A stretch of 64,000 nucleotides of DNA from Methanoculleus oceani (GTDB lineage Archaea > Halobacteriota > Methanomicrobia > Methanomicrobiales > Methanoculleaceae), in NCBI RefSeq assembly GCF_023702065.1, contig NZ_QFDM01000003.1, positions 1 to 64,000 on the forward strand, given 5' to 3'. Positions 1 to 64,000 of this stretch are shown here, in pieces. Below the pieces are notes generated by a model that did not search any database, was not told the DNA's origin, and saw only the letters and a program-made list of their open reading frames with translations. The translations under genes and the position numbers were made by a program. Numbering within the stretch: position 1 is the first letter of the stretch; each line of letters begins with the position of its first letter.

Positions 1-60
1 CCCCCCTCCCCTGTCCCCACCCCCCATGGCGATTCTCCCACGGTCCACTGCACCGGGCTA
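1..60. repeat. Partial copy of a mosaic intergenic repeat
   Basis: The C-rich block at 1-14 (CCCCCCTCCCCTGTC-like) recurs at about 34483-34499 and 59675-59690, and as its reverse complement at 39571-39585. The block at 26-57 (ATGGCGAT...CACGGTCCACTGCACCGGG) recurs at about 39714-39747 and, on the other strand, at about 59488-59515. Here the two modules lie next to each other in relative orientations that differ from the 39.6-kb copy, so this looks like a rearranged fragment. No coding signal was seen in 1-141. Confidence 0.6.
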
Positions 61-141
61 TGTCCCTTGCTCTACTATCCCGTCAAGCGCGATCAGAAAC
101 CTTCCCGCTCTCAAAAATCGCCGAAAAAAGATCAAAACCCC

Positions 142-543
142 TCAAACCGTCCTATCAACCAAAATCCACGACTCGTTATCCTCAAACCTCCCCACGACCA
201 CGACCCGCGCCGCGTCCGGAACGATGCGTGTCTCAAACGCCCCCGCCCGGGTATCGAGCGTGAAGTTCTCGTCCCCCGGACCCGTCCCGCCGATCCAGCA
301 CCGGATCTCCACCGCCCGGTCCATGTTCATCCCGCCGTGGTTCGTGAACGTGATCGTCTCCCCCGACCGCGTCGCCGTCACCACGACGGGCTTCGGCTCT
401 TCGGGCATCTGCATCCCAAAGACCATCGACGCCGTGATCGCCGCGAGGATGACCACGACCGCCACCATCAGGAGCACGCTCTCCACCTCCGAGACCCCGG
501 AGTCCGTATCCGCCATAGAAGGGACTATCTCCGGCGTTCTCAT
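142..543 (-). CDS. Type IV pilin-like protein (archaeal pilin N-terminal domain)
   Basis: The 133-aa product has a short polar head (MADTDSGVSEVES) followed directly by a hydrophobic helix (VLLMVAVVVILAAITASMVFG). This is the class III signal arrangement cut by prepilin peptidases. The rest is a beta-rich domain with a 'VTATRSGETITFTNHGG' stretch typical of archaeal pilins with an N-terminal pilin domain (DUF1628 type). It is probably assembled in, or anchored to, the cell surface. Start codons at 543 and 516 are both possible; the second places the Met closer to the signal, as is usual. The open frame continues upstream without protein-like composition, so the longer 214-aa reading is rejected. 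No pilin ATPase or peptidase gene is nearby. Confidence 0.75.
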   Translation of the reverse strand: MRTPEIVPSMADTDSGVSEVESVLLMVAVVVILAAITASMVFGMQMPEEPKPVVVTATRSGETITFTNHGGMNMDRAVEIRCWIGGTGPGDENFTLDTRAGAFETRIVPDAARVVVVGRFEDNESWILVDRTV

Positions 544-777
544 AAAAGACTGCCTATATCGCACAGGAAAGCACGGATCGTTCCCGTCCGGGGAGAAGAG
601 GGGGAAATGTTGTTGCCGGGAACGGGGCCGGGGGGCGGAATGTGCCGTCCGGGAGGGCATCGGGGGCTCCCGGCAGACCGAACGGCCCGTAGTTCTCCGT
701 CCCGGATTCCGGCGCGGATTCGGTGCCGTGCCGCACGGTAAAATCGGAAAAGATATCGTTGCCGTGACAGAACAGGC

Positions 778-1226
778 ATGTATCATCAGGTGGTGGAATT
801 GCCGAACTTCTGTCCGGAATGCGGAAACGAACTGATCAGCAGGAACGCGGAGATCTGTCCCCGGTGCGGGGTCAGGCTGAAGACGAACCCCGGGAAGAGC
901 CCCTTGATCGCGGTACTCTGCTCCATCATCTTGGCCTCGGGCAGGTGTACAACGGATATTTCGGCCGGGGCTGCGTCATCCTTATCGGGACCTTCATCGG
1001 CTCGCTGATCTTCGTCATCCCGGGCCTGATCGTGGCAATCTACGGCATCTACGATGCGTATGCGACGGCAAAGCGGATGAATGCAGGGGAGATCCCCTAC
1101 CGGGCGACGAGCGTCCTTCACATGATCCTCTTCGTCTTCCTCTGGGTCTTCGGCATCGCCGCGTTCTTCTTCCTGGCCGCAATCGTGGCCGCGCTCGTCT
1201 CCGGGGCGACCGGAGCGGTTTACTAA
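778..1226 (+). pseudogene. Zinc-ribbon/TM2-domain membrane protein interrupted by a -1 frameshift
   Basis: Two frames together make one protein. The first encodes a double zinc ribbon (FCPECGNEL...ICPRCGVRL) and runs into 'SPLIAVLCSII'. The second continues with 'GLGQVYNGYFGRG', the signature of TM2 domains, followed by membrane helices to the stop at 1226. The frames meet at 931-933, where ATC ATC TT GGC lacks one base; adding one base restores a normal 'SII-F-GLGQVYNG' sequence. An AGGTGG motif upstream of the in-frame TTG at 799 suggests translation starts there (MPNFCPECGN) rather than at ATG 778. This is either a real loss of function or a sequencing error. Confidence 0.7.
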
Positions 1227-1348
1227 CCGCGACCCTCACTTTTTTTACCGGCCTCCAGGCCTGAGGAATTCTTACCTCGCTCCTACGGAGAATATGCAGG
1301 TGCAGGCTCCACGACCACTCTGCGGATGCTCTTTCGGCATGGCCACCC

Positions 1349-1358
1349 TTTTATATCT
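1349..1358 (+). promoter_or_regulatory. TATA-box promoter of the toxin-antitoxin pair
   Basis: CTTTTATATCTC lies about 26-30 nt before the ATG at 1380. An archaeal TATA box at this distance would start transcription at or very near the start codon, so the antitoxin mRNA may be leaderless. No Shine-Dalgarno motif was seen before 1380, which agrees with that. Confidence 0.55.
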
Positions 1359-1379
1359 CATAGACCACTATAACATATT

Positions 1380-1619
1380 ATGGCAGAGGAGACGACTACG
1401 ATTGAGATCACCAGATCCGACCGGGACCGGCTGAACCGTCTGCGCCGCTATCCCAAAGAGCCGTACCGATCCATAATACGCCGGTTGCTGGAGCAGAGCG
1501 AGGATCGTGAACCGTTGAGTCCCGAGACGATTGCCGACATCCAGGCATCGCTGGATGAGATCCAGCGGGGCGAGTTCGTAACACATGAAGCGTTAAAGCG
1601 GGATCTGGGGATCGAGTGA
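1380..1619 (+). CDS. RelB/VapB-type antitoxin-like protein
   Basis: The 79-aa protein opens with a short strand and helix pattern (TTIEITRSDRDRLNRLRRYPKEPYRSIIRRLLEQ) that resembles ribbon-helix-helix antitoxins. It is followed by an acidic helical tail that would wrap the toxin. It overlaps the next gene by four bases (GTGA), the usual translational coupling of type II toxin-antitoxin pairs. Known pairs of this type autorepress their promoter through the antitoxin's DNA-binding head; the TATA box just upstream is where this would act. The role is assigned from arrangement and fold pattern rather than from a conserved catalytic motif. Confidence 0.8.
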   Translation: MAEETTTIEITRSDRDRLNRLRRYPKEPYRSIIRRLLEQSEDREPLSPETIADIQASLDEIQRGEFVTHEALKRDLGIE

Positions 1620-1879
1620 AATATTCGCTCATCTACTCAAAAAGAGTCCAGTACAAATTAAAGCACCTTCCAAAGGAGGTTACCGGCCGGATTATCCAGA
1701 CGCTTGAACTGCTGGCAGAAGAAGAATACCCCCACCTGCAGGTGAAGCGTCTGACGAACTCACCCCTGTTCTCCCTGCGAGTAGGGACGTACCGGGTCAT
1801 CCTGGCATTTGAGCACCGCCAACTCGTCATCATGGCGGTCGACGTCGGTCATCGAAAGAACGCCTACAACAACCTGTGA
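1616..1879 (+). CDS. RelE/ParE-family toxin
   Basis: The 87-aa protein has the RelE-superfamily pattern: 'YSLIYSKRVQYKLKHLPKEV', an amphipathic helix pair, then 'LRVGTYRVILAFEHRQLVIMAVDVGHRKNAY'. The R-x-G-x-YR core and the C-terminal 'VGHRKNAY' are hallmarks of RelE-like mRNA interferases, which cut mRNA in the ribosomal A site. It begins with GTG inside the last codons of the antitoxin gene. ParE-like action on gyrase is the alternative within the superfamily, but the 'GHRK..Y' tail favours RelE. Confidence 0.87.
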   Translation: MKYSLIYSKRVQYKLKHLPKEVTGRIIQTLELLAEEEYPHLQVKRLTNSPLFSLRVGTYRVILAFEHRQLVIMAVDVGHRKNAYNNL

Positions 1880-2017
1880 GATGCCACGTGAGCCTCCCCT
1901 TCCGGCGGAACTTACTGACAAACCGGTGCTGAGCGACCGCCCCGGCAACCCTTATCGTATCGCGCAACAGAATCTCAGCCGGTGCCCCGCACCGGAGAAC
2001 GCACGGAGGCCTTGTGC

Positions 2018-2806
2018 ATGAAGATCCTGGTTATCATGGGAAGCCCCCGGAAAGGCAACACCTACCGGGCGGCGCAGAGGATCGAGGACGTGATGCGGTC
2101 CCTCGGCGACGTCGAGTTCGAGTACCTCATGCTTTCGGGCGTCAAACTTGAACCCTGCCGGGGATGCCATGCGTGCTTCGAATGGGGCGAGGAGCGCTGC
2201 CCCGTCCGTGACGACGCTCCCGCCGTCGAGGAGAAGATGCACGACGCCGACGGGGTGATCTTCGCGTCCCCGGTCTACGGCCTGAATGTCACCGGCCTCA
2301 TGAAGACCTTCATCGACCGGTTCTCCTACATCTTTCACCGCCCCCGGTTCTTCGACAAGAAGGCCCTCCTCCTCACCACCGCCGGCGCGGTGGGCGAGAA
2401 AGACGTCCTCGACTACCTCGAGGACGTCGCCGGGATCTGGGGATTCGATGTCGCCTCCCGTGCCGGCATCGTCACGCCCCCCGGCACCACGCCGAAGAAG
2501 GCTCAGGAGAACGACCGGAAACTCGAAACGGCTGCACGGGAGTTCTTCCGGGCCCTGGCGGAGAGGAAGGAGCGGCGGCCGGGGCTCCGGAGCGTCATCA
2601 TCTTCCACGGCCAGCGGGCGACGTTCGACGAACTCGGCGACGCCTTCCCGGCCGACCACGCCTACTGGAAGGAGCAGGGCTGGCTCGATCCAGGAGCCCG
2701 CTACTACACGAGCGTTCCGGTCAACCCGCTCTACGATGCCGTGGGAAGGATCGTGGAGTGGGTCGCCAGGCGGAGGATCCGGCGGGACCTCGCCGCGATG
2801 CGCTGA
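2018..2806 (+). CDS. NADPH-dependent FMN reductase / flavodoxin-family protein
   Basis: The start at 2018 is chosen because GGAGGC sits eight bases upstream and the protein then opens as 'MKILVIMGSPRKGNT', the flavodoxin-like phosphate-binding loop. Residues 1-180 match the NADPH-dependent FMN reductase/iron-sulfur flavoprotein fold. 'CRGCHACFEWGEERCPVRDD' carries the cysteines seen in that family, and 'SPVYGLNVTGLMKTFIDR' is its second FMN-binding region. The 262-aa length exceeds the minimal family because of a C-terminal helical extension. Such proteins accept electrons from ferredoxin or NAD(P)H in redox maintenance; the substrate here is unknown. The gene stands alone. Confidence 0.85.
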   Translation: MKILVIMGSPRKGNTYRAAQRIEDVMRSLGDVEFEYLMLSGVKLEPCRGCHACFEWGEERCPVRDDAPAVEEKMHDADGVIFASPVYGLNVTGLMKTFIDRFSYIFHRPRFFDKKALLLTTAGAVGEKDVLDYLEDVAGIWGFDVASRAGIVTPPGTTPKKAQENDRKLETAAREFFRALAERKERRPGLRSVIIFHGQRATFDELGDAFPADHAYWKEQGWLDPGARYYTSVPVNPLYDAVGRIVEWVARRRIRRDLAAMR

Positions 2807-3011
2807 CCTGCCGGGCACCCGGTCCTTCCCCGGCGGTTAAGGTGAAAAACCTCCGACAATATCGCTCCGGGGGAGGATATGCGCCACCGCCGGCCTCCCC
2901 GTCTCCCGGCAGGGGGCGGTCGGAAAAAGGCCCGTCCGGATCTCCCTCCGGCCTTATCGGCTCATAAGAGATCCCCATTTTTATTATAAAAATTTGAGAA
3001 TAAATCACCGT

Positions 3012-3032
3012 AAAAGATATATATTTATACCG
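3012..3032 (+). promoter_or_regulatory. AT-rich TATA promoter for the large surface protein
   Basis: Within the 393-nt gap 2807-3199, a strongly AT-rich tract (about 2975-3035) contains AAAGATATATATTTATACC, the best TATA box here. It lies about 170 nt before the ATG at 3200, which implies an unusually long leader. Bases 2807-2970 are GC-rich and hold no recognisable gene. Confidence 0.55.
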
Positions 3033-3072
3033 CTATCCACCCATTCACCGGCTACCCTATGACCGGGTCTTA

Positions 3073-3174
3073 AATCGGATTTCGCAATCCGCCTGCCGGA
3101 CGCCCCGGCGAGCACCTGCTTTAGCCAGCCCGTTTGTGCTACCGTGAGGTATGCAACGGCGGTCTCGCAGGCGG
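3073..3174 (+). ncRNA. Candidate structured 5' leader RNA (multi-stem)
   Basis: An 8-bp closing stem, CCGCCTGC (3089-3096) with GCAGGCGG (3167-3174), would enclose GCCGG/CCGGC (3095-3099/3105-3109, sharing two bases with the outer stem), AGCAC/GTGCT (3111-3115/3136-3140) and CCGT/ACGG (3142-3145/3156-3159). A separate hairpin, CGGATT-ttcgc-AATCCG, lies just before it. The layout resembles a junction-type regulatory RNA placed before the Shine-Dalgarno tract of the surface protein (AAGGGGGG at about 3188-3195). It matches no riboswitch consensus known to me, and GC-rich DNA can pair by chance, so this is only a candidate. Confidence 0.35.
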
Positions 3175-3199
3175 AGAGCGACCAACAAGGGGGGAAAAA

Positions 3200-6100
3200 A
3201 TGAGAAAGCACGCATATTTGATACTATTGTGCGCAGTCGTCGCCATCGGACTGCTGATGCCGCCGGTTATGGCGGTAGAGATGGCACCGGGGTCACCGCA
3301 GGAATTCCTCTTCCCCGGCGGGAACGAACATCCGGCCATCGACGGCAACATGATCGTCTGGGAGTATAGCCTCCTCAACGGCCCCAGGGATATCTACTGC
3401 ATGACCACTTCCGGCAGCGACAGGCGTCCGATCACGAACGACGACGCCTCACAGGAGAGGCCGTCCATATCGGGAGACTACGTCGTCTGGCAGGACGACC
3501 GGAACGGCAACTGGGACATCTACCTCTACTCGTTCTCGACGGAAGAGACCACGCAGCTCACGAACGACACGGGCAAGCAGTGGCTGCCCGTCATCCACGG
3601 GAACTACGTCGTCTGGTACGACGACAGCGGGGGCGACACAGACATCGTCCTCTATGACATCGGCGCCGGAGACGTGAAGGCCACCATCGACTGCAATCCG
3701 GAGCTCGGCACCGACACGACCAAGTTCAAGCCCGCGGTCTCGGACGAGTACGTCGCCTGGGAAGAGGTGGACGCCGGGATCCAGCTCTACGAGATCGCCA
3801 CGGGGAACAGACAGGCGGTATCGCCGAGCACCATGGACCAGTCCTGGCCCTCGCTATGCGGCGACCTCATCGCCTGGGAGGATTACCGGTGGGGAGCGGC
3901 GTGGCAGTCCGCGATCTACCTCAAGAACATTGAGACCGGCTACGAGAGCCAGCTGACGGAGTTGAGTTACGAGCAGGTCTCGCCGACGCTCAGCGAGAGC
4001 ATCATCGCCTGGGAGGACAAGCGGGACGGACTCTGGAGCATCTACATGTACGACCTCGTCGACGGGGAGGAGGAGATGTCCGTGCCCACCACCGGCGGCG
4101 AGCAGCTCTACCCCGCCGTCAGCGGCAACACGATCGTCTGGCAGAAGAACCGGAACGAGAACGCAAAACTCTGCGTCTACACCTACGTGCCCGGCGGCCC
4201 GGTCCAGACAGTCACAGAGATAGACATCGAACCGTCCACGGCCACGATGGAGATCGGCGAGGAACTCAAGTTCAACGCCACCTGCTACGACCAGGACGGC
4301 AACATCATACCCGGCCTGAAGGTCGCCTGGTCCTGCAATAACGCCACGGTCGGGTTCATCGACCCGGGAGGCTACTTCAATGCTTCCGCAGCGGGCACCG
4401 CGACCGTCACCGCAGCGACGGCCGGCATCTCCGCGACCGCAACCGTCACCGTCAACGCCGGAGAACCGGTCCTCGATGCGATCGAGGTCGTACCGGACGG
4501 GATCACGCTCGCAATCGACGGCACACAGCAGTTCGAGGCGACCGCCTTCGATGAGTCCGGCAAGCAGATGACCGGCGTCGAGTTCGACTGGACATGCAGC
4601 AACGAGACCGTCGGCGAGATCGACGGCACGGGTCTCTTCACCGCGAAGGCCGCGGGCACCGCGACCGTCACTGCGTCGGCAGACGGCAAATCCGGAGAAG
4701 CTACTGTCACCGTCACGGATGAAGAACTGGTCGCAAGAAGCATCGAGATCGACCCGCCCGAGGCCACCCTCGCAATCGGCGACACGGTGACGTTCGAAGC
4801 GACCGTCCGCGACCAGTTCGACAACCCGATCCCCGGCGTTGCGGTCACCTGGACGAGCGACAACGCGACCGTCGGGACCATCGATGAGTCCAGCGGCCTC
4901 TTCACTGCCCATGCAGCGGGCACGGCGACTGTCACCGCGTCGGCAGGCGATCTCTCCGAAACCGCGACCGTCACGGTCAACGCCGAAACTCCGGTAGAAC
5001 CGGTCCTCGATCGCATTGAGGTCGCACCGACCGCGGTCACCCTCGCAATCGACGGCATACAGCAGTTCTCTGCGACCGCTTTCGATGATTCCGGCAAGCA
5101 GATGACCGGCGTCGAGTTCGACTGGTCGTGCAGCGACGAGACCGTCGGCGAGGTCGACGATACCGGCCTCTTCACCGCGAAGGCCGCGGGCACAGCGACC
5201 GTCACCGCATCCGCGGGCGACGCCTCCGGAACCGCAACCGTCACCGTCAACGCAGACGAACCGGTAGAACCGGAAGAGCCGGTCCTGACAAGGATCACGC
5301 TCACGCCGCCCGGAGCCACCCTGGACGTCGACGACATCCAGAGATTCATGGTGATAGGCTATGACCAGAACGACAACGTCATGCCCGCCGGTGAGATCAC
5401 CTGGGCCTGCAATGGCGGGCCCGTCGGGACCGTCGACGGGGACGGATGCTTCACCGCCCTTGCCGCGGGCACCGCGACCGTAACCGCAACGGCAGGCAGC
5501 TGCTCTGCTGAAGCAACCATCACCGTCTGCGAAGAAGAGCCTGCGCTCGCGAAGATCGCGGTCGTGCCGTTCGAGGTCACGCTCGAGGAGGGCGACACCC
5601 TGGAGTTCAGCGCCGTCGCGTTCGACCGGTTCGGCGACATCGTCGAGGACGCCGGGATCTCCTGGGAGTGCAGCGACTCGTGCGTCGGGACCATCGATGA
5701 GTGCGGCGTCTTCACCGCCCTCGACGGCGGCACGGCGACCATCACCGCATGCGCAGAAGGTGCCGAAGGAACCGCAACCGTCACCGTGAACTGCGGCGAC
5801 CCGGTCGTAACGTGCATCGTCATCACGCCGGCAGCGATCACGCTCGCCAGAAACGACACCGCGGCGTTCACCGCGACCGCTCTCGACCAGGACGGCTGCG
5901 AGATGCCCGACATCGAGATCGAGTGGGAATGCAGCGATGAGACCGTCGGCGAGGTCGACGATACCGGGTTCTTCGCGGCCCTCGCCGCGGGCACGGCGAC
6001 CGTCACGGCATCTGCCGGAGGCGTCGCCGCGACGGCGGACGTAGAGGTCACCGATGACTGCTCGGGGGTCGTGGTATCCCCGTCGGCGATCATCCTGGAC

Positions 6101-7537
6101 CCCGGGGACACCCGGCAGTTCACCGCGACCGTGTATGACCTGCAGGACAACGCAGGTTCCATAGTGGCCTGGTCGTGCAGCGATCCGGGTGTCGGCGAGA
6201 TCACCGATAACGGCCTCTTCACCGCAGTCTGCGGAGGGACCACGACCGTCACCGCAACGGTTGACGGAGAGAACGAGACCGCGACCGGAACCGCGACGGT
6301 GACCGTCCGGTCGACGGCGCCGGAGCTTACACGGATCGAGGTCAGCCCGTCCGACTTCTGCATCCCCGCAGGCCACAGCCTGACGCTCACCGCGACCGCA
6401 TTCGACCAGTACGGTTACGAAATGCCCGACGTCATAATCGACTGGGAGAGCAGCGACCCGTGCGTCGGCACCATCGATCTCTGCAGCGGCGTCTTCACCG
6501 CTCTCGAGGCCGGAGCAGTGACCCTCATCGCATCGGCGGACGGAGTCTCCGGCTCCGCCTGCGTGACCGTCGAGCCCTCGCTCCCGGTCCCGGCCTGCAT
6601 CGAGGTCAAACCGGCCACGGCCACGATTCAGACCGGAGAAACCCGGGAGTTCACGGCCACGGTATTCGACCAGTGCGAGAACGTGATGGACTGGGTCAGG
6701 GTCAGGTGGTCGTGCTCCGGCGATGATGTCGGCACGATCGACCGGGCCGGACTCTTCGCGGCGTTCACGGAAGGGTCTGCGGACGTGACGGCCTGTGCCG
6801 GCGGCGTGGAAGGAACGGCGTCTGTCACCATCACGGCGTCGCCCACGGCCGACCCCACGCCCAAACCCACACCCAACCCCGGATCGAAAAAACGCGCCTC
6901 GAGCGACGGCGGCGGCTACGCCCCCCCCAGCTTCTTCGCAGGGATCTGCGAGAACCTGAAGGGCGGCGAGACGCACACGTTCTCGGGTATCAGCGTCTCG
7001 TCGGTCGGCAGCGTTGCCATCACGGCGGCCGACAACATCCCGAAGCTGCTGATGACCGTGAAGGAGGCGAAGTGCCCCAACCTGGCGGAGCCTCCCTGCG
7101 ACCGCACCTACGAGTACGTCGAGATCGCTCTCTCGTGGGTGAGCCCGAACCAGATCGACAACGCGACGATGACCTTCACCGTCCCGGCAAAGTGGCTCGA
7201 GGAGCACGACATGCTCCCACAGGACGTCAGGCTCATGCGTTACGTCGACGGCGGCTGGCAGATCCTGGAGACCGAGGTCGTCGGTGAAGAGAACGGGAAG
7301 TACCGCTTCCGGGCAACCACCCCCGGATTCTCCACCTTCGCAATCGCTGCGATGCCGGAGAACATGACCGTAACCACGACCGCCACGGGAGAGGAGACGA
7401 ACGCCACGGCAACCATGACCGAAGAGCCGACGACGGAGCAGACGACCGCCGTGCCGACGACACCCGCGGCACCGCTCGTCTACGCGCCCCTCCTCGCCCC
7501 GCTGGCATTCCTTCTCTGGGGAAGAAGGAAGAACTAA
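3200..7537 (+). CDS. Large surface protein: TolB-like propeller, ten Big_2 Ig-like repeats, PGF-pre-PGF domain
   Basis: The start at 3200 follows AAGGGGGG and gives a clear signal peptide (MRKHAYLILLCAVVAIGLLMPPVMA). Residues 35-345 contain repeated 'VVWQDDRNGNWDIYLY' units of a TolB/WD40-like propeller. Ten Ig-like Big_2 repeats follow, each opening like 'IEVxPxxxTLxxGDTxxF' and closing like 'AAGTATVTASAG'. A Pro-rich linker leads to a PGF-pre-PGF domain ('GGETHTFSGISVSSVGSVAIT...TPGFSTFAIAAM'), then a Thr-rich stalk and a C-terminal helix ending in RRKN that anchors it. At 1445 aa it would project far from the membrane, probably as an S-layer-associated adhesin. Two Ig repeats (near 4450 and 5010) are nearly identical at DNA level, a sign of recent duplication or gene conversion. 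The ligand is unknown. Confidence 0.85.
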   Translation: MRKHAYLILLCAVVAIGLLMPPVMAVEMAPGSPQEFLFPGGNEHPAIDGNMIVWEYSLLNGPRDIYCMTTSGSDRRPITNDDASQERPSISGDYVVWQDDRNGNWDIYLYSFSTEETTQLTNDTGKQWLPVIHGNYVVWYDDSGGDTDIVLYDIGAGDVKATIDCNPELGTDTTKFKPAVSDEYVAWEEVDAGIQLYEIATGNRQAVSPSTMDQSWPSLCGDLIAWEDYRWGAAWQSAIYLKNIETGYESQLTELSYEQVSPTLSESIIAWEDKRDGLWSIYMYDLVDGEEEMSVPTTGGEQLYPAVSGNTIVWQKNRNENAKLCVYTYVPGGPVQTVTEIDIEPSTATMEIGEELKFNATCYDQDGNIIPGLKVAWSCNNATVGFIDPGGYFNASAAGTATVTAATAGISATATVTVNAGEPVLDAIEVVPDGITLAIDGTQQFEATAFDESGKQMTGVEFDWTCSNETVGEIDGTGLFTAKAAGTATVTASADGKSGEATVTVTDEELVARSIEIDPPEATLAIGDTVTFEATVRDQFDNPIPGVAVTWTSDNATVGTIDESSGLFTAHAAGTATVTASAGDLSETATVTVNAETPVEPVLDRIEVAPTAVTLAIDGIQQFSATAFDDSGKQMTGVEFDWSCSDETVGEVDDTGLFTAKAAGTATVTASAGDASGTATVTVNADEPVEPEEPVLTRITLTPPGATLDVDDIQRFMVIGYDQNDNVMPAGEITWACNGGPVGTVDGDGCFTALAAGTATVTATAGSCSAEATITVCEEEPALAKIAVVPFEVTLEEGDTLEFSAVAFDRFGDIVEDAGISWECSDSCVGTIDECGVFTALDGGTATITACAEGAEGTATVTVNCGDPVVTCIVITPAAITLARNDTAAFTATALDQDGCEMPDIEIEWECSDETVGEVDDTGFFAALAAGTATVTASAGGVAATADVEVTDDCSGVVVSPSAIILDPGDTRQFTATVYDLQDNAGSIVAWSCSDPGVGEITDNGLFTAVCGGTTTVTATVDGENETATGTATVTVRSTAPELTRIEVSPSDFCIPAGHSLTLTATAFDQYGYEMPDVIIDWESSDPCVGTIDLCSGVFTALEAGAVTLIASADGVSGSACVTVEPSLPVPACIEVKPATATIQTGETREFTATVFDQCENVMDWVRVRWSCSGDDVGTIDRAGLFAAFTEGSADVTACAGGVEGTASVTITASPTADPTPKPTPNPGSKKRASSDGGGYAPPSFFAGICENLKGGETHTFSGISVSSVGSVAITAADNIPKLLMTVKEAKCPNLAEPPCDRTYEYVEIALSWVSPNQIDNATMTFTVPAKWLEEHDMLPQDVRLMRYVDGGWQILETEVVGEENGKYRFRATTPGFSTFAIAAMPENMTVTTTATGEETNATATMTEEPTTEQTTAVPTTPAAPLVYAPLLAPLAFLLWGRRKN

Positions 7538-7542
7538 CCCCA

Positions 7543-7563
7543 CCTTTTTTTGACGCCTTTTTG
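7543..7563 (+). terminator. T-tract terminator after the surface-protein gene
   Basis: Seven T residues (7545-7551) and a second run of five (7558-7562) begin within ten bases of the stop at 7537. Archaeal transcription ends at such U-tracts, assisted by aCPSF1/FttA, whose gene is also in this window. No stable hairpin is needed or seen. Confidence 0.5.
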
Positions 7564-7729
7564 CAGACATCCTCCCGGGGTGCCAAAACCCGGGATGACA
7601 CGCATACAGGGTTCTCTCCCGCGTGGTGCCGGCCGCGTTCGGTGCGAATATGCAGGTGCCTTTCCGCGGAGTTCTGTAAAAAGAGGAAGGGGCTGAGCCC
7701 TTCATAACATGTTCGACGGTCTTTCCGCG

Positions 7730-7981
7730 TCAGTACCCCGCCGGACCGCCCGGTGGGGTCTCGCCCCCCACCGGAGTCTCGACGTCCACCGGATCACCTG
7801 GTGGGGTCTCGGTCATCATCGGGGTCTCGGTCTCCATTGGGGTCTCGGTCTCCATCGGGGTTGTCACCGTCTCCGTGGGGGTCGGCAGGACGCCGTCTCC
7901 ACTCGGCATGGTGCATCCCGCGACCAGGATGCCGGCGCCCAGGATGAGGAGCACCGCCAGAAGGACTATGATGGGCCTCAT
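7730..7981 (-). CDS. Small Thr/Pro-rich lipoprotein
   Basis: The 83-aa protein has a hydrophobic signal ending in a lipobox (LVAGC, Cys about 23) and then only a low-complexity Thr/Pro/Glu tail of 'TPMETETP' units. It is nearly the same as the N-terminal half of the lipoprotein at 10444-11007 (shared 'ILVAGCTxPxGDG...PTPTETxTTP') but lacks the cupredoxin domain. It may therefore be a truncated duplicate that still encodes an anchored stalk peptide. It is the last gene of a four-gene minus-strand run whose other members all carry blue-copper domains. Confidence 0.65.
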   Translation of the reverse strand: MRPIIVLLAVLLILGAGILVAGCTMPSGDGVLPTPTETVTTPMETETPMETETPMMTETPPGDPVDVETPVGGETPPGGPAGY

Positions 7982-8176
7982 GGAAGGGGCCCATCACACA
8001 CATGTTACTTATAGTTTGTTCACCCGTGCGGGTCGCCGCCGCCAGGACCACCGTCCAGGGCACAGGACCGCCCTGCATCCCGGCCGCCCGGAGCGCGGAG
8101 GGCACCGGGGCAGGAACATTCTTCGGCTGCTTTCGGGCGCTGCGCAAGAGAAAAAGGGGAATGGTCCCCCTCGACA

Positions 8177-10285
8177 TCACTCCACGATGAACTCGCCGTT
8201 CATGTCGGGGTGGACATCGCACTGGAAGTAGTAGGTCCCGGGTTCGGACGGTGCCGTGAAGGTGTAGGTGATCTCGGCAGGCCCGTCGATGACCTCGCCC
8301 ACGAAGATCTGCTCCGCCCGGAGGGGGCTGTCGTAGACCGCAACATTGTGGGGGACGCCGTCGTCCTGGTTGTCAAAGACCATCGTCACCTCCGCCCCCG
8401 CCGGCACCGTGATCGTGCTCGTGTCGAACGCGAGGTTATCGGCGGCGATGTTCACCGTCGTCGCGGCACCGGCCGCCGTCGGGGTCGGGGTCATGTTCAT
8501 GGTCTGGTTTCCGACCGGGGGAACAACCACAGGGGTCTCGTTCCCGGTCGCTGTCGGGGTCTCGTTCCCGGTCGCTGTCGGGGTCTCGTTCCCGGTCATC
8601 GTCGGCGTGGTGCTGACATTGGTGGGCGGCACGACCCTCCAGACCCTGCCGGTGCTGGTGGAGTTATCGGGTCCTCCCACATCGTTCGTCAGCACATAGA
8701 GGTCACGTTCGGCATCCTCGCCGAACCCGCGCAGGAACATGCCCAGGGTCTCGTTCTCGCCGGAGGTGATGTTCAGCGTCTGGACCTCCCACATGGCGTT
8801 CGCCTCAGGGGTCAGGTTCGCGGCGGACTGCGGTGCGGCCCATCCCGCCGGGGGTGTGGCGGCGAGGAGAGTGCCGTTGCCCACCGTCCGGCTGTCGCTC
8901 CAGTAGCCGAAGACGTACCTGCCCTCGAGATCCGGAACGGCGGTCCCGCGGTAGACGTTCCCGCCGACGACGACAATGCCGAGGTCACGGCCGCCCTCGA
9001 AGATGGGGCCGATCAGCGGCTCGTCCAGGTAGCCGGTGGTGTTGCAGGACTCCGGCGGGGCCGTGGTGGCGTTCGGGTCGAAGCAGTGCGTGCCCTCGCG
9101 GATGTTCCAGCCGTAGTTGCCGCCGTTGTAGACGACGTCCACCTCCTCAAAGAGGTTCTGGCCCGCGTCGGCGACGAAGAGCGCGTTGTTGCCGCCGGAG
9201 TCAAAGGACATGTAGGCCGGGTTCCGGAACCCGTAGGCGTAGATCTCGGGTGGGACGGATTCGTAGGCGTAGGTGTCGAGGATCTCGGTCTGGTTCTCAG
9301 CAAACGGGTTGTCGGCGGGTATGCCGTAGAGGCTGCCTGCAAACGTCGTCCACGTCGGATCAGGCGGGTTTGCGGTCCGGTTGACGCTCATGTTCTCCGT
9401 CTGGTTCATCATCGTCACATTCTGCGGGATCGTTACGTTCCCGTCGGTGACGTTCTCCACGTCGATCCGGAGCATCTTGCCGTAGATCTTCGTGAGGTCC
9501 TGGGCGTTCCCGATACCGGGGGTGTGGCCGTTCCCGACGTCGTTCGCCCTCCCGGCATCCCCGAGCGAGATGTAGAGGAAGCCGTCGGCGGGGCTGAAGG
9601 CGAGCTGGCCGCCGTTGTGGTTATGGTAGGGCTTGTCGATGTACATCAGCACCCTCTCGGAGGTTGCGTTCACCCGGTTTTGGTCTTCGGGGTCGACCTG
9701 GAACTCGGAGATGTGGTTCGTGCAGTTCCAGTCCTCGGGAGCCTCCGGCCTTAAGGGTGCGCTGTAGAAGGCGTAGACCTTGCCGTTCTCCGAGAAGTTC
9801 GGGTGGAACGCGATCGAGAGCAGGCCCCGCTCGTCGTAGGTCGGGTTGAGGTCGACCATCTTATCCCGGAGGTCCAGGAACGGCTCGGGGAGCGTGGTCC
9901 CGTTCGCGTCGACGACCTGCACCACGCCAATCTGGTCCACGACGAAGAGCCGTCCGGTCCCGTCGTCGGGCGCCGTGATCGCAAGCGGCGAGGTGAAGTT
10001 CTCCGCGACGAGTTCAAGGCCGATCTCGGTCGTGACGTTCGGGGCGGCCGTCAGGTTCGTCCGGGACGTGTTGCCCTGGAGTTCCGCGGCAAGCAGGGAC
10101 CCGGCGTTCGTGAGGTCCGTTGCGTTGCCGCTCATGTTCTGCGCAGATGCGCCTTCTATACCGGTCGTCTGGTTTGAACTCTCATTGATGTTACTGACGT
10201 TGCTCGATCCCACCTGCGCTGCACCCGCACCCGCGATGAGTGCGAGGATCAGGAGGGATGCTATGACAGGGGTAACTTTTGTCAT
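8177..10285 (-). CDS. Exported PQQ-type sugar dehydrogenase-like propeller fused to a blue-copper (cupredoxin) domain
   Basis: Start 10285 gives 'MTKVTPVIASLLILALIAGAGA', a signal peptide. Residues about 90-520 form the glucose/sorbosone dehydrogenase propeller: 'LFVVDQIGVVQVV', 'ERGLLSIAFHPNF', 'HNHNGGQLAFSPADGFLYISLGDAG' and 'YAYGFRNPAYMSFD' are family signatures. A stalk of 'GNETPTAT' repeats, each with an N-glycosylation sequon, leads to a cupredoxin domain. Its type 1 copper ligands are visible as His in 'PHNVAVY' and Cys/His/Met in 'QCDVHPDMNGEF'. The arrangement suggests sugar or aldehyde oxidation outside the membrane with electrons passed to copper. Whether PQQ is available to this organism is unknown; no PQQ synthesis gene is in the window. 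Confidence 0.8.
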   Translation of the reverse strand: MTKVTPVIASLLILALIAGAGAAQVGSSNVSNINESSNQTTGIEGASAQNMSGNATDLTNAGSLLAAELQGNTSRTNLTAAPNVTTEIGLELVAENFTSPLAITAPDDGTGRLFVVDQIGVVQVVDANGTTLPEPFLDLRDKMVDLNPTYDERGLLSIAFHPNFSENGKVYAFYSAPLRPEAPEDWNCTNHISEFQVDPEDQNRVNATSERVLMYIDKPYHNHNGGQLAFSPADGFLYISLGDAGRANDVGNGHTPGIGNAQDLTKIYGKMLRIDVENVTDGNVTIPQNVTMMNQTENMSVNRTANPPDPTWTTFAGSLYGIPADNPFAENQTEILDTYAYESVPPEIYAYGFRNPAYMSFDSGGNNALFVADAGQNLFEEVDVVYNGGNYGWNIREGTHCFDPNATTAPPESCNTTGYLDEPLIGPIFEGGRDLGIVVVGGNVYRGTAVPDLEGRYVFGYWSDSRTVGNGTLLAATPPAGWAAPQSAANLTPEANAMWEVQTLNITSGENETLGMFLRGFGEDAERDLYVLTNDVGGPDNSTSTGRVWRVVPPTNVSTTPTMTGNETPTATGNETPTATGNETPVVVPPVGNQTMNMTPTPTAAGAATTVNIAADNLAFDTSTITVPAGAEVTMVFDNQDDGVPHNVAVYDSPLRAEQIFVGEVIDGPAEITYTFTAPSEPGTYYFQCDVHPDMNGEFIVE

Positions 10286-10443
10286 GCGAGGCAGGACAGG
10301 GTATCCGGCTTGATAAGTGTTGCGCCGGATCGACCGGCCGTACCCCGGGTCCACGGTTCAGGCGGGACCCTCATCAACACGATCCCTTCAGAAGAGGAGA
10401 GGAAGAGAGATCCGGGGGATCTCTCGTTGATGGCGGGTGCCGG

Positions 10444-11007
10444 TCACTCCACGATGAAGTCGCCGGTCATCTGCTGGGGGTGGACGTCGCACCGGAAGAA
10501 GTAGGTGCCGGGCTCTTCCGGCGCCGTGAAAGTGTAGGTGGTCGTCTCCGGGCCGGTGATGGTCTCGCCCACGAAGATCTCCTCGGTCGCGGAAGAGTCC
10601 GTGTAGACCGCAACATTGTGGAGGATGCCATCGTCCTGGTTGTCGAAGACCATCGTCACCTCCGCCCCCGCCGGCACCGTGATCGTGCTCGTGTCAAACG
10701 CCATGTTATCGGCGACGATATCGACTGTCGCGACCTCTCCGCCCGCTGCGGTCGTTGCTGCCGTTGTCACGCCCGTTGTCTCTGTGGCTGCCGGGGTTTC
10801 GGTCCCGGTCGGTGTTCCGGTCTCGAGTGGCGTCTCGGTCATCATCGGGGTCTCGGTCTCGAGCGGGGTCTGGGTCTCGGTCGGGGTTGTTATCGTCTCC
10901 GTGGGGGTCGGCTGGGTGCCGTCTCCACCCGGCGCGGTGCATCCCGCGACCAGCATGCCGGCGCTCACGATGAGGAGCGCCATAAGAAGGACTGCATTGG
11001 GCCTCAT
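10444..11007 (-). CDS. Lipoprotein with a C-terminal blue-copper (cupredoxin) domain
   Basis: Start 11007 gives 'MRPNAVLLMALLIVSAGMLVAGC', a lipoprotein signal with the modified Cys at about residue 23. A Thr/Glu/Pro stalk of 'TETPxE' units follows, then an about 92-aa cupredoxin. The copper ligands are visible as His in 'LHNVAVY' and Cys/His/Met in 'RCDVHPQQMTGDF'. Compared with the two neighbouring copies there is one extra residue between His and Met. The protein would be a membrane-tethered single-electron carrier, a plausible acceptor for the two flanking propeller enzymes. Its stalk and signal are shared with 7730-7981. Confidence 0.82.
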   Translation of the reverse strand: MRPNAVLLMALLIVSAGMLVAGCTAPGGDGTQPTPTETITTPTETQTPLETETPMMTETPLETGTPTGTETPAATETTGVTTAATTAAGGEVATVDIVADNMAFDTSTITVPAGAEVTMVFDNQDDGILHNVAVYTDSSATEEIFVGETITGPETTTYTFTAPEEPGTYFFRCDVHPQQMTGDFIVE

Positions 11008-11123
11008 GAGAGAGGCGATCCCGTACATGCTATTTATAATTATCCGCGCGGAGAGGTCCGCACAGGAGAAAGGGGTGGGAGGAGCGGGACAATCCCGCTC
11101 CCCGCACGCCGGTGCGTTCCGGA

Positions 11124-13220
11124 TCACTCCACGATGAAATCGCCGTTCATGGAGGGATGGACGTCGCACTGGAAGTAGTAGGTCCCGGGCTCTTCAGGAG
11201 CGGGGAAGGTGTAGGTGATCTCGGCGGGCCCGGTGATGATCTCGCCCACGAAGATCTGCTCCGCCCGGAGGGGACTGTCGTAGACCGCGACGTTGTGGGG
11301 GATGCCGCCGTCCTGGTTGTCGAAGACCATCGTCACGTTCGCCCCCGCCGGCACCGTGATCGTGCTCGTGTCGAACGCGAGGTTATCGGCGGAGATGTTC
11401 ACCGTCGTCTCGTTCCCGGGTACCGTCGGGGCCGGAGTCACGTTCACGGTTGCTGTCGGGGTCACGTTGACCGTCGGGGTCGGTGTCATGTTCACGGTTG
11501 GCGTCGGCGTGACGTTCATCGTCGGGGTCACGTTCCCGGCCGGGGGCAGGATAGTCGGGGTCACGTTCACTGTCGGGGTTGGGGTCACGTTCCCCATCCC
11601 GCCGGGACGGAGCGCAATGACCTGGGCCATCTCCCCGACGCCGCAGGGCCAGACGATGGTGTCGTTCGCAACCGCAGGCCAGGCGTTGATGCCCGCAGGA
11701 GCGGTGAAACTCCAGACCTCTTCACCGGTCGTCGTGTCGAATGCGTAGATCGTCCCGTTGAAGGTCGCCGTGAAGACCAGGTCGTTGACGACCGTCGCAC
11801 CGCCCACGTTGATGGAGTCAAGTTTCTGATCCCAGAGGATCTTGCCGGAATAGGCCTCAACGGCCACAAGCCCGCCCGTCCCCTCGGGGACCGGCTGGAT
11901 CTCAGCCTGGGGCAGGCCCTCGACGCCCAGGGAGAGCGAACTTGTCGGCGACCAGATGGTGTAGAGGTCGACGTAGGGCACGTAGACCGTGCCGTTCGCG
12001 TAGGCCATCGGGGTCTCGACCCCGCCGAGCGCTCCCGGATAGACCGTGGTGTTGCCGGGCGGCAGCGCCGCAAGCTGGTCGTTCTCGTGCCTGCCCACGA
12101 CGGCGATCCAGAGGATGGCTCCGGTGTCGCGGTTGAAGGCATACACCCTCCCCATCTTCCCGGCGCTGATCACGACGTTCTGGTCCTCTCCGCTGACGTT
12201 GGCGCTGGTGAGGATCGGCGAGATCTGGAGATCGTGGTCGAAGAGGTCGTGCGGAAGCACCTGGGTGAACCAGACCATATCCCCGGTCGCATGGTCGAGC
12301 GCCATCATGGTGTTCGTGTAGAGGTTCGGGCCGGGCCGGCTTGCGGCGTTCGGGAACTCAGGAGTCCCCGCGAAGGGTGCCGGGTTCGCTATGGGCCAGT
12401 AGGTGATGCCCGTTTCCGTATCCACCGCCGGGGTGTACCAGACACCGCCGCCGCTGTTGACGTCGGGGTTGCCCCAGATGTTCACCGGGTCGTCGACCGT
12501 GCTGAAGTTCCACGCGATCTCGCCGGTCTCCTGGTCGAGGGCATAGATGTACCCGACGGCGCCGCCCCGGTAGAAGACGTCGCCGCGGCCGGGCACCGTC
12601 GAGGTGTAGACGAGGTTGTCGTAGACCGTGGGCTGGATGTCGATGCCCTCGCCGATGATCACTCCCTCCAGGGGCGTGGTGTTGATGAGCTGCATCGACC
12701 AGAGTTCTTCACCGCTCGATGCGTCCAGCGCCGCGACGGAGAACGGGTCGCTCGTCACGAAGACCTTGCCCCACCCGACCGCCGGCCCGTTCGGCCCGGT
12801 CACGGTGGTGTTGTTGTAGATCTTCTCCCACTTCACCGAACCGTCGGCGAGGTTCAGGGCGTAGGTGTCGGCGTAGAGGTCCTGGAAGTAAACGGTGTCC
12901 CCCATGATGATGGGGTTGCTGCTCGCGCCGCCGAAGATGCCGGTGGCGTTGATCTCGAACGTCCAGGCGATCGCCAGATCGTTTACATTGTCCTTATTAA
13001 TCGATACGTCGGTCGTTGCGCGTGTATTCTCGTAGTCTCTGTTCGGAAGCGGCCAGTCGGCCGTATACTGCATGATCTCCGGCGGGACTCCCTCCGCCGC
13101 CTGAAGGTCAGTTGTTTCGTTGCTCATGTCGCTCGCGTTCTCTTCCTGGGCGACCGCCCCGGAAAAGAGCATTAGGCACCCTAGAAGGGTGATGATCAGG
13201 AGCCTTGACAATCTCTGCAT
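11124..13220 (-). CDS. Exported PQQ alcohol dehydrogenase-like propeller fused to a blue-copper domain
   Basis: Start 13220 (MQRLSRLLIITLLGCLMLFSGAVA) gives a signal peptide. The next about 500 residues are a quinoprotein propeller: 'DWPLPNRDYENTRAT' is the classic entry motif, followed by repeated 'G.ixWxf' tryptophan-docking units such as 'TGEIAWNFS', 'DGSVKWEKI' and 'TGEEVWSFTAP'. A stalk of 'NVTPTPTV' units connects to a cupredoxin that is almost identical to that of 8177-10285 ('PHNVAVYDSPLRAEQIFVGE', 'QCDVHPSMNGDF'). It probably oxidises a small extracellular substrate; no catalytic specificity can be read. Large quinoproteins are unexpected in a strict anaerobe. Confidence 0.8.
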   Translation of the reverse strand: MQRLSRLLIITLLGCLMLFSGAVAQEENASDMSNETTDLQAAEGVPPEIMQYTADWPLPNRDYENTRATTDVSINKDNVNDLAIAWTFEINATGIFGGASSNPIIMGDTVYFQDLYADTYALNLADGSVKWEKIYNNTTVTGPNGPAVGWGKVFVTSDPFSVAALDASSGEELWSMQLINTTPLEGVIIGEGIDIQPTVYDNLVYTSTVPGRGDVFYRGGAVGYIYALDQETGEIAWNFSTVDDPVNIWGNPDVNSGGGVWYTPAVDTETGITYWPIANPAPFAGTPEFPNAASRPGPNLYTNTMMALDHATGDMVWFTQVLPHDLFDHDLQISPILTSANVSGEDQNVVISAGKMGRVYAFNRDTGAILWIAVVGRHENDQLAALPPGNTTVYPGALGGVETPMAYANGTVYVPYVDLYTIWSPTSSLSLGVEGLPQAEIQPVPEGTGGLVAVEAYSGKILWDQKLDSINVGGATVVNDLVFTATFNGTIYAFDTTTGEEVWSFTAPAGINAWPAVANDTIVWPCGVGEMAQVIALRPGGMGNVTPTPTVNVTPTILPPAGNVTPTMNVTPTPTVNMTPTPTVNVTPTATVNVTPAPTVPGNETTVNISADNLAFDTSTITVPAGANVTMVFDNQDGGIPHNVAVYDSPLRAEQIFVGEIITGPAEITYTFPAPEEPGTYYFQCDVHPSMNGDFIVE

Positions 13221-13239
13221 ACGGGGCAGGAATGAGAAA

Positions 13240-13252
13240 GCCACGTTATATA
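13240..13252 (-). promoter_or_regulatory. TATA box for the quinoprotein/cupredoxin gene
   Basis: Read on the minus strand, GGTATATAACG lies about 20-30 nt before the ATG at 13220, so the mRNA leader would be very short or absent. The later genes of the run (to 7730) are separated by 110-195 nt and could have their own promoters. Confidence 0.5.
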
Positions 13253-13369
13253 CCTTTCGCAAAGGAGCCCATTCCTCCCCAAAAAAACCCGGTTTCTGAA
13301 ACAACTTCCGACACGGGCCCGGCTCAGTCGGGGGACAGGGTTAAGTGAGGGGGCGCCGTATCCCCGCCC

Positions 13370-13714
13370 ATGATTCGCACGAAACGGATCTACGCGGAGC
13401 CCTCGGAGGACGACGGGGCCCGGGTCCTCGTCGACCGGCTCTGGCCGCGAGGTGTCTCGAAGGAAGAGGCGAGACTCGACCGGTGGGAGAAGGACCTTGC
13501 GCCGGGCAATGAACTGCGCCGGTGGTTCGGGCACGACCCGGCGAAGTGGGAGGAGTTTCTCCGGCGCTACCGGGCCGAACTCGAGGGTAAGGAGGAGGCG
13601 CTCGACCGGCTCCGGCAGGAGGCGAACGATGCGACCGTCACGCTCCTCTACGCCGCGAAGGACGAGGAACAGAACAACGCCGTGGCGCTGAAGCGGTATA
13701 TCGAAGAGAGGTAG
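13370..13714 (+). CDS. DUF488-family protein
   Basis: The 114-aa protein starts 'MIRTKRIYAEPSEDDGARVLVDRLWPRGVSKEEARLDRW', the standard opening of short DUF488 proteins, and contains 'FGHDPAKWEEFLRRY' and 'VTLLYAAKDEEQNNAVALKRYI', both typical. Length is normal for the family. The function is unknown; the fold may bind nucleic acid or phosphate. It lies 47 bp before the cooS-like gene on the same strand, but nothing ties the two functionally. Confidence 0.88.
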   Translation: MIRTKRIYAEPSEDDGARVLVDRLWPRGVSKEEARLDRWEKDLAPGNELRRWFGHDPAKWEEFLRRYRAELEGKEEALDRLRQEANDATVTLLYAAKDEEQNNAVALKRYIEER

Positions 13715-13761
13715 GCCCCGGTGCCGACACCTACTTATGGTTGTGGGAGAGGTCACTCCCC

Positions 13762-15672
13762 ATGTCCATGGAGAACGACAGGATATCCTACCACGATTCG
13801 GTAAGGACCGTCTACGAGCGGCTCAAAGCGGACGGCATGTCCAATGTCTGGGACCGCTACGAGGCCCAGGGGCTCGGGACCGACCCCGACCGGCGGTGCG
13901 CCTTCTGCCAGGCAGGCGCACGGTGCGACTTCTGCTCGAACGGCCCCTGCCGGGCCGACGCCAGCCGGAACCACCGGGGAGTCTGCGGGATCAACGCCGA
14001 CGGCATGGCGATGCGGATGATGCTTCTGCGAAACGTCATGGGAGCGTCGAACTACCACTTCCACGCCCAGCAGGCTGTCCGGACCCTCCGGGCAACCGCG
14101 GAAGGCAAAACCCCCTTCTCCATCGCGGAGCCGGAGAAACTCCGGACGTTTGCAGGACGGCTCGGGATCGATACCGGCGGGAGCGACGCGGAGGTCGCCC
14201 TCCGGCTCTGCGACTTCGTGGAAGAGGACTTCCACCGGTTCACCCATGAGCCGAGCCGGATCGTGGAGCGGCTCGCCCCCCCGGAGCGAAAAGAGGTCTG
14301 GAAACGGCTCAAACTCTTCCCGGGCGGGATCTACGGGGAGACGATCGTCGATACCGCCTCCACCCTCACGAACGTCGACGGGTGGTTCGCGAGCCACGCC
14401 ATGCGGGCGATGCGCCTCGGCGTCGCGATGGCCTACCAGAGCCAGATCGTGCTTGAGTACATCCAGGACATCCTCTACGGCATTCCCCGGCCGCACCCCA
14501 TGCGGGTCGACCTCGGGGTGCTCGACCCCGACTACGTCAACGTCCTCCCGAACGGCCACGAACCCTTCCTCGGGTTCGCCCTCATCGACCTCGCCCGCAC
14601 CGACGAGTGGCAGGAGAAGGCAAAGGAGGCGGGGGCAAAGGGCCTCAGGATCATCGCCAACATCGAGACCGGACAGGAACTGATCCAGAGGAGAGAGATG
14701 GACGACGTCTTCTACGGCTACACGGGCAACTGGATCATGCAGGAGGCGGTCCTCGCCACCGGGGCGGTGGACGTCTTTGCCGCCGATATGAACTGCTCGC
14801 TCCCGCTCGACCCGCTCTACGCCGAGAAGTACCGCTTCAAACTGATCCCGGTCAGCGAGGTCGTGGTCTTCGAGGGCGGGACGGAGAGGCTCGACTACGT
14901 CCCGGAGGAGGCAAAGGAGCAGGCGGCGGCCCTCCTCGAGATGGGGATCGAGAACTTCAAGGAGCGGCATACCACGATCGACGCGATCCGCGGCCTTCCC
15001 GTGCGGGAAGCGGTCGTCGGGTTCGCCCCCGAGAGCATCGTCGCAGCGCTCGGGGGGAGTCTCGACCCGCTGCTTTCCGCCGTCAAGGACGGGACCATCC
15101 GGGGTATCGTCGGGCTCGTCTCCTGCACCACCCTCCGGGACTACGGGCAGGACGTCCACACCGTCGCGGTCGCGGAGAACCTGATCGCCCGTGACATCCT
15201 GGTCCTCGGGATGGGGTGCGGGGTTGCGGGCCTCCAGGTCGCCGGGCTCTGCTCCCCGGAGGCGAAGGAGAAGGCCGGGCCGGGGCTGAAGGGGCTCTGC
15301 ACGGCGCTCGGGGTGCCGCCGGTGCTCGGATTCGGGACCTGCACCGATACCGGCAGGTGCGCCGACCTCCTCCTCTCGGTCTCCGACGCTCTCGGCGGCG
15401 TCCCCCTCCCGGACCTTCCGGTCGCCGTCGCCGCCCCGGAGTACATGGAGCAGAAGGCGACGGTCGACGCACTCTTCGCGCTCGCGCTCGGGCTCTACAC
15501 CTACGTCAACCCGGTCCCGACCGTGACCGGCGGGCCGGACCTCGTCAAACTCCTCACCGAGGACCTTCCCGGCATCACCGGCGGGGTGCTCCACGTCGAG
15601 ACGGACGCCACCGCGGCGGCGGAGGGGATACTTGCGCACATCGAGGCGAAGCGGACGAAGCTGGGGATATAG
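13762..15672 (+). CDS. cooS: Anaerobic CO dehydrogenase (CooS)-like protein with an altered C-cluster site
   Basis: The 636-aa product aligns by eye with CooS over its length; the start is set by GGAGAGG nine bases upstream. B-cluster cysteines are present (Cys55, 58, 63, 75 in 'CDFCSNGPC...GVC'). Most C-cluster ligands are present: His266 (NGHEP), Cys345 (DMNCSLP), Cys455 (VSCTT), Cys486 (GMGCGVAG) and Cys527 (GTCTDT), plus Lys565 (EYMEQK). The ligand equivalent to Cys295 of Carboxydothermus CODH-II, normally in a 'CCTxNE' motif, is replaced by 'IETGQE' (Ile301-Glu302). The D-cluster motif is Cys46-x2-Cys49, and the proton-tunnel His run is reduced to 'HFH'. No cooF or cooC gene is adjacent. 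It may catalyse another reaction or hold a different cluster. Confidence 0.85.
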   Translation: MSMENDRISYHDSVRTVYERLKADGMSNVWDRYEAQGLGTDPDRRCAFCQAGARCDFCSNGPCRADASRNHRGVCGINADGMAMRMMLLRNVMGASNYHFHAQQAVRTLRATAEGKTPFSIAEPEKLRTFAGRLGIDTGGSDAEVALRLCDFVEEDFHRFTHEPSRIVERLAPPERKEVWKRLKLFPGGIYGETIVDTASTLTNVDGWFASHAMRAMRLGVAMAYQSQIVLEYIQDILYGIPRPHPMRVDLGVLDPDYVNVLPNGHEPFLGFALIDLARTDEWQEKAKEAGAKGLRIIANIETGQELIQRREMDDVFYGYTGNWIMQEAVLATGAVDVFAADMNCSLPLDPLYAEKYRFKLIPVSEVVVFEGGTERLDYVPEEAKEQAAALLEMGIENFKERHTTIDAIRGLPVREAVVGFAPESIVAALGGSLDPLLSAVKDGTIRGIVGLVSCTTLRDYGQDVHTVAVAENLIARDILVLGMGCGVAGLQVAGLCSPEAKEKAGPGLKGLCTALGVPPVLGFGTCTDTGRCADLLLSVSDALGGVPLPDLPVAVAAPEYMEQKATVDALFALALGLYTYVNPVPTVTGGPDLVKLLTEDLPGITGGVLHVETDATAAAEGILAHIEAKRTKLGI

Positions 15673-15813
15673 GCAACGTATGCCCTCTTTTTTGCTGCAC
15701 GCAATCACCTGAACCCACGCCGGGCGGTGCGAGCGGCTGCCGGACCGGCCGTGCATGAGAAGAGCGGCGCGCAACAGAAAGCGTTTAAGGCATGACGGCC
15801 GACAGTAACCTGA

Positions 15814-16329
15814 ATGGGCTCCGGAAGCCGGACAGGAGCGGATTTTCTCCTGATCAATCTTCTCCTCCTCGTTCTCACCCAGCCCGGCGCACTCGTCCTG
15901 GCCGGATTCGATCCGCCGTTCGGCCTGACGGTGAACGCCACCATGTGGATGGCCGCGTTCGTCGGCGCCTCCCCCCTCGCCTTCCTGTATCTCCTCGTCA
16001 GGAGCGAATCCCTCGGCAGGCGGTTCCTCTGGGGAGTGGCGGCCTACATCGCTCTGATACTCACCGTCGCCTATGCGTCGTACCTCCTGCAGCAGCCTCT
16101 CTTTGAAGGGTTCAGGGCGCCGGGCTACGAACAGACCTTCCCGGTCTTCCTTGTCGCCTCCGTGCTGACCGCCGTCATCTCCTTAACACTCCTGCCGGTC
16201 GGGGTTCTTGCCTACGCCGGAAGCCCCGAAAACCTCCCCCTGCTCGTCGTGAACGTCGCGCTTCTCGCGGCGGCCGTGCTACTCTGGCGCCTGCGCTCGC
16301 GGAGTGAGGGGCCGTACGGGAGTCCCTGA
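15814..16329 (+). CDS. Predicted membrane protein, four or five helices
   Basis: The 171-aa protein has hydrophobic segments near residues 11-31, 44-63, 69-90, 110-132 and 140-160 and ends in a short Arg-rich tail, so the C terminus is probably cytoplasmic. No family motif is recognised. It is a single-gene unit 140 bp after cooS; GTTTAAGG at about 15782 may be part of its promoter. It could be an accessory membrane protein of unknown role. Confidence 0.6.
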   Translation: MGSGSRTGADFLLINLLLLVLTQPGALVLAGFDPPFGLTVNATMWMAAFVGASPLAFLYLLVRSESLGRRFLWGVAAYIALILTVAYASYLLQQPLFEGFRAPGYEQTFPVFLVASVLTAVISLTLLPVGVLAYAGSPENLPLLVVNVALLAAAVLLWRLRSRSEGPYGSP

Positions 16330-16430
16330 GCGGGTGTACCTCGCAGGGTGACACCACACTTTTCCCTCCCGGCGGCGATGGCTGCATTGTATCCGGCGCA
16401 TCGGAGCCTGCCGGAGAAGCGAGAGATATC

Positions 16431-17117
16431 ATGGAAAACGGACCCAGGGGAGCAATCCTCCAGAGAGACGGCGCGTCATACGCGATCGTGCCGAGAACGC
16501 CCGCAGGAATCGTCAGCCCGGAGCACCTGAAGAGCATCATCAAGGTCGTCAGGCGCTACGACATTCCCGTCATCAAGATGACGTCGGGGCAGCGAATGGT
16601 GCTCGTGGGCATCAAAGAAGAGGACATCGAGAGCATCTGGAACGAACTCGGGATGACCGTGGGCCAGGCGACCGCGCCCTGCGTCCATTACGTCCAGGCA
16701 TGCCCGGGGACGGTGACCTGCAAGTACGGCAAGCAGGACTCCCTGGGCCTCGGGCTCGAGGTCGAGGAACTCTACCAGGAGATGGACCTGCCGGCAAAAC
16801 TCAAGATGGGGATCTCCGGGTGCCCCCGGTGCTGCGGCGAGAGTTACCTCCGGGATATCGGCATCGTCGGAAACGCGAAAGGCTGGACGGTCGTCTTCGG
16901 GGGCAACTCCGGCGGCCGCCCCCGGATCGGCGATCTTGCCGCAAAGGATCTCACCAGAGAGGAGGCGCTCGACCTGGTCCGCCGGCTGCTCGAGTACTAC
17001 CGCGAGAACGCCAGACCGGGAGAGCGGACCGCACGGTTCGTCGAGCGGGTCGGCTTTGACGCCGTCAAAAAGGACGTCCTGACCTTCGCCCCCTACATAC
17101 CGCTGGATTCTGTCTGA
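16431..17117 (+). CDS. Small siroheme/[4Fe-4S] sulfite-reductase-like protein
   Basis: The 228-aa protein has the N-terminal ferredoxin-like half-domain ('PRTPAGIVSPEHLKSIIKVVRRYDIPVIKMTSGQRMVLVGI') and then the siroheme-[4Fe-4S] ligand set: 'CPGTVTC' (C-x5-C) and 'CPRCC' (C-x3-C). This is the small low-molecular-weight sulfite reductase type common in methanogens (the Fsr/alSir superfamily), without ferredoxin or F420H2 modules. Known relatives reduce sulfite poorly or have unproven substrates, so sulfite or nitrite reduction is only likely. The next gene converges and encodes a TrmB regulator five bases away. Confidence 0.87.
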   Translation: MENGPRGAILQRDGASYAIVPRTPAGIVSPEHLKSIIKVVRRYDIPVIKMTSGQRMVLVGIKEEDIESIWNELGMTVGQATAPCVHYVQACPGTVTCKYGKQDSLGLGLEVEELYQEMDLPAKLKMGISGCPRCCGESYLRDIGIVGNAKGWTVVFGGNSGGRPRIGDLAAKDLTREEALDLVRRLLEYYRENARPGERTARFVERVGFDAVKKDVLTFAPYIPLDSV

Positions 17118-17122
17118 TCCGG

Positions 17123-17953
17123 TTACGGGGACGAGGGCCGCAGACCGGCCCCGTCTCCCGGCGGGCCGTCGATGCAGTCGGCGTTCGCGATCATCCGGTT
17201 GACGAACTGCCGCTGGACGCAGGAGATGAACGGCAGGGTGATAACGACGGCGTTCCTGACCCCGTCTTCGCGGTAGACGATCATGCAGACCCGGTCGTCG
17301 GCGATGAAGATGTAGTCGAGCAGGAACGCCGACCCGTCCACAGGGATCGGCCCGCAGTAGATCTTCTCAAAGATGTTCTCCTGGAAGAAGGTGCAGAACG
17401 GCTTCGGGACGTAGAGGGAGGCATCTCCGAGCGGCTTTCTGATCCCGCGCTTCCCGTTCGGAAGGAGGACGCTTACGGGGTGCTCCCTCGACGCATCGGC
17501 GATCAGCCGGGCGAACTCGCCGATCTCCCGGTAATCCAGGCAGACGACGGCGAGGTCGCGGGTGACGCCGCTAGCGAGCGATTCGGCGTGGCGCCGGATA
17601 CTCCACTCCCCCTGCACGTACCAGATCGGCGAGTTCTTCGACCGGGCGTCGAGCGAGAGGGCGTCAAGACCCTGCACCGCCGCCGTCGCCGCGGCGTCGA
17701 CGGCACTTTTTAAGTGGTGGATGACGACGGCGGGCTCGGCCGGGATGTAGACGTGGGGGTTCCCTCGCCGGACGGTGATGAAACCCCGGCCGGCAAGCCC
17801 TTCGGCGATGTCGTAGACCCTGGGGCGCGGGACGCCGCTGGCCTCGTGAACCTGGCGGGCGCTCCCCTCCCCGATCCCGACAAGGACGGCGTAGACCCGG
17901 GCTTCGTACTCCGTCAGCCCGAGCGCCGTGAGGCTCCGGATCAGGTCGTCCAT
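17123..17953 (-). CDS. TrmB-family transcriptional regulator
   Basis: Residues 1-75 form the TrmB winged helix ('LTALGLTEYEARVYAVLVGIGEGSARQVHEASGVPRPRVYDIAEGLAGRGFITVRRGNPHVY'), followed by a dimerising helix and a C-terminal sensor region with 'IWYVQGEWSIRRHAESL' of the TrmB effector domain. The 276-aa length is usual. Such proteins bind sugars or metabolites and switch transcription. It converges with the siroheme gene and diverges from the DUF2115 gene at 18022, so the 68-bp gap between 17953 and 18022 is the likely place of control. The effector cannot be read. Confidence 0.87.
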   Translation of the reverse strand: MDDLIRSLTALGLTEYEARVYAVLVGIGEGSARQVHEASGVPRPRVYDIAEGLAGRGFITVRRGNPHVYIPAEPAVVIHHLKSAVDAAATAAVQGLDALSLDARSKNSPIWYVQGEWSIRRHAESLASGVTRDLAVVCLDYREIGEFARLIADASREHPVSVLLPNGKRGIRKPLGDASLYVPKPFCTFFQENIFEKIYCGPIPVDGSAFLLDYIFIADDRVCMIVYREDGVRNAVVITLPFISCVQRQFVNRMIANADCIDGPPGDGAGLRPSSP

Positions 17954-18021
17954 TATTGTTACTATGAGAGTTACACGAGAGTTAAACCTTCGGGAATACC
18001 ATACTCTCTAAGATCTCCACC

Positions 18022-18804
18022 ATGCGACTGAGAGCAATTCTTGAGCGTATCAGGCGGTTCGTCGGCAGGGAAAGCAGCAGCCGTTCCGGCACCGGCCCCG
18101 ACGAGGTCAGCTCCCTCCTCATCGACACCTTCGCCGGGGACGGCGGCGAGGAGGCGGGACGCGGAGGAACGGTATCGGCGGCGGCCATCCGGACGGCGTG
18201 CCGCCGGATGCAGGGGGCGAAGACGAAGGGCGACCTCCTCCGGGTGATCGCCGGCGAAGCGGCGGCATTCGACCTCCACGACCTCGAGACGATGAACGCC
18301 CGGTTCGAGCGCAAAGTCAGCCACCTCCCGGAGGGCTACCGCGACCGCCTTCTTGAAAGTGTCAGTGAAGAGATCTTCGGGGCGCACCACCGGCTCGTCC
18401 TCCTTTCCCGGAACGGCGGTGGCCGCGAGCTGGACGACCCCCCCGACCCGGCGCTCGGCGGCTACGCCGCCATGGTGGCGGAGGCCTGCGCCTTAAAAGC
18501 GCGGGAGAAAGACCCGAAGTACCTCTACCTGAAGTACCTCCTCTCCGCGTTCACGATGTTTGTCCAGGAAGAGCCCGCTCATCCCGTCGGCACCCCGTTT
18601 CCCGGCGGACAGATCGTCGACGAATGGGAGGGGACCTACCTCTGCCCGGTCAGGGACCTGGCCGACGACGTTCCCTATGCCCTCTGCCCCTACTGCCCGG
18701 CGGTCCAGAGCACCGAACCGACCTACCCGGAGATGCGGGCCCGCCGGCGGGAGCGGAGGCGGCGTGAGAGCCTCGCGAACTACTGGACGAATTATAAGGG
18801 ATGA
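18022..18804 (+). CDS. DUF2115 (UPF0305) methanogen protein
   Basis: The C-terminal half carries the family signature: 'FVQEEPAHPVGTPFPGGQIVDEWEGTYLCPVRDLADDVPYALCPYCPA'. The three cysteines there (CPV, CPYC) probably bind metal. DUF2115 is found almost only in methanogens and has no known function. The N-terminal about 60 residues are basic then Gly/Ser-rich and look variable. It heads a same-strand run: cupin (30-bp gap), NapH-like ferredoxin (8 bp), second cupin (41 bp), small Cys protein (6 bp). It is divergent from the TrmB regulator, so that protein may control the run. Confidence 0.8.
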   Translation: MRLRAILERIRRFVGRESSSRSGTGPDEVSSLLIDTFAGDGGEEAGRGGTVSAAAIRTACRRMQGAKTKGDLLRVIAGEAAAFDLHDLETMNARFERKVSHLPEGYRDRLLESVSEEIFGAHHRLVLLSRNGGGRELDDPPDPALGGYAAMVAEACALKAREKDPKYLYLKYLLSAFTMFVQEEPAHPVGTPFPGGQIVDEWEGTYLCPVRDLADDVPYALCPYCPAVQSTEPTYPEMRARRRERRRRESLANYWTNYKG

Positions 18805-18834
18805 GTGCCATGAGAACACCTGGAGATGAACGAG

Positions 18835-19173
18835 ATGAAGATTGTTGATGTAGCACAGGAACCGATCGGCGAGAACCCGCACCACGTCGACGCCCGGAAG
18901 GTCTACGACACCGAGCATGCGACGGCGGTGGTGATCACGCTTAACCCCGGCGAATCACTCAAGAAGCACATAACCCCGGTGGACGTCTTCTTCTACGTCC
19001 TCGAAGGCACGGGGGTCGTCGAGATCGGCGACGAGCGTGCCGAGGTCGGGAAGGACCACCTGGTCGAGAGCCCGGCAAAGATCCCGCACCGCTGGATGAA
19101 CGAGAGCGACCGCACCTTCCGGGTGCTCGTGGTGAAGGTCCCCCGGCCGACGACCGGGACGAAACTGCTCTGA
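18835..19173 (+). CDS. Single-domain cupin protein
   Basis: Start 18835 is preferred over 18826 because GGAG (18822-18825) is then nine bases away. The 112-aa protein is one beta-barrel cupin: motif 1 'PGESLKKHITPVDVFFYVLEGTGVVEIGD' and motif 2 'SPAKIPHRWMNES'. Motif 1 keeps one likely metal ligand (His of KKHITP), and motif 2 supplies a second (PHRW). It could bind a metal or a small ligand; no enzyme activity can be assigned. A second, different cupin is two genes downstream. Confidence 0.85.
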   Translation: MKIVDVAQEPIGENPHHVDARKVYDTEHATAVVITLNPGESLKKHITPVDVFFYVLEGTGVVEIGDERAEVGKDHLVESPAKIPHRWMNESDRTFRVLVVKVPRPTTGTKLL

Positions 19174-19181
19174 GGACACAG

Positions 19182-19964
19182 ATGGTCGTTGAGTCGATCC
19201 CGAAGGCCGCAGGGTTCGTCTACGGCATTATCGCGTTTGCCGCCCTCGTCTGGCTCTGGCGCTCCGGCCGGTTCACCCGGCGGCGTGCGGTGCCGTTCCT
19301 CGCAGCCTCGACGCTCTTCGGGTTCCTGGTCTTTGCGCCGGTCTTCCCCTACCAGTTCCAGGCCCTCGTCCTCCGGGATGCCGCGGCGCTCGGCTCGCCG
19401 CTTCCCATGGCACTCGCAGGACTGCTCGCCTTCATCGTCCTCGCCCTCGTATTCGGCCGGATCGTCTGCGGGCAGGTCTGCCCGGCTGGCGCCGTCCAGG
19501 AACTCATGTATCTCGTGCCGGCCCCAAAGCACGGCCGCGCCGAAAGCCGGGTCCCGGTGGCGGTCAGGGCGGGCGTCTTCGTCGTCTTCCTCGCCGCCGG
19601 CCTCGGGCTCTCCGTGAACCTCCTTGCGCTCATGGGCCTCCCGGCCTTCTTCAACCTCACGGTCGCGAGCGCCTCGTTCTTCGTCTTCCTTTCGATCGTC
19701 CTCCTCTCCGCCGTCGTCTACCGGCCGTTCTGCCGCTATGTCTGTCCCTACGGCGCCCTGCTCGCCCCGGCGGCGTCAAAGAGCCTCTACCGGCTCCGGC
19801 GAACGGAGGCATGCATCGGCTGCCGGAAATGCGAGCGGGCGTGCCCGACAGGGGCGGCGGACCCGGCCGCCGGACTCGGCGAGTGCTACCTCTGCGGCCG
19901 GTGCACGGAGGCCTGCCCGGCGGACGGGGCGCTCGTCTACACGCGGGCAGGAAGGAAAGAGTAG
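19182..19964 (+). CDS. NapH/MauN-type membrane ferredoxin protein
   Basis: The 260-aa protein has about five membrane helices. Two cysteine-proline pairs at membrane boundaries ('CGQVCPAG', 'CRYVCPYG') are the NapH signature. The soluble tail carries two [4Fe-4S] motifs ('CIGCRKCERACP' and 'CYLCGRCTEACP'). In other organisms NapH-like proteins pass electrons between the membrane pool and periplasmic or cytoplasmic reductases. Methanomicrobiales lack classic quinones, so the partner is uncertain. It is flanked by two cupins in one operon, and the siroheme protein lies 2 kb upstream. The N-terminal about 25 residues form the first helix rather than a cleaved signal. Confidence 0.85.
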   Translation: MVVESIPKAAGFVYGIIAFAALVWLWRSGRFTRRRAVPFLAASTLFGFLVFAPVFPYQFQALVLRDAAALGSPLPMALAGLLAFIVLALVFGRIVCGQVCPAGAVQELMYLVPAPKHGRAESRVPVAVRAGVFVVFLAAGLGLSVNLLALMGLPAFFNLTVASASFFVFLSIVLLSAVVYRPFCRYVCPYGALLAPAASKSLYRLRRTEACIGCRKCERACPTGAADPAAGLGECYLCGRCTEACPADGALVYTRAGRKE

Positions 19965-20005
19965 ATAGGCAAGAGCAGCAGAGTAACATGAAGGCTGGTG
20001 CAACA

Positions 20006-20341
20006 ATGTCTGAAGAGAAGCGTGCAGAGTTGCGGGGGAAGGTTCTCCGGCTGGCGGATCTCGTCGCCTACCAGGACGGAACCGTGGCAAGCAGGATGAT
20101 CGTCAACAAACCGGTGGGGAGCATCACCCTCTTCTCGTTCGACGAGGACGAGGGGCTCTCGGAGCATACCGCGCCCTACGATGCGGTGGTGACGATCCTC
20201 GAGGGGGAGTGCGAGGTCTGGATCGCGGGCGAGACACACCATATGCACGAGGGCGAGACGATCATCTTCCCGGCAAACGCCCCCCACGCCCTCTCGGCCA
20301 TAACCCGGTTCAAGATGTCGCTTACGATGATCAGGGAGTGA
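20006..20341 (+). CDS. Cupin-domain protein (small-barrel type)
   Basis: The 111-aa product ('KVLRLADLVAYQDGTVASRMIVNKPVGSITLFSFDEDEGLSEHTAPYDAVVTILEGECEVWI... HHMHEGETIIFPANAPHAL') matches the common small cupins of anaerobes. Metal ligands are visible as His in 'SEHTAPYDA' and His in 'NAPHAL'. ATG 20006 is chosen because GGTG precedes it; ATG 19988 would add six residues. These proteins are thought to bind metal or a small ligand and are frequent next to redox genes. Confidence 0.87.
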   Translation: MSEEKRAELRGKVLRLADLVAYQDGTVASRMIVNKPVGSITLFSFDEDEGLSEHTAPYDAVVTILEGECEVWIAGETHHMHEGETIIFPANAPHALSAITRFKMSLTMIRE

Positions 20342-20347
20342 AGAGAC

Positions 20348-20623
20348 GTGACGAACGAGAAGGAAGGCGATTACTGCACCGTCTGCGGCGGGATCCGGCC
20401 GGACGCGATCAAGATCAAGACAGTTCTCGTGGACGGGAAGGAGACCGGCATCAACCAGCTCGAACTGATCGTCGCCGGCGTGCGGGACCTGCACCTGAAG
20501 GATGAAACCGCGATTCGCGCCGAACTCCTCAAAAGGGCCGCAGTATTCAACTACATCCCGACCAAGAAGAAAGAGGCTTACGCCGAAGCCCTGATGCAGG
20601 AGTACAGGGGAACCGCGGAGTGA
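20348..20623 (+). CDS. Small methanogen protein with N-terminal CxxC
   Basis: The 91-aa protein starts with GTG (MTNEKEGDYCTVCGG), six bases after the cupin stop. A single 'CTVCGG' motif may form a redox disulfide or half a zinc site. The remainder is a small alpha/beta domain ('IKTVLVDGKETGINQLELIVAGVRDLHLKDETAIRAELLKRAAVFNYIP') ending in a helix. Similar proteins occur in many methanogens without a proven role; some databases label them NAC-like, which I do not consider supported by the sequence. Its position suggests it serves the cupin/NapH operon. Confidence 0.7.
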   Translation: MTNEKEGDYCTVCGGIRPDAIKIKTVLVDGKETGINQLELIVAGVRDLHLKDETAIRAELLKRAAVFNYIPTKKKEAYAEALMQEYRGTAE

Positions 20624-20794
20624 GCGGCCGGCACCGGAGCGGTTTCCGGCCTCATGCCCCATTAGCGGGAGCATTTTTACCATGTTACTTCAAGAACCGG
20701 CTTTTAGCTAGTATCGGTTGCGGTCCGCTCCACCCGTCCTCACCGTGAGGCGGTACCGGCGGGAATACCCGAACATCCAGCCGGCAAAAAAAGG

Positions 20795-23700
20795 TTAGGC
20801 GCTGATAGCAGCCAGTCTGCCATCCTCGCGCACGAACAGCCAGTAGCCCTCGGTCGGGGAGAGTCTCTGGTTCTCGCCCTGCGCCCCGGTCTGGTTGTTG
20901 ATGAGCGCCGGCCGGTAGGCCTGGTCCTCTGCATCGTAGCCGACGACAGACACCCAGATGTCTTCCACCGATGTGAGCGCTTCATCTGCACTGCGCTCCG
21001 TCAGGTCGGAGTAGCCGATGGCGTTCCAGCCCGGACTGAGCGTCTTTACTGCAGGAGACCGCACCGGGTCGGTGCTGAGCATCAGCTCCACGGTCGTCTC
21101 CTCGGTCGAGTAGACCCAGTATCCCTCAAGGACCATCAGGGTCTCGTTCTCGCCCAGGGGCTCGAAGCCGCCCGCCGGGGTGTGGATGTAGAACGGCCGT
21201 CCGCCGGTGTCGACATCCGCAAAGACCACTGCTGCTGTGTCGTTGCCCACAGAGAGCGGCCTCGGGATTGAGACGAAGTTCCAGCCTTCATAGAGCTGGA
21301 GATCCACGGTCTCCCCCGGTGGGACCAGGGTCGGCGTCGGCGTGACGTTCACCGTCGGGGTCGGAGTCACGTTCACCGTCGGCGTCGGGGTCACGTTCAC
21401 CGTCGGCGTCGGGGTCACGTTCACCGTCGGCGTCGGGGTCACGTTCACGGTCGGAGTCGGCGTGACGTTGACCGTCGGCGTCGGGGTCACGTTCACCGTC
21501 GGCGTCGGGGTCACGTTCACCGTCGGCGTCGGGGTCACGTTCACGGTCGGAGTCGGCGTGACGTTGACCGTCGGCGTCGGGGTCACGTTCACCGTCGGCG
21601 TCGGGGTCACGTTCACCGTCGGCGTCGGGGTCACGTTCACGGTCGGAGTCGGGGTCACGTTCACCGTCGGCGTCGGGGTCACGTTCACCGTCGGAGTCGG
21701 GGTCACGTTCACCGTCGGAGTCGGGGTCACGTTCACTGTCGGGGTCGGGGTGACGTTCACGGTCGGCGTCGGGGTCACGTTCACCGTCGGGGTCACCGTC
21801 GGGGTCACTGTCGGAGTCGGGGTTGGGATCGGGGTGTCCGGTGGGATCAGGACACCGTCGATCACGTAGACCACGATGTTGTTCGTGATCTGGATCTGGG
21901 TCGCAACAACGATGTTGTTGATGAGCAACTGGCCGTCGGTAAGCGAGACGTTGACATCCGTGCCCGCAACGGTCGGCAGGGAGATCTGCCCGTCGGTCGA
22001 ATTCTCGCACAGCATCACGAGCTCTTCGATCGTGTAGTCTCCCAGGATGACGTGGTAATCAAGGATGTCGTTCAGGAGTGTCGTGTCGTTCTGGATAACC
22101 GAGAGTGTCTCATTGCCCAGCCCGGCAAACGCATCGTTGGTCGGAGCACATATCACGTAACTCCTGTTCGCCTCAAGCCTCTCGCCGATAGTGGAGTTGT
22201 TTACCAATCCGATGAACGTCGTCAGGTTCTCCTGCCCTGAAAGCCCTGTGACGATCTCATCGGTGATGTTCACTCCGGGTGTCGGCGTCGGCGTGACGTT
22301 CACCGTCGGCGTCGGGGTGACATTGACCGTCGGCGTGGGTGTTACGTTCACCGTCGGCGTGGATGTTACGTTCACCGTCGGCGTGGGTGTTACGTTCACC
22401 GTCGGCGTGGGTGTTACGTTCACCGTCGGCGTGGGTGTTACGTTCACCGTCGGCGTGGGTGTTACGTTCACCGTCGGAGTCGGGGTCACGTTCACCGTTG
22501 GAGTCGGAGTCACGTTGGCTTCCCCTTCGGCAGTGACGTTCACCGTCTCAAACGTGAGCGGGATGAGCGGCGTGTGGTCGTTGTTGACCAGCTGGACCGA
22601 GAGGTTGTGCTCGCCTGCCGTCACGTTCTCCCAGGTGTGGGAGAGGTTCGTGGAGATGACATAGCCGCCGAACTCCGGGACGGCTGGTTCGCTCTCATTC
22701 GTCGGCACCACGGCGTCGAGGTAGTAGTGCAGGTGGCCTTCGCCCGGCACGTTCGGCTGCCCGGTCGGCTCCACCAGCGTGAAGTTCGTGACGTTCACGC
22801 TCACCGTGACGTTCCCGGCAGTGACGCTGGCACCTTCCATGGGCTCAACGATGGTGACGTTCGCTTCGGCGGTCGGGGTCGGGGTGACATTGACCGTCGG
22901 CGTGGGTGTTACGTTCACCGTCGGAGTCGGGGTTACGTTCACCGTCGGAGTCGGCGTGACGTTGACCGTCGGGGTCACGTTCACCGTCGGCGTCGGGGTC
23001 ACGTTCACCGTCGGGGTCGGAGTCACGTTGACCGTCGGCGTGGGTGTTACGTTCACCGTCGGAGTCGGGGTCACGTTCACCGTCGGAGTCGGGGTCACGT
23101 TCACCGTCGGAGTCGGGGTCACGTTCACCGTCGGCGTCGGGGTCACGTTCACCGTCGGGGTCGGAGTCACGTTCACTGTCGGGGTCGGGGTCACGTTCAC
23201 CGTCGGGGTCGGAGTCACATTGACCGTCGGCGTGGGTGTTACATTCACCGTCGGACCCGGTCCATACTGACCGTCAGGCCCGGTCACGGTCGGTGTCGGG
23301 GTCACGTTCACGGTCGGGGTCGGAGTAACATTCACTCCCGGCAGCCCTCCGGTCACGTTGAAGGCCTGCTGGACGGGGCTTCCATTCAGGAGCACCGGCA
23401 CGTCAGGTCCCGGGAACTCGTGGACGCCCGGCTCCCCCTCATCGACGTGGAGCATGGCATAGAGCACCGGCGTGGCGTTCTCAACCTCGATCGCCACGGT
23501 CACGTTCTCGTTCACGCCCTCGCTGATCGGGCTGTAGCCGATAATGGCCCCGGGTGTTCCGTTCAGGTCGGCGTGGATGTCCGCCCAGCCCGTCCGGTTG
23601 ATCGTGGCGTTATCAACGATCACCGTTGCGTTCACAATCGGCTGATCGGACACGCTTACGGCGGGTGTCACGTTCGCCCCCGGCGTGGGTGTCACGTTGA

Positions 23701-24409
23701 CGGTCGGCGTGGGTGTCACGTTGACCGTCGGGGTCGGAGTCACGTTCACCGTCGGCGTGGGTGTTACGTTGACCGTCGGCGTGGGTGTTACATTCACCGT
23801 CGGCGTCGGAGTCACGTTCACCGTCGGACCCGGTCCATACTGACCGTCAGGCCCGGTCACGTTCACCGTCGGCGTCGGCGTAACGTTGACCGTCGGAGTC
23901 GGAGTCACGTTCACCGTCGGAGTCGGGGTGACATTCACAGCCGCTCCGGCCACGCTGACGTTCACCATCAGTGTAAACGAGGCGTTCTCCACTGAATGAC
24001 CCGGAGGCCCATAGGAGTAGGTCAGATTATCCCCGTCGGTCACGTTCGTCACCGCGGGCCCGGTCGTGCCCTGCTCGCCATCCACCCAGTACGTCCAGTT
24101 GTTCGGGGTCCCGTTCACTATCTCGTTCTCAATACCTGTAATCGATAGAATGCTGAGATTTCCCTCTTCCGGAGGCAGGTCTTCAGCAACCTGGTACTCG
24201 AATGCACCGAGGAGCGAGGCGGCGTCAAGTGCTCCAAGCACTGTCGTCCGCGGCACCTCGTACGTTTCGGTGCTGTTTACCGGTGTAATGTTCAAAGTCT
24301 CATCAGGGTTCAGTTCGACAGGGCCCTCTCCAATCGAGACCGCTATACTTGCGGCGGAGATCGACAGGAGAAGGACGATGCACAAACCGAACAGTACAGA
24401 TCGTCTCAT
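20795..24409 (-). CDS. Giant repeat-rich surface glycoprotein with fasciclin and other beta domains
   Basis: Start 24409 gives a signal peptide (MRRSVLFGLCIVLLLSISAASIA). The 1204-aa chain alternates folded modules with stalks of the 8-residue unit TPTPTVNV. Modules in order are a DUF4430-like domain ('WTYWVDGEQGTTGPAVTNVTDGDNLTYSYGPPGHS'), a domain with 'IIGYSPISEGVNENVTVAI', a DUF4399-like domain ('GHLHYYLDAVVP...'), a fasciclin (FAS1) domain ('NRSYVICAPTNDAF... ILDYHVILGDYTIEEL... YVIDGVLIPP') and a C-terminal domain with 'GWNFVSIPRPL' and 'SPGWNAIGY'. Every stalk unit creates an NVT sequon, so the stalks would be densely N-glycosylated. No C-terminal anchor was seen. A role in adhesion or matrix is likely. 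Confidence 0.85.
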   Translation of the reverse strand: MRRSVLFGLCIVLLLSISAASIAVSIGEGPVELNPDETLNITPVNSTETYEVPRTTVLGALDAASLLGAFEYQVAEDLPPEEGNLSILSITGIENEIVNGTPNNWTYWVDGEQGTTGPAVTNVTDGDNLTYSYGPPGHSVENASFTLMVNVSVAGAAVNVTPTPTVNVTPTPTVNVTPTPTVNVTGPDGQYGPGPTVNVTPTPTVNVTPTPTVNVTPTPTVNVTPTPTVNVTPTPTVNVTPTPGANVTPAVSVSDQPIVNATVIVDNATINRTGWADIHADLNGTPGAIIGYSPISEGVNENVTVAIEVENATPVLYAMLHVDEGEPGVHEFPGPDVPVLLNGSPVQQAFNVTGGLPGVNVTPTPTVNVTPTPTVTGPDGQYGPGPTVNVTPTPTVNVTPTPTVNVTPTPTVNVTPTPTVNVTPTPTVNVTPTPTVNVTPTPTVNVTPTPTVNVTPTPTVNVTPTPTVNVTPTPTVNVTPTVNVTPTPTVNVTPTPTVNVTPTPTVNVTPTPTAEANVTIVEPMEGASVTAGNVTVSVNVTNFTLVEPTGQPNVPGEGHLHYYLDAVVPTNESEPAVPEFGGYVISTNLSHTWENVTAGEHNLSVQLVNNDHTPLIPLTFETVNVTAEGEANVTPTPTVNVTPTPTVNVTPTPTVNVTPTPTVNVTPTPTVNVTPTPTVNVTSTPTVNVTPTPTVNVTPTPTVNVTPTPTPGVNITDEIVTGLSGQENLTTFIGLVNNSTIGERLEANRSYVICAPTNDAFAGLGNETLSVIQNDTTLLNDILDYHVILGDYTIEELVMLCENSTDGQISLPTVAGTDVNVSLTDGQLLINNIVVATQIQITNNIVVYVIDGVLIPPDTPIPTPTPTVTPTVTPTVNVTPTPTVNVTPTPTVNVTPTPTVNVTPTPTVNVTPTPTVNVTPTPTVNVTPTPTVNVTPTPTVNVTPTPTVNVTPTPTVNVTPTPTVNVTPTPTVNVTPTPTVNVTPTPTVNVTPTPTVNVTPTPTVNVTPTPTVNVTPTPTVNVTPTPTLVPPGETVDLQLYEGWNFVSIPRPLSVGNDTAAVVFADVDTGGRPFYIHTPAGGFEPLGENETLMVLEGYWVYSTEETTVELMLSTDPVRSPAVKTLSPGWNAIGYSDLTERSADEALTSVEDIWVSVVGYDAEDQAYRPALINNQTGAQGENQRLSPTEGYWLFVREDGRLAAISA
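21325..21802. repeat. 24-bp tandem repeat array, block 1 (about 20 units)
   Basis: The unit GTCGGCGTCGGGGTCACGTT plus four bases (plus strand) repeats in frame and encodes TPTPTVNV on the minus strand. Units differ mainly at third positions (GGCGTC/GGAGTC/GGGGTC), with higher-order blocks repeated, which indicates unequal crossing-over. The copy number is likely to vary between strains, and assemblies may collapse it. Confidence 0.9.
22275..22515. repeat. 24-bp tandem repeat array, block 2
   Basis: This is the same TPTPTVNV unit as block 1, but many copies use the variant GGCGTGGGTGTTACGTTCAC, so this block has been homogenised separately. One unit carries a Thr-to-Ser change (TSTP, near 22365). 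It lies between the fasciclin domain and the DUF4399-like domain. Confidence 0.88.
22870..23262. repeat. 24-bp tandem repeat array, block 3
   Basis: About sixteen TPTPTVNV units mix the codon variants of blocks 1 and 2. One short unit (TVNVTPTV, near 22970) has lost six bases without breaking the frame. It separates the DUF4399-like domain from the second beta domain. Confidence 0.88.
23680..23940. repeat. 24-bp tandem repeat array, block 4, split by TGPDGQYGPGP
   Basis: About ten units are interrupted at about 23830-23862 by the peptide TGPDGQYGPGP. The same interruption with the same DNA sequence occurs at about 23250-23290, so a segment larger than one unit has been copied between blocks. 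Confidence 0.85.
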
Positions 24410-24419
24410 ACAATATCCC

Positions 24420-24455
24420 CCCTTGCGGGCAAGGGAATAATCGAGGTAATATAAA
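24420..24455 (-). promoter_or_regulatory. TATA box and GC palindrome before the repeat-rich surface gene
   Basis: On the minus strand TTTATATTA (24447-24455) is the TATA box; transcription would begin near 24425-24430. A perfect palindrome CCCTTG-cggg-CAAGGG (24420-24435) overlaps that point and leads into the Shine-Dalgarno tract AAGGGGGG before ATG 24409. A similar TATA/palindrome/SD arrangement precedes the second fasciclin gene at 25560. In the rest of the 353-nt gap up to 24762 I see nothing. Confidence 0.5.
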
Positions 24456-24762
24456 AATATTGTGATAATAATTCTTGAATACCTATCTGGCCAAAATCCG
24501 GTCAATAATCAGGCATTGACCCCAATCTCGTTTGTTATGGGTATACGATCTCTTGATACAGAGGGCAGGACCGGGTAAATTTTTTTGAAGACCCCCTACG
24601 CCGTACCCTTCGGCAACATGGCCGGCCCTCTTCCGGCAGAAGGCCCCGCGCAGCAGGATTGGACAGCCGGAAAATGCCTGCAGAACGTTCGGCGCTTCAA
24701 AAAAAGAGAGGTGCATCAGGTCAGGAACGGCGCTCTATTGCCCTCCGTCCTGCCGCTTCACC

Positions 24763-25560
24763 TCACTGCACGACACCAACCAACCCGCTCTGGTTCTCGG
24801 CCATCGTCGTGGTCGGCGTCTCACCCATTGGGCCGGTCGGCGTCTCGGCCGGCGTCTCGACCTGCATCGTGGTCTGGTTCTCAGCCGCCGTCAGGTTCAC
24901 GCTTGCAGGCACCAGCACCTGGTCGATGATGTGGATCACGCCGTTTGTCGTGTTGATGTCCGCCATGGTGACGGTGGCGTTCTCGACCATGACCTCGCCG
25001 TCGGTGGCGGAGACGTTCAGTTCCTCACCGGCGAGCGTAGTGAGTGTCGTCATGTTCCCGGTCTCATTCCCCATACCGAGGAGCCCGCTGAAGATCTCGA
25101 GAATCCCGCCTTCAGTCTGGTTCCCCGTCTGGTTCCCGGTCTGGTTCCCGGTCTGGTTCCCGGCCATGCTGGTGAGGTTCTCCGATGTGTACTCGCCCTC
25201 AACAACGTGGTACTGAAGGACCATGGTCAGGTTGGCGGTATCGATCATGAGCTGGTTCACGGTATCGTTCCCGAGAGCGTTGAACGCATCGTCGCTTGGA
25301 GCAAAGACCGTGTACGGCCCACCCGAGTTCAACGTGTCATAAAGACCCGCCATGGTGATTGCTTCGGCCAGCCTCGTCAGGTTCTCGTCCTGCCCAATGT
25401 AGGCGGCAATAGTCATATCTGCTGTCTGATTATCCATCTGCCCGATCTCTTCCCCGGGCGTCACGGTTACATTCTCGTCTCCCACCACTGCCGCAGTCAC
25501 AGCAAACGGCATTGCCAGAAGGGCGAGAATGCATGCGCATAAGGTTATCCATCGTCTCAT
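24763..25560 (-). CDS. Secreted fasciclin (FAS1) domain protein
   Basis: The 265-aa protein begins with a signal peptide (MRRWITLCACILALLAMPFAVTAA). One FAS1 domain spans about residues 45-230, with H1 'GGPYTVFAPSDDAFNAL', H2-like 'LQYHVVEGEYTSENL' and the closing 'TNGVIHIIDQVLVPASVNLT'. It is interrupted by an insertion with four 'GNQT' sequons. A Thr-rich tail with 'VETPAETPTGP' ends the protein. FAS1 domains mediate adhesion or matrix binding. It lies upstream of, and in the same direction as, the giant FAS1-containing gene, and both have similar promoters, so they are probably co-regulated. Confidence 0.88.
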   Translation of the reverse strand: MRRWITLCACILALLAMPFAVTAAVVGDENVTVTPGEEIGQMDNQTADMTIAAYIGQDENLTRLAEAITMAGLYDTLNSGGPYTVFAPSDDAFNALGNDTVNQLMIDTANLTMVLQYHVVEGEYTSENLTSMAGNQTGNQTGNQTGNQTEGGILEIFSGLLGMGNETGNMTTLTTLAGEELNVSATDGEVMVENATVTMADINTTNGVIHIIDQVLVPASVNLTAAENQTTMQVETPAETPTGPMGETPTTTMAENQSGLVGVVQ

Positions 25561-25569
25561 ACTACCATC

Positions 25570-25610
25570 CCCCCTTGGGAGGGGGAAAGAATACGTATGG
25601 GATTATATAA
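25570..25610 (-). promoter_or_regulatory. TATA box and GC palindrome before the fasciclin gene
   Basis: TTATATAA (25603-25610, minus strand) would start transcription near 25580. There CCCCCT-tggg-AGGGGG (25570-25585, plus-strand reading) forms a palindrome that runs into the Shine-Dalgarno sequence AAGGGGGGAT before ATG 25560. The leader 'AAGGGGGGATNNTNGTATG' nearly matches that of the gene at 24409. Confidence 0.5.
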
Positions 25611-25778
25611 ATGTTGCCATAACTGCGATGGGAATCCCGATGGCGGAACAGGCCACTCCAGAGGATTCCAGGGCACACAGGGGGCCTCGAACCCGGCTGT
25701 CCGGGCGACACACAGTCCACGAACTCCTCACGCTTCTGAAAACCGGACGATCAACGGGCCTCCCGGGAATCAGGGCTC

Positions 25779-27209
25779 CTACAGCCGTATCAGCACGGCC
25801 TTCTCCTCCATATACTCCTCGAGCGCTCGGCTGCCGTTCTCCCTGCCGATGCCGCTCGCCTTCGTCCCCCCGAACGGCACCTCCGGGGGGATGCGCAGGT
25901 GCTGGTTGACCCAGACAATCCCCGCCTCAAGTTCTTCCGTCGCCCGGGCGATCACGTCCGCACTGTGGGTCCATACCGATGCCCCGAGACCGTAGCGGGA
26001 GTTGTTCGCGAGTTCAAGCGCCTCGTCGAGCCCCGGGACGGTAGCGATCGGCAGCACCGGACCAAAGACCTCCTCGGCGAAGAGAACGGAGTCGTGCGGA
26101 ACACCGGCAATGAGCGTCGGCAGGAAGAAGTGACCGCGCTCGTATGCTTCCCCCCGAGGAGCCTGCCCTCCCGTGACGATCTCACCCTCATCCCGGTCCC
26201 GGGCGGCATCGACCTGGCCGACGACCCGCTCAAGGCCCGCCCGGTTGTTCAGCGGCCCCATGCCGACGCCGCGGTCCATGCCGTTCCCGACCACGATCGC
26301 CTCGACCCTCGCCGTCAGGCGCCGGACGAACTCATCCGCGATCGACTCGTAGACGTAGAGCCTCTTGACCGCCGTGCAGACCTGGCCGCAGTTGTAGAAC
26401 CGCCCCCTGACGACCCCCTCGACCGCCGCCGGGATATCGGCATCGTCACAGACGATCATCGGATCGCTCCCCCCGAGTTCCAGCGTGAGCCGCTTCAACG
26501 CCGGTGCGGCGTCCAGGGCGACCTGCCTCCCGGTCCCGACCTCGCCGGTGAACGAGACCTTCCGAACGCCCGGGTTCCTCGCGATCTCCCGGCCGACCGT
26601 CTCCCCCGGGCCGGTGACGACGTTTAAGACACCGGGAGGAAGGCCCGCGTCCCCGAGGATCTCCGCGAGTTTCATGCAGGTCAGGGGGGCGGTCCGGGCG
26701 GGCTTCAAGACCACGGTGTTCCCCGCCGTCAGGGCCGGGCCGATCTTCCAGCCCATGATGATCGCCGGCATGTTCCAGGGGATGATCGCGCCGCAGATGC
26801 CGAGCGGGCGTCTCTCTACAGTAACGCGGCCGTAACCCCCGAGGTTCATGAACTCCCCCCGCTCCCCCGCAGAGAGAGCATGGTAGTACTCGAGGATGTT
26901 TGCGAACCCGTTGATCTCGTCGACCGCCTCGCGGATGGGCTTGCCCTGCTCGGCGGTCAGGAGCGCAGCAAGGTCGGTGTTCCTGCGGCGCACCTCCTCC
27001 GCTGCGAAGAAGAGGACTTTCCCCCGGTCCCGGGAGCTTCTTGCAGACCAGTCCGCGAACGCCTCGCCGGCGGCCTCGATTGCCGAACGGACATCATCTT
27101 CGCCGCCGAGCGGCGCTTCCCCGACCACGTCCCCCGTCGCGGGATTGTGCACCAAAAACACCTTCCCGGAGACCGAATCGCGCCACTCGCCGTTGATCAG
27201 CATCTTCAT
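25779..27209 (-). CDS. NAD(P)-dependent aldehyde dehydrogenase
   Basis: Start 27209 gives 476 aa, the normal length, beginning 'MKMLINGEWRDSVSGKVFLVHNPATGDVVGEAPLGG'. Catalytic residues are visible: Asn in 'IIPWNMPA', Glu in 'LELGGSDP' and Cys in 'GQVCTAVKRLYVYE'. The subfamily resembles archaeal lactaldehyde/succinate-semialdehyde dehydrogenases. A CofA-like role (lactaldehyde to lactate for F420 synthesis) is possible, since cofE is in the window, but it is not proven. The 38-bp gap to the MFS gene downstream of its start is short, but the MFS gene ends there, so both could lie on one message starting farther upstream. Confidence 0.85.
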   Translation of the reverse strand: MKMLINGEWRDSVSGKVFLVHNPATGDVVGEAPLGGEDDVRSAIEAAGEAFADWSARSSRDRGKVLFFAAEEVRRRNTDLAALLTAEQGKPIREAVDEINGFANILEYYHALSAGERGEFMNLGGYGRVTVERRPLGICGAIIPWNMPAIIMGWKIGPALTAGNTVVLKPARTAPLTCMKLAEILGDAGLPPGVLNVVTGPGETVGREIARNPGVRKVSFTGEVGTGRQVALDAAPALKRLTLELGGSDPMIVCDDADIPAAVEGVVRGRFYNCGQVCTAVKRLYVYESIADEFVRRLTARVEAIVVGNGMDRGVGMGPLNNRAGLERVVGQVDAARDRDEGEIVTGGQAPRGEAYERGHFFLPTLIAGVPHDSVLFAEEVFGPVLPIATVPGLDEALELANNSRYGLGASVWTHSADVIARATEELEAGIVWVNQHLRIPPEVPFGGTKASGIGRENGSRALEEYMEEKAVLIRL

Positions 27210-27247
27210 GGGTGATCCTATGAACGAGGACGGTAATATGCGCTCCG

Positions 27248-28315
27248 TCACCCGCGGTACTCGCACCGGCACCTGCCGATGGGAATGGCCACCGCCGCCG
27301 CCATCACGGCAAGCAGGAGAAACGCGGCCAGGAACCCGAACAGCCCGGCGGCCAGCCCCGCAATGGCGGAGAGGAACGTGAACCCGGCGTAGGATGCGGT
27401 GTTGAAGAGCCCGGTCATCACGCCCTGCTGGATCCTCGTCTCCGCAAGGAACGCAAGAACCGCGACGATGATCACCCCGGAAAGAGCCCCGATGGCGGGG
27501 AAGGCATAGGGAGTAAAATAGCCCGCCACGACCGCCGCCGCCATCAGGAGCGAGGCGGCCCGAATGGTCGGGACGGGACGGAAGTTGATCCGGGGGGCGA
27601 CGAGCACGGCGATAATGGTCGCGATGTTGATCGTCGCGAGCTGCAGGGCGAGCACCGACGGGTCGTTCCCGGTGTACTCCGGGTAGACGGCCGCAACCGC
27701 CCCGGTCATCCCCACCAGAACGACCGCCGCGGAAAAGAGCCAGAAGTAGTTCCGGACGATCCCGGGGAGGTTCGCTTTCGCAAAACCCACGCGCTCGCTC
27801 TCCCGGACCGCAAAACCCATCCCGACCACGGGAACGGCAAGCACCGTAAAGAAAGCAATCCCCGCAAGATGACTGTCGAGGGCCGCATCGAGCCACCCTG
27901 TCGCGAGAAGCCCCACGACCAGGCCGAGGTTCAAAGCCGCCATGAAATACCCGCTGAGCTGCCCGGCCGACGGTTGAGAGTTCGCCCACGCAAGCGCCGC
28001 CGAGAGAAAGAGCCCGGCACCGATCCCCTCGACCACCCGGAAGGCGAGGAGCGGCAGGCCCGAAGGAAAGAGCAGGATGAGGACCCCGCTTCCGAGGGTC
28101 AGGAGAAGGCCGGCACGGATGAGCGGTACGCTGCCTATCCGGTCGCTCGCCACACCTGCCGGCAGCACCGCGACAAACGCGCCCAAAAAGTATGCGGAGT
28201 AGACCGCACCCTGCAGTGCCGCCCCCTCGGCAAAATCGGGAAGCACCGGGACGACGGCGTTCGAGAGCGCCATCACCACGAATATCCCGAAGATAATGGG
28301 GAGTTTTTGCAGCAT
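27248..28315 (-). CDS. Major facilitator superfamily transporter
   Basis: The 355-aa product from ATG 28315 has about twelve hydrophobic helices. The MFS loop 2-3 motif is present in shortened form ('GVASDRIGSVPLIRAGLLLTL'), and 'RVVEGIGAGLFLSAALAW' is the helix 4-5 signature of drug/proton antiporters. It starts three bases before the aCPSF1 stop (28318), so the two genes are probably co-transcribed. Substrate unknown. It is a little shorter than typical 12-helix carriers. Confidence 0.83.
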   Translation of the reverse strand: MLQKLPIIFGIFVVMALSNAVVPVLPDFAEGAALQGAVYSAYFLGAFVAVLPAGVASDRIGSVPLIRAGLLLTLGSGVLILLFPSGLPLLAFRVVEGIGAGLFLSAALAWANSQPSAGQLSGYFMAALNLGLVVGLLATGWLDAALDSHLAGIAFFTVLAVPVVGMGFAVRESERVGFAKANLPGIVRNYFWLFSAAVVLVGMTGAVAAVYPEYTGNDPSVLALQLATINIATIIAVLVAPRINFRPVPTIRAASLLMAAAVVAGYFTPYAFPAIGALSGVIIVAVLAFLAETRIQQGVMTGLFNTASYAGFTFLSAIAGLAAGLFGFLAAFLLLAVMAAAVAIPIGRCRCEYRG

Positions 28316-28317
28316 TC

Positions 28318-30210
28318 CTAGATCATGCGGTAGGTCTCGAGATTCATGGGGGAATGCGTTTCGATACGGTGCCGTTTGTAGATGGAACTTGCAAGGTCGA
28401 GGGTCTTGTTCTCGTCGCCGTGGATGGTGAAGATCTTCTCCGGGCGCGGCTGCAGGTGGGCGACGAAGTTCATCAGCTGCTTGCGGTCGGAGTGGCCGGA
28501 GAACCCGTCGCTCGTCGCTATCTCGAGGTTGATCACGATCGTCTCGCGCCACCCGAGCGGGATCTCGCGCCATCCTTTCTGGATACGCCGTCCGAGCGTC
28601 CCATCCGCCTGGTAGCCGACGAAGACGAGCGCGTTGCGCTCGTCGGGGCCGAGAGCCTTGAGGTACTCCATCACCGGCCCGCCGTTCAACATACCGCTCG
28701 TGGTGATGATGACGCAGGGGTCGCCCGAGATCACCTTCTCGCGGAGACTCGGGGAGTCCACCTGGACAAAGGCGTCGGAGAGGAAGGGATTCAACCCCTC
28801 GCGGAAGATCTGGTTTCTCAGATCGCTGTTGAGGTACTCCGGATAGGTCGTGTGAATCGCCGTCGCTTCCTTGATCATGCCGTCGAGGTAGATCTTCACC
28901 GGCGGCATCTTCTGCTTCCGGATACCCTCCTCGAGGGCCAGCATGACCTCCTGCGACCGCCCTACGGCGAACGCGGGGATGATCACCTTGCCGCCGCGCT
29001 GGATCGTCGCCGAAACCGTCTCGTAGAGTTTATCCTCCGCATCCTTCCTCTGGGGCTGGAAGTCGTTCGACCCCCCGTAGGTGCTCTCCATGAAGAGCGC
29101 CTCGAGGCGGGGGAAGGACGAGACCGCCGGGGAGAAGAGGCGTGACTTCTGGTAGTTGAAGTCCCCCGTGAATGCGATGTTGTAGAGACCCTCACCGATA
29201 TGGAAGTGCGCGATGGCCGAGCCGAGGATATGCCCCGCGTTATGGAAGGTGAGCTTGACGTCGGGGGCGATGTCGGTCACGCTGCCGTAATTGAGGGTGA
29301 TGGAGTGCTTCATGTAGGTCCGCACTTCGTTTGAGGTATAGGGGATCTTGTCCGTCTCCTTCCGGACGACGTCCAGGTAGTCGAGCTGGAGCATCGTCGA
29401 GAGGTCCCTCGTCGGCGGGGTCGAGTAGACCGGCCCTTCGTAGCCGTACTTGAAGAGGAGGGGGACGAGAGCGCAGTGGTCGAGGTGCGCGTGGGTGAGC
29501 ACCACCGCGTCGAGCGAGGTGAGCGGGGAGATCTCGGGCACGTAGAGGTACGGCGTCCCGTTCGCGATGCTGCCCGGCTTCTCGCCGCAGTCCACCAGGA
29601 TCTTGCTCTCCGGCGTCGATATCAGGAACGCGGCACGGCCGACCTCGCGGCAGCACCCGAGCGTGGTGACCCGCAGCCACTGGTCCTTGTTCGTGACCTC
29701 GCGGTGGATGCGGCGACCGATCGCCCGCAGGAACGCCTTGCGTTCATCCTTCACCGACCGGAGGTAGGTGCGGATCTGCTTCACCGTCGAACTCTCGATG
29801 GGCGGCGTCCGGACCACCTTCGGCGTCCAGCCGATCTGTTTCGTGATCTCCCGGAGCGTTATGCCGTTCTTGCCGATGACGACGCCGGGCTTCTCCGCTT
29901 CGATCAGGACCTCTCCGGTCTCCGGGTCGAAGAAGAGATCGGTAATCCCGGCGTTCTCCGGCACAACGGACCTGATCTCCTGGGCCGCCCGTTCCGGGTC
30001 TTCAAGGATATTCGGGCGCACCACGATGCGCTTCCGAAGATCGCGAGCCAGTATTTTTATCAGGTCTGCCTGATCGGCAAACTGTTTCGGATCGTCGGTG
30101 TAGATGACGAGCTCAGGGCCTTCAAACTCGACGTCTGAGATCGTAATCCCGCTGGGAACAATCTTGTTGATCTGCTCCTTAAGTTCCTGGAGTTTCTCTT
30201 CAATCACCAT
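28318..30210 (-). CDS. fttA: aCPSF1/FttA: KH-metallo-beta-lactamase-beta-CASP ribonuclease
   Basis: The 630-aa protein has the full archaeal layout. N-terminal KH domains cover residues 1-140 ('[28 protein letters not shown]'). The metallo-beta-lactamase motifs are '[15 protein letters not shown]', '[10 protein letters not shown]' and '[12 protein letters not shown]', followed by a beta-CASP domain ('[17 protein letters not shown]', '[13 protein letters not shown]') and the C-terminal '[14 protein letters not shown]' and 'IHGDE'. The family cuts RNA at U-rich sites and is the general transcription-termination factor of archaea. It is essential and single-copy elsewhere. It lies 20 bp downstream of psmB, a neighbourship of two housekeeping genes. 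Confidence 0.97.
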
Positions 30211-30230
30211 TAAAATCGTCCTAAAAAATG

Positions 30231-30875
30231 TCAGGGTGTCGGGCGGGCCGCAGATGGTCTCTGCAACCCGCTCTCTATGTGTTCTTCGTATTTGTCCTTC
30301 GTGATCACGACCACCATGATATCCTCGCCGGATGCGGAGTCACGGCGCATCGCCGATTTGACGGCACGGACGGCGAGGTCCTTTGCCTCGTCCTCCTTCA
30401 GGTCAGGGCGGTACTGGTCTTCGAGCACACCGTAGGCGAAGGGCGACCCCGAGCCGGTAGCGACGATATCCTCTTCCTTGGTCGCCCCGCCCATGGCGTC
30501 GACGGAGTAGACACTCGGCCCCTCCTCGTCGAACCCGCCCATCAGGAGCTGGACGTAGTACGGGTAGTAGCGGTTCTGGTTTAAGTAGTTCGAGAGGAGG
30601 GTCGATGCCGCACCGACCGACATGGTCTTGCCGCGCCGCATCTCGAAGAGGTTGCACTCGACCTGCAGGATCCGGACGAGTTGCTGCGCGTCGCCGACGC
30701 CGCCGGCGGTGGTCAGGCCGATCCGGGGCGTGATCTGGTAGATCTTCTTGGCACGCTTGCTCGCGATCATGTTCCCCATCGTCGCTCGCATCTCTGTTGC
30801 AAGGACCACGCCACCGTCAAAGATCAGTCCTACCGTGGTTGTACCTTTCATAATCTCTTGGGAAGTATCAAGCAT
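30231..30875 (-). CDS. psmB: 20S proteasome beta subunit
   Basis: The chosen start, 30875, is preceded by GGTG and gives '[45 protein letters not shown]'. Autocleavage after the Gly exposes the catalytic Thr1 of the mature subunit. Lys33 (ASKRAKKI) and Asp17 equivalents and the conserved '[11 protein letters not shown]' and '[18 protein letters not shown]' are present. It forms the proteolytic rings of the 20S core with alpha subunits encoded elsewhere. The longer reading from 30917 would lengthen the propeptide by 14 residues and is less likely. Confidence 0.96.
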
Positions 30876-30955
30876 TGAAGCACCCCTAAAACCATTAAAA
30901 CGCTTTATCTCGCTCAAAAGCGGTTAAGCGTATAGCGATATCATAAAACATAAAT

Positions 30956-30991
30956 TTATCGTCGTACCGGGTTATGGCACGACAACGATAA
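30956..30991. terminator. Inverted repeat between the CBS and psmB genes
   Basis: TTATCGTCGT (30956-30965) pairs with ACGA-caa-CGATAA (30979-30991) around a 13-base loop, with one three-base bulge. It lies about 30 bp after the CBS gene stop (minus strand) and about 80 bp before psmB. It could end the CBS message or be a protein-binding site in the psmB promoter region; the flanks are AT-rich. Confidence 0.4.
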
Positions 30992-31020
30992 GCATCTGTA
31001 TGTTATATGAATGTTGTCCC

Positions 31021-31881
31021 TTAATTCTTTCGCAGGCCCTGCTGGTCAGGCAGCAGAACTTTGATCAGCTCCCGGTCGAAGAGCATGGCAACGAGCCGCT
31101 TGTTTCCGTTGACCACCGGGAGCTGGTCGACCCGGGCCCGCCTCATCTTCAGTGCGCATTCGCCGACCTCGGCGTTCAGGGGAACGGCGAGGACGTTCTT
31201 GACCATCGCGTTCTTCACGGGGATCGGGAGGAGCTGGATCTTGGAGATACCGTAACTGATGGTGTGCATGTCCCTGATGCTCTCCCAGGTCCACTCGTCG
31301 TCGTCGGTGCCGTTCGAGAAGTCGCTGACCTCGACGCCGTCCTCGATGCGGGAATGCCTGATGAGGTCGCGCTCCGATATGATGCCGGTGAGCGTGCCGT
31401 CCTCCATCAGGACGGGGATGGCGTCGTAACCCGAGATCTCGAGGATCCTCCCGACAAGCGAGAGAGGCGTATCCTCCCAGAGAGCGTAGGTCTTGCTGAC
31501 GTAGTTGTCCTTGATAGGCAGGGCAAGGCGCATCTGGGCGATGGCACCGATGAGGTCGGCCACGCTGATGATCCCGATCATCGACCCGTCTTCCATGACG
31601 GGGAGCCTTCTGATGTTATGGCGCACCATTAACTGGGCCGCCTCCGAGATGGGGGCGTCCGGCCTGATGACGACCGGGTCGGGCGTCATCAGGAGCCCGA
31701 GCTGGGTCTCTTCCGCTTTGCGGAGGAGGTCTTTGCGGGTGATGATACCGACGAGTTCGCCGTCCTTGAGGACCGGGACGCCGCTGATACCTGTGCGTTT
31801 CAGGATACGCAGGACATCGTCCCTATTTCCGGGGATCTCAACACAGACGACGTCGGCCACCATGAAGTTCCGGACGAGCAT
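31021..31881 (-). CDS. Protein with four CBS domains
   Basis: Four CBS units fill the 286 aa, roughly residues 1-60, 65-130, 145-215 and 220-286. Each has the 'ixGVPVLkdGeLVGIItrkDL' pattern ('GISGVPVLKDGELVGIITRKDLL', 'IRRLPVMEDGSMIGIISVADLI', 'YDAIPVLMEDGTLTGIISERDLI', 'VDQLPVVNGNKRLVAMLFDRELI'). CBS pairs bind adenosyl compounds and act as energy sensors. The gene has no effector domain, so it must act on a partner; it follows a universal-stress gene by 14 bp in one operon. Confidence 0.92.
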   Translation of the reverse strand: MLVRNFMVADVVCVEIPGNRDDVLRILKRTGISGVPVLKDGELVGIITRKDLLRKAEETQLGLLMTPDPVVIRPDAPISEAAQLMVRHNIRRLPVMEDGSMIGIISVADLIGAIAQMRLALPIKDNYVSKTYALWEDTPLSLVGRILEISGYDAIPVLMEDGTLTGIISERDLIRHSRIEDGVEVSDFSNGTDDDEWTWESIRDMHTISYGISKIQLLPIPVKNAMVKNVLAVPLNAEVGECALKMRRARVDQLPVVNGNKRLVAMLFDRELIKVLLPDQQGLRKN

Positions 31882-31895
31882 CTGCTGGGGAGAGG

Positions 31896-32324
31896 CTATG
31901 ATCTCACCACCGTTGTCGTAATGGGACTGTTTTGCACCACGTAATCGGTCACACTCCCGAGCAGGAGACGGTCGACGCCGCTCTTACCGTAGGACCCGAG
32001 CATGATGAGATCGGCTCCCAGTTCTTCGGCGAGGGAGACGATCTGGGATCCCGCGTGTCCCTGCCTGAGATGGGTGGTAAGCGAAACACCCGCCGCATCC
32101 GCTTTCTTACGAGCCCCTTCAAGAATGTCCTCGCCTTCCTTCTGCAAAACACTGTAGATTATCTCGAGTGTGTTGTCCATGGGAAGGGATGAAAAGAGCC
32201 CGGATTCGACCACATAAACGACATGAACTTCGGCATTCCAGACGCCGGCCTCACCGAGAGCCTCTTCGAAAGCCCGATTGGCCGGTTCTGAGCCGTCTAT
32301 AGCAACGAGTATCTTACGGAACAT
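31896..32324 (-). CDS. Universal stress protein (UspA family)
   Basis: The 142-aa protein starts 'MFRKILVAIDGSEPANRAFEEAL' and ends with the ATP-binding pattern 'ADLIMLGSYGKSGVDRLLLGSVTDYVVQNSPITTTVV' (G-x2-G-x9-G-S/T). This marks an ATP-binding Usp. It is co-directional with the four-CBS protein, and both families sense adenine nucleotides, so a shared energy-stress response is plausible. Confidence 0.94.
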   Translation of the reverse strand: MFRKILVAIDGSEPANRAFEEALGEAGVWNAEVHVVYVVESGLFSSLPMDNTLEIIYSVLQKEGEDILEGARKKADAAGVSLTTHLRQGHAGSQIVSLAEELGADLIMLGSYGKSGVDRLLLGSVTDYVVQNSPITTTVVRS

Positions 32325-32360
32325 ACACACCACGCAGAACAGATACTTCTTATCTGATTT

Positions 32361-33407
32361 CTATTGCAGGGTTAAAACTGTTTGGCCAATAGATGACGAA
32401 TCCAGCCGTTTTACGATGGTTGCCAGGATGTCTTTGCTGAAGGAGAGATTACTTTTCGCTGGATTTACGACAAGGAAATGCGCTTCCTGCCCCTCCTCAA
32501 TGAATCCCGATCTCCCTGCCATCCGGGCGCCCGTGATCGCAGCACGCAGGATCTCGCCGGGGGGCGCGCGGTAAACGGTGGCGGCGAAAGCCATCTCCCG
32601 GGAGAGGTCGGGCTGAACAAACATGACGTTATCCGTTCCCAAATAAAATCTGCCGCCAAGTTCGAGAATGCGCGTTATCGGCGGATGGGCCGCCGATGCT
32701 GCGACCCCGAGCAGCCAGTTCGACCTCGGACAGACGGCGACGGGGATATCCATATCGACGATCCGCCGGAGCTGTGCATCTGTCGCGTGGGTGCAGTGGA
32801 CGAGCAGGTCGGGCTCGAACTCAAGCGTTTCGTCGATATCGTCCGGGTTCTTCTCCCCGGCGTGGAAAGCGACGAGTCTCCCTGCGGCTCGTGCATCCCT
32901 GACGACCTCTTCGGCGTTCGCCACGTCATGGACGCTGCTGATGCCCGCCCCGTCGCTCACCTCTTCCCCGCCTTCGCGGCCGAGGATGATCGGCCGGCAG
33001 TCAAGCCCGGCCGCAGCCTCGCGGAGCGCCGCCACACCGTCGGCTCCCCCTTCCCTGAAGTCGGCAAACCCGGCCGTCCCGGTCGCGATCATCGCGATAA
33101 TACTCGCACGCATTCCCCGGACGAGTTCGGCCCGCGGGGTTGCAGCAAGGATCCTGTGCTTCAAGCCGTCCGGGGGTTTGACGAGGTCCGCGAGGCTGCC
33201 CCGGGCAGGGAGGTCCATCGCGACGGTGTCGCCGAGATGCGTGTGGGCGTTGAAGAAGGCGGGCACGATCCACCGGTCCGGCGTCCGGGAAGAGGGCTCT
33301 ATCGAAGTGACGATACCTCCGGAGACGGTGATGCTGACGTCTTCTTCCCTGAAGTCCTCGCCGAGGAGTGTGCGGCCGGTAACGACATACGGTGTGACTT
33401 CCTGCAT
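32361..33407 (-). CDS. Amidohydrolase-family metal-dependent hydrolase
   Basis: The 348-aa TIM-barrel protein has the metal site: 'NAHTHLGDT' (HxH), 'VAFHAGEK' (His), 'LVHCTHATD' (His) and 'LGTDNVMF' (Asp). It resembles the chlorohydrolase/5'-deoxyadenosine deaminase (MtaD/SsnA) branch but is shorter, lacking part of the C-terminal beta-sandwich. Deamination of a purine-like compound is the best guess. It is divergent from the Sec61-beta gene, with only 44 bp between the start codons. Confidence 0.82.
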   Translation of the reverse strand: MQEVTPYVVTGRTLLGEDFREEDVSITVSGGIVTSIEPSSRTPDRWIVPAFFNAHTHLGDTVAMDLPARGSLADLVKPPDGLKHRILAATPRAELVRGMRASIIAMIATGTAGFADFREGGADGVAALREAAAGLDCRPIILGREGGEEVSDGAGISSVHDVANAEEVVRDARAAGRLVAFHAGEKNPDDIDETLEFEPDLLVHCTHATDAQLRRIVDMDIPVAVCPRSNWLLGVAASAAHPPITRILELGGRFYLGTDNVMFVQPDLSREMAFAATVYRAPPGEILRAAITGARMAGRSGFIEEGQEAHFLVVNPAKSNLSFSKDILATIVKRLDSSSIGQTVLTLQ

Positions 33408-33420
33408 CTCTCAACCTCTG

Positions 33421-33441
33421 TTTTATATATCGCAAAGGAGA
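33421..33441 (+). promoter_or_regulatory. TATA element and ribosome-binding site before the Sec61-beta gene
   Basis: TTTTATATATC (33421-33431) followed by AAAGGAG (33434-33440) precedes ATG 33452. The TATA symmetry means it could serve the plus-strand gene or the divergent amidohydrolase start at 33407, but it is unusually close to both. If it serves the plus-strand gene, the mRNA would start at about the ATG and lose the Shine-Dalgarno motif, so another upstream promoter is possible. Confidence 0.4.
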
Positions 33442-33451
33442 ATATTTCAGT

Positions 33452-33610
33452 ATGGCGAAGAAATCTGGCGGAAGACTGGTATCCTCTGCCGGCCTGGTCA
33501 ACTACTATGACAGCGACGATCACCGGGCCATCCATATCAGCCCGATAACCGTGATCATCGTGACCATCGTGACCGGAGTGGCAGTCTTTACTCTCAATGC
33601 TCTCTTCTAA
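33452..33610 (+). CDS. secG: Preprotein translocase subunit Sec61-beta (SecG)
   Basis: This short gene encodes 52 aa: 'MAKKSGGRLVSSAGLVNYYD', then 'SDDHRAIHISPITVIIVTIV' and 'TGVAVFTLNALF'. A soluble basic head with 'SAGLVNYYD' followed by one C-terminal membrane helix is the exact archaeal Sec61-beta pattern. It stabilises the SecYE channel. AAAGGAG lies 11 bases upstream of ATG. Its TAA overlaps by three bases the stop of the convergent cofE gene (33607), so the two messages must be antisense at their ends. Confidence 0.93.
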   Translation: MAKKSGGRLVSSAGLVNYYDSDDHRAIHISPITVIIVTIVTGVAVFTLNALF

Positions 33611-34356
33611 TCCTTTTTGTTCTTCTTCAGGGCTGCCCTGATGATGTCTTCCTCGGGCGTGAAGTAGACCATATCGTGCCCTTTCCAGGCCTTGCAGTTC
33701 CGAAAGACCACCGCGGGAACACCCTGGTGGCTCTCGCCCATGACGAAGTTCGCGAAGGCCGCGATCTCGTCGACCACCGCTTCTTCGGTGATCTCGAGGA
33801 CGTGGCCGAAGAGGTCTGTGTCGCCCCGGTAATCGTCGATCGCCGTCATCCCGGCCCATCCGATGGCGATACCGGTCTGGCCGCGGCGGAACGCCCGCCC
33901 GCAGGTGTCGGTGACGATCACCCTGACGTCCTTTCCGGTGATGCGGTGGATCCCGCTTCGCACGTCTTCAGCGGCCCCCATGGGGTCGGGTGGGAGGACG
34001 ATCAGCCGGCCGTCTTCGATGTTGCTGTGGTCGACGCCTGCCCGAACGCCGATGTGGCCGGAAGGCAGTTCCGAGAGGATGAACGGGTGCTCGAGCAGGA
34101 CGTCGGCGGACGAGTCCAGCACCGCCTGCACGAAGCGCGGATCTTCCTTCGTCTTCGCCGCGATCCGCACGGCGTCGGCGCCGGGGACGATGGCGGCGAG
34201 GTCCCGGGTGAAGCCTTTTGCCTTTGAGTAGACCGACGAGGCGACGGCGAGGATGTCTCCATCTTCGAACGCGACACGATCGCAGATCAGGGCGGGCAGG
34301 TCGTCTCCTTTCTGGATCAGGGGGAGGCCTCGAACACCGATTACCTGGATATCCAT
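33607..34356 (-). CDS. cofE: Coenzyme F420-0:L-glutamate ligase
   Basis: The 249-aa protein begins 'MDIQVIGVRGLPLIQKGDDL' and contains the CofE signatures 'VASSVYSKAKG', 'SGHIGVRAGVDHSNIEDG', 'LPPDPMGAAEDVRSGI' and 'VIVTDTCGRAFRRGQTGIAIGWAG'. It adds glutamates to F420-0 with GTP, giving the tail of the deazaflavin F420 that methanogens use as hydride carrier. Start 34356 is preferred over 34365. Upstream (34357-34740) is a repeat-rich region without genes, so its promoter should lie in the first about 60 bases of that gap. Confidence 0.95.
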   Translation of the reverse strand: MDIQVIGVRGLPLIQKGDDLPALICDRVAFEDGDILAVASSVYSKAKGFTRDLAAIVPGADAVRIAAKTKEDPRFVQAVLDSSADVLLEHPFILSELPSGHIGVRAGVDHSNIEDGRLIVLPPDPMGAAEDVRSGIHRITGKDVRVIVTDTCGRAFRRGQTGIAIGWAGMTAIDDYRGDTDLFGHVLEITEEAVVDEIAAFANFVMGESHQGVPAVVFRNCKAWKGHDMVYFTPEEDIIRAALKKNKKD

Positions 34357-34469
34357 GGAACTCACGGATCAGTGATCGTCTCCGATTGCAGAAAAATGCT
34401 CGGGTTTGCTCGCAGGAGACGGCGGGGGATTGCGGGGATTATGGGCACAGGGAGGGGGTGCGGGGTGCG

Positions 34470-34660
34470 AAGGATGGGATGCTCCCCCCTCCCCTGTCTC
34501 CTCACACCAGATGGCTCTCTTCAAAAGTCCCCCACCGCCCGCGCTTCGCGCTCCTCCCGCCCCCCTGGGGGGCGGGCAGTGCGTGGCGATATCCCTTCGA
34601 AAGCCGTGCATAGGGACAGAAGTCCGATAAGAACGCCTGTCCACAGGACATGAGTTTGAG
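34470..34660. repeat. Mosaic dispersed repeat, copy at 34.5 kb
   Basis: The 384-nt gap 34357-34740 has no credible gene. Shared modules are GGATGCTCCCCCCTCCCCTG (34476-34495; compare 39571-39598 reversed and 59668-59690), a 10-bp stem palindrome centred at 34566, and CAGTGCGTGGCGATATCC plus AAGCCGTGCA (34577-34610; compare 39431-39447 reversed and 59811-59842). GGACATGAGTTTGAGCAC at 34644-34661 matches, reversed, the 'GTGCTCGAACTCCTGTCC' module near 39672. Confidence 0.65.
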
Positions 34661-34740
34661 CACTACCAGATGCGCAGGCAGGGAAACCCACCCCCGCGAC
34701 ACCAACAACCTAAATCCCCACCCCCCGGCGCACCCCTCGA

Positions 34741-35973
34741 TCACCCGCAGGAATACCCCACGTCCTCCCTCAGCCGGAACTCCGGCTCGAACGAGCCGAT
34801 CAGGTCGAGGTACTGCTCGACGGTGCGGGTGAAGAGGAAACGCTCCCGAACCCTCTCGTGCGCCGCACGCCCGAGCCGTCGCGCAAGATCGGGATCGCGG
34901 AGCAATTGTACGATCCTCTCCGCCGCCTCGTCGACGGAGGATACCAGGAACCCGGTCTCCCCGTCCCGGATCTGGTGGCGGATGCCGCCGACGTTCCCGC
35001 CGATCACCGCTGCGCCCTTCCACATCGCCTCCGAGACAGTCAGCCCGAATCCTTCCCGGATGGACTTCTGCAGGACGACCGCCGCCCGCCGCTGGAGCGC
35101 GTTCACCAGCGCCCCGTCCTGGACGCTCAGCACGATGATCCGCTCGTTTTTGTGGGCGAGGAGCGACCGGTAGACCTCCGCGCCCTCCGGGTCGTCGGTC
35201 GCCACGTTCCCGACGAGGACCAGGGTGCATTCTTCCTGCTTTCTTGCTTTCTCAAACGCCCGGATGACCCCTACGGGGTCCTTCCAGTGGTCGAACCGGG
35301 AGACCTGCACGACCAGGGGGAGGTCGGTCGGAATGCCGTAGTGCACAAGGCGCTCGTCGATGGCGGCCTCAGAGAGGTCCTTGTTCACGATCGAGAAGGG
35401 GTCGATTCCGGGCGTGAAGAAGACCTGCGGTTTTCTGAGATCCCGGCGGTATTCTCCGCAGGAGAGGACGACGGCGTCGTATTTCTCGATGAACGGGACG
35501 AGGTAGTTCCAGACCTTCCGGTTCGGCGCGGTAAGGTCGAGGTGGCAGCGCCAGACCCAGGGGCTCTTCTTCCGGTAATGGGTGATCAGCGGGAGCGGCT
35601 GCGGGTCGTGAACGAAGACCATGTCGTGGTCGAGATGGTTCCGTACGGCGTTTTCGTGGATGACATCTTCGTAGATCTCCTTTTTGCGACCGGTCAGGTT
35701 GATCGGCGCCCCCTGGAGAGCGTTGTGGAACTTCTTCGTCACGCTGAAGAAGTCCGGCGGGCCGTGCACGACGCGCCATCCGGTCTGTATCCCGAGACTG
35801 TTCATCAGGAGCGTCAGCGACGAGAGGATCTGCGAGACCCCGCCGCCGTAGTAGGTGGAGTTCATGTGCATGACGTGCATGTCACGGAGCGGCCGTGCCT
35901 TCGCCTTAATGCGGCGTACGGTCTCTTTTCCGACGTATCGCTCATAGTCCCCGATTGTATGGATTGCGCTCAT
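34741..35973 (-). CDS. GT4 glycosyltransferase, trehalose synthase (TreT)-like
   Basis: The 410-aa protein opens 'MSAIHTIGDYERYVGKETVRRIKAKARPLRDMHVMHMNSTYYGGGVSQILSS'. The 'GGGV' loop and the following 'FFSVTKKFHNALQG' are hallmarks of trehalose glycosyltransferring synthase. The GT-B nucleotide-sugar site is visible in 'VVQVSRFDHWKDPVGVIRAFEKAR' and in the E-x7-E motif 'EGFGLTVSEAMWKGAAVIG'. TreT makes trehalose from NDP-glucose and glucose; kojibiose- or other sugar-forming relatives exist. Start 35973 has GGAG ten bases upstream; an earlier ATG at 36012 is less likely. The gene is followed on the minus strand by the repeat region and then cofE. Confidence 0.85.
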   Translation of the reverse strand: MSAIHTIGDYERYVGKETVRRIKAKARPLRDMHVMHMNSTYYGGGVSQILSSLTLLMNSLGIQTGWRVVHGPPDFFSVTKKFHNALQGAPINLTGRKKEIYEDVIHENAVRNHLDHDMVFVHDPQPLPLITHYRKKSPWVWRCHLDLTAPNRKVWNYLVPFIEKYDAVVLSCGEYRRDLRKPQVFFTPGIDPFSIVNKDLSEAAIDERLVHYGIPTDLPLVVQVSRFDHWKDPVGVIRAFEKARKQEECTLVLVGNVATDDPEGAEVYRSLLAHKNERIIVLSVQDGALVNALQRRAAVVLQKSIREGFGLTVSEAMWKGAAVIGGNVGGIRHQIRDGETGFLVSSVDEAAERIVQLLRDPDLARRLGRAAHERVRERFLFTRTVEQYLDLIGSFEPEFRLREDVGYSCG

Positions 35974-36061
35974 CCCGATCGCTCCTGAATTCTCTCGATC
36001 GTTCTTATGCATAACGGCAGGTCTCACCTCCTGCCCGCACCGCCGGATGGTCCTGCATAAC

Positions 36062-36072
36062 CGTTATATAGA
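36062..36072 (+). promoter_or_regulatory. TATA box for the first FAD/Rieske gene
   Basis: CGTTATATAGAG lies about 40 bp before ATG 36107; transcription would start near 36092. GAGGGGAAG (about 36094-36102) is the Shine-Dalgarno region. The divergent TreT-like gene starts at 35973. Confidence 0.6.
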
Positions 36073-36106
36073 GCCCCGGCACCCATCAGCGAAGAGGGGA
36101 AGAAGC

Positions 36107-37654
36107 ATGGGAGAGTCACCGGAACGCGATGAGGATCTGCCGGGAACGGCTGAATCGTACTGGATAGCCACCTCCCCGGAGACGGGGTTTCCCCCGCTCG
36201 ACGGGGACGGGCGCGTGGACGTCACGGTGATCGGCGGCGGGATAGCGGGCATCACCACGGCGTTTCTGCTGAAGAAGGCGGGGCTGACCGTCGCGCTCCT
36301 CGATGCCCGCCGGATCGTCACGGGGGCTACGGGCTATACGACGGCGAAGGTCACCTCGCTCCACCGGCTCATCTACACGCACGTCATCGACCGGTTCGGG
36401 AGCGCAAAGGCCCGGCAGTATGCCGAGGCGAACCAGGCGGGGATCGAGACGATCGCGTCCCTCGTGCGGGACTACAACATCCCGTGCGGTTTCGAGCGGA
36501 AATCTGCCTACACCTACGCGGAATCGGAGGAGTCCCGCGACAGAGTGGCGGCCGAGGCGGACGCGGCACGGAGCCTCGGGCTCCCGGCGACGTTCACGGA
36601 GGACGTCCCGCTGCCGGAGAAGGCACACGGAGCGGTTGTTCTCGAGAACCAGGCGCAGTTCCACCCGAGGAACTACCTCCTGCTGCTCGCCGGGCACCTC
36701 CCGGGGGAGGGGAGTTACGTCTTTGAGATGACGAGGGCGGTAGACCTCGAGGAGCAGCCCGGCGGCGTCGCGGTGAAGACCGACCGGGGCTCGCTCTCCT
36801 CCGATTACGCGGTCCTCGCCACGCACTACCCCATCTACGACCGTCCCGGCGCATACTTCGCCCGGATGCACCCGTCGAGGTCCTACGCGCTCGGCATCCG
36901 GATCGACGAGCCGTTCCCGGACGGGATCTTCATCAACGCCGCGGGACCGGTCCACTCCTGGCGGTCGCAGCCCGCCGGCGACGGCGACCTCGTTATCGTC
37001 ACCGGCGCGGCGCACGACACCGGGACTGTGACCGACACCAGGGCGCACTACAGGAGCCTCGAAGCCTACGCCCGATCGGTCTATCCCGTCGGGTCCGTCG
37101 ACTACCACTGGTCGGCACAGGACTACATCACGGCCGACCGCGTCCCCTACATCGGCCCGCTCGCCGAGGGGCACGACCGCATCTTTGTCGCGACGGGATT
37201 CGGGAAGTGGGGGATGGCCGCCGGCACGGCGGCGGGGATGATCCTTGCCGATCTGATCCGGGGCCGCACGAACCCCTGGGCGGAGGTATTCGACCCTTCG
37301 CGATTCCGGGAGCGGCCGGAGTTCCCCGACCGGGTGCGCAGGAAACTCGAGGCGGCCGGGGGACCGATCGAGATCGACACCGGCCGGTTCGAACGGGAGA
37401 TCGCGGCGATACCGCCCGGGGAGGGGAAGATCGTCGAGTTCGACGGACAGAAGGTTGCGATCGTTCGGGACGAACACGGCGGAGTCCACACGCTTGATGC
37501 GACCTGCATGCACATGGGCTGCACCGTCGCCTGGAACAACGCGGAGAAGTCCTGGGACTGCCCCTGCCACGGTTCGCGCTACGATGCCTCCGGGAAGGTG
37601 ATCGGGAGCCCGACTGTGAGAGATCTGAAAGGGAAGGAGGTCGTGCGGAGGTAG
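36107..37654 (+). CDS. FAD-dependent oxidoreductase with C-terminal Rieske domain (copy 1)
   Basis: The 515-aa protein has a DAO/GlpD-type FAD domain (Rossmann loop 'VIGGGIAGITTAFLLKKAGLTVALLDA' at about residues 42-68; 'TGATGYTTAKVTSLHRLIY' close behind). A C-terminal [2Fe-2S] Rieske domain has both ligand pairs: 'CMHMGC' (C-x-H) and 'CPCHGSRYD' (C-x2-H). The FAD domain presumably oxidises an amine, amino acid or polyol, passing electrons to the Rieske centre. 'YIGPLAEGHDRIFVATGFGKWGMAAGTAAG' is the FAD-closing motif. There is no signal peptide. The paralogue follows at 37760. Confidence 0.88.
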   Translation: MGESPERDEDLPGTAESYWIATSPETGFPPLDGDGRVDVTVIGGGIAGITTAFLLKKAGLTVALLDARRIVTGATGYTTAKVTSLHRLIYTHVIDRFGSAKARQYAEANQAGIETIASLVRDYNIPCGFERKSAYTYAESEESRDRVAAEADAARSLGLPATFTEDVPLPEKAHGAVVLENQAQFHPRNYLLLLAGHLPGEGSYVFEMTRAVDLEEQPGGVAVKTDRGSLSSDYAVLATHYPIYDRPGAYFARMHPSRSYALGIRIDEPFPDGIFINAAGPVHSWRSQPAGDGDLVIVTGAAHDTGTVTDTRAHYRSLEAYARSVYPVGSVDYHWSAQDYITADRVPYIGPLAEGHDRIFVATGFGKWGMAAGTAAGMILADLIRGRTNPWAEVFDPSRFRERPEFPDRVRRKLEAAGGPIEIDTGRFEREIAAIPPGEGKIVEFDGQKVAIVRDEHGGVHTLDATCMHMGCTVAWNNAEKSWDCPCHGSRYDASGKVIGSPTVRDLKGKEVVRR

Positions 37655-37680
37655 GCGGGGAGGGAAAGCGAGTTCCATAC

Positions 37681-37690
37681 CTATATATGG
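37681..37690 (+). promoter_or_regulatory. TATA box for the second FAD/Rieske gene
   Basis: CTATATATGG lies 27 bp after the stop of copy 1 and about 75 bp before ATG 37760, giving a leader of roughly 50 nt. The second copy thus has its own promoter and need not be co-expressed with the first. Confidence 0.6.
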
Positions 37691-37759
37691 TCCCGGCATA
37701 ATGGTGACCGCCTGCCGCCCCTGGGAACGGGGCCGGGCGGGCAGAAGGAGGCTTGACAT

Positions 37760-39295
37760 ATGGAGCATGGACCGGGTGCTTACGACGTGCCGGGCAGGCA
37801 CGAGTCGTTCTGGATGGAGACAACGGCGGAGACGCCGCATCCCTCACTGGCGGGGAATCTCGAGACCGACGTGGCGGTCGTGGGCGGCGGCATCGTCGGC
37901 ATCACTACCGCCGTCCTGCTCAAGCAGGCCGGTTACGCGGTCACGGTCCTTGAGGCGAACCGGGTCTGCCACGGGGTGACCGGCCACACGACGGCGAAGG
38001 TCACCTCGCTCCACCGGCTTATCTACGCGGAGCTCATCGACCGGTTCGGGAGCAGGCAGGCGCAGCAGTACGCCGAAGCGAACCAGGCGGCGATCGAGAC
38101 GATCGCGTCGTTTATCCGGAAGTACGACATTCCCTGCGACTTTCTCCGGAAACCCGCCTACACCTACGCGGAGTCGGAGGAGGCCCGCGGCCTTGTCGCG
38201 GCCGAGGCGGACGCGGCACGGAGCCTCGGGCTCCCGGCGACGTTCACGGAAGACGTCCCGCTGCCGGCCCGGAACTACGGCGCGGTCGTCGTCGGGAACC
38301 AGGCGCAGTTCCACCCGCTGAAGTACCTCCTGCACCTCGCCTCCCTGGTGCCGGGCGACGGGAGCCGGATCTACGAGAAGACCCGGGCGCTCGAGGTGCA
38401 GGACGATGGAGGCCGCTGCACGGTCCGGACAGAGAACGGGACCGTCACGGCACGGGCCGTCGTCCTCGCGACCCACTACCCCTTCTACGACAGCCCGGGA
38501 TTCTACTTCGCCCGGATGGAGCCGTCGCGCTCCTACGTCCTCGGCGTCCGGCTTGACGAGCCGTTCCCGGCTGGAATGTTCATCAACGCCGCGGGCCCGG
38601 TCCACTCCTGGCGGTCGCAGCCCTCCGGTGCCGGCGAGCTGGTGCTTGTCGGCGGCATGGAGCACCGGACTGGCGAGGACGTGGATACAAGGAGGCACTA
38701 CCGCGACCTCGAGGCCTACGCCCGGTCGGTCTACCCGATAACATCCGTCGATTACCGCTGGTCGGCGCAGGACTACATCACCGTCGACGGCGTCCCCTAC
38801 ATCGGCCCGCTCGCCGCCGGCCACGAGAACGTCTACATCGCGACGGGTTTCCGGAAGTGGGGGATGACCAACGGCACCGCGGCCGCGACGATCGTCACCG
38901 ACATGATCCTGGGCCGTGCGAGCCCCTGGGCGGAGGTCTACGCCCCCGACCGGTTCAAGCCGGCGGCATCGGCCCGGCGGTTCCTCGTGCACAACATCGA
39001 GGTGGCCGAGAAGTACATCGGGGGAGCGATATCCCGGCCGGCCGGGGACCTCGCGGACGTCCTGCCCGGGGAGGGGAGGATCCTGATGATCGAAGGCCAG
39101 AAGGCCGGGGTCTTCCGGGACCGGGAGGGGCGGGTCCACGCGGTCAACCCGACCTGCACCCATCTCGGGTGCGTCGCCGCATGGAACAGCGCCGAAGAGA
39201 CCTGGGACTGCCCCTGCCACGGCTCGCGCTACGATGCCGACGGGAAGGTGATCCACGGGCCGGCGGTGAAGGACCTCAAGCCGAGAGGGGGGTAG
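37760..39295 (+). CDS. FAD-dependent oxidoreductase with C-terminal Rieske domain (copy 2)
   Basis: The 511-aa paralogue of the upstream gene has the same order: FAD loop 'VVGGGIVGITTAVLLKQAGYAVTVLEA', 'TGHTTAKVTSLHRLIYAELIDRFGS', then the Rieske ligands 'CTHLGC' and 'CPCHGSRYD'. GGAGG (37746-37750) is the Shine-Dalgarno site. Long DNA runs are nearly identical to copy 1, for example around 36540-36605 and 38195-38265, pointing to a tandem duplication with partial gene conversion. The segment between the FAD and Rieske domains differs most. The copies may therefore share a reaction but differ in partner or regulation. Confidence 0.88.
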   Translation: MEHGPGAYDVPGRHESFWMETTAETPHPSLAGNLETDVAVVGGGIVGITTAVLLKQAGYAVTVLEANRVCHGVTGHTTAKVTSLHRLIYAELIDRFGSRQAQQYAEANQAAIETIASFIRKYDIPCDFLRKPAYTYAESEEARGLVAAEADAARSLGLPATFTEDVPLPARNYGAVVVGNQAQFHPLKYLLHLASLVPGDGSRIYEKTRALEVQDDGGRCTVRTENGTVTARAVVLATHYPFYDSPGFYFARMEPSRSYVLGVRLDEPFPAGMFINAAGPVHSWRSQPSGAGELVLVGGMEHRTGEDVDTRRHYRDLEAYARSVYPITSVDYRWSAQDYITVDGVPYIGPLAAGHENVYIATGFRKWGMTNGTAAATIVTDMILGRASPWAEVYAPDRFKPAASARRFLVHNIEVAEKYIGGAISRPAGDLADVLPGEGRILMIEGQKAGVFRDREGRVHAVNPTCTHLGCVAAWNSAEETWDCPCHGSRYDADGKVIHGPAVKDLKPRGG

Positions 39296-39399
39296 ATGAG
39301 AGGCCTATATCGTAAAGGATGTCACATCCCACATCCACGGCGCTCGAAATCTACTCAGTTGCAGCATTGACACGGATTTCGTGGGGACTGCGCACCTAC

Positions 39400-39545
39400 G
39401 GTGCTCGAGCTCCTGCCCTTCGGCCAGTCGCATATCGCCACGCACTGCCCCCGCCCCTAGGGGCGGGGAACGAAGCTCCGCTAGGAGCGGAGTTTGAGCG
39501 CCGAAGGTGCGAATGAGGAGGCCGGAGGCCGGGAGGGGTGGGGGT
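39400..39545. repeat. Mosaic dispersed repeat, first copy at 39.4 kb
   Basis: This stretch contains GTGCTCGAGCTCCTGCCCTT (39401-39420), a hairpin CCTTCGG, CATATCGCCACGCACTG (39431-39447, reverse complement of the 34577 module) and a perfect 20-bp palindrome at 39449-39468. It continues with short palindromes (GCTCCGctaGGAGC) to 39545. No protein-coding frame is convincing in 39296-39864. Confidence 0.65.
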
Positions 39546-39565
39546 TATAAGTGTCCTATTATAAG

Positions 39566-39755
39566 GTAGAGACAGGGGAGGGGGGATGCTCCCCCCTCAA
39601 AGCCTAACGGCTTCTCGTGCTCCTTTCCTATCGGAACGTCGCACTCCCCGTCAGCCCCTCCTCGCACCTACGGTGCTCGAACTCCTGTCCTTCGGACAGT
39701 CGTTCCCCCGTATGGCGATAGCCACCACGGTCCACTGCACCGGGATTGTTCCTCG
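39566..39755. repeat. Mosaic dispersed repeat, second copy at 39.6 kb
   Basis: Read on the plus strand the order is GAGACAGGGGAGGGGGGATG with a GAGGGGGG/CCCCCCTC hairpin, a module ending TCGGAACGTCGCACTCCCCG (39633-39652), a CACCTACGGTGCTCGAACTC hairpin module (39664-39683) and ATGGCGATAGCCACCACGGT (39714-39733) with CCACTGCACCGGG. The same order occurs reversed at 59690-59483, so these are two copies of one element about 190-210 bp long. Confidence 0.7.
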
Positions 39756-39827
39756 CCTAAGTTGTTCTGTCTGCCGCCCGAGGATCAACTGCCCCACCAG
39801 AGCACTCCGGAAAAACTCCGGATGGAT

Positions 39828-39838
39828 AATTATATATC
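39828..39838 (+). promoter_or_regulatory. TATA box for the DUF1922 gene
   Basis: AATTATATATCC lies about 30 bp before ATG 39865, so the transcript would start close to 39857 with almost no leader. Confidence 0.6.
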
Positions 39839-39864
39839 CGCCCGCCCGCACATTCCCATTAATC

Positions 39865-40131
39865 ATGTACCTCGTCATCCGCTGTCCGGGCTGCAAGACC
39901 TTCAACTACGTGGACCGTTACCAGCGCTGGAGGCTCTGTCCCATGTGCGGCGAGGTGATCAACGTCGGACGTGCGCCGGTCTACCTGGAAGCCGACGACT
40001 TCCTGGATGCAGAACGGGTGGTGGCGCAGCTGGAGTCGTACCTGCACCAGACCGGAAAAAAGGACCTCACAGAGCAGGACATCCGGCAGCTAAGGGCCCA
40101 GTATGCCGAATGGGTGAAGAGCCGGGTCTGA
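39865..40131 (+). CDS. DUF1922-type zinc-ribbon protein
   Basis: The 88-aa protein has an N-terminal zinc ribbon with two knuckles ('IRCPGCKTFNYVDRYQRWRLCPMCGEVINV') and a helical tail ('AERVVAQLESYLHQTGKKDLTEQDIRQLRAQYAEW'). This pattern matches DUF1922, an archaeal family represented by a Methanothermobacter structure and without known function. The stop at 40131 directly abuts the stop of the convergent 49-aa zinc-ribbon gene. Confidence 0.8.
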   Translation: MYLVIRCPGCKTFNYVDRYQRWRLCPMCGEVINVGRAPVYLEADDFLDAERVVAQLESYLHQTGKKDLTEQDIRQLRAQYAEWVKSRV

Positions 40132-40281
40132 TCACCAGAGACGCCCGCAGCCCGGGCAGAGCATGCTCACTCTCCTCCCGCAGTGCGGGCAGTAAAGGCC
40201 CGTGCGTTCGTTGCTGGATAACGGTCTCCCGCATCGCTTACAGTGAATCGGGGCCTCGAACCCACACTCGTGTCTGACCAT
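40132..40281 (-). CDS. 49-aa zinc-ribbon protein coupled to fwdC
   Basis: The protein reads MVRHECGFEAPIHCKRCGRP, then 'LSSNERTGLYCPHCGRR' and 'VSMLCPGCGRLW'. Three CxxC knuckles (CKRC, CPHC, CPGC) plus the His/Cys of 'HECGF' could bind one or two zinc ions or an iron-sulfur cluster. Its ATG overlaps the fwdC stop as TGATG, so it is translated by coupling and is the last gene of the eha-fwd operon. No hydrophobic or catalytic region exists; a chaperone, scaffold or metal-supply role for formylmethanofuran dehydrogenase is possible but unproven. Confidence 0.75.
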   Translation of the reverse strand: MVRHECGFEAPIHCKRCGRPLSSNERTGLYCPHCGRRVSMLCPGCGRLW

Positions 40282-41048
40282 CAATCCAGATATTCGTAGT
40301 CCTTCACAAAAAGATTTCCTTTCCCGCGGTTCGCAATATCCCCGGTGAACCGGATAAGCGTGCGCCCCTCGTGCTGAACCGTCTCAATCTTTTTGAAGGT
40401 AGGAAGCATCCCCTGCGCGGTCCCGTAGACGTAACAGGAGCCCCCTTTCATGTTCGCACCCGGGCGTCGGCAGTCCCCGTGGACGATGAGCGTGCCGCCG
40501 TGCATCTCCGCCCCGGGCATGTCCCCGGCATCGCCGTGCACGATCACGGTGCCGCCGGCGATGCTCTCCGCGAGGAAATCCCCGGCGCGGCCGAAGACCT
40601 CCACGGTGCCGCCGGTCATGCCCTTCCTGCCGCCGCGGTAGCCCGAGGCGCAGTAATCGGCGGCGTCGCCCCGGCAGAGGATGGTCCCCCCCGCCATCTC
40701 CCTCCCGAGCCAGCCGTCGGCGTTGCCGTGAACCTCGATCGTCCCGCCGCTCATGAAGTTGCCGCAGTGCATCCCGATATCCCCGAGGATGGTGATCCTG
40801 CCGCCGTCCATGTACTCGCCGACCCTTTTCAACCGGAACGTCTCCCCCGAAAGGACGACCTCGACGTCCTCCGAGCGGTCGGCATCGCCCTCCACCGAGA
40901 CCGCGAAGACCTCGTCGAGCCGGAACTCCCTGTTCCCCCGCCAGACCAAAAGATCGGTGCCGGCAAGAAAGTTCTTCGGGACGATCGACTCCGCCTCGAT
41001 CGGGATGAACGACCTCGCACCGGGCTTCATCGCGAGCGTGACCTTCAT
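40281..41048 (-). CDS. fwdC: Formylmethanofuran dehydrogenase subunit C
   Basis: The 255-aa protein is a right-handed beta-helix made of 'GGTIxVHGDAGDxxGxxMxGG' turns ('MSGGTIEVHGNADGWLGREMAGGTILCRGDAADYCASGYRGGRKGMTGGTVEVFGRAGDFL'), the same fold as the GltS C-terminal domain. FwdC clasps FwdA and FwdB in the Fwd core. Length is close to the usual about 265 aa. It overlaps fwdA by four bases and the 49-aa gene by one. Confidence 0.95.
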   Translation of the reverse strand: MKVTLAMKPGARSFIPIEAESIVPKNFLAGTDLLVWRGNREFRLDEVFAVSVEGDADRSEDVEVVLSGETFRLKRVGEYMDGGRITILGDIGMHCGNFMSGGTIEVHGNADGWLGREMAGGTILCRGDAADYCASGYRGGRKGMTGGTVEVFGRAGDFLAESIAGGTVIVHGDAGDMPGAEMHGGTLIVHGDCRRPGANMKGGSCYVYGTAQGMLPTFKKIETVQHEGRTLIRFTGDIANRGKGNLFVKDYEYLD

Positions 41049-42745
41049 ATCTCCGCCTCCGTCTCGATGCACCGGTTCCGGTTCAGGTACTCCGCCTGCA
41101 CCGGGTAGTTCCTCATCCGGACCGTGTAGTAGCGATCGAACTTCTCGATGAAGTCGGGATCCTTTCCCATATCGTAGACCTCGGAAACCTTCGGCCGGAC
41201 CCAGAACGTGGCGTTGCTCCCGTCGACCAGGCACTCGCCCCTCCGGGCGACGACCCTGCCCCGCTTGATCGTGTACTCGGTCCGGCTGAACGCATCGATG
41301 ACCTTCCGGTAGTCAACCGACGGGTCGACCTCGTCGATCAGGAGCGGGTAGATGGCGACGTCCGCATCGGCGCCCGGCCCGAGATGGCCCTTCCCGAGGT
41401 CCTGGAGCCCGAGCGCCCTTGCCTGGCCGGCCCGGGTCATCACCGCGATCTCGTACCAGTCCAGTTCCCGCTCGATCGCCGGGAGGGGCACCCGTGACGC
41501 GGTATCGGGGTGAATCGTGGCGAACTCGGCGTCGCGGTACTTCTTGCTCATCAGGAGGCCGATGATCTCCGGGTATTTGACGAACGGCGCGCCGTTCGGG
41601 TTATCCGTCGTGAGCAGGCACTGCCAGGGGCTCTTCGTGAGGAGCGCGAGCTCAAGGCCAATCGCCCACATGATCGAGTTGACCAGGTTCTTGCGCCGGT
41701 AGATGACCGGGATGATACCCGAGCCGGTCTCGAGCTCCACGTCGTGGTTGCTCCACTTCTCGTGATGAAGGCGGTAGAGGTTGAACTCCATCGGCCCGTC
41801 GGCGGTCATCGTCGTCGTCCGGCCGAACATCACCTGCCCCATGTCCATGACGATCTGCGGACGCATGTCGACGAACCGCGCAATCGGCTCGCTTTTCGAG
41901 CAGAAATCCTTCCATCCCGACCCGCCGTAGGCGTGGAACTGGACGTGGGTGGCATACAGGGTCTGCCTCTTCTTGTTCAGGTCCGGGATGAGGCCGAGCG
42001 ACCCGAGCGTGCAGGTGTAGTTCCCCGGTGTTCCCAGGTTGTTGCAGTGGAGGTGGACGGAGTGCGGGAGGTGGAGGAGTTCGTTCGCCTCGACGATCGA
42101 CCGGATGATCTCCGCGGGCGTCACCTCGAAGTGGGGCACCGGGTCCCTGATGCACGAGACGTTCTTGCCCCACTGCCAAGCCTCGGTGCCGCCGGGATTC
42201 GTGAGTTTGACGGCAAACCCTTTCACCGCCTTGAGCGTCCAGGCGATGATGGCCGCGACCCTCTTTTTGTCGCCGTCGCGGATCGCCTCCATGATCCCCC
42301 AGTTCCCGTCGAAGAGGACGTTTGCCATCGTGTCCTGCAGCGGCGTGTAGAGGAACTCCTCGTGGGTGTGGCGGGCCTCGAGCGGCGCCATCGCGCCCTC
42401 GAGCAGGGTGGTGTAGCCCATCACGCTGTAGCGGTAGCTGTTGCCGTAGGTGGTCGGGACGCTGTAGCCGGACGTAGCATGCAGCGGCCCGCGCCGGGGC
42501 GTCCTCCCCGCCCGCATATCCTCGGGGCTCATGTACCGCCCGAAGTTCACCTTCGTCCCGCAGATATGGGTGTGGGAATCGACCCCGCCCGGCAGGGTGA
42601 GCATACCGCGGGCGTCGATCACCTCCGCCGCATCGCTCACCTCCTCGACGATCCTGCCATCGCGGATGGCGATATCCATCGTCTCGGCGTTGATCCCCCG
42701 GAGGGGGTCGATCACGCAGGCGTTCCTGATCAGGAGCTCGCTCAT
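41045..42745 (-). CDS. fwdA: Formylmethanofuran dehydrogenase subunit A (amidohydrolase)
   Basis: The 566-aa protein is the metal-dependent hydrolase that condenses formate with methanofuran after the formate has tunnelled from FwdB. Metal ligands are visible: His58 and His60 (DSHTHICG), the carbamylated Lys180 (GFAVKLTNPGG) and His in 'HSVHLHCNN'. It ends with 'YTVRMRNYPVQAEYLNRNRCIETEAEI'. It overlaps fwdB by four bases (ATGA) and sits between fwdB and fwdC, an order seen in other methanogens. Confidence 0.96.
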   Translation of the reverse strand: MSELLIRNACVIDPLRGINAETMDIAIRDGRIVEEVSDAAEVIDARGMLTLPGGVDSHTHICGTKVNFGRYMSPEDMRAGRTPRRGPLHATSGYSVPTTYGNSYRYSVMGYTTLLEGAMAPLEARHTHEEFLYTPLQDTMANVLFDGNWGIMEAIRDGDKKRVAAIIAWTLKAVKGFAVKLTNPGGTEAWQWGKNVSCIRDPVPHFEVTPAEIIRSIVEANELLHLPHSVHLHCNNLGTPGNYTCTLGSLGLIPDLNKKRQTLYATHVQFHAYGGSGWKDFCSKSEPIARFVDMRPQIVMDMGQVMFGRTTTMTADGPMEFNLYRLHHEKWSNHDVELETGSGIIPVIYRRKNLVNSIMWAIGLELALLTKSPWQCLLTTDNPNGAPFVKYPEIIGLLMSKKYRDAEFATIHPDTASRVPLPAIERELDWYEIAVMTRAGQARALGLQDLGKGHLGPGADADVAIYPLLIDEVDPSVDYRKVIDAFSRTEYTIKRGRVVARRGECLVDGSNATFWVRPKVSEVYDMGKDPDFIEKFDRYYTVRMRNYPVQAEYLNRNRCIETEAEI

Positions 42746-44031
42746 CGTCCTTTCGCCTCCTGCATCAGGGCATACATCCGGGAGAGGACATCCCTGTCGG
42801 ACGGGTAGCCGGTGGAGAGAACCCTCCTCGTCCGGATGGGCACCCCGTCCATCCGGTAGGCTGTTCCCTCCGCATCGATCCCGGTCACCGCCACCGGGAT
42901 CTGGACGTTGCAGAACGCGGTGGTGGCGTTCGGGTAGGGGTCGAGCTGGACCACCGGTATATCGGCGAGATGTTCGAGGCATTTCCGCGGGAAGTGGGCC
43001 GCAGGGTCGCTCCCGACGATCAGCGCCGCATCGCACTCTTTCCGGGCCAGGATATCCACCGCCGTCGTCTCCCCGGGATTGTAGAAGGCGATCCCCCGCG
43101 AGAAGTCGATCCCGAAGGGATAGCCGGTCATCCAGGTGTTCACTTCGTTGGAGCCGTAGACGTTGTAGTGGCCCCGCATCGCCGAGATGGTGAACTTCGT
43201 GTGCCGGCTCAGTTCCGAGACGAGTTCGATGGCGTTTCGGATGTTCTTGTACTTCCCCCGGGTCATCGTGAGCCCGAGCCCGAAGTAGACCGCCCCGAAC
43301 TTCGCCGTTTTGCAGAGGTTTGCCACCCGGACGAGCTGTTCCCGGGTGACGCCCGCGACCGTCCGCGGGATCGTCTCCGTCTTCCCCTGGACGATTGCTC
43401 GGAGCGCGGAGAGGACCGCATAGTCCCCGCCGGGTTTGATCTGCACGAACTCGTCGGCGATGTTTGCCGTCTCGGTCTTCCGGACGTCGACGACGATCAC
43501 CTTCCGGTCGCGGAAGGCGTTCTCGAGGAAGAAACCTTCGGCATACCGCGTGTACCGCGAGAGGTGGCGGGGATGGGCGTCGATCGGGTTCGACCCCCAG
43601 TAGATCACGAGGTCCGCCCGGTTCTTCACCACCCCGAGCGTGCACCCCGGGTGCCCGACCTCCTGGATGGCGAGGATTGACGGCCCGTGGCAGACCGAGG
43701 AGGTGTTGTCGATGACGCCCCGCACGAGCTCGGCCATATGCACCCCCACGCACTGGGCCTCCCCGTGGGTGCCGCTCCACCCGTAGAGGAGCGGGCGCTC
43801 GGCGGAAAGGAGCATATCGGCGGCATACCGGATCGCCTCATCGCAGGAGATATCCATCCATTCGTCTCCGTCGCGCAGGATCGGGCCCTTCAGCCGATTC
43901 TCGCCCATGAACTTCGTCGTGCCGAGTTCGCAGGCATTGGTGACGGCGACTACCCTGCCCTCCTCAACCTCCACCTCGATGTCGTCGCAGAGGCATCCGC
44001 AGAAGGGGCAGACCGCGTCCTTAACGATCAT
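42742..44031 (-). CDS. fwdB: Formylmethanofuran dehydrogenase subunit B (Mo/W catalytic subunit)
   Basis: The 429-aa protein has the N-terminal [4Fe-4S] motif 'CPFCGCLC' plus 'NACELG' and the metal ligand Cys114 in 'SSVCHGPS'. The ligand is cysteine rather than selenocysteine. It reduces CO2 to formate at a tungsten- or molybdenum-pyranopterin. It is slightly shorter than some FwdB proteins but complete. ATG 44031 gives 'MIVKDAVCPFCG' and overlaps the end of fwdD by 11 bases; a TTG at 44037 is the alternative. Confidence 0.95.
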   Translation of the reverse strand: MIVKDAVCPFCGCLCDDIEVEVEEGRVVAVTNACELGTTKFMGENRLKGPILRDGDEWMDISCDEAIRYAADMLLSAERPLLYGWSGTHGEAQCVGVHMAELVRGVIDNTSSVCHGPSILAIQEVGHPGCTLGVVKNRADLVIYWGSNPIDAHPRHLSRYTRYAEGFFLENAFRDRKVIVVDVRKTETANIADEFVQIKPGGDYAVLSALRAIVQGKTETIPRTVAGVTREQLVRVANLCKTAKFGAVYFGLGLTMTRGKYKNIRNAIELVSELSRHTKFTISAMRGHYNVYGSNEVNTWMTGYPFGIDFSRGIAFYNPGETTAVDILARKECDAALIVGSDPAAHFPRKCLEHLADIPVVQLDPYPNATTAFCNVQIPVAVTGIDAEGTAYRMDGVPIRTRRVLSTGYPSDRDVLSRMYALMQEAKGR

Positions 44032-44410
44032 ACGCAAGGCCTCCCAGGTCTTCCATCAGTCCGTGAACAGTCTTCGGTTCTTCGTCCGTCGGTTCGATCT
44101 CCACCTCGTGCGACTTGAAGTCCGGCATCCCCGTGGAGTGGGTGACGGCGGCGACGATGTGGTTTGCGTAGGGTCCGTAGGGAACAAAGACGGTTCCCAT
44201 CTCCACCTCGACCGATGCGGCCGCACGCATGACGACCTCCCCGCAGGGCCCGGTCACCCTGACGGGGTCCCGGTCGGCAAGCCCGAGTTCCATCATGTCG
44301 AACTCGTGCATGAAGCAGGTCGAGGTCTCCTCCGCGTAGGCGGCAGAAGTCTTGTTCTCGACGGTCACGCCCTGTGTCACCGTCCGCCCGGTGATCATGA
44401 GAAACGTCAT
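44021..44410 (-). CDS. fwdD: Formylmethanofuran dehydrogenase subunit D
   Basis: The 129-aa protein is the molybdopterin dinucleotide-binding beta-barrel ('FLMITGRTVTQGVTVENKTSAAYAEETSTCFMHEFDMMELGLADRDPVRVTGPCGEVVMRA... VPYGPYANHIV'). Together with FwdB it completes the fold that corresponds to one formate-dehydrogenase catalytic subunit. It overlaps the upstream polyferredoxin gene by four bases. Confidence 0.94.
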   Translation of the reverse strand: MTFLMITGRTVTQGVTVENKTSAAYAEETSTCFMHEFDMMELGLADRDPVRVTGPCGEVVMRAAASVEVEMGTVFVPYGPYANHIVAAVTHSTGMPDFKSHEVEIEPTDEEPKTVHGLMEDLGGLAYDR

Positions 44411-45015
44411 GCTTCCGCCTCCTCGCCCTGCACCCCTTCAACCATGCGGGCGACCCGGATCGCGCGGTTCGGGCAGTTGGTCTCGCAGGTCTTGCACCCC
44501 GTGCACTTCTCCTCGTGGAGTATCGTCACCCGGCCGCCCTCGATCCGCATGATCACCTCGTCGCTTGCGGACGTCCCGGTCCCCGCGAGCTGGGGGTCCA
44601 CCTCCCGGTTGACCGGACAGGAGACGCAGCAGTTCCCGCACCGCATGCAGAGGGTGTCGTCGACCTCCAAGCGGTACCACGAAGAGAACGCCGTTTTATC
44701 ACGATGGGTGACGTCGAGGATCCGCCCGCTCGAAAGGACGCCCTCGGGGCACGCCTCGACGCAGAGGCCGCACCGGATGCAGTGGCCCGGGTAGATCTCC
44801 GGCTCCCACCGGTCCTTCTTGCGGAGGACGGCGATGGCGCCGGGCGCCGGGCAGATCATCATGCAGGTGAGGCACTGCGTGCACTCCTTATCGGTCAGGG
44901 TCGGGTAGCCCTTGAAGTAGGAGGGGGTCTCGAGCGGCGCGGTCTTTACGAAGAAGAAATCTTTTAGCCATTCCGGCCGGAGGAACTCCCGCACGTAGTA
45001 GACGATCGATCGCAT
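44407..45015 (-). CDS. Polyferredoxin with four [4Fe-4S] motifs, linking Eha and Fwd
   Basis: The 202-aa protein starts 'MRSIVYYVREFLRPEWLKDFFFVKTAPLETPSYFKGYPTL' and has four cluster motifs: 'CTQCLTCMMICP', 'CIRCGLCVEACP', 'CMRCGNCCVSCP' and 'CTGCKTCETNCP'. The head resembles hydrogenase-associated ferredoxins (EhaQ/NuoI-like), the tail FwdG/FwdF-type clusters. It lies between ehaO and fwdD, so it is the obvious electron wire from hydrogenase to formylmethanofuran dehydrogenase or to soluble ferredoxin. No separate fwdF, fwdG or ehaP is in the window. Confidence 0.88.
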   Translation of the reverse strand: MRSIVYYVREFLRPEWLKDFFFVKTAPLETPSYFKGYPTLTDKECTQCLTCMMICPAPGAIAVLRKKDRWEPEIYPGHCIRCGLCVEACPEGVLSSGRILDVTHRDKTAFSSWYRLEVDDTLCMRCGNCCVSCPVNREVDPQLAGTGTSASDEVIMRIEGGRVTILHEEKCTGCKTCETNCPNRAIRVARMVEGVQGEEAEA

Positions 45016-45019
45016 ATCC

Positions 45020-46105
45020 TCACCTCTCGTTGCACGCAATGCAGGGATCGCTGCTGATGAACGTCGACGTCACGTCGGCAATCGATGCGGCGTCGACGAT
45101 CATCGAGTGGGCGCAGGCCTCGATGTTCATGATCGACGGCGTCCGGATCGCGATATCGAGCACCCTGCCGTATTCGTCGGTCTTGACGGAGTAGGTCAGT
45201 TCGCCCCGGGGGGCTTCGCCGCTGTACGAGGTTTCTCCCGCCTTGCAGAGGCCGCCGCCCCGGATGGGTCCTTCGGGGAGGGTATCGACGCACTTCCGGA
45301 TCAGGTCGATGCTCTGGAAGACCTCCTGGAACCGGACCATGACCCTGGCGAAGTTGTCGCCCTCGGTCCGGGTTACCTGCTCAAAGCCGAGCTCCCGGTA
45401 GGTCGGGTGGCGGAGGCGGAGGTCGCAGACAACACCGCTCGCCCGGGCCGTGGGGCCGACGGTGTGGGCGCGGATCGCCTCCTCCCGGCTCATGACCCCG
45501 ATCCCCTTGCTCCTGAGCGCAATCAGGGGGCCGGTCTCGAAGATCCCGGTATACCGCCGCATCTCGTCCTCCACCTTCGCGAGATCGGCAAGCATCGCCG
45601 CGGCGTCCTCCGGCAGCAGGTCGAACCGGACCCCGCCCGGGATCATGTAGGCGGTGTTGATCCTCGAGCCCGTGATCCGCTCGAGGTTGTCGAGCACCGT
45701 CTCCCGGGTATTCAGGAGATACATCGCGAGCGTCTCGTGCTCGATCGTGTAGCAGTAGGAGAAGTTCGCGAGGATGTGGCTTGCCATCCGGTCGAGTTCG
45801 TTGACGATGACCCGGAGGTAGGCCGCCCGCGGCGGGACGGCGATAGCACTGATATCTTCCATCGCCTCGATGAAGACCATGTTGTGGACGACCGAGCAGA
45901 TGCCGCAGACGCGTTCCGCAAGGAACATCACCTCCTGCCAGGGGCGGCCGCGCATGATCCGCTCGATCCCCTTCTTCATGTAGCCGAGTTCGACCTCGGC
46001 CCTGAGCACCCGCTCGCCCGCCGTCTCGCACTTGAGGCGGACGGGCTCCTTCCAGCAGGGGTGCACCGGGCCGAGCGGAATGGATACGTCGACGGTCTTC
46101 TTCAT
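45020..46105 (-). CDS. ehaO: Energy-converting [NiFe] hydrogenase large subunit (EhaO-like)
   Basis: The 361-aa protein carries both nickel-iron ligand pairs: 'RVCGICSVVH' (Cys67, Cys70, His74) and the terminal 'DPCIACNER' (Cys355, Cys358). It ends right after the second pair, so no C-terminal maturation peptide is present, as in several group 4 hydrogenases. 'GPVHPCWKEPVRLKCE' and 'ELGYMKKGIERIM' are group 4 features. The active site heterolyses H2 and feeds clusters in EhaN. It overlaps ehaN by four bases. Confidence 0.93.
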   Translation of the reverse strand: MKKTVDVSIPLGPVHPCWKEPVRLKCETAGERVLRAEVELGYMKKGIERIMRGRPWQEVMFLAERVCGICSVVHNMVFIEAMEDISAIAVPPRAAYLRVIVNELDRMASHILANFSYCYTIEHETLAMYLLNTRETVLDNLERITGSRINTAYMIPGGVRFDLLPEDAAAMLADLAKVEDEMRRYTGIFETGPLIALRSKGIGVMSREEAIRAHTVGPTARASGVVCDLRLRHPTYRELGFEQVTRTEGDNFARVMVRFQEVFQSIDLIRKCVDTLPEGPIRGGGLCKAGETSYSGEAPRGELTYSVKTDEYGRVLDIAIRTPSIMNIEACAHSMIVDAASIADVTSTFISSDPCIACNER

Positions 46106-46560
46106 GGCTGTTTCTCCTCGTAGTCTTTGAATATCAACGGCGCGACCGAGAGTATGGCGGAGAGGATCTCCGTCGGGCGGGGCGGGCAGCCCGGCACCTG
46201 TGCGGCGATGGGTATGTAGTTCTCGACGGGCGGGGTCGTCAAGGTACCCCTCCGGGCATAGACGCACCCCGATATCGGGCAGTTCCCGATGGCGACGGCC
46301 ACCTTCGGCTCCGGGATCTTCTCCCAGATCTCGCGGAGTTTGTCCACCCACTGGGGCGTTACGGAGCCGATGACCAGGAGGACGTCGGCCTCCCGGGGAT
46401 TGTTGTGGACGTAGATGCCGTACTGCTCGATGTCGTAGCGCGGCGCGAGGCAGGCAAGCACCTCGATGTCGCAGCCGTTGCACGACCCGACGTCGACGTA
46501 AGCGACGTGGATCGACCTTGAGCGGACGAAGTTCTTGATCTCCTGCAGGATATTTCTCAT
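46102..46560 (-). CDS. ehaN: Energy-converting hydrogenase small subunit (EhaN-like)
   Basis: The 152-aa protein holds the proximal [4Fe-4S] ligands Cys27 and Cys30 ('GSCNGCDIEVLA'), Cys94 ('GNCPISGC') and Cys125 ('QVPGCPPRP'), as in NuoB and EchC. It forms the hydrogenase core with EhaO and lies on the membrane arm. It overlaps ehaM by four bases. Confidence 0.93.
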   Translation of the reverse strand: MRNILQEIKNFVRSRSIHVAYVDVGSCNGCDIEVLACLAPRYDIEQYGIYVHNNPREADVLLVIGSVTPQWVDKLREIWEKIPEPKVAVAIGNCPISGCVYARRGTLTTPPVENYIPIAAQVPGCPPRPTEILSAILSVAPLIFKDYEEKQP

Positions 46561-46949
46561 GAGAGGACCGCCTCCCGGACCCGGGCTTTTCCTCTCGCGA
46601 TCGCCTCGTCTCTTGACGATCCGTCCCCTATCATCGCTTTTGTCTCATCGCATATCGACCGCATTGTCTCTGTTTCCACGAGCGGCACGAACCGGGTGAA
46701 AAGTTCGCACCCGAGATCTTTTGCCGCCGGGTCGCTGTCGTTATCCGCGTGCTCCTGCCCCATCTGCCACCGGGATTCGAGGTTCTCGAGCAGGGACATA
46801 TCGAACCGCCTGATCAGCACCATCCGGAGTTTCGCGTCGGAGATGCCGAGGCGCCCGGCAATCGCCCGGACGGCCTCGTCGTGCCTCGTGCTCGTCAGGA
46901 TGGTGAACTTCATCTGGCGGAGGTCTTTCTCGTAGAGGTACCCGGTCAT
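46557..46949 (-). CDS. ehaM: Eha hydrogenase subunit M (DUF1959 family)
   Basis: The 130-aa soluble protein ('MTGYLYEKDLRQMKFTILTSTRHDEAVRAIAGRLGISDAKLRMVLIRRFDMSLLENL') matches the DUF1959/EhaM pattern by its helical 'MILTRRFDMS...LE' core and by position between ehaL and ehaN. Its biochemical role is unknown; it is an accessory subunit found only with these hydrogenases. Start 46949 overlaps the upstream gene by four bases. Confidence 0.82.
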   Translation of the reverse strand: MTGYLYEKDLRQMKFTILTSTRHDEAVRAIAGRLGISDAKLRMVLIRRFDMSLLENLESRWQMGQEHADNDSDPAAKDLGCELFTRFVPLVETETMRSICDETKAMIGDGSSRDEAIARGKARVREAVLS

Positions 46950-47188
46950 GCGAATCCTCCTGCCTTGGCGAGGGCGTAGCCGGCAAAGAGAGCGACCGCC
47001 AGCCAGAGCCCCGCCGTCTCGAACCGTTTCAACCGCTCCTCGTTCGAGGCGTAATGGATGAGGGAGAGGGCCACCAGGAGCCCGGCGAGGGCCACCGCCT
47101 CGCCCCGGACCGTCCCGTTCTGCAGCCACTGCACCAGGGCTATGACGAGGTACGCCGCCCCACCGAAGAGCACCAGTTCGCGGATCAT
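46946..47188 (-). CDS. ehaL: Small Eha membrane subunit (EhaL-like)
   Basis: The 80-aa protein has three hydrophobic helices ('ELVLFGGAAYLVIALVQWL', 'AVALAGLLVALSLIHYA', 'AGLWLAVALFAGYALAK'). Position between the NuoH-like ehaJ and ehaM fits EhaL (DUF2104 type); ehaK is the other candidate, as only one small gene is present here instead of two. It overlaps both neighbours by four bases. Confidence 0.7.
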   Translation of the reverse strand: MIRELVLFGGAAYLVIALVQWLQNGTVRGEAVALAGLLVALSLIHYASNEERLKRFETAGLWLAVALFAGYALAKAGGFA

Positions 47189-48030
47189 GGCATCACCCAC
47201 CACAGGTATCCGACGTAGGCGAGCATCGCCCCGGTGATGAGCCCCTGGATGGTGACGCTGTCGAACGGCGAGAGCATGGGCGTTATCGCGCATATGAACG
47301 AGAGCGATACGAGAACGATCGTCATGATGACGAGTGCCAGAGAGAACGGCACGGCCCCGACGAAGATCGCGACGAAGGCGTAGAGGAGCACGAACGTCTT
47401 GAGCCCGTCGATGACGGAGATCCCGGCCCGCCAGACCCCGAAGTGCTCGGTCTTGTAGCCGCTCACGAGTTCTTTACTCTCGACGATCGAGAAGGGCCCG
47501 TAGGGCATCTTCGAGAGGATAACGAGGTACATTGCTATCGCAACAGGCGGCGCTATGAGGAGGAACGGGCCGTGGACTGCCTGGTAGGCGGTGATGTCCG
47601 CGAGGAGAAGCGACCCCGTGAAGAGGTAGATCGCGGCGATCGTGACGAAGAGCGGGATCTCGGAGGCCGCGGAGATGACCGACCGAACACCGCCGAACTT
47701 CCCGTAGGGCGAGCCCGACGAGAGCCCGAACCCGTGCTCGACGACCTTATGGAGCATGTAGATCGCAAAGAGGATCAGGATGCTCTCGCCGGCGAGAACG
47801 ACGAAGAGCGCCGCGCTCCAGATGCCGATGCCGATGAGCACGACGCCCACGTAGAGCGTGGCGCTTGCGGTCTTCGGCACCCAGGTGCTCTTGAACGAGA
47901 ACTTCAGGGCGTGGAGGATCTCCTGCCAGACGGGAGGGCCCGGCCTCATCTGTACCCGTGCGATGACTTTCCGGTGGAGCCCCAGCAGGAGGAGTCCGAA
48001 CGCTGCTGCAAATACCAGGTACTCGATCAT
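47185..48030 (-). CDS. ehaJ: Eha membrane subunit J (NuoH/EchB-like)
   Basis: The 281-aa protein has about eight helices with the NuoH/HyfC signatures 'LLGLHRKVIARVQMRPGPPVWQEILHALKF' and 'YGPFSIVESKELVSGYKTEHFGVWRAG'. In complex I relatives this subunit sits where the quinone or ion channel meets the hydrogenase module. The charged residues in 'EIPLFVTIAAIYL' and 'ESKELVSGY' are candidates for ion translocation. Confidence 0.92.
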   Translation of the reverse strand: MIEYLVFAAAFGLLLLGLHRKVIARVQMRPGPPVWQEILHALKFSFKSTWVPKTASATLYVGVVLIGIGIWSAALFVVLAGESILILFAIYMLHKVVEHGFGLSSGSPYGKFGGVRSVISAASEIPLFVTIAAIYLFTGSLLLADITAYQAVHGPFLLIAPPVAIAMYLVILSKMPYGPFSIVESKELVSGYKTEHFGVWRAGISVIDGLKTFVLLYAFVAIFVGAVPFSLALVIMTIVLVSLSFICAITPMLSPFDSVTIQGLITGAMLAYVGYLWWVMP

Positions 48031-48031
48031 G

Positions 48032-48235
48032 TCAGTATCCTATGAACGGGATATCCTCTTCTCCGCCCGGAGCCCGCCACCAGAGCCCCAGGAAGAGCAC
48101 CAGTGCCGGGAAGGCGATCACGATGGCCGTCTCCGCCGCCCAGAGCGGTATGAGGCCTGCCGCCAGTGCCGCCCATGCGGCGGCGATGACGATGGCCGAT
48201 GCCGCGAGCCCCAGGGAAACCGTCTTTCTTTTCAT
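48032..48235 (-). CDS. ehaI: Small Eha membrane subunit (EhaI-like)
   Basis: The 67-aa protein has two helices ('SLGLAASAIVIAAAWAALAAGLIPLW' and 'ETAIVIAFPALVLFLGLWW') and a short acidic tail (APGGEEDIPFIGY). It lies between ehaH and ehaJ at the EhaI position, one base before the ehaJ start. The assignment rests on position and size only. The open frame continues upstream, but composition and the ATG at 48235 support the short form. Confidence 0.68.
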   Translation of the reverse strand: MKRKTVSLGLAASAIVIAAAWAALAAGLIPLWAAETAIVIAFPALVLFLGLWWRAPGGEEDIPFIGY

Positions 48236-48240
48236 GGTAA

Positions 48241-48894
48241 TCAGATAGTTATGGCAATCTCCACGACGCGCAGGAAGATCAACAGCGATGAGAGGGAGCA
48301 CATGATGACGTAGGGGGCGCCCGGCGCCCGGAACATCTCGGCCTTTGCCGCGTAGAACGGCGCCATCCCCTCTCCGATGACGCCGAGTGCGAGGAGGGCT
48401 TTGCCCACCGGCGGGACGGCAGAGGCACCGGCCGCAAGGGCCGGTATCGAGAGCGTCCCCGTCGTCGCGAGGATCAGCGCGGCGCCCCCGAAGAGCGGCA
48501 GGGTGGCGACCATGGCGACGATGCCGTACTCGTACGCGGCATCGAGGACGTGGCGACTTTTCACCGCCGCGACGATGCCGACGTTCGTGATGCCGACGAG
48601 CGAGGCAAAGAGCGTGAAGTTGAAGATGTCCCCGCTCCCCATCGCCCCCATCGTCGCGAGGCCGCACGCGATCGTCATGAACCGCCGGAAGCGCATCTCG
48701 GCGACGGCGGTCTCCTTCGCGTAGTAGGCGTCCCCCCCGAACGCTATGTCGACCTGACCCTCGGGCCTGCTCAGGATAGCGAGGCCCGTGAAGATCAGCG
48801 CGAGCACAAAGAGCGTGAGGGTGTAGGGGGTGTAGTAGTGGAGGATATCCCCGAACTCCAGCACGAAGAGGCTGCTTCCGCCGATATCAGGCAT
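48241..48894 (-). CDS. ehaH: Eha membrane subunit H (antiporter-like)
   Basis: The 217-aa protein has about six helices with 'AEMRFRRFMTIACGLATMGAMGSGDIFNFTLFASLVGITNVGIVA' and 'LLALGVIGEGMAPFYAAKAEMFRAPG'. This resembles a truncated NuoN/MrpD-type antiporter subunit and the EhaH family. ATG 48894 overlaps ehaG by eight bases; a GTG at 48903 is possible. Confidence 0.86.
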   Translation of the reverse strand: MPDIGGSSLFVLEFGDILHYYTPYTLTLFVLALIFTGLAILSRPEGQVDIAFGGDAYYAKETAVAEMRFRRFMTIACGLATMGAMGSGDIFNFTLFASLVGITNVGIVAAVKSRHVLDAAYEYGIVAMVATLPLFGGAALILATTGTLSIPALAAGASAVPPVGKALLALGVIGEGMAPFYAAKAEMFRAPGAPYVIMCSLSSLLIFLRVVEIAITI

Positions 48895-49486
48895 TCGGAC
48901 CACCCCGCATGGTGCCGATGAGCGACATCTTGGCCATGACCTTGACGAGGATCGCCGATCCCGCGAGCATGACCGCGAAGAACCAGTACTGCGGGAGGAG
49001 CATGAAGACGAAGAACGCGACGATCCAGAGCACCCACGAGTAGCCGCTCGCCGTCTCGATCAACTCGAACCGCTCGTGGTGGTCGCGGCAGAGGAAGTAG
49101 AAGAGCACGCCGAGGCCGGCGACGGCCCCGCCGGAGAACCCGGAGAGGACGATGCCGTAGACGACGAGGATCGCGGCGAGGATGCCGGGAGCGCTCTCCA
49201 TCACCTCGATCTGCAGGCCGGCCGCCGGCGGCCGGACGTAGCCCTCCTTTACCCGGTAGATCTCGGAGAGCGCGATCAGTTCCGAGACCCCCACCACGAG
49301 GCCCGGGAGGATGAGAGCCTCCGCGAGGTCGGTGCCGACGAGCGCGATGAACGCGAGGGTGACGACCTCGACAAGATCCGTGAGCAGCAGGCGGTGGAGG
49401 CCGTCGGTCTCCCGCATCAGGGCAAAGAACGCGACTCCCGCTGCCGCGAACGCCACGAGAAGGCCGATCGAGTAATCAGGAATCAT
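48887..49486 (-). CDS. ehaG: Eha membrane subunit G (DUF2105-like)
   Basis: The 199-aa protein from ATG 49486 ('MIPDYSIGLLVAFAAAGVAFFALMRETDGLHRLLLTDLVEVVTLAFIALVGTDLAEALILPGLVVGVSELIALSEIY') has about five helices and several buried acidic residues (Asp and Glu in 'TDLVEVV', 'TDLAEALI'). It belongs to the Eha membrane module. Confidence 0.86.
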   Translation of the reverse strand: MIPDYSIGLLVAFAAAGVAFFALMRETDGLHRLLLTDLVEVVTLAFIALVGTDLAEALILPGLVVGVSELIALSEIYRVKEGYVRPPAAGLQIEVMESAPGILAAILVVYGIVLSGFSGGAVAGLGVLFYFLCRDHHERFELIETASGYSWVLWIVAFFVFMLLPQYWFFAVMLAGSAILVKVMAKMSLIGTMRGGPNA

Positions 49487-49931
49487 TCTCCCTCCGGAAG
49501 AGGTAGGAGGCGATCGCGAACGCTGCAAAGAGGATGCTCGTCTCGACGACCGTATCGAGCCCCCGGGTGTTGTAGAGGATCTCGTCTATGATCCCGCCCG
49601 GATGGGCGACGATCGTCGTGCCGAGGTAGTGCGTGTGGTCCGCGAGGTACTGCGAGAGCGGCGTTAAGTAAGCGGTGACGTAGCCCGCGTAGGGCGAGTT
49701 CTCCGGGTACTGGGCGACGACCTCCGTTGTGCCGAACGGCACGCCTCCCCGGTCATAGGGGTAGAGCGAACTTGCGGGGTCGAGAGTCTTGGGGTAGAGC
49801 TGCTGCTCCTCGAATCCGAGCGGCAGGGAGAGGATGCCGGCGAGGGAGATGATGATGCACGCGCCGGCGAAGAGCGCCACGAGGTTCTGGAAGTTGGAGA
49901 CGAACCTTGAGATCCGCGTGATGATCAGCAC
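49476..49931 (-). CDS. ehaF: Eha membrane subunit F (DUF2106-like)
   Basis: GTG 49931 is preferred because GGAGG lies about eight bases upstream and the gene then overlaps the ehaE stop by only seven bases (GTGCTGA); an ATG at 49946 would overlap by 22. The 151-aa protein has one helix near the N terminus, a long outer loop ('YPKTLDPASSLYPYDRGGVPFGTTEVV... GGIIDEILYNTRGLDTVVETSI') and a last helix. The loop with 'NTRGLDTVVE' resembles MrpB/EhaF proteins. Confidence 0.84.
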   Translation of the reverse strand: MLIITRISRFVSNFQNLVALFAGACIIISLAGILSLPLGFEEQQLYPKTLDPASSLYPYDRGGVPFGTTEVVAQYPENSPYAGYVTAYLTPLSQYLADHTHYLGTTIVAHPGGIIDEILYNTRGLDTVVETSILFAAFAIASYLFRRENDS

Positions 49932-50164
49932 GATGCATCCCTCCATTCCATCAGGCGCACGATGACGAACGTGCTGATCGCGGTGACGGCAACGAACGTC
50001 AGGAGGGCCAGGGCCTCGTCGTAGGCGAGCATGACGAGGAGGAGGCCCCATGCCGGTATCTCCAGGTTGATCAGCCGGGCGACGTAGGTCTTCGGCCGCA
50101 CGAAGGCGACGGAGAGGACGCCGATCACGAGGATGGCGAGGCCGAGGACGAAGACGGCGTTCAC
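49925..50164 (-). CDS. ehaE: Eha membrane subunit E (DUF2107-like)
   Basis: The 79-aa protein has two or three helices ('MNAVFVLGLAILVIGVLSVAFV', 'LINLEIPAWGLLLVMLAYDEALALLTFVAVTAISTFVIVRL'). The glutamate in 'LEIPAWG' and the pair in 'YDEAL' are conserved-looking buried acids. It overlaps ehaD by four bases. Identity is from order and size. Confidence 0.8.
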   Translation of the reverse strand: MNAVFVLGLAILVIGVLSVAFVRPKTYVARLINLEIPAWGLLLVMLAYDEALALLTFVAVTAISTFVIVRLMEWRDASC

Positions 50165-50391
50165 GCCTGCTCCCTCCTCACGACCATCAGTATGAATATC
50201 GTGGCGATCGGGGCGATGAGGGAGACCGCGATCGCGACGTCCAGGTAGCCGCGGTCCACGATGAACGGCACGATCCCGGCGACGAGGATGCCGAGCGAGA
50301 TCACCTTCCCGTAGGAGTCACGGACGAGGGCCGTGGAGACCGCGCCGAGGAGCGCGACGAGCCCGAACGCAACCTCGAGGGCGACGATCAT
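50161..50391 (-). CDS. ehaD: Eha membrane subunit D (DUF2108-like, MrpF/G-like)
   Basis: The 76-aa protein ('MIVALEVAFGLVALLGAVSTALVRDSYGKVISLGILVAGIVPFIVDRGYLDVAIAVSLIAPIATIFILMVVRREQA') has three helices. The 'DSYGKVISLGIL' loop is typical of small Mrp-type and EhaD subunits. It overlaps ehaC by four bases. Confidence 0.8.
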   Translation of the reverse strand: MIVALEVAFGLVALLGAVSTALVRDSYGKVISLGILVAGIVPFIVDRGYLDVAIAVSLIAPIATIFILMVVRREQA

Positions 50392-50627
50392 CGTTTCATC
50401 CCTCCCGCGTAGGTGCTTGCCACGGCGTTCGCCTCGAGCGTGGAGCCGACGAAGTAGGCTGCCGCCGCGACGAGCGAGAGCGGATGGTTGAGCAGCAGGA
50501 CGATTGTCCCGGCGACGGCGAAGTTCAGGACGTTCGCGTAGGGGAGTTTCCGGCCGGTGTTCTTCTCAATGACGGCTCGTATAGCGGCAAAGACGGCTAC
50601 TCCCGCCACGATATAGAGCGCGATCAC
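50388..50627 (-). CDS. ehaC: Eha membrane subunit C (DUF2109-like, MrpC/NuoK-like)
   Basis: The 79-aa protein has three helices and a 'NTGRKLPYANVLNFAVAGTIVLLLNHPLSLVAAAAYFVGSTLEANAVAS' core. It is followed by ehaD with a four-base overlap and preceded by ehaB likewise. Identity rests on order, size and hydropathy. Confidence 0.8.
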   Translation of the reverse strand: MIALYIVAGVAVFAAIRAVIEKNTGRKLPYANVLNFAVAGTIVLLLNHPLSLVAAAAYFVGSTLEANAVASTYAGGMKR

Positions 50628-51109
50628 TGCCGGACCCTCCAGAGCCGTGCAAGAAGCCGGCTTGCGTGGGTATGGGAGAGCCCCTGGATGGTGAGGATGG
50701 CGATCACCATGCCCGCGATGAAGTCGGTGGCGGCGAACCCGACCTGGGTGAAGGCGTAGACGACGAACGTGGCGAGGACCGCACCGGTGGTCCCCGCGTA
50801 GCCGGGGTCGTGGCAGATGCGGTTGCCGATAAAGACCAACAGGGCCGCAGCGAGCCCGCCCGGGATGCCGGCGACGTAAACGCCGCAGGCGGCAAGGAGT
50901 GTTCCCGCCGAGGCGTCGGGGGAGCAGACGATGTTCCCCATCATGGTGCCGCCGGCAAGAGCGCCGCCGCCTGCCTCGATATCCCGCGCGACGGCCGACG
51001 CTCCGCTGACACCCCCCGCTTCCGGCAACCTGAAGAAAATATCGACGGTTACGAAGAGTAGCCAGCTGATGATCGCTGCCGCCAGGATATGGAGGAACTC
51101 GCCCAGCAT
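50624..51109 (-). CDS. ehaB: Eha membrane subunit B, first gene of the operon
   Basis: The 161-aa protein ('MLGEFLHILAAAIISWLLFVTVDIFFRLPEAGGVSGASAVARDIEAGGGALAGGTMMGNIVCSPDASAGTLLAACGVYVAGIPGG') has about four helices and matches the EhaB pattern. It is the first gene: upstream DNA is AT-rich and non-coding and no ehaA-like gene precedes it, although ehaA opens the operon in Methanothermobacter. So ehaA is missing, replaced, or located elsewhere. Confidence 0.83.
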   Translation of the reverse strand: MLGEFLHILAAAIISWLLFVTVDIFFRLPEAGGVSGASAVARDIEAGGGALAGGTMMGNIVCSPDASAGTLLAACGVYVAGIPGGLAAALLVFIGNRICHDPGYAGTTGAVLATFVVYAFTQVGFAATDFIAGMVIAILTIQGLSHTHASRLLARLWRVRQ

Positions 51110-51476
51110 TTTTAGTTCAACTACTGGAAAATACGGTCAATCAATTCAATAAAGGTTTTGTTGTTAACATTTCGGGCGTTATTTTACCGGAATGCGGCTT
51201 CGGCGCACCTCCGGCACGATAACCCCCGGGTTAGTATTGTATGTAATATAATGAATATTATATACGATATATTTTTCCACGCACTTTTCGGGGACTCATT
51301 GCGCCGTTATTGCCGGATCCGGGAGCCGAAAAGGGTTTTCGGATCAGGCCGGTATGCGAGCGAGACCGCGCATGCCGCCCGTCAGGCAGGCTCCCGGACG
51401 ACGAGCCCCCGGCGGAAGACGCCCCCTGTTGCGCCGGGGAACAAGTATAATGCTCCCGGCATTGACATATATGCAC
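51110..51476. promoter_or_regulatory. AT-rich control region between the eha-fwd operon and tRNA-Leu
   Basis: No gene is seen. On the minus strand CTTTATTGAATTG (about 51137-51150) is the likely TATA region of the eha-fwd operon. Farther up an inverted repeat ATATAAT-gaat-ATTATAT (51246-51263) next to GATATATTTTT may be a regulator site or a second promoter. On the plus strand ACAAGTATAA (51441-51450) lies about 26 bp before the tRNA and is its probable TATA box. Confidence 0.5.
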
Positions 51477-51561
51477 GCGGGGGTTGCCGAGCCAGGTCAA
51501 AGGCGCTGGATTTAGGGTCCAGTCTCGAAGGAGTTCAAGGGTTCGAATCCCTTCCCCCGCA
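51477..51561 (+). tRNA. tRNA-Leu (UAG anticodon)
   Basis: The 85-nt gene pairs GCGGGGG at its 5' end with CCCCCGC and then the discriminator A at 51561. The anticodon arm CTGGA-TTTAGGG-TCCAG gives anticodon TAG (reads CUA leucine codons). The long variable arm and the T-arm AGGGTTCGAATCCCT confirm a class II tRNA. The 3' CCA is not encoded and no intron is visible. Confidence 0.97.
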
Positions 51562-51739
51562 TGAGCATTCTCGTTCAGGCGTCCCTAACCCGAAAAACCG
51601 TCTTTCTTACGCGTTAACCGTGACACTTCGTGCCGCCTCCCCGCGCAGGCCGACACTCCCCTGCCGGGAGGGACGCCAGTCCCTCCACCCCGGAGCGGTC
51701 CCGAATCGGCACAACCCCACCGAATGGCTACCGTCTCCC

Positions 51740-54010
51740 TCACGTCAGCTCGTGTTTCCGGAGAAACTCCCGGACCTGCCTCGACTCGATCCAGCCCCGG
51801 TCGAGTTCCCGGACGTAGCTGTTGATCCGCTCGACCTGCTCCTGGATCCTCTCTACCGCCGTCTCTTCCTCGAGCAGCTCTGTCATGCCGAGGATCACCT
51901 GCAGCGGCTGGCGGATGTGGTCGCCGAGGATCGCGAACTGCTCGATGTTCCGCTCGATCTGCTCGAACGCCTGCTGCCGGAGCTGCTCCTCATGTTTCCG
52001 CTCGGTGATGTCCCTGCCGACCACGTGCACCCCGACTACCGTTCGATCGCGGACGATCGGGGATTCGTTCAGCTCGAGGAACGCCCCGGACCCGTCTTTG
52101 CGGCGGAACTCGATCTCGAGCCCCTCGACCGGCTCGCCCCGGGTTATCTTCTTTCGTCCCTCCTCCCACGCAGGGAGCGACGACGGGACGACGTAGTCGC
52201 GGCATTTGCAGCCGATGAGTTCGTCGGGACTGTAACCAAGGATCCTCATCACCGCCGGGGATATGTAGGCGATCCCGCTTTCGTGGTAGCAGGTGTAGAT
52301 CATATCGAAACTCTGCTGCATGATCTCCCGGAACTGCGATTCGCTCTTCAGAAGGCATTCCCGCGCCTGAAAACGCTCGATCGTCCTTCCGAGACGTCTC
52401 GCAACGGTATCGATCAACGCCCGCTCCTCCCGGAGGAACGGGCCGTCGGACTCTTCCGGTCTCTCGCGGAGATAGCAGACCACCACCATGCCGACCGTCT
52501 CGGCGTTGACGATGACCGGAGATGCCTGCCGCCAGGGTGTCTCCCGGAACTGTTCCGTCCTGTACTCGCGCCCGCGCACCGTGATCCTGGCGACGGCATC
52601 CTCCGGGTACTGCCAGCCGGAAGGAAGAGCCCGGACGACTTCGCCGAAGATCTCGTCGAGCGAGGTCCCCGGCTGCTCGATGATCCGGGATAACTCGTAA
52701 AGGGTTGAGAGTTCTTTTACCCGCTCGTTCAGGTCATGTGTCCGTTTCCGCAGGGCATCCTCCGCCTGCTTTATCTCGGTGATATCCCTCGTAATGACCG
52801 CGATCCGGGTGACGGTATCGTGCGCATCCCTGACCGGGTAGAGGACGGCATCGTACCGCCGTCCCTCCCGTGTATCTTCGAATCGTGTGCGCCTGCCTGA
52901 GGCGGCGACCTCGCGGAGGCGGGCCGCGTATACTTCCGCCACATCCGGCGGGAAGAGTTCAGACGCAGTCATGCCGATGAGGGCCTCCCGGGAGAGCCCA
53001 AACCGCCGGGTCGCTGTCTCGTTGACGTCGATAAGTCTGCCTTCTGCATCGACGAGAACGATCATCTCTTCTGGGGCGTCGAGGAGGGCACGGGCCGTCG
53101 CCTCGCTCTCCCGGCGTTCGTCTTCGGCGCGTTTCCGGTCGGTGATGTCGTAGAGCTGCTCGACGATGAACGCCACTTCTCCCTGCGGATCGAGGATCGG
53201 ACTTGCCCGGCACTCCAGATAACGCCCGAGTTCGGGCACGAACTTCTCGACGACCTCCCGCTTTCTGCTCTCGAGCGCCCTGGCCGTCGCGCAGACTGTG
53301 CAGGGTCCGGTCCGCCCGAGGAGGTCGTAGCACTTCCGCCCCCTCACCTCCTCCGGCGTCATCCCGAGCATCTCGTAGCCGGCACGGTTGTAGCGCAGGA
53401 TCGTGTGGTCCGGGAGCTGGACGCCGACGATGTCGCCGAGGTTCTCAAAGAGCCCCTCGAGCAGGGTGTTCGCCTCCTCCAGGCGGCGTCGGGTCTGTTC
53501 CTCCCCGGTGACATCCTGCCAGGCGACGACGGCGCCGGAGATCACGCCGTCCATGACGATAGGCGAGGCGGATACGACGACGTGAAGATCCTCGCCCCCG
53601 GGCTCATGGATGGCAAACCGGCAGGATTTCAGCGTCTCTCCCCTGAGCGCCCGATGCCCGGGGAGGTCCTCGGGCCGGACAGGTTCGCCGGCAGGGTACC
53701 TGATCGCTGCATCCCCGGACGTATCCCGCCTCCCCAGGAGTGCCCGGACTATCCTGTTCTCTTTGCCCGGACCCGCCACGACCACCCCGCCGTCTGCGTC
53801 GTAGACGATCCCCTGCCTGCCGATGGCAGCGAGAAGCGCATCGCGCTCCAGTTCTACCTGGACGGCCCGCGCGGCAAGATTCCGGTTCTCAGCGATCAGA
53901 GCCTCGATGCCTGCTTTCAGTCTCTCCCGTGACCGCCGGTCGAGAGTGGGGGCGGCATCCTGTAGCATCTGCAGAATGTCGGCGGGATACTCATTGTGCA
54001 GTTCCTCCAT
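51740..54010 (-). CDS. Multi-PAS/GAF sensor protein with a kinase dimerisation-like tail but no ATPase domain
   Basis: The 756-aa soluble protein has an N-terminal coiled coil (residues 1-55), PAS domains at about 55-175, 190-300, 305-430 and 590-690, and a GAF domain at about 445-590. PAS 2 includes 'GRTGPCTVCATAR', a cysteine pair that might bind a cofactor or heme. The C terminus 'FEQIERNIEQFAILGDHIRQPLQVILGMTELLEEE' looks like the helical DHp region of histidine kinases ('DHIRQPL' as H-box), but the protein stops there without a HATPase. It must signal by partner binding. GGTGA lies four bases before ATG 54010. Confidence 0.85.
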   Translation of the reverse strand: MEELHNEYPADILQMLQDAAPTLDRRSRERLKAGIEALIAENRNLAARAVQVELERDALLAAIGRQGIVYDADGGVVVAGPGKENRIVRALLGRRDTSGDAAIRYPAGEPVRPEDLPGHRALRGETLKSCRFAIHEPGGEDLHVVVSASPIVMDGVISGAVVAWQDVTGEEQTRRRLEEANTLLEGLFENLGDIVGVQLPDHTILRYNRAGYEMLGMTPEEVRGRKCYDLLGRTGPCTVCATARALESRKREVVEKFVPELGRYLECRASPILDPQGEVAFIVEQLYDITDRKRAEDERRESEATARALLDAPEEMIVLVDAEGRLIDVNETATRRFGLSREALIGMTASELFPPDVAEVYAARLREVAASGRRTRFEDTREGRRYDAVLYPVRDAHDTVTRIAVITRDITEIKQAEDALRKRTHDLNERVKELSTLYELSRIIEQPGTSLDEIFGEVVRALPSGWQYPEDAVARITVRGREYRTEQFRETPWRQASPVIVNAETVGMVVVCYLRERPEESDGPFLREERALIDTVARRLGRTIERFQARECLLKSESQFREIMQQSFDMIYTCYHESGIAYISPAVMRILGYSPDELIGCKCRDYVVPSSLPAWEEGRKKITRGEPVEGLEIEFRRKDGSGAFLELNESPIVRDRTVVGVHVVGRDITERKHEEQLRQQAFEQIERNIEQFAILGDHIRQPLQVILGMTELLEEETAVERIQEQVERINSYVRELDRGWIESRQVREFLRKHELT

Positions 54011-54543
54011 CAGGTCACCCCGGTTCAGGACAGTTCCGGCACCCGCATAGCTTTACTCTCCCCCGGACCCCCCGGCAGGGGAGGCGGGACGGGTCTGCCC
54101 GCTCCTGCAACAGAACGAGAACTTCCACGGCAGCCGGTTTCCGCATCGGGTGCGGCACAGCGCGGATCTTGCCGCGCGTAGCGGCAGGGGCACTCCGTAT
54201 TCCTATCGGTTGCCCGGCGAGCTCGCCGGACAGCCGGTGCATCGTGGACAGTTCTGCAGGCGTGGTATGAGACATTGAAACATCATCCGTTCGGGCAGGT
54301 CAAAACCAGATACAAGTATAATTTTGATCAGATAAAATGAATTGGCACCGGAAATCCTCTGCCGGAAGGCTGAACCGGCTCAGAAGGAGTGCCGTCTGCG
54401 GCCTGCGAAGCCCTGACCGGGAGAGGTGTGCCGGTCTTCGCCGTCCGGGCACAGCCGCAGGCGGGCGATCGAAATTTAGATGACCGATACGGGTATGTCA
54501 GTGGTGCGGCTGGAGATCCTGTCGACCCGCATCTGGCGCGATA
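54011..54543. other. 533-nt intergenic region
   Basis: No gene is supported on either strand. The region 54300-54345 is AT-rich with AAGTATAATTTTGATC, a possible TATA box for trkH, though more than 200 bp upstream of it. AAATTTAGATG near 54472 is closer. Bases 54050-54290 are GC-rich with no recognisable element. Confidence 0.4.
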
Positions 54544-56055
54544 ATGGTTCACGGCAAAAACCATTCCTCCCCGGCGTTCCCCGGCAAAAAAGTACCGCCG
54601 GCGGCAAACAGCCAGTTCGCGATCATTGCCCCCGACCTCGGGCTCATATTCCTCTTCATCGCGCTGGTATCGTGCACCCCGCTCCTCGTCGGTCTCTGGT
54701 ACGGCGAGACCGATCTCCTCCTCCCGATGGCCTCGGCTCCGGCGGGGTTCGGCATCATCGGGATCTGGCTTGCCGGTATCCCGAAGGCGGAGGGAGAGGC
54801 GCACCTCACCGTCGCGCTCTCGGCGGTCGCCCTGATCTGGCTCGCCGCCGCACTGATAGGCGCGCTGCCGTATACGCTCGGTCTCGGGATCTCCTACACC
54901 GACAGCGTCTTCGAGGCGATGTCGGGCTGGACGGGCACGGGGCTCTCCCTTCTCCCGTCGGTCGATACCACGCCGAGGACGATCCTCTTCTGGCGGTCGC
55001 TGACCCAGTGGATGGGCGGGCTCGGGATCGTCGCGTTCACCATCGCTCTCGCGGGCAGGTCGGGTCTGACGCGGTTCCGGCTCTACCGCTCGGAAGGGCG
55101 GTCCGAGACGTTCATGCCGAGCGTCGTGGCCACGGCCATAGAGATGTGGCGGATCTACCTGGTCCTCACGGCCCTCGGCATCGGGCTCGTCCTCCTCTCG
55201 GGGATACCCTTCTGGGACGCCGCGAACATCGTCATGACGGCGGTATCGACCGGCGGGTTTGCGGTTCATACGGCCGGCATCCTCTACTACGAGAGCCCGC
55301 TCCTTGAGATGCTCGTCGTCCCGATCATGATCGCCGGAGCCCTGCCGTTCAAACTCTATTTCCTCCTCTACTACCGGAGAAGGTTCGGTCTCCTCGCGGA
55401 CCGGCAGGCAATCCTCCTCTTTGCGCTCATCCTTGCCGGGTGCGCCGTCGTCACCTTCGATCTCGTATCCATCTCATCCCTGACGCCCGCGGAGGCGCTC
55501 CGGCAGGGCATCTTCATGACGGTGAGCGGCATCACCTGCACCGGGTTCCAGAACGGGGATCCCCGCAGCTGGTACGGCACGACGGTGATGGTCCTCGCCG
55601 CGCTGATGCTCGTCGGCGGAGCGGCGGGGAGCACCGCCGGCGGCATCAAACTCGGCCGGGTAATCCTCGGCCTTGAGCTCCTCAAGTGGTGGTTCCGGAG
55701 GCTTCATACCGGCTGGCGGGCGATCACCCCGCTCCGGCACGACGGGCGGCCGATCCTCGAGCACCTCCCGGAGTACGAGGTCTCAAAGAGCATGCTCGTC
55801 GTCATGCTCTTCGTCCTGATGGTCGCGGTCGCCACCCTCCTCCTGCTCCACCTTGCGCCGCAGGACGGGTTCGACTCCGCCGACGTCATCTTCGAGGTCG
55901 TCTCCGCCGCATCCAACGTCGGGATCAGCACCGGGTTCGTGAACCCCGGCATGAGTCCAGCAGCGAAGTGGCTCTTCATCATCGTCATGTGGGCGGGGAG
56001 GCTGGAGATCGTGCCCGTCATCGCCCTGGTGGCCGGGGCGTCACGGAGGCTGTAA
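54544..56055 (+). CDS. trkH: TrkH-family potassium transporter
   Basis: The 503-aa membrane protein has the four P-loop/helix repeats of TrkH/KtrB, with selectivity-filter segments 'MSGWTGTGLS', 'AVSTGGFAV', 'VSGITCTGFQ' and 'SAASNVGISTGF'. The 'WRSLTQWMGGLGIVAFTIAL' and 'LMLVGGAAGSTAGGIKLGRVILGLE' motifs are diagnostic. It needs a TrkA/KtrA-type partner, which is not in the window. The start at 54544 has no obvious Shine-Dalgarno site; a start slightly downstream is possible, since residues 1-25 are hydrophilic and unconserved. Confidence 0.92.
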   Translation: MVHGKNHSSPAFPGKKVPPAANSQFAIIAPDLGLIFLFIALVSCTPLLVGLWYGETDLLLPMASAPAGFGIIGIWLAGIPKAEGEAHLTVALSAVALIWLAAALIGALPYTLGLGISYTDSVFEAMSGWTGTGLSLLPSVDTTPRTILFWRSLTQWMGGLGIVAFTIALAGRSGLTRFRLYRSEGRSETFMPSVVATAIEMWRIYLVLTALGIGLVLLSGIPFWDAANIVMTAVSTGGFAVHTAGILYYESPLLEMLVVPIMIAGALPFKLYFLLYYRRRFGLLADRQAILLFALILAGCAVVTFDLVSISSLTPAEALRQGIFMTVSGITCTGFQNGDPRSWYGTTVMVLAALMLVGGAAGSTAGGIKLGRVILGLELLKWWFRRLHTGWRAITPLRHDGRPILEHLPEYEVSKSMLVVMLFVLMVAVATLLLLHLAPQDGFDSADVIFEVVSAASNVGISTGFVNPGMSPAAKWLFIIVMWAGRLEIVPVIALVAGASRRL

Positions 56056-56150
56056 TCCGCTGGACTCCGTTGATGATACGGCGTAACGAGAGAGGATAGT
56101 ATGCCGGACCGGGTATCCGGCCAAAAAGGGGGTGTGTAAAGGGTGGAGGC

Positions 56151-56231
56151 TTAGTTCTTCTTAGCCTTGTCCTGAACCTTCTCCGCCTTCTTGTCCTGCT
56201 TCTTATCCTGAGACTTCTTGTCCTTTCCCAT
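56151..56231 (-). CDS. 26-aa lysine-rich microprotein
   Basis: The peptide reads MGKDKKSQDKKQDKKAEKVQ followed by DKAKKN. It is nearly half lysine, with DKK repeats and no hydrophobic stretch. A very strong Shine-Dalgarno sequence (AAGGAGGTG, at about 56240-56248) lies nine bases before ATG, and a good TATA box lies farther up, so translation is credible despite the size. Function unknown; such peptides may bind RNA or DNA. It is convergent with trkH, with about 95 bp between the stops. Confidence 0.62.
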   Translation of the reverse strand: MGKDKKSQDKKQDKKAEKVQDKAKKN

Positions 56232-56282
56232 GAATAACACACCTCCTTCCCGAGGTGGGATATATCTGATGTCAACTGTTCC

Positions 56283-56295
56283 GGATATATATTTT
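56283..56295 (-). promoter_or_regulatory. TATA box of the microprotein gene
   Basis: On the minus strand TAAAATATATATCC is a strong archaeal TATA box. Transcription would begin at about 56262 and give a leader of about 30 nt with the Shine-Dalgarno site inside. Confidence 0.6.
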
Positions 56296-56434
56296 ACGCT
56301 TGATCTGCCATTTTTTCTCAAAATTAGGCGAAATCGGGCGATTTTAATCGCCGTCGGGACATGGGGAGAACGGGGGTCGCACCACCGGGGCGCTACAACG
56401 CGAGATCGGAAAATCAGGTGCCGGCGGGGGGCAC

Positions 56435-56755
56435 CTACACCCCGCGCCTGACCCCGGAGAGCATGTAGAGCACGATCAGGGAGAGTCCCCCGATCACCTC
56501 GACGCCTATCACGAGGGCCACGACCGGGATCGCGCCGGCAACCGCGAGGCCCCCGGATATCGGCCCGAGTTCGGCCGGTGTTCCTGCAGGCGCCGATCCC
56601 GGCTCGGCAAGCCAGTCGCAGAAGAGCGCTGTACCGACCGCAAACATGACAACCGCCATGAGGATGAAGATGAGCAGCCCCATGACCTCGATCTTTCGTA
56701 GCGGTTTTCCCGCAATGCGCACTGATGCCATCTTTGCACCCCTGCTCTCATGCAT
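56435..56755 (-). CDS. Predicted two-helix membrane protein
   Basis: The 106-aa protein has helices at 'VMGLLIFILMAVVMFAVGTALFCDWL' and 'GGLAVAGAIPVVALVIGVEVIGGLSLIVLYML', a Pro/Gly-rich outer loop, and basic ends. ATG 56755 is preferred because GGGGGTG precedes it by seven bases; GTG 56764 is possible. No family is recognised. Confidence 0.6.
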   Translation of the reverse strand: MHESRGAKMASVRIAGKPLRKIEVMGLLIFILMAVVMFAVGTALFCDWLAEPGSAPAGTPAELGPISGGLAVAGAIPVVALVIGVEVIGGLSLIVLYMLSGVRRGV

Positions 56756-57300
56756 GTCGTTCACCCCCGCCTCGCCCGGTCACCCGGCGTTTCCCGAATG
56801 TAGTCGTCTCCGCAGGACGTGCCTCAAGCGTACGCCGTGGAGTGAGTCCGGCGCACGGGACCCGCCGGCCGGCAGTTACGGTTCCGGCCGGGGTTCTGAA
56901 GTCGATCGCCATAACAGGGAGGGCTGATGCTGTATCTGCGGTCCTTGCAGCCAGCAGACGGGAGGTCACGGAATCACCCGATACATTCGGTATCTCTCCG
57001 TTCACCAGTGTAGAATCGTTGACGCACCGATGCCGAAGCCGCGGGCACAATTCTACATGATTGAACATGACAATACTATGAGACAGAGGATGTATTTAAT
57101 GGTACGCATCACGCCGTCCGCTGCACCCGGAGAGCCGCGTTCCCGGGGGATGCAATGCGCACCCGGCGTTTCATCCGCCGATACCGCCGCAGGATGGGGG
57201 CGACCTCTCACCGGGTAAAACTTCCGTTTCAGGGAAATACTGCGGGGAAGATCCGGAATACACCAAGATTTTTATCCGTTTCCCCCCAACGGATATAAGA
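56756..57300. other. 545-nt intergenic region
   Basis: Open frames here on both strands have low-complexity Arg/Ser composition and no protein-like pattern. The AT-rich stretch 57057-57110 and AGATTTTTATCCG near 57267 are possible promoter pieces for the gene at 57301. I see no RNA gene. Confidence 0.4.
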
Positions 57301-58710
57301 ATGCCTCGCATCTACCTCGGAAAGATCCTGCTCCGCTGGTGCGACTCCTGTCACGCTCCCGTGCTCTCCGGGGTCTGCGCCTGCGGGGCCCCGACCCGCC
57401 CGGTAGCCGTCACGCCGCCGGGAGACGCACGCCCTGCGTTTCCCGACGACGTCGAGCGGGTCAACCGCATATTCAGCGAGCATTTCGGAGCGCCGCTGAT
57501 ACCTGAGGGTCATATCGCGCTCCTGAACAAGGTCCCCGCCGATGACCGCATGGACGAGATCGTCCTCGGCGGCGCGGTCGTGGGCGCGATCCGCTACTTC
57601 CCGGAGGAGCGGCGCTGGGAGCCCCTCCCGCGCCCGGCCGCCGCTGCCTACCTGCGGCCGACGAAGCGCTTCGTCGTCGTCGACGACGGCGCGATCCCGT
57701 CCATCCGTGATTCGGGGGCGAGCGTCCTCGCGCCGGGGCTCGTCGCGATCGACCCCGCCGTCGCAGAAGGCGACGAGGTCTTCATCCTGACGAGAGCCGG
57801 CGAGTGCATCGGCGTCGGCAGGGCAAAGGCCGACGCCGCTACCGCCGCGACGATGGAGCGGGGGCTCGTCGTCCGGACCCGCAAAAACGTGCCCTCGATC
57901 TGTGTACCCGGCGAGGCGACGTGGGAGGATGCCGTCCGAGCAAACGAACAGGTCCTCGCGGACTACGAGGCCGCGAGCATCCGGTTCGTCAGAGAGGTCG
58001 CGGAGCAGAACCCACAGAAGCCCACGGTCTCCTACTCCGGCGGGAAGGACAGCCTCGCAACCCTGCTCGTCGTCTTAAAGGCGCTCGGCCCGGTGCCGCT
58101 CCTCTTCGCCGACACGGGGCTCGAGTTCCCGGAGACCTGCGAGAACGTGGACGAGGTGGCAGAACGTTACGGGCTCGACGTCTTCCAGGTCTGCGACGAG
58201 GAGACATTCTGGAAGACGTTCGAGGAGAACGGTCCGCCGGCCGTCGACAACCGCTGGTGCTGCAAGGTCTGCAAGCTCCACCCCGTCGGCCGCCTGATCG
58301 GCGAGCACTGGGGAGAATGCCTCTCGTTCATCGGGCAGCGGAAGTACGAATCGGTGCGGCGGATGCAGAGCAGGCGGGTCTGGAAAAACTCCCACGTCCC
58401 GCAGCAACTCTCGGCGGCTCCCATCCAGCAGTGGACGGCGATGCACGTCTGGCTCTACATCTTCCGCGAGAAGGCCCCCCACAACCGCCTCTACGAGCGG
58501 GGGCTCGACCGCATCGGGTGTTTCATGTGCCCCTCAAGCGACCTTGCGACGTTTGAGATCATCGGGGAGTCCCACCCTGAACTCCTGGAGATGTGGCACG
58601 GCAAACTCGCCAGGTGGCAGGAGAAGCAGGGGCTTCCCGACGACTGGATCGAGCGCGGGCTGTGGCGGAAGCGGGGAGATGCGGATGAAGAAGAAGATAG
58701 TTATAATTGA
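57301..58710 (+). CDS. PAPS reductase-family protein with zinc-ribbon head and PUA-like domain
   Basis: The 469-aa archaeal protein has an N-terminal zinc ribbon ('CDSCHAPVLSGVCACG'), a PUA domain at about residues 115-205 ('YLRPTKRFVVVDDGAIPSIRDSGASVLAPGLVAIDPAVAEGDEVFI'), and a PP-loop reductase domain ('VSYSGGKDSLATLLVVLKAL'). Cysteine motifs 'WCCKVCKLHP' and 'GCFMCPSS' probably carry an iron-sulfur cluster. PAPS-reductase relatives reduce sulfate esters, but PUA-containing ones may thiolate RNA; the actual substrate is unknown. The last 26 bases overlap hisH. Confidence 0.87.
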   Translation: MPRIYLGKILLRWCDSCHAPVLSGVCACGAPTRPVAVTPPGDARPAFPDDVERVNRIFSEHFGAPLIPEGHIALLNKVPADDRMDEIVLGGAVVGAIRYFPEERRWEPLPRPAAAAYLRPTKRFVVVDDGAIPSIRDSGASVLAPGLVAIDPAVAEGDEVFILTRAGECIGVGRAKADAATAATMERGLVVRTRKNVPSICVPGEATWEDAVRANEQVLADYEAASIRFVREVAEQNPQKPTVSYSGGKDSLATLLVVLKALGPVPLLFADTGLEFPETCENVDEVAERYGLDVFQVCDEETFWKTFEENGPPAVDNRWCCKVCKLHPVGRLIGEHWGECLSFIGQRKYESVRRMQSRRVWKNSHVPQQLSAAPIQQWTAMHVWLYIFREKAPHNRLYERGLDRIGCFMCPSSDLATFEIIGESHPELLEMWHGKLARWQEKQGLPDDWIERGLWRKRGDADEEEDSYN

Positions 58711-59293
58711 TTATGGCCTCGGCAACCTGCGGAGCGTCCTCCGGGGCCTCGAGCGGGCGGGAGCGGCGGCGACGATCACGGCGGACCCGGAGGCGATCGC
58801 GTCGGCCGACGGCATCGTCCTCCCCGGTGTGGGAGCATTCCGTGAGGGGATGGAGATGCTCGGCGACCTGAAGCAGGCCGTCCTTACCGCCGCCGTCGAT
58901 ACGCCGCTCCTCGGGATCTGCCTCGGGATGCAGATGCTCATGGACTCGAGCGAAGAGCACGGCGTCCACCGGGGGCTCGGCCTCGTGCCGGGAGACGTGA
59001 AACGGTTCGCCCCGGCCGCCGGGGAGAAGGTCCCCCACATGGGGTGGAACACCATCTGCATCGACCGGGAGACACCCCTCTTCGACGGGCTCCGCGAGGA
59101 GGAGTACGTCTACTTCGTCCACTCCTACTACGCAGCGGCCGCACCGGCCCATACCCTCGCAAGCACCGCCTATATCAGCCCCTTCGCCTCCGCCGTCAAC
59201 AACAATCTCACCTACGGGGTCCAGTTCCACCCCGAGAAGAGCGGCGCGGTCGGGCTGAAGATCCTTGAGAACTTCATAGAACGGGTCTGCTGA
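58685..59293 (+). CDS. hisH: Imidazole glycerol phosphate synthase, glutaminase subunit
   Basis: The 202-aa class I amidotransferase has its triad in 'LGICLGMQML' (catalytic Cys) and 'GVQFHPEKSG' (His and Glu), and the start 'MKKKIVIIDYGLGNLRSVLRGLERAG' is standard HisH. It supplies ammonia to HisF in histidine synthesis; hisF is not in the window. GGGGAG precedes ATG 58685. The reading frame overlaps the PAPS-like gene by 26 bases, so the two are co-transcribed though unrelated in pathway. Confidence 0.95.
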   Translation: MKKKIVIIDYGLGNLRSVLRGLERAGAAATITADPEAIASADGIVLPGVGAFREGMEMLGDLKQAVLTAAVDTPLLGICLGMQMLMDSSEEHGVHRGLGLVPGDVKRFAPAAGEKVPHMGWNTICIDRETPLFDGLREEEYVYFVHSYYAAAAPAHTLASTAYISPFASAVNNNLTYGVQFHPEKSGAVGLKILENFIERVC

Positions 59294-59316
59294 CCGGGGG
59301 CCTGCAGACAGGCACC

Positions 59317-59326
59317 CTGTTTTTAT
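59317..59326 (+). terminator. T-tract after hisH
   Basis: CTGTTTTTATC begins about 25 bases after the hisH stop, and GCTTTTTTGGC follows near 59345. Both are U-tract terminator candidates for the PAPS-like/hisH message. Confidence 0.4.
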
Positions 59327-59482
59327 CTCCCTGATGGGGGCGGTGCTTTTTTGGCTGCACGGGTGCCGCGGGGTTGACGGTCATCGGATTTACTGCTAGG
59401 ATCGCCTCAAGAGAGTTCGGGCGCCGCGAGGTGCGATACGAGTTTCTGGAGTGCAACGGACGGAACGGCCCGAACGAGGAGC

Positions 59483-59690
59483 AAACACCGTGCAGTGAAC
59501 CGTGGTGGCTATCGCCACGCGGGGTGGGGCTGACGGGGAGTGCGATGTTCCGACAGGAACGGAGCACGAGAAGGCCGAAGGCCTTGGAGGTGCGAGTGCA
59601 GCGAGCTTGAGCACCGTTAGGTGCGAGGTGCGAACGGAGTGAGCATGAGAAACTCGAAGAGTTTCGAGGGGGTCTCCCCCTCCCCTGTCT
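59483..59690. repeat. Mosaic dispersed repeat, first copy at 59.5 kb (reverse orientation)
   Basis: Read on the minus strand it gives GAGACAGGGGAGGGGGAGAC, then a TTCGAG hairpin, CACCTAACGGTGCTCAAGCTC, AAGGCCTTCGGCCTT, TCGGAACATCGCACTCCCCG and TGGCGATAGCCACCACGGTT (59498-59517). The order and spacing match 39566-39755, with an extra about 40 bp. The 59294-60003 gap has no gene. Confidence 0.7.
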
Positions 59691-59756
59691 CGCGCAAAGA
59701 TCCGCATACCTCACCACCCACCCCGCCCGGCCTCCGGCTTCCTCACCCGCACCTGC

Positions 59757-59850
59757 GGTGCTCATGCTCCGGCCCTACGGCCCGTCGCACCCCACACCTC
59801 GGGGCGGGGGCAGTCATGGCGATATCCAAGGAAAAGCCGTGCCTCAATTT
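59757..59850. repeat. Mosaic dispersed repeat, second copy at 59.8 kb
   Basis: GTGCTCATGCTCCGGCCCTA with a CGGCCC hairpin is followed by CAGTCATGGCGATATCC and AAAAGCCGTGC (59811-59842), the same module pair as at 34577-34610. Downstream to 60003 the sequence is unique. Confidence 0.62.
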
Positions 59851-60003
59851 TTGTGAGCGATGGAAGTTCATCCAGGGTGACGAAAAACGTGATGTCGGGA
59901 TTTTGTGAAAGCAAAAGGACTTCACCAGACAACGTCCCACGGAAAACAGAGCACGGCCCCCGCAGCGCGCCGGTGGCGTCACTATAAAAAAGGAACGGGC
60001 GGT

Positions 60004-61842
60004 TCAGTTCCCGTTCATGTGCTTGCGCATCTCCTGGTCCCGGAGGATGTTCCTCTGGATCTTGCCGGAGATGGTCTTCGGGAGCTCCTGGACGAACTCG
60101 ATCAGCCTCGGGTACTTGTACGGGGCGGTGGTGTTCCGGACATGGGCCTGGAGTTCCTTGACCAGCGATTCGGACGGCTGGTTGCCCGGCTTCAAGACGA
60201 TGAACGCCTTGACGACCATCCCCCGGATGAGGTCCGGCGACCCGACGACCGCCGACTCCTGGACGGCCGGGTGCTCCATGAGCGCACTCTCCACCTCGAA
60301 CGGCCCGATCCGGTAGCCGGACGACTTGATGACGTCGTCGTCGCGGCCGATGAACCAGAAGTAGCCGTCCTCGTCCATACGCGCCTTGTCGCCGGTGTAG
60401 TAGAACCCGTTCTGGAACGATTCCCGGTTCGCCTCGGGGTTGTCCAGGTACTCCACGAAGAGCCCGACCGGCCGGGGATCGAGTTTGACCGCGATACGTC
60501 CTTCCTCGCCGGCGCCGACCGGCTTCCCGTCGTCGTCGTGGAGCTCGATACGCCAGCCCGGAGCGGGTCTTCCCATGGAGCCGGGCTTATGCTTCATGCA
60601 GGGGAACGTGGCGATGCAGCAGACGGTCTCCGTCTGGCCGTATCCCTCGTAGATGGGCTGCCCGGTACCGTCCTGCCAGACGCGGATCACCTCGGGGTTG
60701 AGCGGTTCGCCGGCGCTGCAGCAGTGCCGGAGGTCCCGGAAGTCGAACTTGTCGAGGTCGGCGAGGATCAGCATCCGGTAGACCGTCGGCGGTGCGCAGA
60801 ACGTGGTCACCTCGTACTTCTCGATCAGCGGGAGGAGCTCGGTCGCGCCGAACTTCCCCCGGATGTCGTAGACGAAGATGCAGGCTCCGGCGATCCACTG
60901 GCCGAAGATCTTGCCCCAGGCGCACTTCGCCCACCCGGTATCGGAGAAGGTCAGGTGAAGGTCGTTTTCCGTGACGTCCTGCCAGAGCGAGGCGGTGATG
61001 ATATGCCCGAGCGGGTAGGAGTGGTCGTGCAGCACCATCTTGGCCTCGCCGGTGGTGCCCGAGGTGAAGTAGATCATCATCGGGTCGGTCGACTTCGGCT
61101 TCTTCGCGACCGGCATGCTGACCTTGTGGTGCGATACCGGTGCAGGGTAATTGAGCTCGTGCGGGTAACTCGCCCAGCCCTCCCGCTCCCCGTCCGCGAG
61201 GAAGAGGGTATCGAGCAGCGGGCAGGCGTTGGCGACCTCGTCGACCTTCTCGGCGTTCTCGCAGTTGGTGATGATCATCCTGAACTTCCCGGCCTGCACG
61301 CGGTATTTGATGTCTTTAGGAGTCAGCATCGTCGGGCAGGGGCAGAAGACCGCCCCGAGCTTGATGAGCGCGATGACGAAGATCCACCATTCCGGGATCC
61401 TCGGGAGCATCAGCATGACCCGGTCGCCCTTCTTGATGCCGTACTTCAGGAGGATGTTCGCGGCACCGTTGGAGAGATACCGCAGATCGCGGAAGGTGTA
61501 TTTCTTCTCGTTCCCCTCCTGGTCCACCCAGATCATGGCGAGCTTGTTCCGCTCGGTCTCTGCCCACCGGTCGATCACGTCATACCCGAAGTTGAACTGT
61601 TCGGGGACGTCGATCGTGAAGTTGGCGCAGGCGGCCTCGTAGTCGGTCATGTTCGGCTCCGGAACGCCTTCGGGCGGCACTCCCGCGGGGACCGCGGCCT
61701 GCACCCCGCTCCCGGCTGCACCGTCGAGGTGCTTCGTGCAGAGTTCGTTGAGCCATTCCGACCGGGACATCCCCCGGAATTCACGCATCCTGTCGATTGT
61801 CTTCACGAGGTCGTCATCCATCGTGACCGAGTATCGCACCAT
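60004..61842 (-). CDS. Acyl-CoA synthetase with an N-terminal ribbon-helix-helix DNA-binding domain
   Basis: The 612-aa product from ATG 61842 starts with a complete RHH unit: strand 'MVRYSVTMDDD', helix 'LVKTIDRMREFRG', helix 'SRSEWLNELCTKHLDG'. A Gly/Ala/Pro linker of about 22 residues follows. From about residue 65 ('MTDYEAACANFTIDVPEQFNFGYDVIDRWAE') it is a normal medium-chain acyl-/acetyl-CoA synthetase (AMP-forming): 'IYFTSGTTGEAKM' P-loop, 'YEGYGQTETVC', 'GYYTGDKARMDEDGYFWFIGRDDDVIKSSGYRIGPFEVE', and Lys594 in 'KTISGKIQR'. The reading frame is continuous. Repeated TGGTGC half-sites lie at its own start. It may repress itself in response to acyl-CoA state. Confidence 0.88.
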   Translation of the reverse strand: MVRYSVTMDDDLVKTIDRMREFRGMSRSEWLNELCTKHLDGAAGSGVQAAVPAGVPPEGVPEPNMTDYEAACANFTIDVPEQFNFGYDVIDRWAETERNKLAMIWVDQEGNEKKYTFRDLRYLSNGAANILLKYGIKKGDRVMLMLPRIPEWWIFVIALIKLGAVFCPCPTMLTPKDIKYRVQAGKFRMIITNCENAEKVDEVANACPLLDTLFLADGEREGWASYPHELNYPAPVSHHKVSMPVAKKPKSTDPMMIYFTSGTTGEAKMVLHDHSYPLGHIITASLWQDVTENDLHLTFSDTGWAKCAWGKIFGQWIAGACIFVYDIRGKFGATELLPLIEKYEVTTFCAPPTVYRMLILADLDKFDFRDLRHCCSAGEPLNPEVIRVWQDGTGQPIYEGYGQTETVCCIATFPCMKHKPGSMGRPAPGWRIELHDDDGKPVGAGEEGRIAVKLDPRPVGLFVEYLDNPEANRESFQNGFYYTGDKARMDEDGYFWFIGRDDDVIKSSGYRIGPFEVESALMEHPAVQESAVVGSPDLIRGMVVKAFIVLKPGNQPSESLVKELQAHVRNTTAPYKYPRLIEFVQELPKTISGKIQRNILRDQEMRKHMNGN

Positions 61843-61895
61843 ACATACAGGTCTGTGGTGCACCATATCACCTTTTTGATTTATCGCGCACCACA
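61836..61895. promoter_or_regulatory. Candidate RHH operator at the acyl-CoA synthetase start
   Basis: Within 60 bp the half-site GCACCA/TGGTGC occurs four times: 61836-61841 (over the start codon), 61856-61861 and 61860-61865 (forming the 10-bp palindrome TGGTGCACCA) and 61888-61893. TGTGGTGC (61854-61861) and GCACCACA (61888-61895) make longer inverted arms. The AT-rich GATAAATC between them (61878-61885) could be the TATA box, so binding would block initiation. Spacing of 24-28 bp suits cooperative RHH dimers. Confidence 0.5.
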
Positions 61896-62048
61896 ATTCC
61901 GGGAAATGGCATACTCCTGGTGCGTTCGGCCCGTCTATCGTCCGGGAACCGATCCGGCCTGTCGGTCAGGGAGGGGGGAGCGCACCGGGTCTGAACCGGG
62001 CCCGTCATCACCACATTCAAATAGAGTCGGCATGCATCCGGGTCGCGT

Positions 62049-62891
62049 ATGGAGCGGACTATCCTCGTTACGGGTTCGACGGACGGGATCGGGAAGGCGA
62101 CCGCACGCACCCTGGCCGGACAGGGCCACCGGGTGCTGCTCCACGGCAGGGACCGGCAGAAGGGCCAGAGAGTCCTCGCGGAACTGGAGGCGGCCACCGG
62201 TTCCGACCGATTGAGCCTCTTCGTCGCCGATCTCGCGGTGCAGGATCGGGTCAGGGGTCTCGCGAGGGAGATCGGCGAGGCGTGCGACCGGCTCGACGTC
62301 CTCGTCAACAACGCCGGCGTCTTCATGCCGGAGCAGGAGATTCTACCCGGCGGGATCGAGACGACGTTCGCCGTGAACTACCTCGCGCAGTTCCTGCTCA
62401 CCCACGAACTTCTCCCGCTCTTCGAGCGAAGCACAGGGGCAAGGATCGTCAACGTCGCGTCGATCGCCCACCGGAGCGTGCGGTCGATCGACTGGGAGAA
62501 CCTCCCGGACTTTCCGGACTACGACGCCTACGATGCCTACGCCGTATCGAAACTCGGGGTCGTCGCCTTCACCGCACGGCTCGCCCGGACCCTCGAAGGG
62601 ACGGGGGTGACGGCAAACTGCCTCCACCCGGGGGTGATCGATACCAAACTCCTCCGGGCCTACATGGGCGGTCGGGGCGGCGCCCCGCCGGAGCAGGGAG
62701 CGGAGGTGGAGGTGCACCTCGCCGTCTCGCCGGAAACCGGGGCGATGAACGGCGGCTACTTCGAGGAGAGCCGGTGGACCCGTCCGTCGTCACTCGCCCT
62801 CGATGCAGGGGTGCAGGAGCGGTTCTGGGAGATGGGAAGCAGTCTCACCGGGGCGGTGCGGTGGGCCGACCCGAAAGCATATCCCCGATGA
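62049..62891 (+). CDS. Short-chain dehydrogenase/reductase (retinol dehydrogenase-like)
   Basis: The 280-aa Rossmann protein has the NAD(P) loop 'TGSTDGIGKATARTLAGQGHRVLLHGRDR', 'LVNNAGVFMPEQE' (NNAG), catalytic Ser in 'VNVASIAHRS', and 'YDAYAVSKLGVVAF' (Y-x3-K). The Arg after 'LLHGRD' favours NADP. Substrate unknown. It is divergent from the RHH/acyl-CoA synthetase gene (207 bp between starts), so the RHH operator could also affect it, although its own start is about 150 bp away. Confidence 0.92.
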   Translation: MERTILVTGSTDGIGKATARTLAGQGHRVLLHGRDRQKGQRVLAELEAATGSDRLSLFVADLAVQDRVRGLAREIGEACDRLDVLVNNAGVFMPEQEILPGGIETTFAVNYLAQFLLTHELLPLFERSTGARIVNVASIAHRSVRSIDWENLPDFPDYDAYDAYAVSKLGVVAFTARLARTLEGTGVTANCLHPGVIDTKLLRAYMGGRGGAPPEQGAEVEVHLAVSPETGAMNGGYFEESRWTRPSSLALDAGVQERFWEMGSSLTGAVRWADPKAYPR

Positions 62892-62921
62892 GGGAGAGCG
62901 GACACCCGGAGGAAGGATCAC

Positions 62922-63098
62922 ATGACAAAACGCAGCATAAAAGGCGAAGAGAAAGCGGAGACGAAGGAGTACTGGTGCGAGATCTGCGGAGCGGCCTGCG
63001 ACGAGATCACCGAAGAGAACTTCCCGGACCTCGAGAAGGCCCGGACGCTCTGCCCCGACTGCAAGAAGTCCTACGACGAGTCCTGCAGGATCAGGTGA
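62922..63098 (+). CDS. 58-aa zinc-binding small protein
   Basis: The protein reads MTKRSIKGEEKAETKEYWCE, then 'ICGAACDEITEENFPDLEKA' and 'RTLCPDCKKSYDESCRIR'. The pairs CEIC and CPDC plus nearby cysteines form a treble-clef-like zinc site. GGAGGAAGG lies nine bases before ATG, so it is translated well. It follows the SDR gene by 30 bp on the same strand and may share its message. No known family. Confidence 0.72.
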   Translation: MTKRSIKGEEKAETKEYWCEICGAACDEITEENFPDLEKARTLCPDCKKSYDESCRIR

Positions 63099-63107
63099 CG
63101 GGAGGGA

Positions 63108-63419
63108 TCACTTCCCGGCCTTCAACTCCTCGATCATCTCCTCGACCTCCTCGTAGCCGTGCTGGTAGAATCCCTCTTCGACGGGGTCGAGTTCCCGCAG
63201 GAGGCGCAGGAATTCCCCTGCATGCTCCTTCTCCTCGTTCGCGATGTCGCGCATCACCTTCTGGACCAGCGGATCGTCGGTCGATTCGGCGATCTGGTCG
63301 TAGAACTGGATCGCCTCGTACTCGGCGGCAATCGAGAACCGGATCGTCCGGATGAGTTCTCCCCGGTCCAGTTTGCGTTCCATGTGGTTCCCGGCAAAGG
63401 GGTTTGTAAAATCGGGCAT
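63108..63419 (-). CDS. Ferritin-like di-iron protein
   Basis: The 103-aa protein is two helices of a ferritin-like half-bundle: 'TIRFSIAAEYEAIQFYDQIAES' and 'VQKVMRDIANEEKEHAGEFLRLLREL'. The Glu and the E-x2-H motif are di-iron ligands; two copies must dimerise to make a full site. 'MPDFTNPFAGNHMERKLDRGEL' is a common head in archaeal members. It may store iron or detoxify peroxide. Start 63419 is preferred over 63443. It converges with the 58-aa gene ten bases away. Confidence 0.85.
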   Translation of the reverse strand: MPDFTNPFAGNHMERKLDRGELIRTIRFSIAAEYEAIQFYDQIAESTDDPLVQKVMRDIANEEKEHAGEFLRLLRELDPVEEGFYQHGYEEVEEMIEELKAGK

Positions 63420-63493
63420 GTCGGATGACCTCCGGGGGCTCATGCGGCGGGGCGTTATTTATAGGTTGGGCCCGCTGTGAACGGGGAACCCCT

Positions 63494-64000
63494 TCACGCG
63501 ATCATCGTGATCCTCGTCTCCGTCTTCGCGTCCACCGGCTCCGGAAGAGATCCCATGTATGCGACCAGTGCATCGACGTCGAACGGGCCGTTGACCGCAT
63601 TCGTCCCTTTCGTGAACGCGGTATACCCGTCGCCGCCGGTTGCGAGGAAATCGACCATTGCCGCCCTGTATTCCGCGTTCGGGTCCAGCGGGACGCCTTT
63701 CACCCGGATCTCGGTAATTTTGCTGCCCGCGGGTCTTTCGTCGTCGAACGTGTAGACTAGCCCGGAGACGGCGAGGTTGTGGGGCGGCAACGGGGTCTCC
63801 CACTGCTGTTCCAGCACATCCCTGATCCCGTCTCCCGTTATGGTCATCGAGAGCACGGTCGCAGAGAACGGCTGCACGGAGTAGAGGTCGCCCCACGTGA
63901 CGTTGCCCCCTGCTATGTCCGCCCGGAGCGAGCCGGTGGTGATGAACGCGATATCGGTATTCATCGCCGCCCGCTGGCCGTCGGCGACAAGGTTCCCGAG
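63494..64000 (-). CDS. 5'-nucleotidase/UshA-type C-terminal domain, cut by the window end
   Basis: The open frame runs off the window at 64000 (beginning '...LGNLVADGQRAAMNTDIAF'). It carries the UshA C-terminal substrate-binding signatures 'GSLRADIAGGNVTWGDLYSVQPFSATVLSMTITG' and 'MVDFLATGGDGYTAF'. These secreted enzymes hydrolyse nucleotides or sugar-UDP; the N-terminal metallophosphatase and signal peptide would lie beyond the window. The Met at 63964 is internal, not the start. Confidence 0.88.
   Translation of the reverse strand, partial: LGNLVADGQRAAMNTDIAFITTGSLRADIAGGNVTWGDLYSVQPFSATVLSMTITGDGIRDVLEQQWETPLPPHNLAVSGLVYTFDDERPAGSKITEIRVKGVPLDPNAEYRAAMVDFLATGGDGYTAFTKGTNAVNGPFDVDALVAYMGSLPEPVDAKTETRITMIA

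Follow-up and report, generated by a model that had tools for sequence, protein, structure and literature searches.

Cupredoxin-fused beta-propellers at a Methanoculleus chromosomal site that in sister species holds genes for heme synthesis and cytochrome bd-like proteins

A window of 64,000 nucleotides from Methanoculleus oceani (GCF_023702065.1, contig NZ_QFDM01000003.1, positions 1 to 64,000) was analysed, and four minus-strand genes were confirmed as a set at 7730-13220. The first-pass annotation had described an exported set in a methanogen, in which two different propellers carry C-terminal cupredoxins with lipoproteins between and beside them. Pfam matches and gene coordinates bear this out, export signals were seen and the host is a Methanoculleus. 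The two propeller fusions, here ADHcu and GSDHcu, their neighbours and the flanking anchors are as follows.

3194..7537, plus strand: surface protein with Big_2 repeats, the island's conserved right anchor
7730..7981, minus strand: stalk-only lipoprotein, 83 aa, without cupredoxin; no family in the Pfam search
8177..10285, minus strand: GSDHcu, with signal peptide, GSDH/HHIP-like propeller, linker and C-terminal cupredoxin
8180..8476, minus strand: GSDHcu cupredoxin domain, residues 604-702
8618..10018, minus strand: GSDH-type propeller of GSDHcu, with H223, D243, R354-N355 and G375 invariant
10444..11007, minus strand: cupredoxin lipoprotein, with lipobox LVAGC, Thr/Pro/Glu stalk and cupredoxin (10447-10746)
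11124..13220, minus strand: ADHcu, with signal peptide, PQQ-ADH-like propeller, Thr/Pro/Asn linker and C-terminal cupredoxin
11127..11423, minus strand: ADHcu cupredoxin domain, residues 599-697, His...Cys-x2-His-x2-Met
11598..13085, minus strand: beta-propeller of ADHcu, ADH-like (residues 45-540 in the 697-aa reading)
13370..13714, plus strand: protein that we take to be DUF488-like, left anchor; no NCBIfam match
13741..15672, plus strand: CooS-type anaerobic CO dehydrogenase catalytic subunit, left anchor (TIGR01702, 692.5 bits, cut-off 478)
16431..17117, plus strand: small protein resembling siroheme nitrite/sulfite reductases, a left anchor in some genomes
17123..17953, minus strand: TrmB-like regulator, left anchor

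ADHcu matched PF01011 at 160.7 bits (cut-off 26.7), GSDHcu matched PF07995 at 98.4 bits (cut-off 25), and the cupredoxins of ADHcu, GSDHcu and the lipoprotein matched PF13473 at 39.8, 46.6 and 45.0 bits (cut-off 27), all far above chance level; PF00127 was also over its cut-off for the window cupredoxins. Judging by its alignment to the first ~60 codons of the cupredoxin lipoprotein, the stalk-only lipoprotein is a truncated paralogue of it. N-glycosylation sequons number 22 in ADHcu and 33 in GSDHcu. Elsewhere in the window genome a GSDH gene is followed by a separate cupredoxin gene, and fused and split forms of the pair, as predicted from the genes, coexist there. A scan of viral_contigs returned one weak relative alone (65 residues matched), and no earlier description of the island was found in a limited literature search.

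The type-1 ligands His...Cys-x2-His-x(2 or 3)-Met are kept in all three window cupredoxins, as had been stated from the letters, the lipoprotein having the spacing Cys-x2-His-x3-Met. They are intact in 98 of 102 distinct copies, the remaining four being truncated at the end of a locus, fragmentary or frameshifted. Among 40 further genomes outside Methanoculleus, the copies found with tblastn were intact in 36 of 36, and the motif was present in two of the other four. The fused domains of ADHcu and GSDHcu show an identity of 85/99 at the protein level and 264/297 at the nucleotide level, for which the earlier term 'near-identical' is too strong. In a domain tree of 33 rows with weak support (stars on 6 of its 30 inner branches), the closest neighbour of each window domain is the domain of the same type from other Methanoculleus; a recent exchange of the window copies is therefore improbable, and the recent domain shuffling first proposed finds no support. 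Of 199 Methanomicrobiales genomes, 99 have a PF13473 match over cut-off. This half of the genomes, with ligands intact in nearly all copies, contrasts with a genome survey in whose available text all 21 anaerobic archaea examined are classed as copper non-users (PMC2147054).

The propeller of ADHcu falls short of two family models, with 181.7 bits against TIGR03075 (PQQ-dependent alcohol dehydrogenase; cut-off 480.05) and 142.8 bits against TIGR04528 'acido-empty-quinoprotein' (cut-off 650). Its pocket was compared in an alignment of 21 methanogen and Chloroflexota-type sequences, four of them bacterial. W260, N278, D327, D329, K354, H377, E401 and N511 are invariant in 21/21, so that the Asn (N278) and the Asp (D327, plus the lanthanide-type D329) are kept throughout; with such invariance from methanogens to bacteria, the site is under selection. 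The position of the Glu metal ligand is occupied by R, Q, A, E or K, with E in a single sequence of the 21. The vicinal Cys-Cys and Arg, which we take to lie over PQQ in enzymes of the 1kb0/1kv9 type, belong to a loop that is missing in the alignment to these two structures. Measured by the PQQ/Ca contact positions that we assume, half of the contacts are absent, the Glu ligand and the Cys-Cys/Arg loop included. The first-pass annotation had proposed a check of the catalytic PQQ/Ca residues, with loss of all of them as the outcome that would speak for structural use only; the loss is partial, since W260, N278, D327, D329 and K354 remain and the Glu ligand and Cys-Cys/Arg loop are gone. A canonical quinoprotein reading of ADHcu is rejected on the pocket residues together with the family cut-offs, and the propeller is, on sequence grounds, not a canonical PQQ enzyme.

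In a Foldseek search with the AlphaFold model of ADHcu (pLDDT 61.5), the best 30 matches were all PQQ-type alcohol or sorbose dehydrogenases, with E values reaching 1.5e-31, in keeping with a PQQ-ADH type of fold, presumably eight-bladed, for this weak model. Several loops of this model, some with pocket residues, have pLDDT <50, and GSDHcu gave a poor model (pLDDT 43.1); therefore no structural claim is made on the pocket. GSDHcu scored 52.4 bits against TIGR03606, below the cut-off of 434.6. Its invariant residues are shared by 8 of 8 sequences; R354-N355 align with the Arg-Asn of sGDH, and H223 is presumably, by its motif, the equivalent of the sGDH catalytic His. By phmmer the protein is nearer to HHIP, which is not known to be an enzyme, than to the dehydrogenases. 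This proximity and the two weak structure models were counted against the explanation preferred below.

The new result is the genomic context. The set occupies a single site in 12 genomes, with CooS/DUF488 on one side and the Big_2 surface protein on the other, and in two sister species the same site carries genes for heme synthesis (Ahb) and genes resembling cytochrome bd subunit I instead, both cargo types sharing the same flanking anchors. PF01654 (bd-like) is present in 10 of 199 genomes (6 of 35 Methanoculleus), with no match in the window genome. In all six Methanoculleus carriers a cupredoxin or GSDH match is found 152-367 bases from the nearest copy, and none of their copies is further than 2.2 kb from such a match; since the six are related, the adjacency does not represent six independent events. 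In the bd-like proteins, motifs resembling the heme-ligand His and the ExxRxPW stretch are retained. In the PDB search the first bd-like protein had no match and the second a weak match to bd quinol oxidase (E 4e-4). ADHcu-type genes (>80% identity, 8 genomes) and bd-like genes (6) co-occur in 0 of 35 Methanoculleus, against about 1.4 expected by our own estimate, a difference that is not significant; the missing overlap was nevertheless counted against a direct link between ADHcu and the cytochrome. In G153 only, a divergent ADH-like cupredoxin fusion (36% identity) directly precedes the bd-like gene.

A radical-SAM/SPASM (PqqE-like) maturase for the set was considered and rejected, as the 484-aa gene that adjoins the island in some relatives looks like a heme-synthesis enzyme (AhbD at 287.5 bits, all below cut-off). 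This gene occurs in G004, a genome without a cupredoxin match, and the window genome is without a close ortholog of it; the set therefore apparently does not need it.

The propellers might instead be cofactor-free surface scaffolds (adhesion or S-layer partners) showing copper domains, with the set buffering or sequestering copper. The loss from ADHcu of assumed PQQ contacts, the Glu ligand and Cys-Cys/Arg loop among them, would suit such a role, but W, N, DxD, K, E401, H377 and N511 are invariant in 21/21 across two domains of life; likewise GSDHcu resembles HHIP, yet keeps R354-N355 where HHIP differs. The numerous sequons, the surface proteins as neighbours and the sub-cut-off similarity to TIGR04528 (142.8 vs 650 bits) fit a scaffold as well, whereas the co-located bd-like cytochrome and heme genes do not, and type-1 copper sites serve electron transfer rather than storage. 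We consider this explanation rather unlikely.

Electron import by the set, in the manner of the direct interspecies (DIET) or other extracellular electron transfer that has been proposed for Methanosarcina and Methanothrix with their surface quinoproteins and cupredoxins, is judged improbable. The window holds no link from the set to intracellular electron entry, the anchor CooS borders the other cargo too, and we know of no methanophenazine in Methanomicrobiales. In favour of import, the available text of PMC6315138 reports M. barkeri cupredoxin and PQQ-domain genes to be up in DIET, and that of PMC10470525 reports good expression of SqpA and copper-binding surface proteins in Methanothrix; against import, the M. 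barkeri authors themselves remark that known cupredoxin potentials (150-680 mV) are more positive than uptake would lead one to expect, though they regard uptake as conceivable (PMC6315138, same portion).

PqqC was not over cut-off in the window genome (0 of 14 control genomes pass, so sensitivity is unproven) nor in either bacterial genome bearing the same propeller protein, and PqqE was over cut-off in 0 of 199 Methanomicrobiales and likewise 0 of 14 controls, which leaves it without a positive control. With these results and the lost pocket contacts of ADHcu, the earlier label 'quinoprotein' does not stand as written. The copper transporter search that had been suggested yielded two CopA-type ATPases over cut-off in the window genome, where no multicopper oxidase was found. 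That both propellers are ordinary PQQ dehydrogenases loaded with PQQ scavenged from neighbouring bacteria is very improbable: PQQ alcohol dehydrogenases are the best solved relatives of ADHcu in sequence and fold, and GSDHcu matches PF07995 and keeps catalytic-type residues, but both fall far below the enzyme models (181.7 vs 480 and 52.4 vs 434.6 bits), ADHcu has lost PQQ-contact residues, the window genome yields no PQQ synthesis gene over cut-off, and PqqC passes in neither bacterial host.

We tentatively prefer to read the set as a copper-based redox module that is exported from the cell and occupies, as interchangeable cargo, a single Methanoculleus chromosomal site. The sequences show export signals, a pair of cupredoxin-fused propellers whose type-1 copper ligands are complete, a tethered cupredoxin and conserved anchors with alternative cargo. 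Taken with the cytochrome and heme genes of the sister species, the set points to a small extracellular copper-based electron chain in a group otherwise taken to manage with neither copper nor cytochromes. Each propeller would bind a metal or quinone-like cofactor in its non-canonical pocket and oxidise an extracellular reductant, perhaps a sugar for the GSDH type; electrons would pass singly to the propeller's own cupredoxin, and the lipoprotein cupredoxin would ferry them to the membrane. The bd-like cytochrome, in genomes possessing one, may be the acceptor and reduce O2 or another oxidant for protection, not energy. As the window genome has neither bd-like cytochrome nor multicopper oxidase, no acceptor was identified there. 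The tension with strictly anaerobic hydrogenotrophy, raised at first pass, is judged real.

A bolder form, which we regard as unlikely, would give 'cytochrome-free' hydrogenotrophs a quinone-free exported respiratory chain from propeller dehydrogenases with a novel cofactor site through blue copper to an Ahb-supplied CydA-CydA'-like pair (CydAA' in archaea being an existing idea), transferable as an oxygen-defence cassette at a fixed site.

If the cytochrome link is true, some supposedly cytochrome-less methanogens own an oxidase cassette fed by copper proteins, with consequences for how methanogens in soils and digesters live through exposure to oxygen. Besides, the pocket, invariant and not of the PQQ type, is common to Chloroflexota-type bacteria and marks out a protein family whose cofactor could be sought directly.

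Among known systems, ADHcu resembles PedH (6zcw), XoxF (6dam) and the quinohemoprotein ADHs 1kb0, 1kv9 and 1yiq in fold by Foldseek, and its NPAP, RPG-NLY and Asp-x-Asp segments align with PedH. It differs from the lanthanide-type and quinohemoprotein ADHs in having no Cys-Cys/Arg loop, no Glu metal ligand and other residues at the positions that we take to be E55, T159 and N394, and it bears a cupredoxin where the quinohemoprotein-type comparators bear heme c, at about 20% identity. Chloroflexota-type bacteria (L013, L095, L096, L012) have a related propeller of 35-55% identity with the same invariant pocket, and in L012, L013 and L095 a cupredoxin tail, and differ from ADHcu in their bacterial hosts. 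GSDHcu shares the PF07995 propeller with sGDH (1c9u, 3a9g), to which its RN and GGNYGW segments align, but scores closer to HHIP and has insertions and a cupredoxin tail. The window cupredoxins share PF13473/PF00127 with the amicyanin/plastocyanin type and, where their spacing is Cys-x2-His-x2-Met, also the spacing we assume for amicyanin; they remain far short of the amicyanin equivalog cut-off (27.8 vs 110.2). The surface quinoproteins (SqpA) and cupredoxins linked to DIET in Methanosarcina and Methanothrix are likewise exported PQQ-like and copper proteins of methanogen hosts, but of other orders. According to the available text of PMC6315138, the M. barkeri genome lacks PQQ synthesis genes. 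In heterotrophic marine Thaumarchaeota, according to the part of PMC7300363 at hand, the PQQ dehydrogenases have no Cys-Cys motif and some keep DxD; unlike Methanoculleus, these hosts are aerobes with PQQ synthase and a heme-copper oxidase, and blue copper has been proposed there as the acceptor for the dehydrogenases.

The window is the beginning of contig 3 of a 2.46-Mb genome (3 contigs, 99.24% complete), and its closest named relatives are Methanoculleus. The exported propeller and cupredoxin set described at 7730-13220 in the first-pass annotation is real and well placed, comprising four minus-strand genes, of which the first three listed have Pfam propeller or cupredoxin domains:

11124-13220, minus strand, ADHcu: PQQ-type propeller with C-terminal cupredoxin
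10444-11007, minus strand, cupredoxin lipoprotein
8177-10285, minus strand, GSDHcu: GSDH propeller with C-terminal cupredoxin
7730-7981, minus strand, stalk-only lipoprotein, aligning with the cupredoxin lipoprotein gene over its initial ~60 codons

The stalk-only gene is, judged by sequence, a truncated paralogue of the cupredoxin lipoprotein gene. ADHcu and GSDHcu begin with signal-peptide-like stretches and carry 22 and 33 N-glycosylation sequons, respectively. Because a TATA-like stretch lies ~20-32 bases 5' of each start codon, the four genes look like separate leaderless units, not one operon. A 418-aa exported-looking protein elsewhere in the genome (G000:C1:205000-210500; L169:1489-2742) has a weak cupredoxin match of 25.9 bits, below the cut-off of 27.

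Profile alignment of ADHcu with quinohemoprotein alcohol dehydrogenases and PedH spans the whole propeller, and the top 30 Foldseek matches of its model (moderate, pLDDT 61.5) were all PQQ-type alcohol or sorbose dehydrogenases, with BamB ranking lower. ADHcu retains W260, N278, D327, D329 and K354, which we take to be the stacking Trp, the metal-ligand Asn, the catalytic Asp, the extra Asp of lanthanide enzymes and the Lys/Arg position, respectively. The Glu metal ligand and the Cys-Cys/Arg loop, roles we likewise assume, are lost, and the residues differ at the presumed E55, T159 and N394 positions. Among 21 ADH-like sequences (17 methanogen, 4 bacterial), W260, N278, Q319, D324, D327, D329, K354, H377, E401, T402, D479 and N511 are invariant and H323 varies in one, while the former Glu position holds R, Q, A or K, and E once. 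Since this set is invariant in 21/21 while the former Glu position varies, the pocket is a conserved site of its own kind, not a decayed PQQ site; this conserved non-PQQ pocket is part of what is new. PqqC was not found in the window genome and did not exceed its cut-off in the two bacterial genomes with related proteins, and PqqE was above cut-off in 0/199 Methanomicrobiales genomes; none of the control genomes exceeded either cut-off, leaving the sensitivity of both searches unproven. The earlier label "quinoprotein" needs correction, as ADHcu lacks part of the PQQ contacts and neither synthesis protein was found above cut-off.

Full-length ADHcu-type propellers occur in 8/35 Methanoculleus and nine other Methanomicrobiales among the 199 genomes searched, with further, more remote ones at 31-36% identity. 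Matches of 51-55% identity were found in two genomes related to a Dehalococcoidia record; one of this group (L095) has a similar cupredoxin tail. Acquisition of the propeller by transfer from Chloroflexota-like bacteria is suggested because the methanogen sequences nest among bacterial ones in a midpoint-rooted tree; the node joining L095 with 16 methanogens has support of 91/83, under the starred level.

When solved proteins were compared with GSDHcu using phmmer, HHIP was closest (1.4e-26) and the first dehydrogenase-type protein followed at 2.7e-10. R354-N355 of GSDHcu align to the Arg-Asn of sGDH, whereas HHIP has other residues there, and H223 and D243 are invariant in 8/8 relatives. The window genome has another GSDH gene, with a standalone cupredoxin gene directly behind it (C1:303-305 kb); the pair is the split form of the fusion. 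At L166:9547-11820, a GSDH propeller is fused to a fasciclin domain in place of the cupredoxin.

The cupredoxin domains of ADHcu and GSDHcu share 85/99 residues and 264/297 bases. Recent domain shuffling, previously proposed, is unsupported: in a tree of 33 domains (well-supported inner branches 6/30 only), the window ADH domain is closest to ADH domains from two other Methanoculleus, and the GSDH domain to a GSDH domain from another. Past exchange inside the genus is possible.

The set occupies a common site, mapped with window, G092 and L007 proteins against 29 sequences, with TrmB/CooS/DUF488 on one side and a Big_2 surface protein on the other. Anchors on both sides, one or more per side, were found in 12 genomes (window, L007, L008, L009, L010, L014, G063, G092, G151, G084, G096, G058; L193 and L010 denote a single place, and G063, G092 and G151 were read from overlapping stretches). 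Between the anchors, cupredoxin genes and one or more propellers are present in 12/12; five of these genomes have ADHcu there and nine have GSDH. Two of them, G092 (a single 2.62-Mb contig) and G151, carry in place of ADHcu cupredoxin, AhbD-like, AhbA, AhbC-like, cupredoxin lipoprotein and cytochrome bd subunit I-like genes, followed by GSDH. The G092 cytochrome matches (PF01654) scored 51.8 and 61.5 bits (cut-off 26.2) and AhbA 141.8 (cut-off 140), with the radical-SAM genes below their cut-offs; the G063 island has Ahb genes without the cytochrome. This exchangeable island with cytochrome and heme genes is part of what is new. In four Methanoculleus it holds a large multi-PAS sensor gene (L195:8065-10263, L196:4950-7547, L194:7750-10347, L167:1407-4025; Pfam scan of the L167 copy only). 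A CooS-type CO dehydrogenase catalytic subunit (window 13741-15672) often adjoins the island. In several relatives a 484-aa radical-SAM/SPASM gene (L007:11141-12592) lies between island and Big_2 protein; the window genome has no ortholog, and G004 has the gene without cupredoxins. The window genome also carries an Ahb-type heme-synthesis set (G000:C3:346565-349729; L165), distant from any cupredoxin, although no cytochrome bd-like gene was found in this genome.

To our knowledge, Methanoculleus is usually described as cytochrome-free. PF01654 was above cut-off in 10/199 genomes. Six carriers are Methanoculleus; in each of them a cupredoxin or GSDH match sits 152-367 bases from the closest copy, and no copy is more than 2.2 kb away from such a match. 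The four carriers outside the genus have no copy that comes within 6 kb of any listed match. In G153 the cytochrome gene directly follows a divergent ADH-like propeller-cupredoxin fusion. Most copies read have His and ExxRxPW motifs like the ones in bd oxidases (several were cut by locus ends and the pattern missed some). Paired subunit I-like genes beside cupredoxin genes, mostly with Ahb genes, were seen at L166:5994-9419, L167:8764 onward and the G145, G142, G124 and G153 loci.

The favoured reading of the window set is an exported dehydrogenase-to-copper module. Electrons would leave it at high potential, which would suit delivery to an oxidant more than uptake for methanogenesis, and in sister genomes the bd-like cytochrome would be a natural acceptor. 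Against this link, no genome among the 35 Methanoculleus has both ADHcu and the cytochrome gene, the six carriers are related to one another, and the window genome yielded neither PF01654 in the profile search nor a multicopper oxidase. The set may instead serve extracellular electron exchange; in the excerpted text of PMC6315138, M. barkeri genes raised during DIET include a cupredoxin, a PQQ-domain and a cytochrome bd-type gene, PQQ synthesis genes were not found, and another cofactor was suggested. Alternatively, it may be copper scaffolding.

All three window domains have His...Cys-x2-His-x(2 or 3)-Met, which bears out the intact copper ligands reported initially. The pattern is kept in 98/102 distinct domain copies from all loci fetched to that point, the exceptions being cut by locus ends (L004, L097), a short fragment (L057) and a frameshift (L009/L026). 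Beyond the genus, one region per genome was sampled in 40 genomes chosen from the PF13473-positive list; tblastn located 36/40, with ligands intact in 36/36, and of the remaining four the motif was visible in two and two were not resolved. PF13473 was above cut-off in 99/199 Methanomicrobiales genomes; the survey of Ridge et al. 2008 (PMC2147054, in excerpt) classed 21/21 anaerobic archaea in its sample as copper non-users. For a dehydrogenase-to-copper module, the excerpt of PMC7300363 offers a comparison in heterotrophic Thaumarchaeota, where quinones or blue copper were suggested as electron acceptors of PQQ-type enzymes that lack Cys-Cys and in some cases have DxD.

Follow-up and report, generated by a model that had tools for sequence, protein, structure and literature searches.

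A CODH-family gene and its neighbours

The window analysed here, a 64,000-nucleotide stretch of DNA from Methanoculleus oceani, carries on its forward strand an intact open reading frame (13762-15672, with an ATG start at 13762 and a stop codon ending at 15672) that translates with zero internal stops into a 636-residue CooS-type protein, and which translation, profile, alignment, tree and fold identify as a cooS-V-type gene, i.e. a hybrid-cluster member of the CODH fold. A longer frame opening at a TTG codon (13741) was rejected because close relatives start at the Met encoded at 13762, and the intact frame together with this conserved start rules out a frame or start error. The NCBIfam model TIGR01702 (anaerobic CODH catalytic subunit) matches the protein at 692.6 bits, a family match far above chance, and the HCP model TIGR01703 gives 25.9 bits, below its cut-off of 360.8.

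A DUF488-family gene (13370-13714, forward strand) ends 48 bp upstream, a place that it keeps in most Methanoculleus relatives with cooS-V. The downstream block holds, on the forward strand, a small NIR_SIR (siroheme/4Fe-4S nitrite/sulfite reductase-like) protein (16431-17117), cupin A (18826-19173), a NapH-like membrane ferredoxin of the Fer4_5 type (19182-19964), cupin B (19994-20341) and a 91-aa CxxC protein that belongs to no Pfam family (20348-20623), as well as genes for a membrane protein, TrmB and DUF2115. Across Methanoculleus the order is DUF488, cooS-V, the membrane protein and NIR_SIR, TrmB (on the reverse strand), DUF2115, cupin A, Fer4_5, cupin B and the 91-aa gene, with some of these genes absent in some genomes, so that within this genus other genes lie between cooS-V and the cupin/91-aa pair. 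The families of the neighbouring genes bear out the statement of the first-pass annotation that neither cooF nor cooC is adjacent, and genes of CO metabolism (ACS, CooC, CooF, ECH) were likewise not found among the locus neighbours. In Methanoculleus regions that lack cooS-V (L102-L107) the block is retained and DUF488 runs straight into the next gene after about 60-200 bp, and cooS-V is thus a clean presence/absence gene at one site. On the minus strand, the flanking intervals 8177-13304 and 20795-24505 encode large proteins of secreted appearance, and long TPTVNVTP repeats occur in some; the C-terminal ends of three (8177-10354, 10444-11169 and 11124-13304) are near-identical and cupredoxin-like.

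Cluster ligands and placement in the CooS-V subclade

In the alignment, Ile301-Glu302 (14662-14667; this and all following codon positions are on the forward strand) occupies the place of the Cys294-Cys295 pair of CODH-II (IANIETGQE versus GMCCTGNE). CooS-V of Carboxydothermus hydrogenoformans likewise has Ile-Glu in these columns (SIESGQE, against NIETGQE in the window protein), whereas canonical CODHs read CCTGNE, and Glu302 corresponds to CooS-V Glu295, a hybrid-cluster ligand (PMC9311411). A compensating Cys reached by shifting the alignment was rejected, there being no Cys near Ile301-Glu302. The other C-cluster ligands are kept (five of six): His266 (14557-14559; His261 of CODH-II, His259 of CooS-V), Cys345, which together with Asn344 (14791-14796) matches Asn337-Cys338 of CooS-V and itself matches Cys333 of CODH-II, Cys455 (15124-15126; CooS-V Cys449, CODH-II Cys446), Cys486 (15217-15219; CooS-V Cys480, CODH-II Cys476) and Cys527 (15340-15342; CODH-II Cys526 and CooS-V Cys521, the persulfide former). 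Glu563-Gln-Lys565 (15448-15456) contributes the equivalents of CooS-V Glu556, a second carboxylate ligand, and of CODH-II Lys563. All seven hybrid-cluster ligands of CooS-V are therefore common to the window protein, and its Asn344 and Glu563 go with CooS-V and not with the true CODHs examined, which have Gln and Ser/Thr/His at these positions, respectively.

Towards the N-terminus, Cys46-x2-Cys49 (13897-13908) forms a type III D-cluster motif, which in CooS-V binds the inter-subunit [2Fe-2S] cluster, and Cys55, Cys58, Cys63 and Cys75 (13924-13986) align with the [4Fe-4S] B-cluster motif. Tyr98 (14053-14055) stands where CODH-II has the acid-base His93, Tyr being the group D-1 state (PMC6344411). 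Of the five Cys and one His that surround cluster C in a functional Ni,Fe-CODH, Cys295 is thus exchanged for Glu, and of the acid-base His and Lys of such an enzyme, Lys565 is kept and the His is Tyr98. The published group D-1 pattern consists of a type III D-cluster, His, Glu, four Cys, Tyr and Lys (PMC6344411), and Glu302, Cys46/Cys49, His266, Cys345, Cys455, Cys486, Cys527 and Glu563 place the window protein in that group. Hence the first-pass annotation was accurate on the Ile-Glu pair, the five remaining C-cluster ligands, the B-cluster set and the CxxC D-cluster; the novelty that it implied for the substitution does not stand, as the Cys-to-Glu exchange is already a published hallmark of group D-1/CooS-V (PMC6344411, PMC9311411). 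It had passed over the agreement of Glu302 with the solved CooS-V and the second hybrid-cluster ligand, Glu563.

The survey of homologues that it had proposed was carried out with 36 sequences from Methanoculleus, other methanogens, Asgard archaea, Chloroflexi, Actinomycetota, WOR-3 and Desulfobacterales, in which Ile-Glu, the D-cluster CxxC and the other ligand and marker positions are invariant; Ile-Glu, Tyr98, Asn344, Glu563 and the CxxC motif are identical in all Glu295 proteins examined. Two CODH relatives (L209 and L220) show a clade C-like pattern, with Cys295 kept (TCVGQD), Tyr, Asn, Glu556 and Gln at the Lys563 position, and since they combine Glu556 with Cys295, Glu556 alone is no marker of the hybrid-cluster type. 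A further CooS-like protein (L203, G257:C3:80912-82774), 41% identical, has Met-Asp at the Cys295 site (MDTGQE) and resembles CooS-V in its Tyr, Asn and Glu, but has a type II D-cluster; it branches beside the Glu295 clade (SH-aLRT 88) on a long branch and is a possible intermediate.

The best solved relative of the window protein is CooS-V (7b7q, E 1.3e-198, 664.7 bits over residues 7-636); true CODHs come next and score no more than 384 bits, and HCPs reach about 26. In a quick IQ-TREE tree of 71 rows, the 52 Glu295 proteins including CooS-V form a single clade (SH-aLRT 100), with the window protein deep within it; its named relatives at 90-96% identity are all from Methanoculleus. The predicted model (mean pLDDT 82.6, pTM 0.89) has CooS-V as its top structural match (E 1.9e-61, TM 0.94, 51% identity), ahead of Thermococcus and Desulfovibrio CODH, so that the suggested check by alignment and structure model returned CooS-V as closest in both, with true CODHs next. 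Prediction is poor in the D/B-cluster region (pLDDT <50 near residues 41-66), which is to be expected where a dimer interface binds metal and the model includes neither the metal nor the partner. The window gene is consequently a member of the CooS-V subclade (Inoue group D-1, CODH clade D), an already known kind.

For this subclade, Jeoung et al. 2022 described CooS-V (PDB 7b7q, 7b7t, 7b95, 7b97, 7b9a) as a CODH-fold dimer with one bridging [2Fe-2S] cluster, two [4Fe-4S] clusters and a hybrid cluster, which is [4Fe-3S] when reduced and on oxidation becomes [4Fe-2S-S*-2O-2H2O] with a persulfide on Cys521 (PMC9311411). CooS-V is without Ni and catalyses neither CO oxidation nor CO2 reduction, and CODH-II itself, when given the C295E exchange, loses its Ni and CO oxidation (PMC9311411). 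CooS-V reduces NH2OH with a kcat of 0.13 per second, an efficiency 20- to 100-fold below that of R. rubrum CODH or HCPs, and its NO reduction was not above background (PMC9311411); the physiological substrate may therefore differ. Reduction of a small molecule at the reduced cluster was proposed from a redox-gated channel (PMC9311411). By homology with this solved orthologue, the window protein should hold the same type of cluster and lack CO activity, which fits the earlier suggestion of a different metal centre or another reduction.

Gene context and host genomes

In four regions from three other genera of the order (L058, L064, L066, L067), cupin B lies 4-20 bp behind cooS-V, with the 91-aa gene after it, and in one genus (L059-L061) cupin A comes next after cooS-V. 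The same pair accompanies hcp: among 12 genomes of the order, chosen because the 91-aa gene lay near hcp, 11 have the order hcp, cupin B, 91-aa gene, and in the remaining one the pair is oriented divergently from hcp. Cupin A and NIR_SIR likewise adjoin hcp in several of these 12, and a by-eye comparison of coordinates revealed more genomes with the 91-aa gene near hcp. The hcp gene of Methanoculleus (two loci read) is without cupin/91-aa neighbours, as it is in some other fetched genomes, and the link is therefore not universal. The 91-aa CxxC protein itself occurs in 196 of 232 genomes of the order and adjoins hcp or cooS-V in many (relatives L071-L081, L082-L092); the idea that it marks cooS-V exclusively was rejected, and it is adjacency, not presence, that carries the signal. 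A PDB search with the fold of this protein returned no significant match.

Outside the genus, 20 of 71 loci have a type A or type B cupin no more than 2.6 kb from cooS-V; the 71 are the best-scoring of 404 and are not independent of one another. The 20 loci belong to Asgard archaea, Methanophagales, Actinomycetota, Dehalococcoidia and others, the cupin coming before or after cooS-V depending on the locus, and a second, more distant cupin inside the 6 kb flanks was seen at only one locus of the 71. Among immediate neighbours, each taken as the longest ORF, ferredoxins occur downstream in 10/70 and upstream in 6/68 cases, Cupin_2 proteins in eight downstream and four upstream, and Pyr_redox_2/Rubredoxin_C oxidoreductases in eight upstream. 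A 2026 neighbour survey found clade D without a clear pattern, and cupins go unmentioned in its main text (PMC13056359). In D. desulfuricans, a gene of the cupin fold (Ddes_1828) adjoins hcp (Ddes_1829) and, induced together with it, ranks with the genes that respond most strongly to NO (PMC5701242).

Within Methanoculleus, CooS-V is present in 20 of 35 genomes. None of the 35 has a CdhA above cut-off or a second CooS, the same search having found 34-37%-type CooS proteins in other genera. The window's genome contains exactly one PF03063 (prismane/CODH-family) protein, and no HCP was found in it. A second, true CODH that would make the window protein a side isozyme was thus rejected by the genome and genus searches, and this context (no CdhA, no second CooS, a single PF03063 protein) speaks against CO metabolism. 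In another genus, three genomes (G084, G087, G092) likewise have CooS-V and neither CdhA nor a second CooS; they and the Methanoculleus genomes are exceptions to the rule that cooS-V genes occur only alongside other CODHs (PMC9311411).

CooS-V and HCP occur together in 17 of the 35 Methanoculleus genomes, CooS-V only in three, HCP only in two and neither in 13, a co-occurrence with a Fisher p of 3e-5 (7e-4 in genomes at least 90% complete) when genomes are counted without phylogenetic correction; the rest of the order gave no association (p 0.31). An mcrA tree mixed the two paralogues. The Methanoculleus cooS-V copies are 90-96% identical to each other. Three cooS-V copies (G102:C1:1049652-1051556, G251:C1:1841650-1843551 and G329:C12:4213-6111) have one in-frame stop each, possibly through decay or sequence errors.

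Proposed function and relation to known systems

We consider it highly probable that the window gene encodes a CooS-V-type protein with a Ni-free hybrid cluster and no CO oxidation, most likely serving as a low-potential reductase or scavenger in an HCP-like stress setting. The protein would be a CODH-fold homodimer, in which a Ni-free [4Fe-3S-nO] cluster is bound by His266, Glu302, Cys345, Cys455, Cys486, Cys527 and Glu563, and it very probably handles no CO. Electrons from a ferredoxin or a rubredoxin-type reductase, partners that the gene neighbourhoods elsewhere suggest, would pass through the D- ([2Fe-2S]) and B- ([4Fe-4S]) clusters to the hybrid cluster and reduce it; a small oxidised molecule could then reach the reduced cluster and be reduced in turn, as proposed for CooS-V. 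Such a substrate might be NO- or hydroxylamine-like, or another oxidant.

An HCP-like role, judged from gene context, is about evenly balanced. It draws support from the placement of both cooS-V and hcp before the cupin B/91-aa pair, from the cupins near 20 of the 71 loci, from the ferredoxin and Pyr_redox_2/Rubredoxin_C neighbours and from the NO-induced cupin gene beside hcp in D. desulfuricans, and it suggests nitrosative or oxidative stress. Against it count the slow NH2OH turnover of CooS-V and its lack of NO reduction above background, the separation of cooS-V and of hcp from the cupin/91-aa pair within Methanoculleus, and a co-occurrence with HCP that is confined to this genus. More tentatively, and with somewhat less conviction, we propose that CooS-V and HCP are interchangeable in a widespread small operon for such stress (with a cupin and the 91-aa CxxC protein, and with NIR_SIR and ferredoxin nearby), and that in hydrogenotrophic methanogens, Methanoculleus among them, CooS-V fills this role with no CODH in the cell and, in some strains including the window's, without HCP.

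Three other readings were weighed against the reductase. A genuine Ni,Fe-CODH of a slow or atypical kind, with Glu302 replacing Cys295 as exo-iron ligand, would account for the fold, the five C-cluster ligands, the retained Lys565 and the name attached to TIGR01702; it is nevertheless very improbable, given that CooS-V has the same ligands without Ni or CO activity, that the C295E exchange abolishes both in CODH-II (PMC9311411), that the acid-base His is Tyr, and that the genome has no CdhA or other CooS and no adjacent CooC. The protein could instead be a redox or NO sensor or regulator, whose cluster changes its arrangement as the redox state shifts and relays this to a partner, for instance a cupin or TrmB. 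The morphing cluster and slow turnover of CooS-V (PMC9311411), the regulators near some clade D genes (PMC13056359) and the TrmB and cupins of the window block would suit such a function, which we regard as unlikely on account of the full conservation of the B/D electron-transfer chain and of the ferredoxins and rubredoxin-type reductases that are neighbours elsewhere, both fitting an electron-fed enzyme.

A CODH remnant that is decaying or has no use might be read from the patchy occurrence of the gene in the genus (20/35, with a clean empty site where absent) and from the in-frame stops of the G102, G251 and G329 copies. The intact frame of the window gene, the high identity among Methanoculleus copies and the invariance of the ligands across 68-96% identity and many phyla render this the least credible of all. 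For the preferred reading, a Ni-free reductase or scavenger, Methanoculleus offers a clean host, as it has no true CODH to confuse a phenotype, and 'CODH' annotations in this genus are not to be taken for CO metabolism.

Compared with Ni,Fe-CODHs (CODH-II, CODH-IV, Thermococcus and Desulfovibrio CODH), the window protein has the same fold, B-cluster and five of six C-cluster ligands, and differs in the exchanges of Cys295 for Glu and His93 for Tyr, in having Glu at the Glu556 position (Ser/Thr/His in CODHs) and in having Asn, not Gln, before the equivalent of Cys333. With HCP (hydroxylamine reductase, TIGR01703) it has in common a related fold and cluster type and, in other genomes of the order, the small neighbours cupin and 91-aa protein, but it scores only 25.9 bits with that model (cut-off 360.8) and has a CODH-type dimer with a D-cluster and CODH B-cluster spacing. 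Its motif pattern is exactly that of the clade D group D-1 Ni-CODHs, with zero differences (PMC6344411). CooS-V, at 51% identity, has the same fold, hybrid-cluster ligands, CxxC D-cluster, Ile-Glu at 294-295, Glu556 and clade; the window protein differs from it in its archaeal host, which is without other CODHs, and in a locus with a downstream block of cupins, NIR_SIR and the 91-aa protein. What is added over the known family is thus a host without any CODH and cupin/91-aa clusters common to hcp, and the cupin link, the hcp-type operon and the CODH-free genomes together make for a concrete, testable hypothesis.
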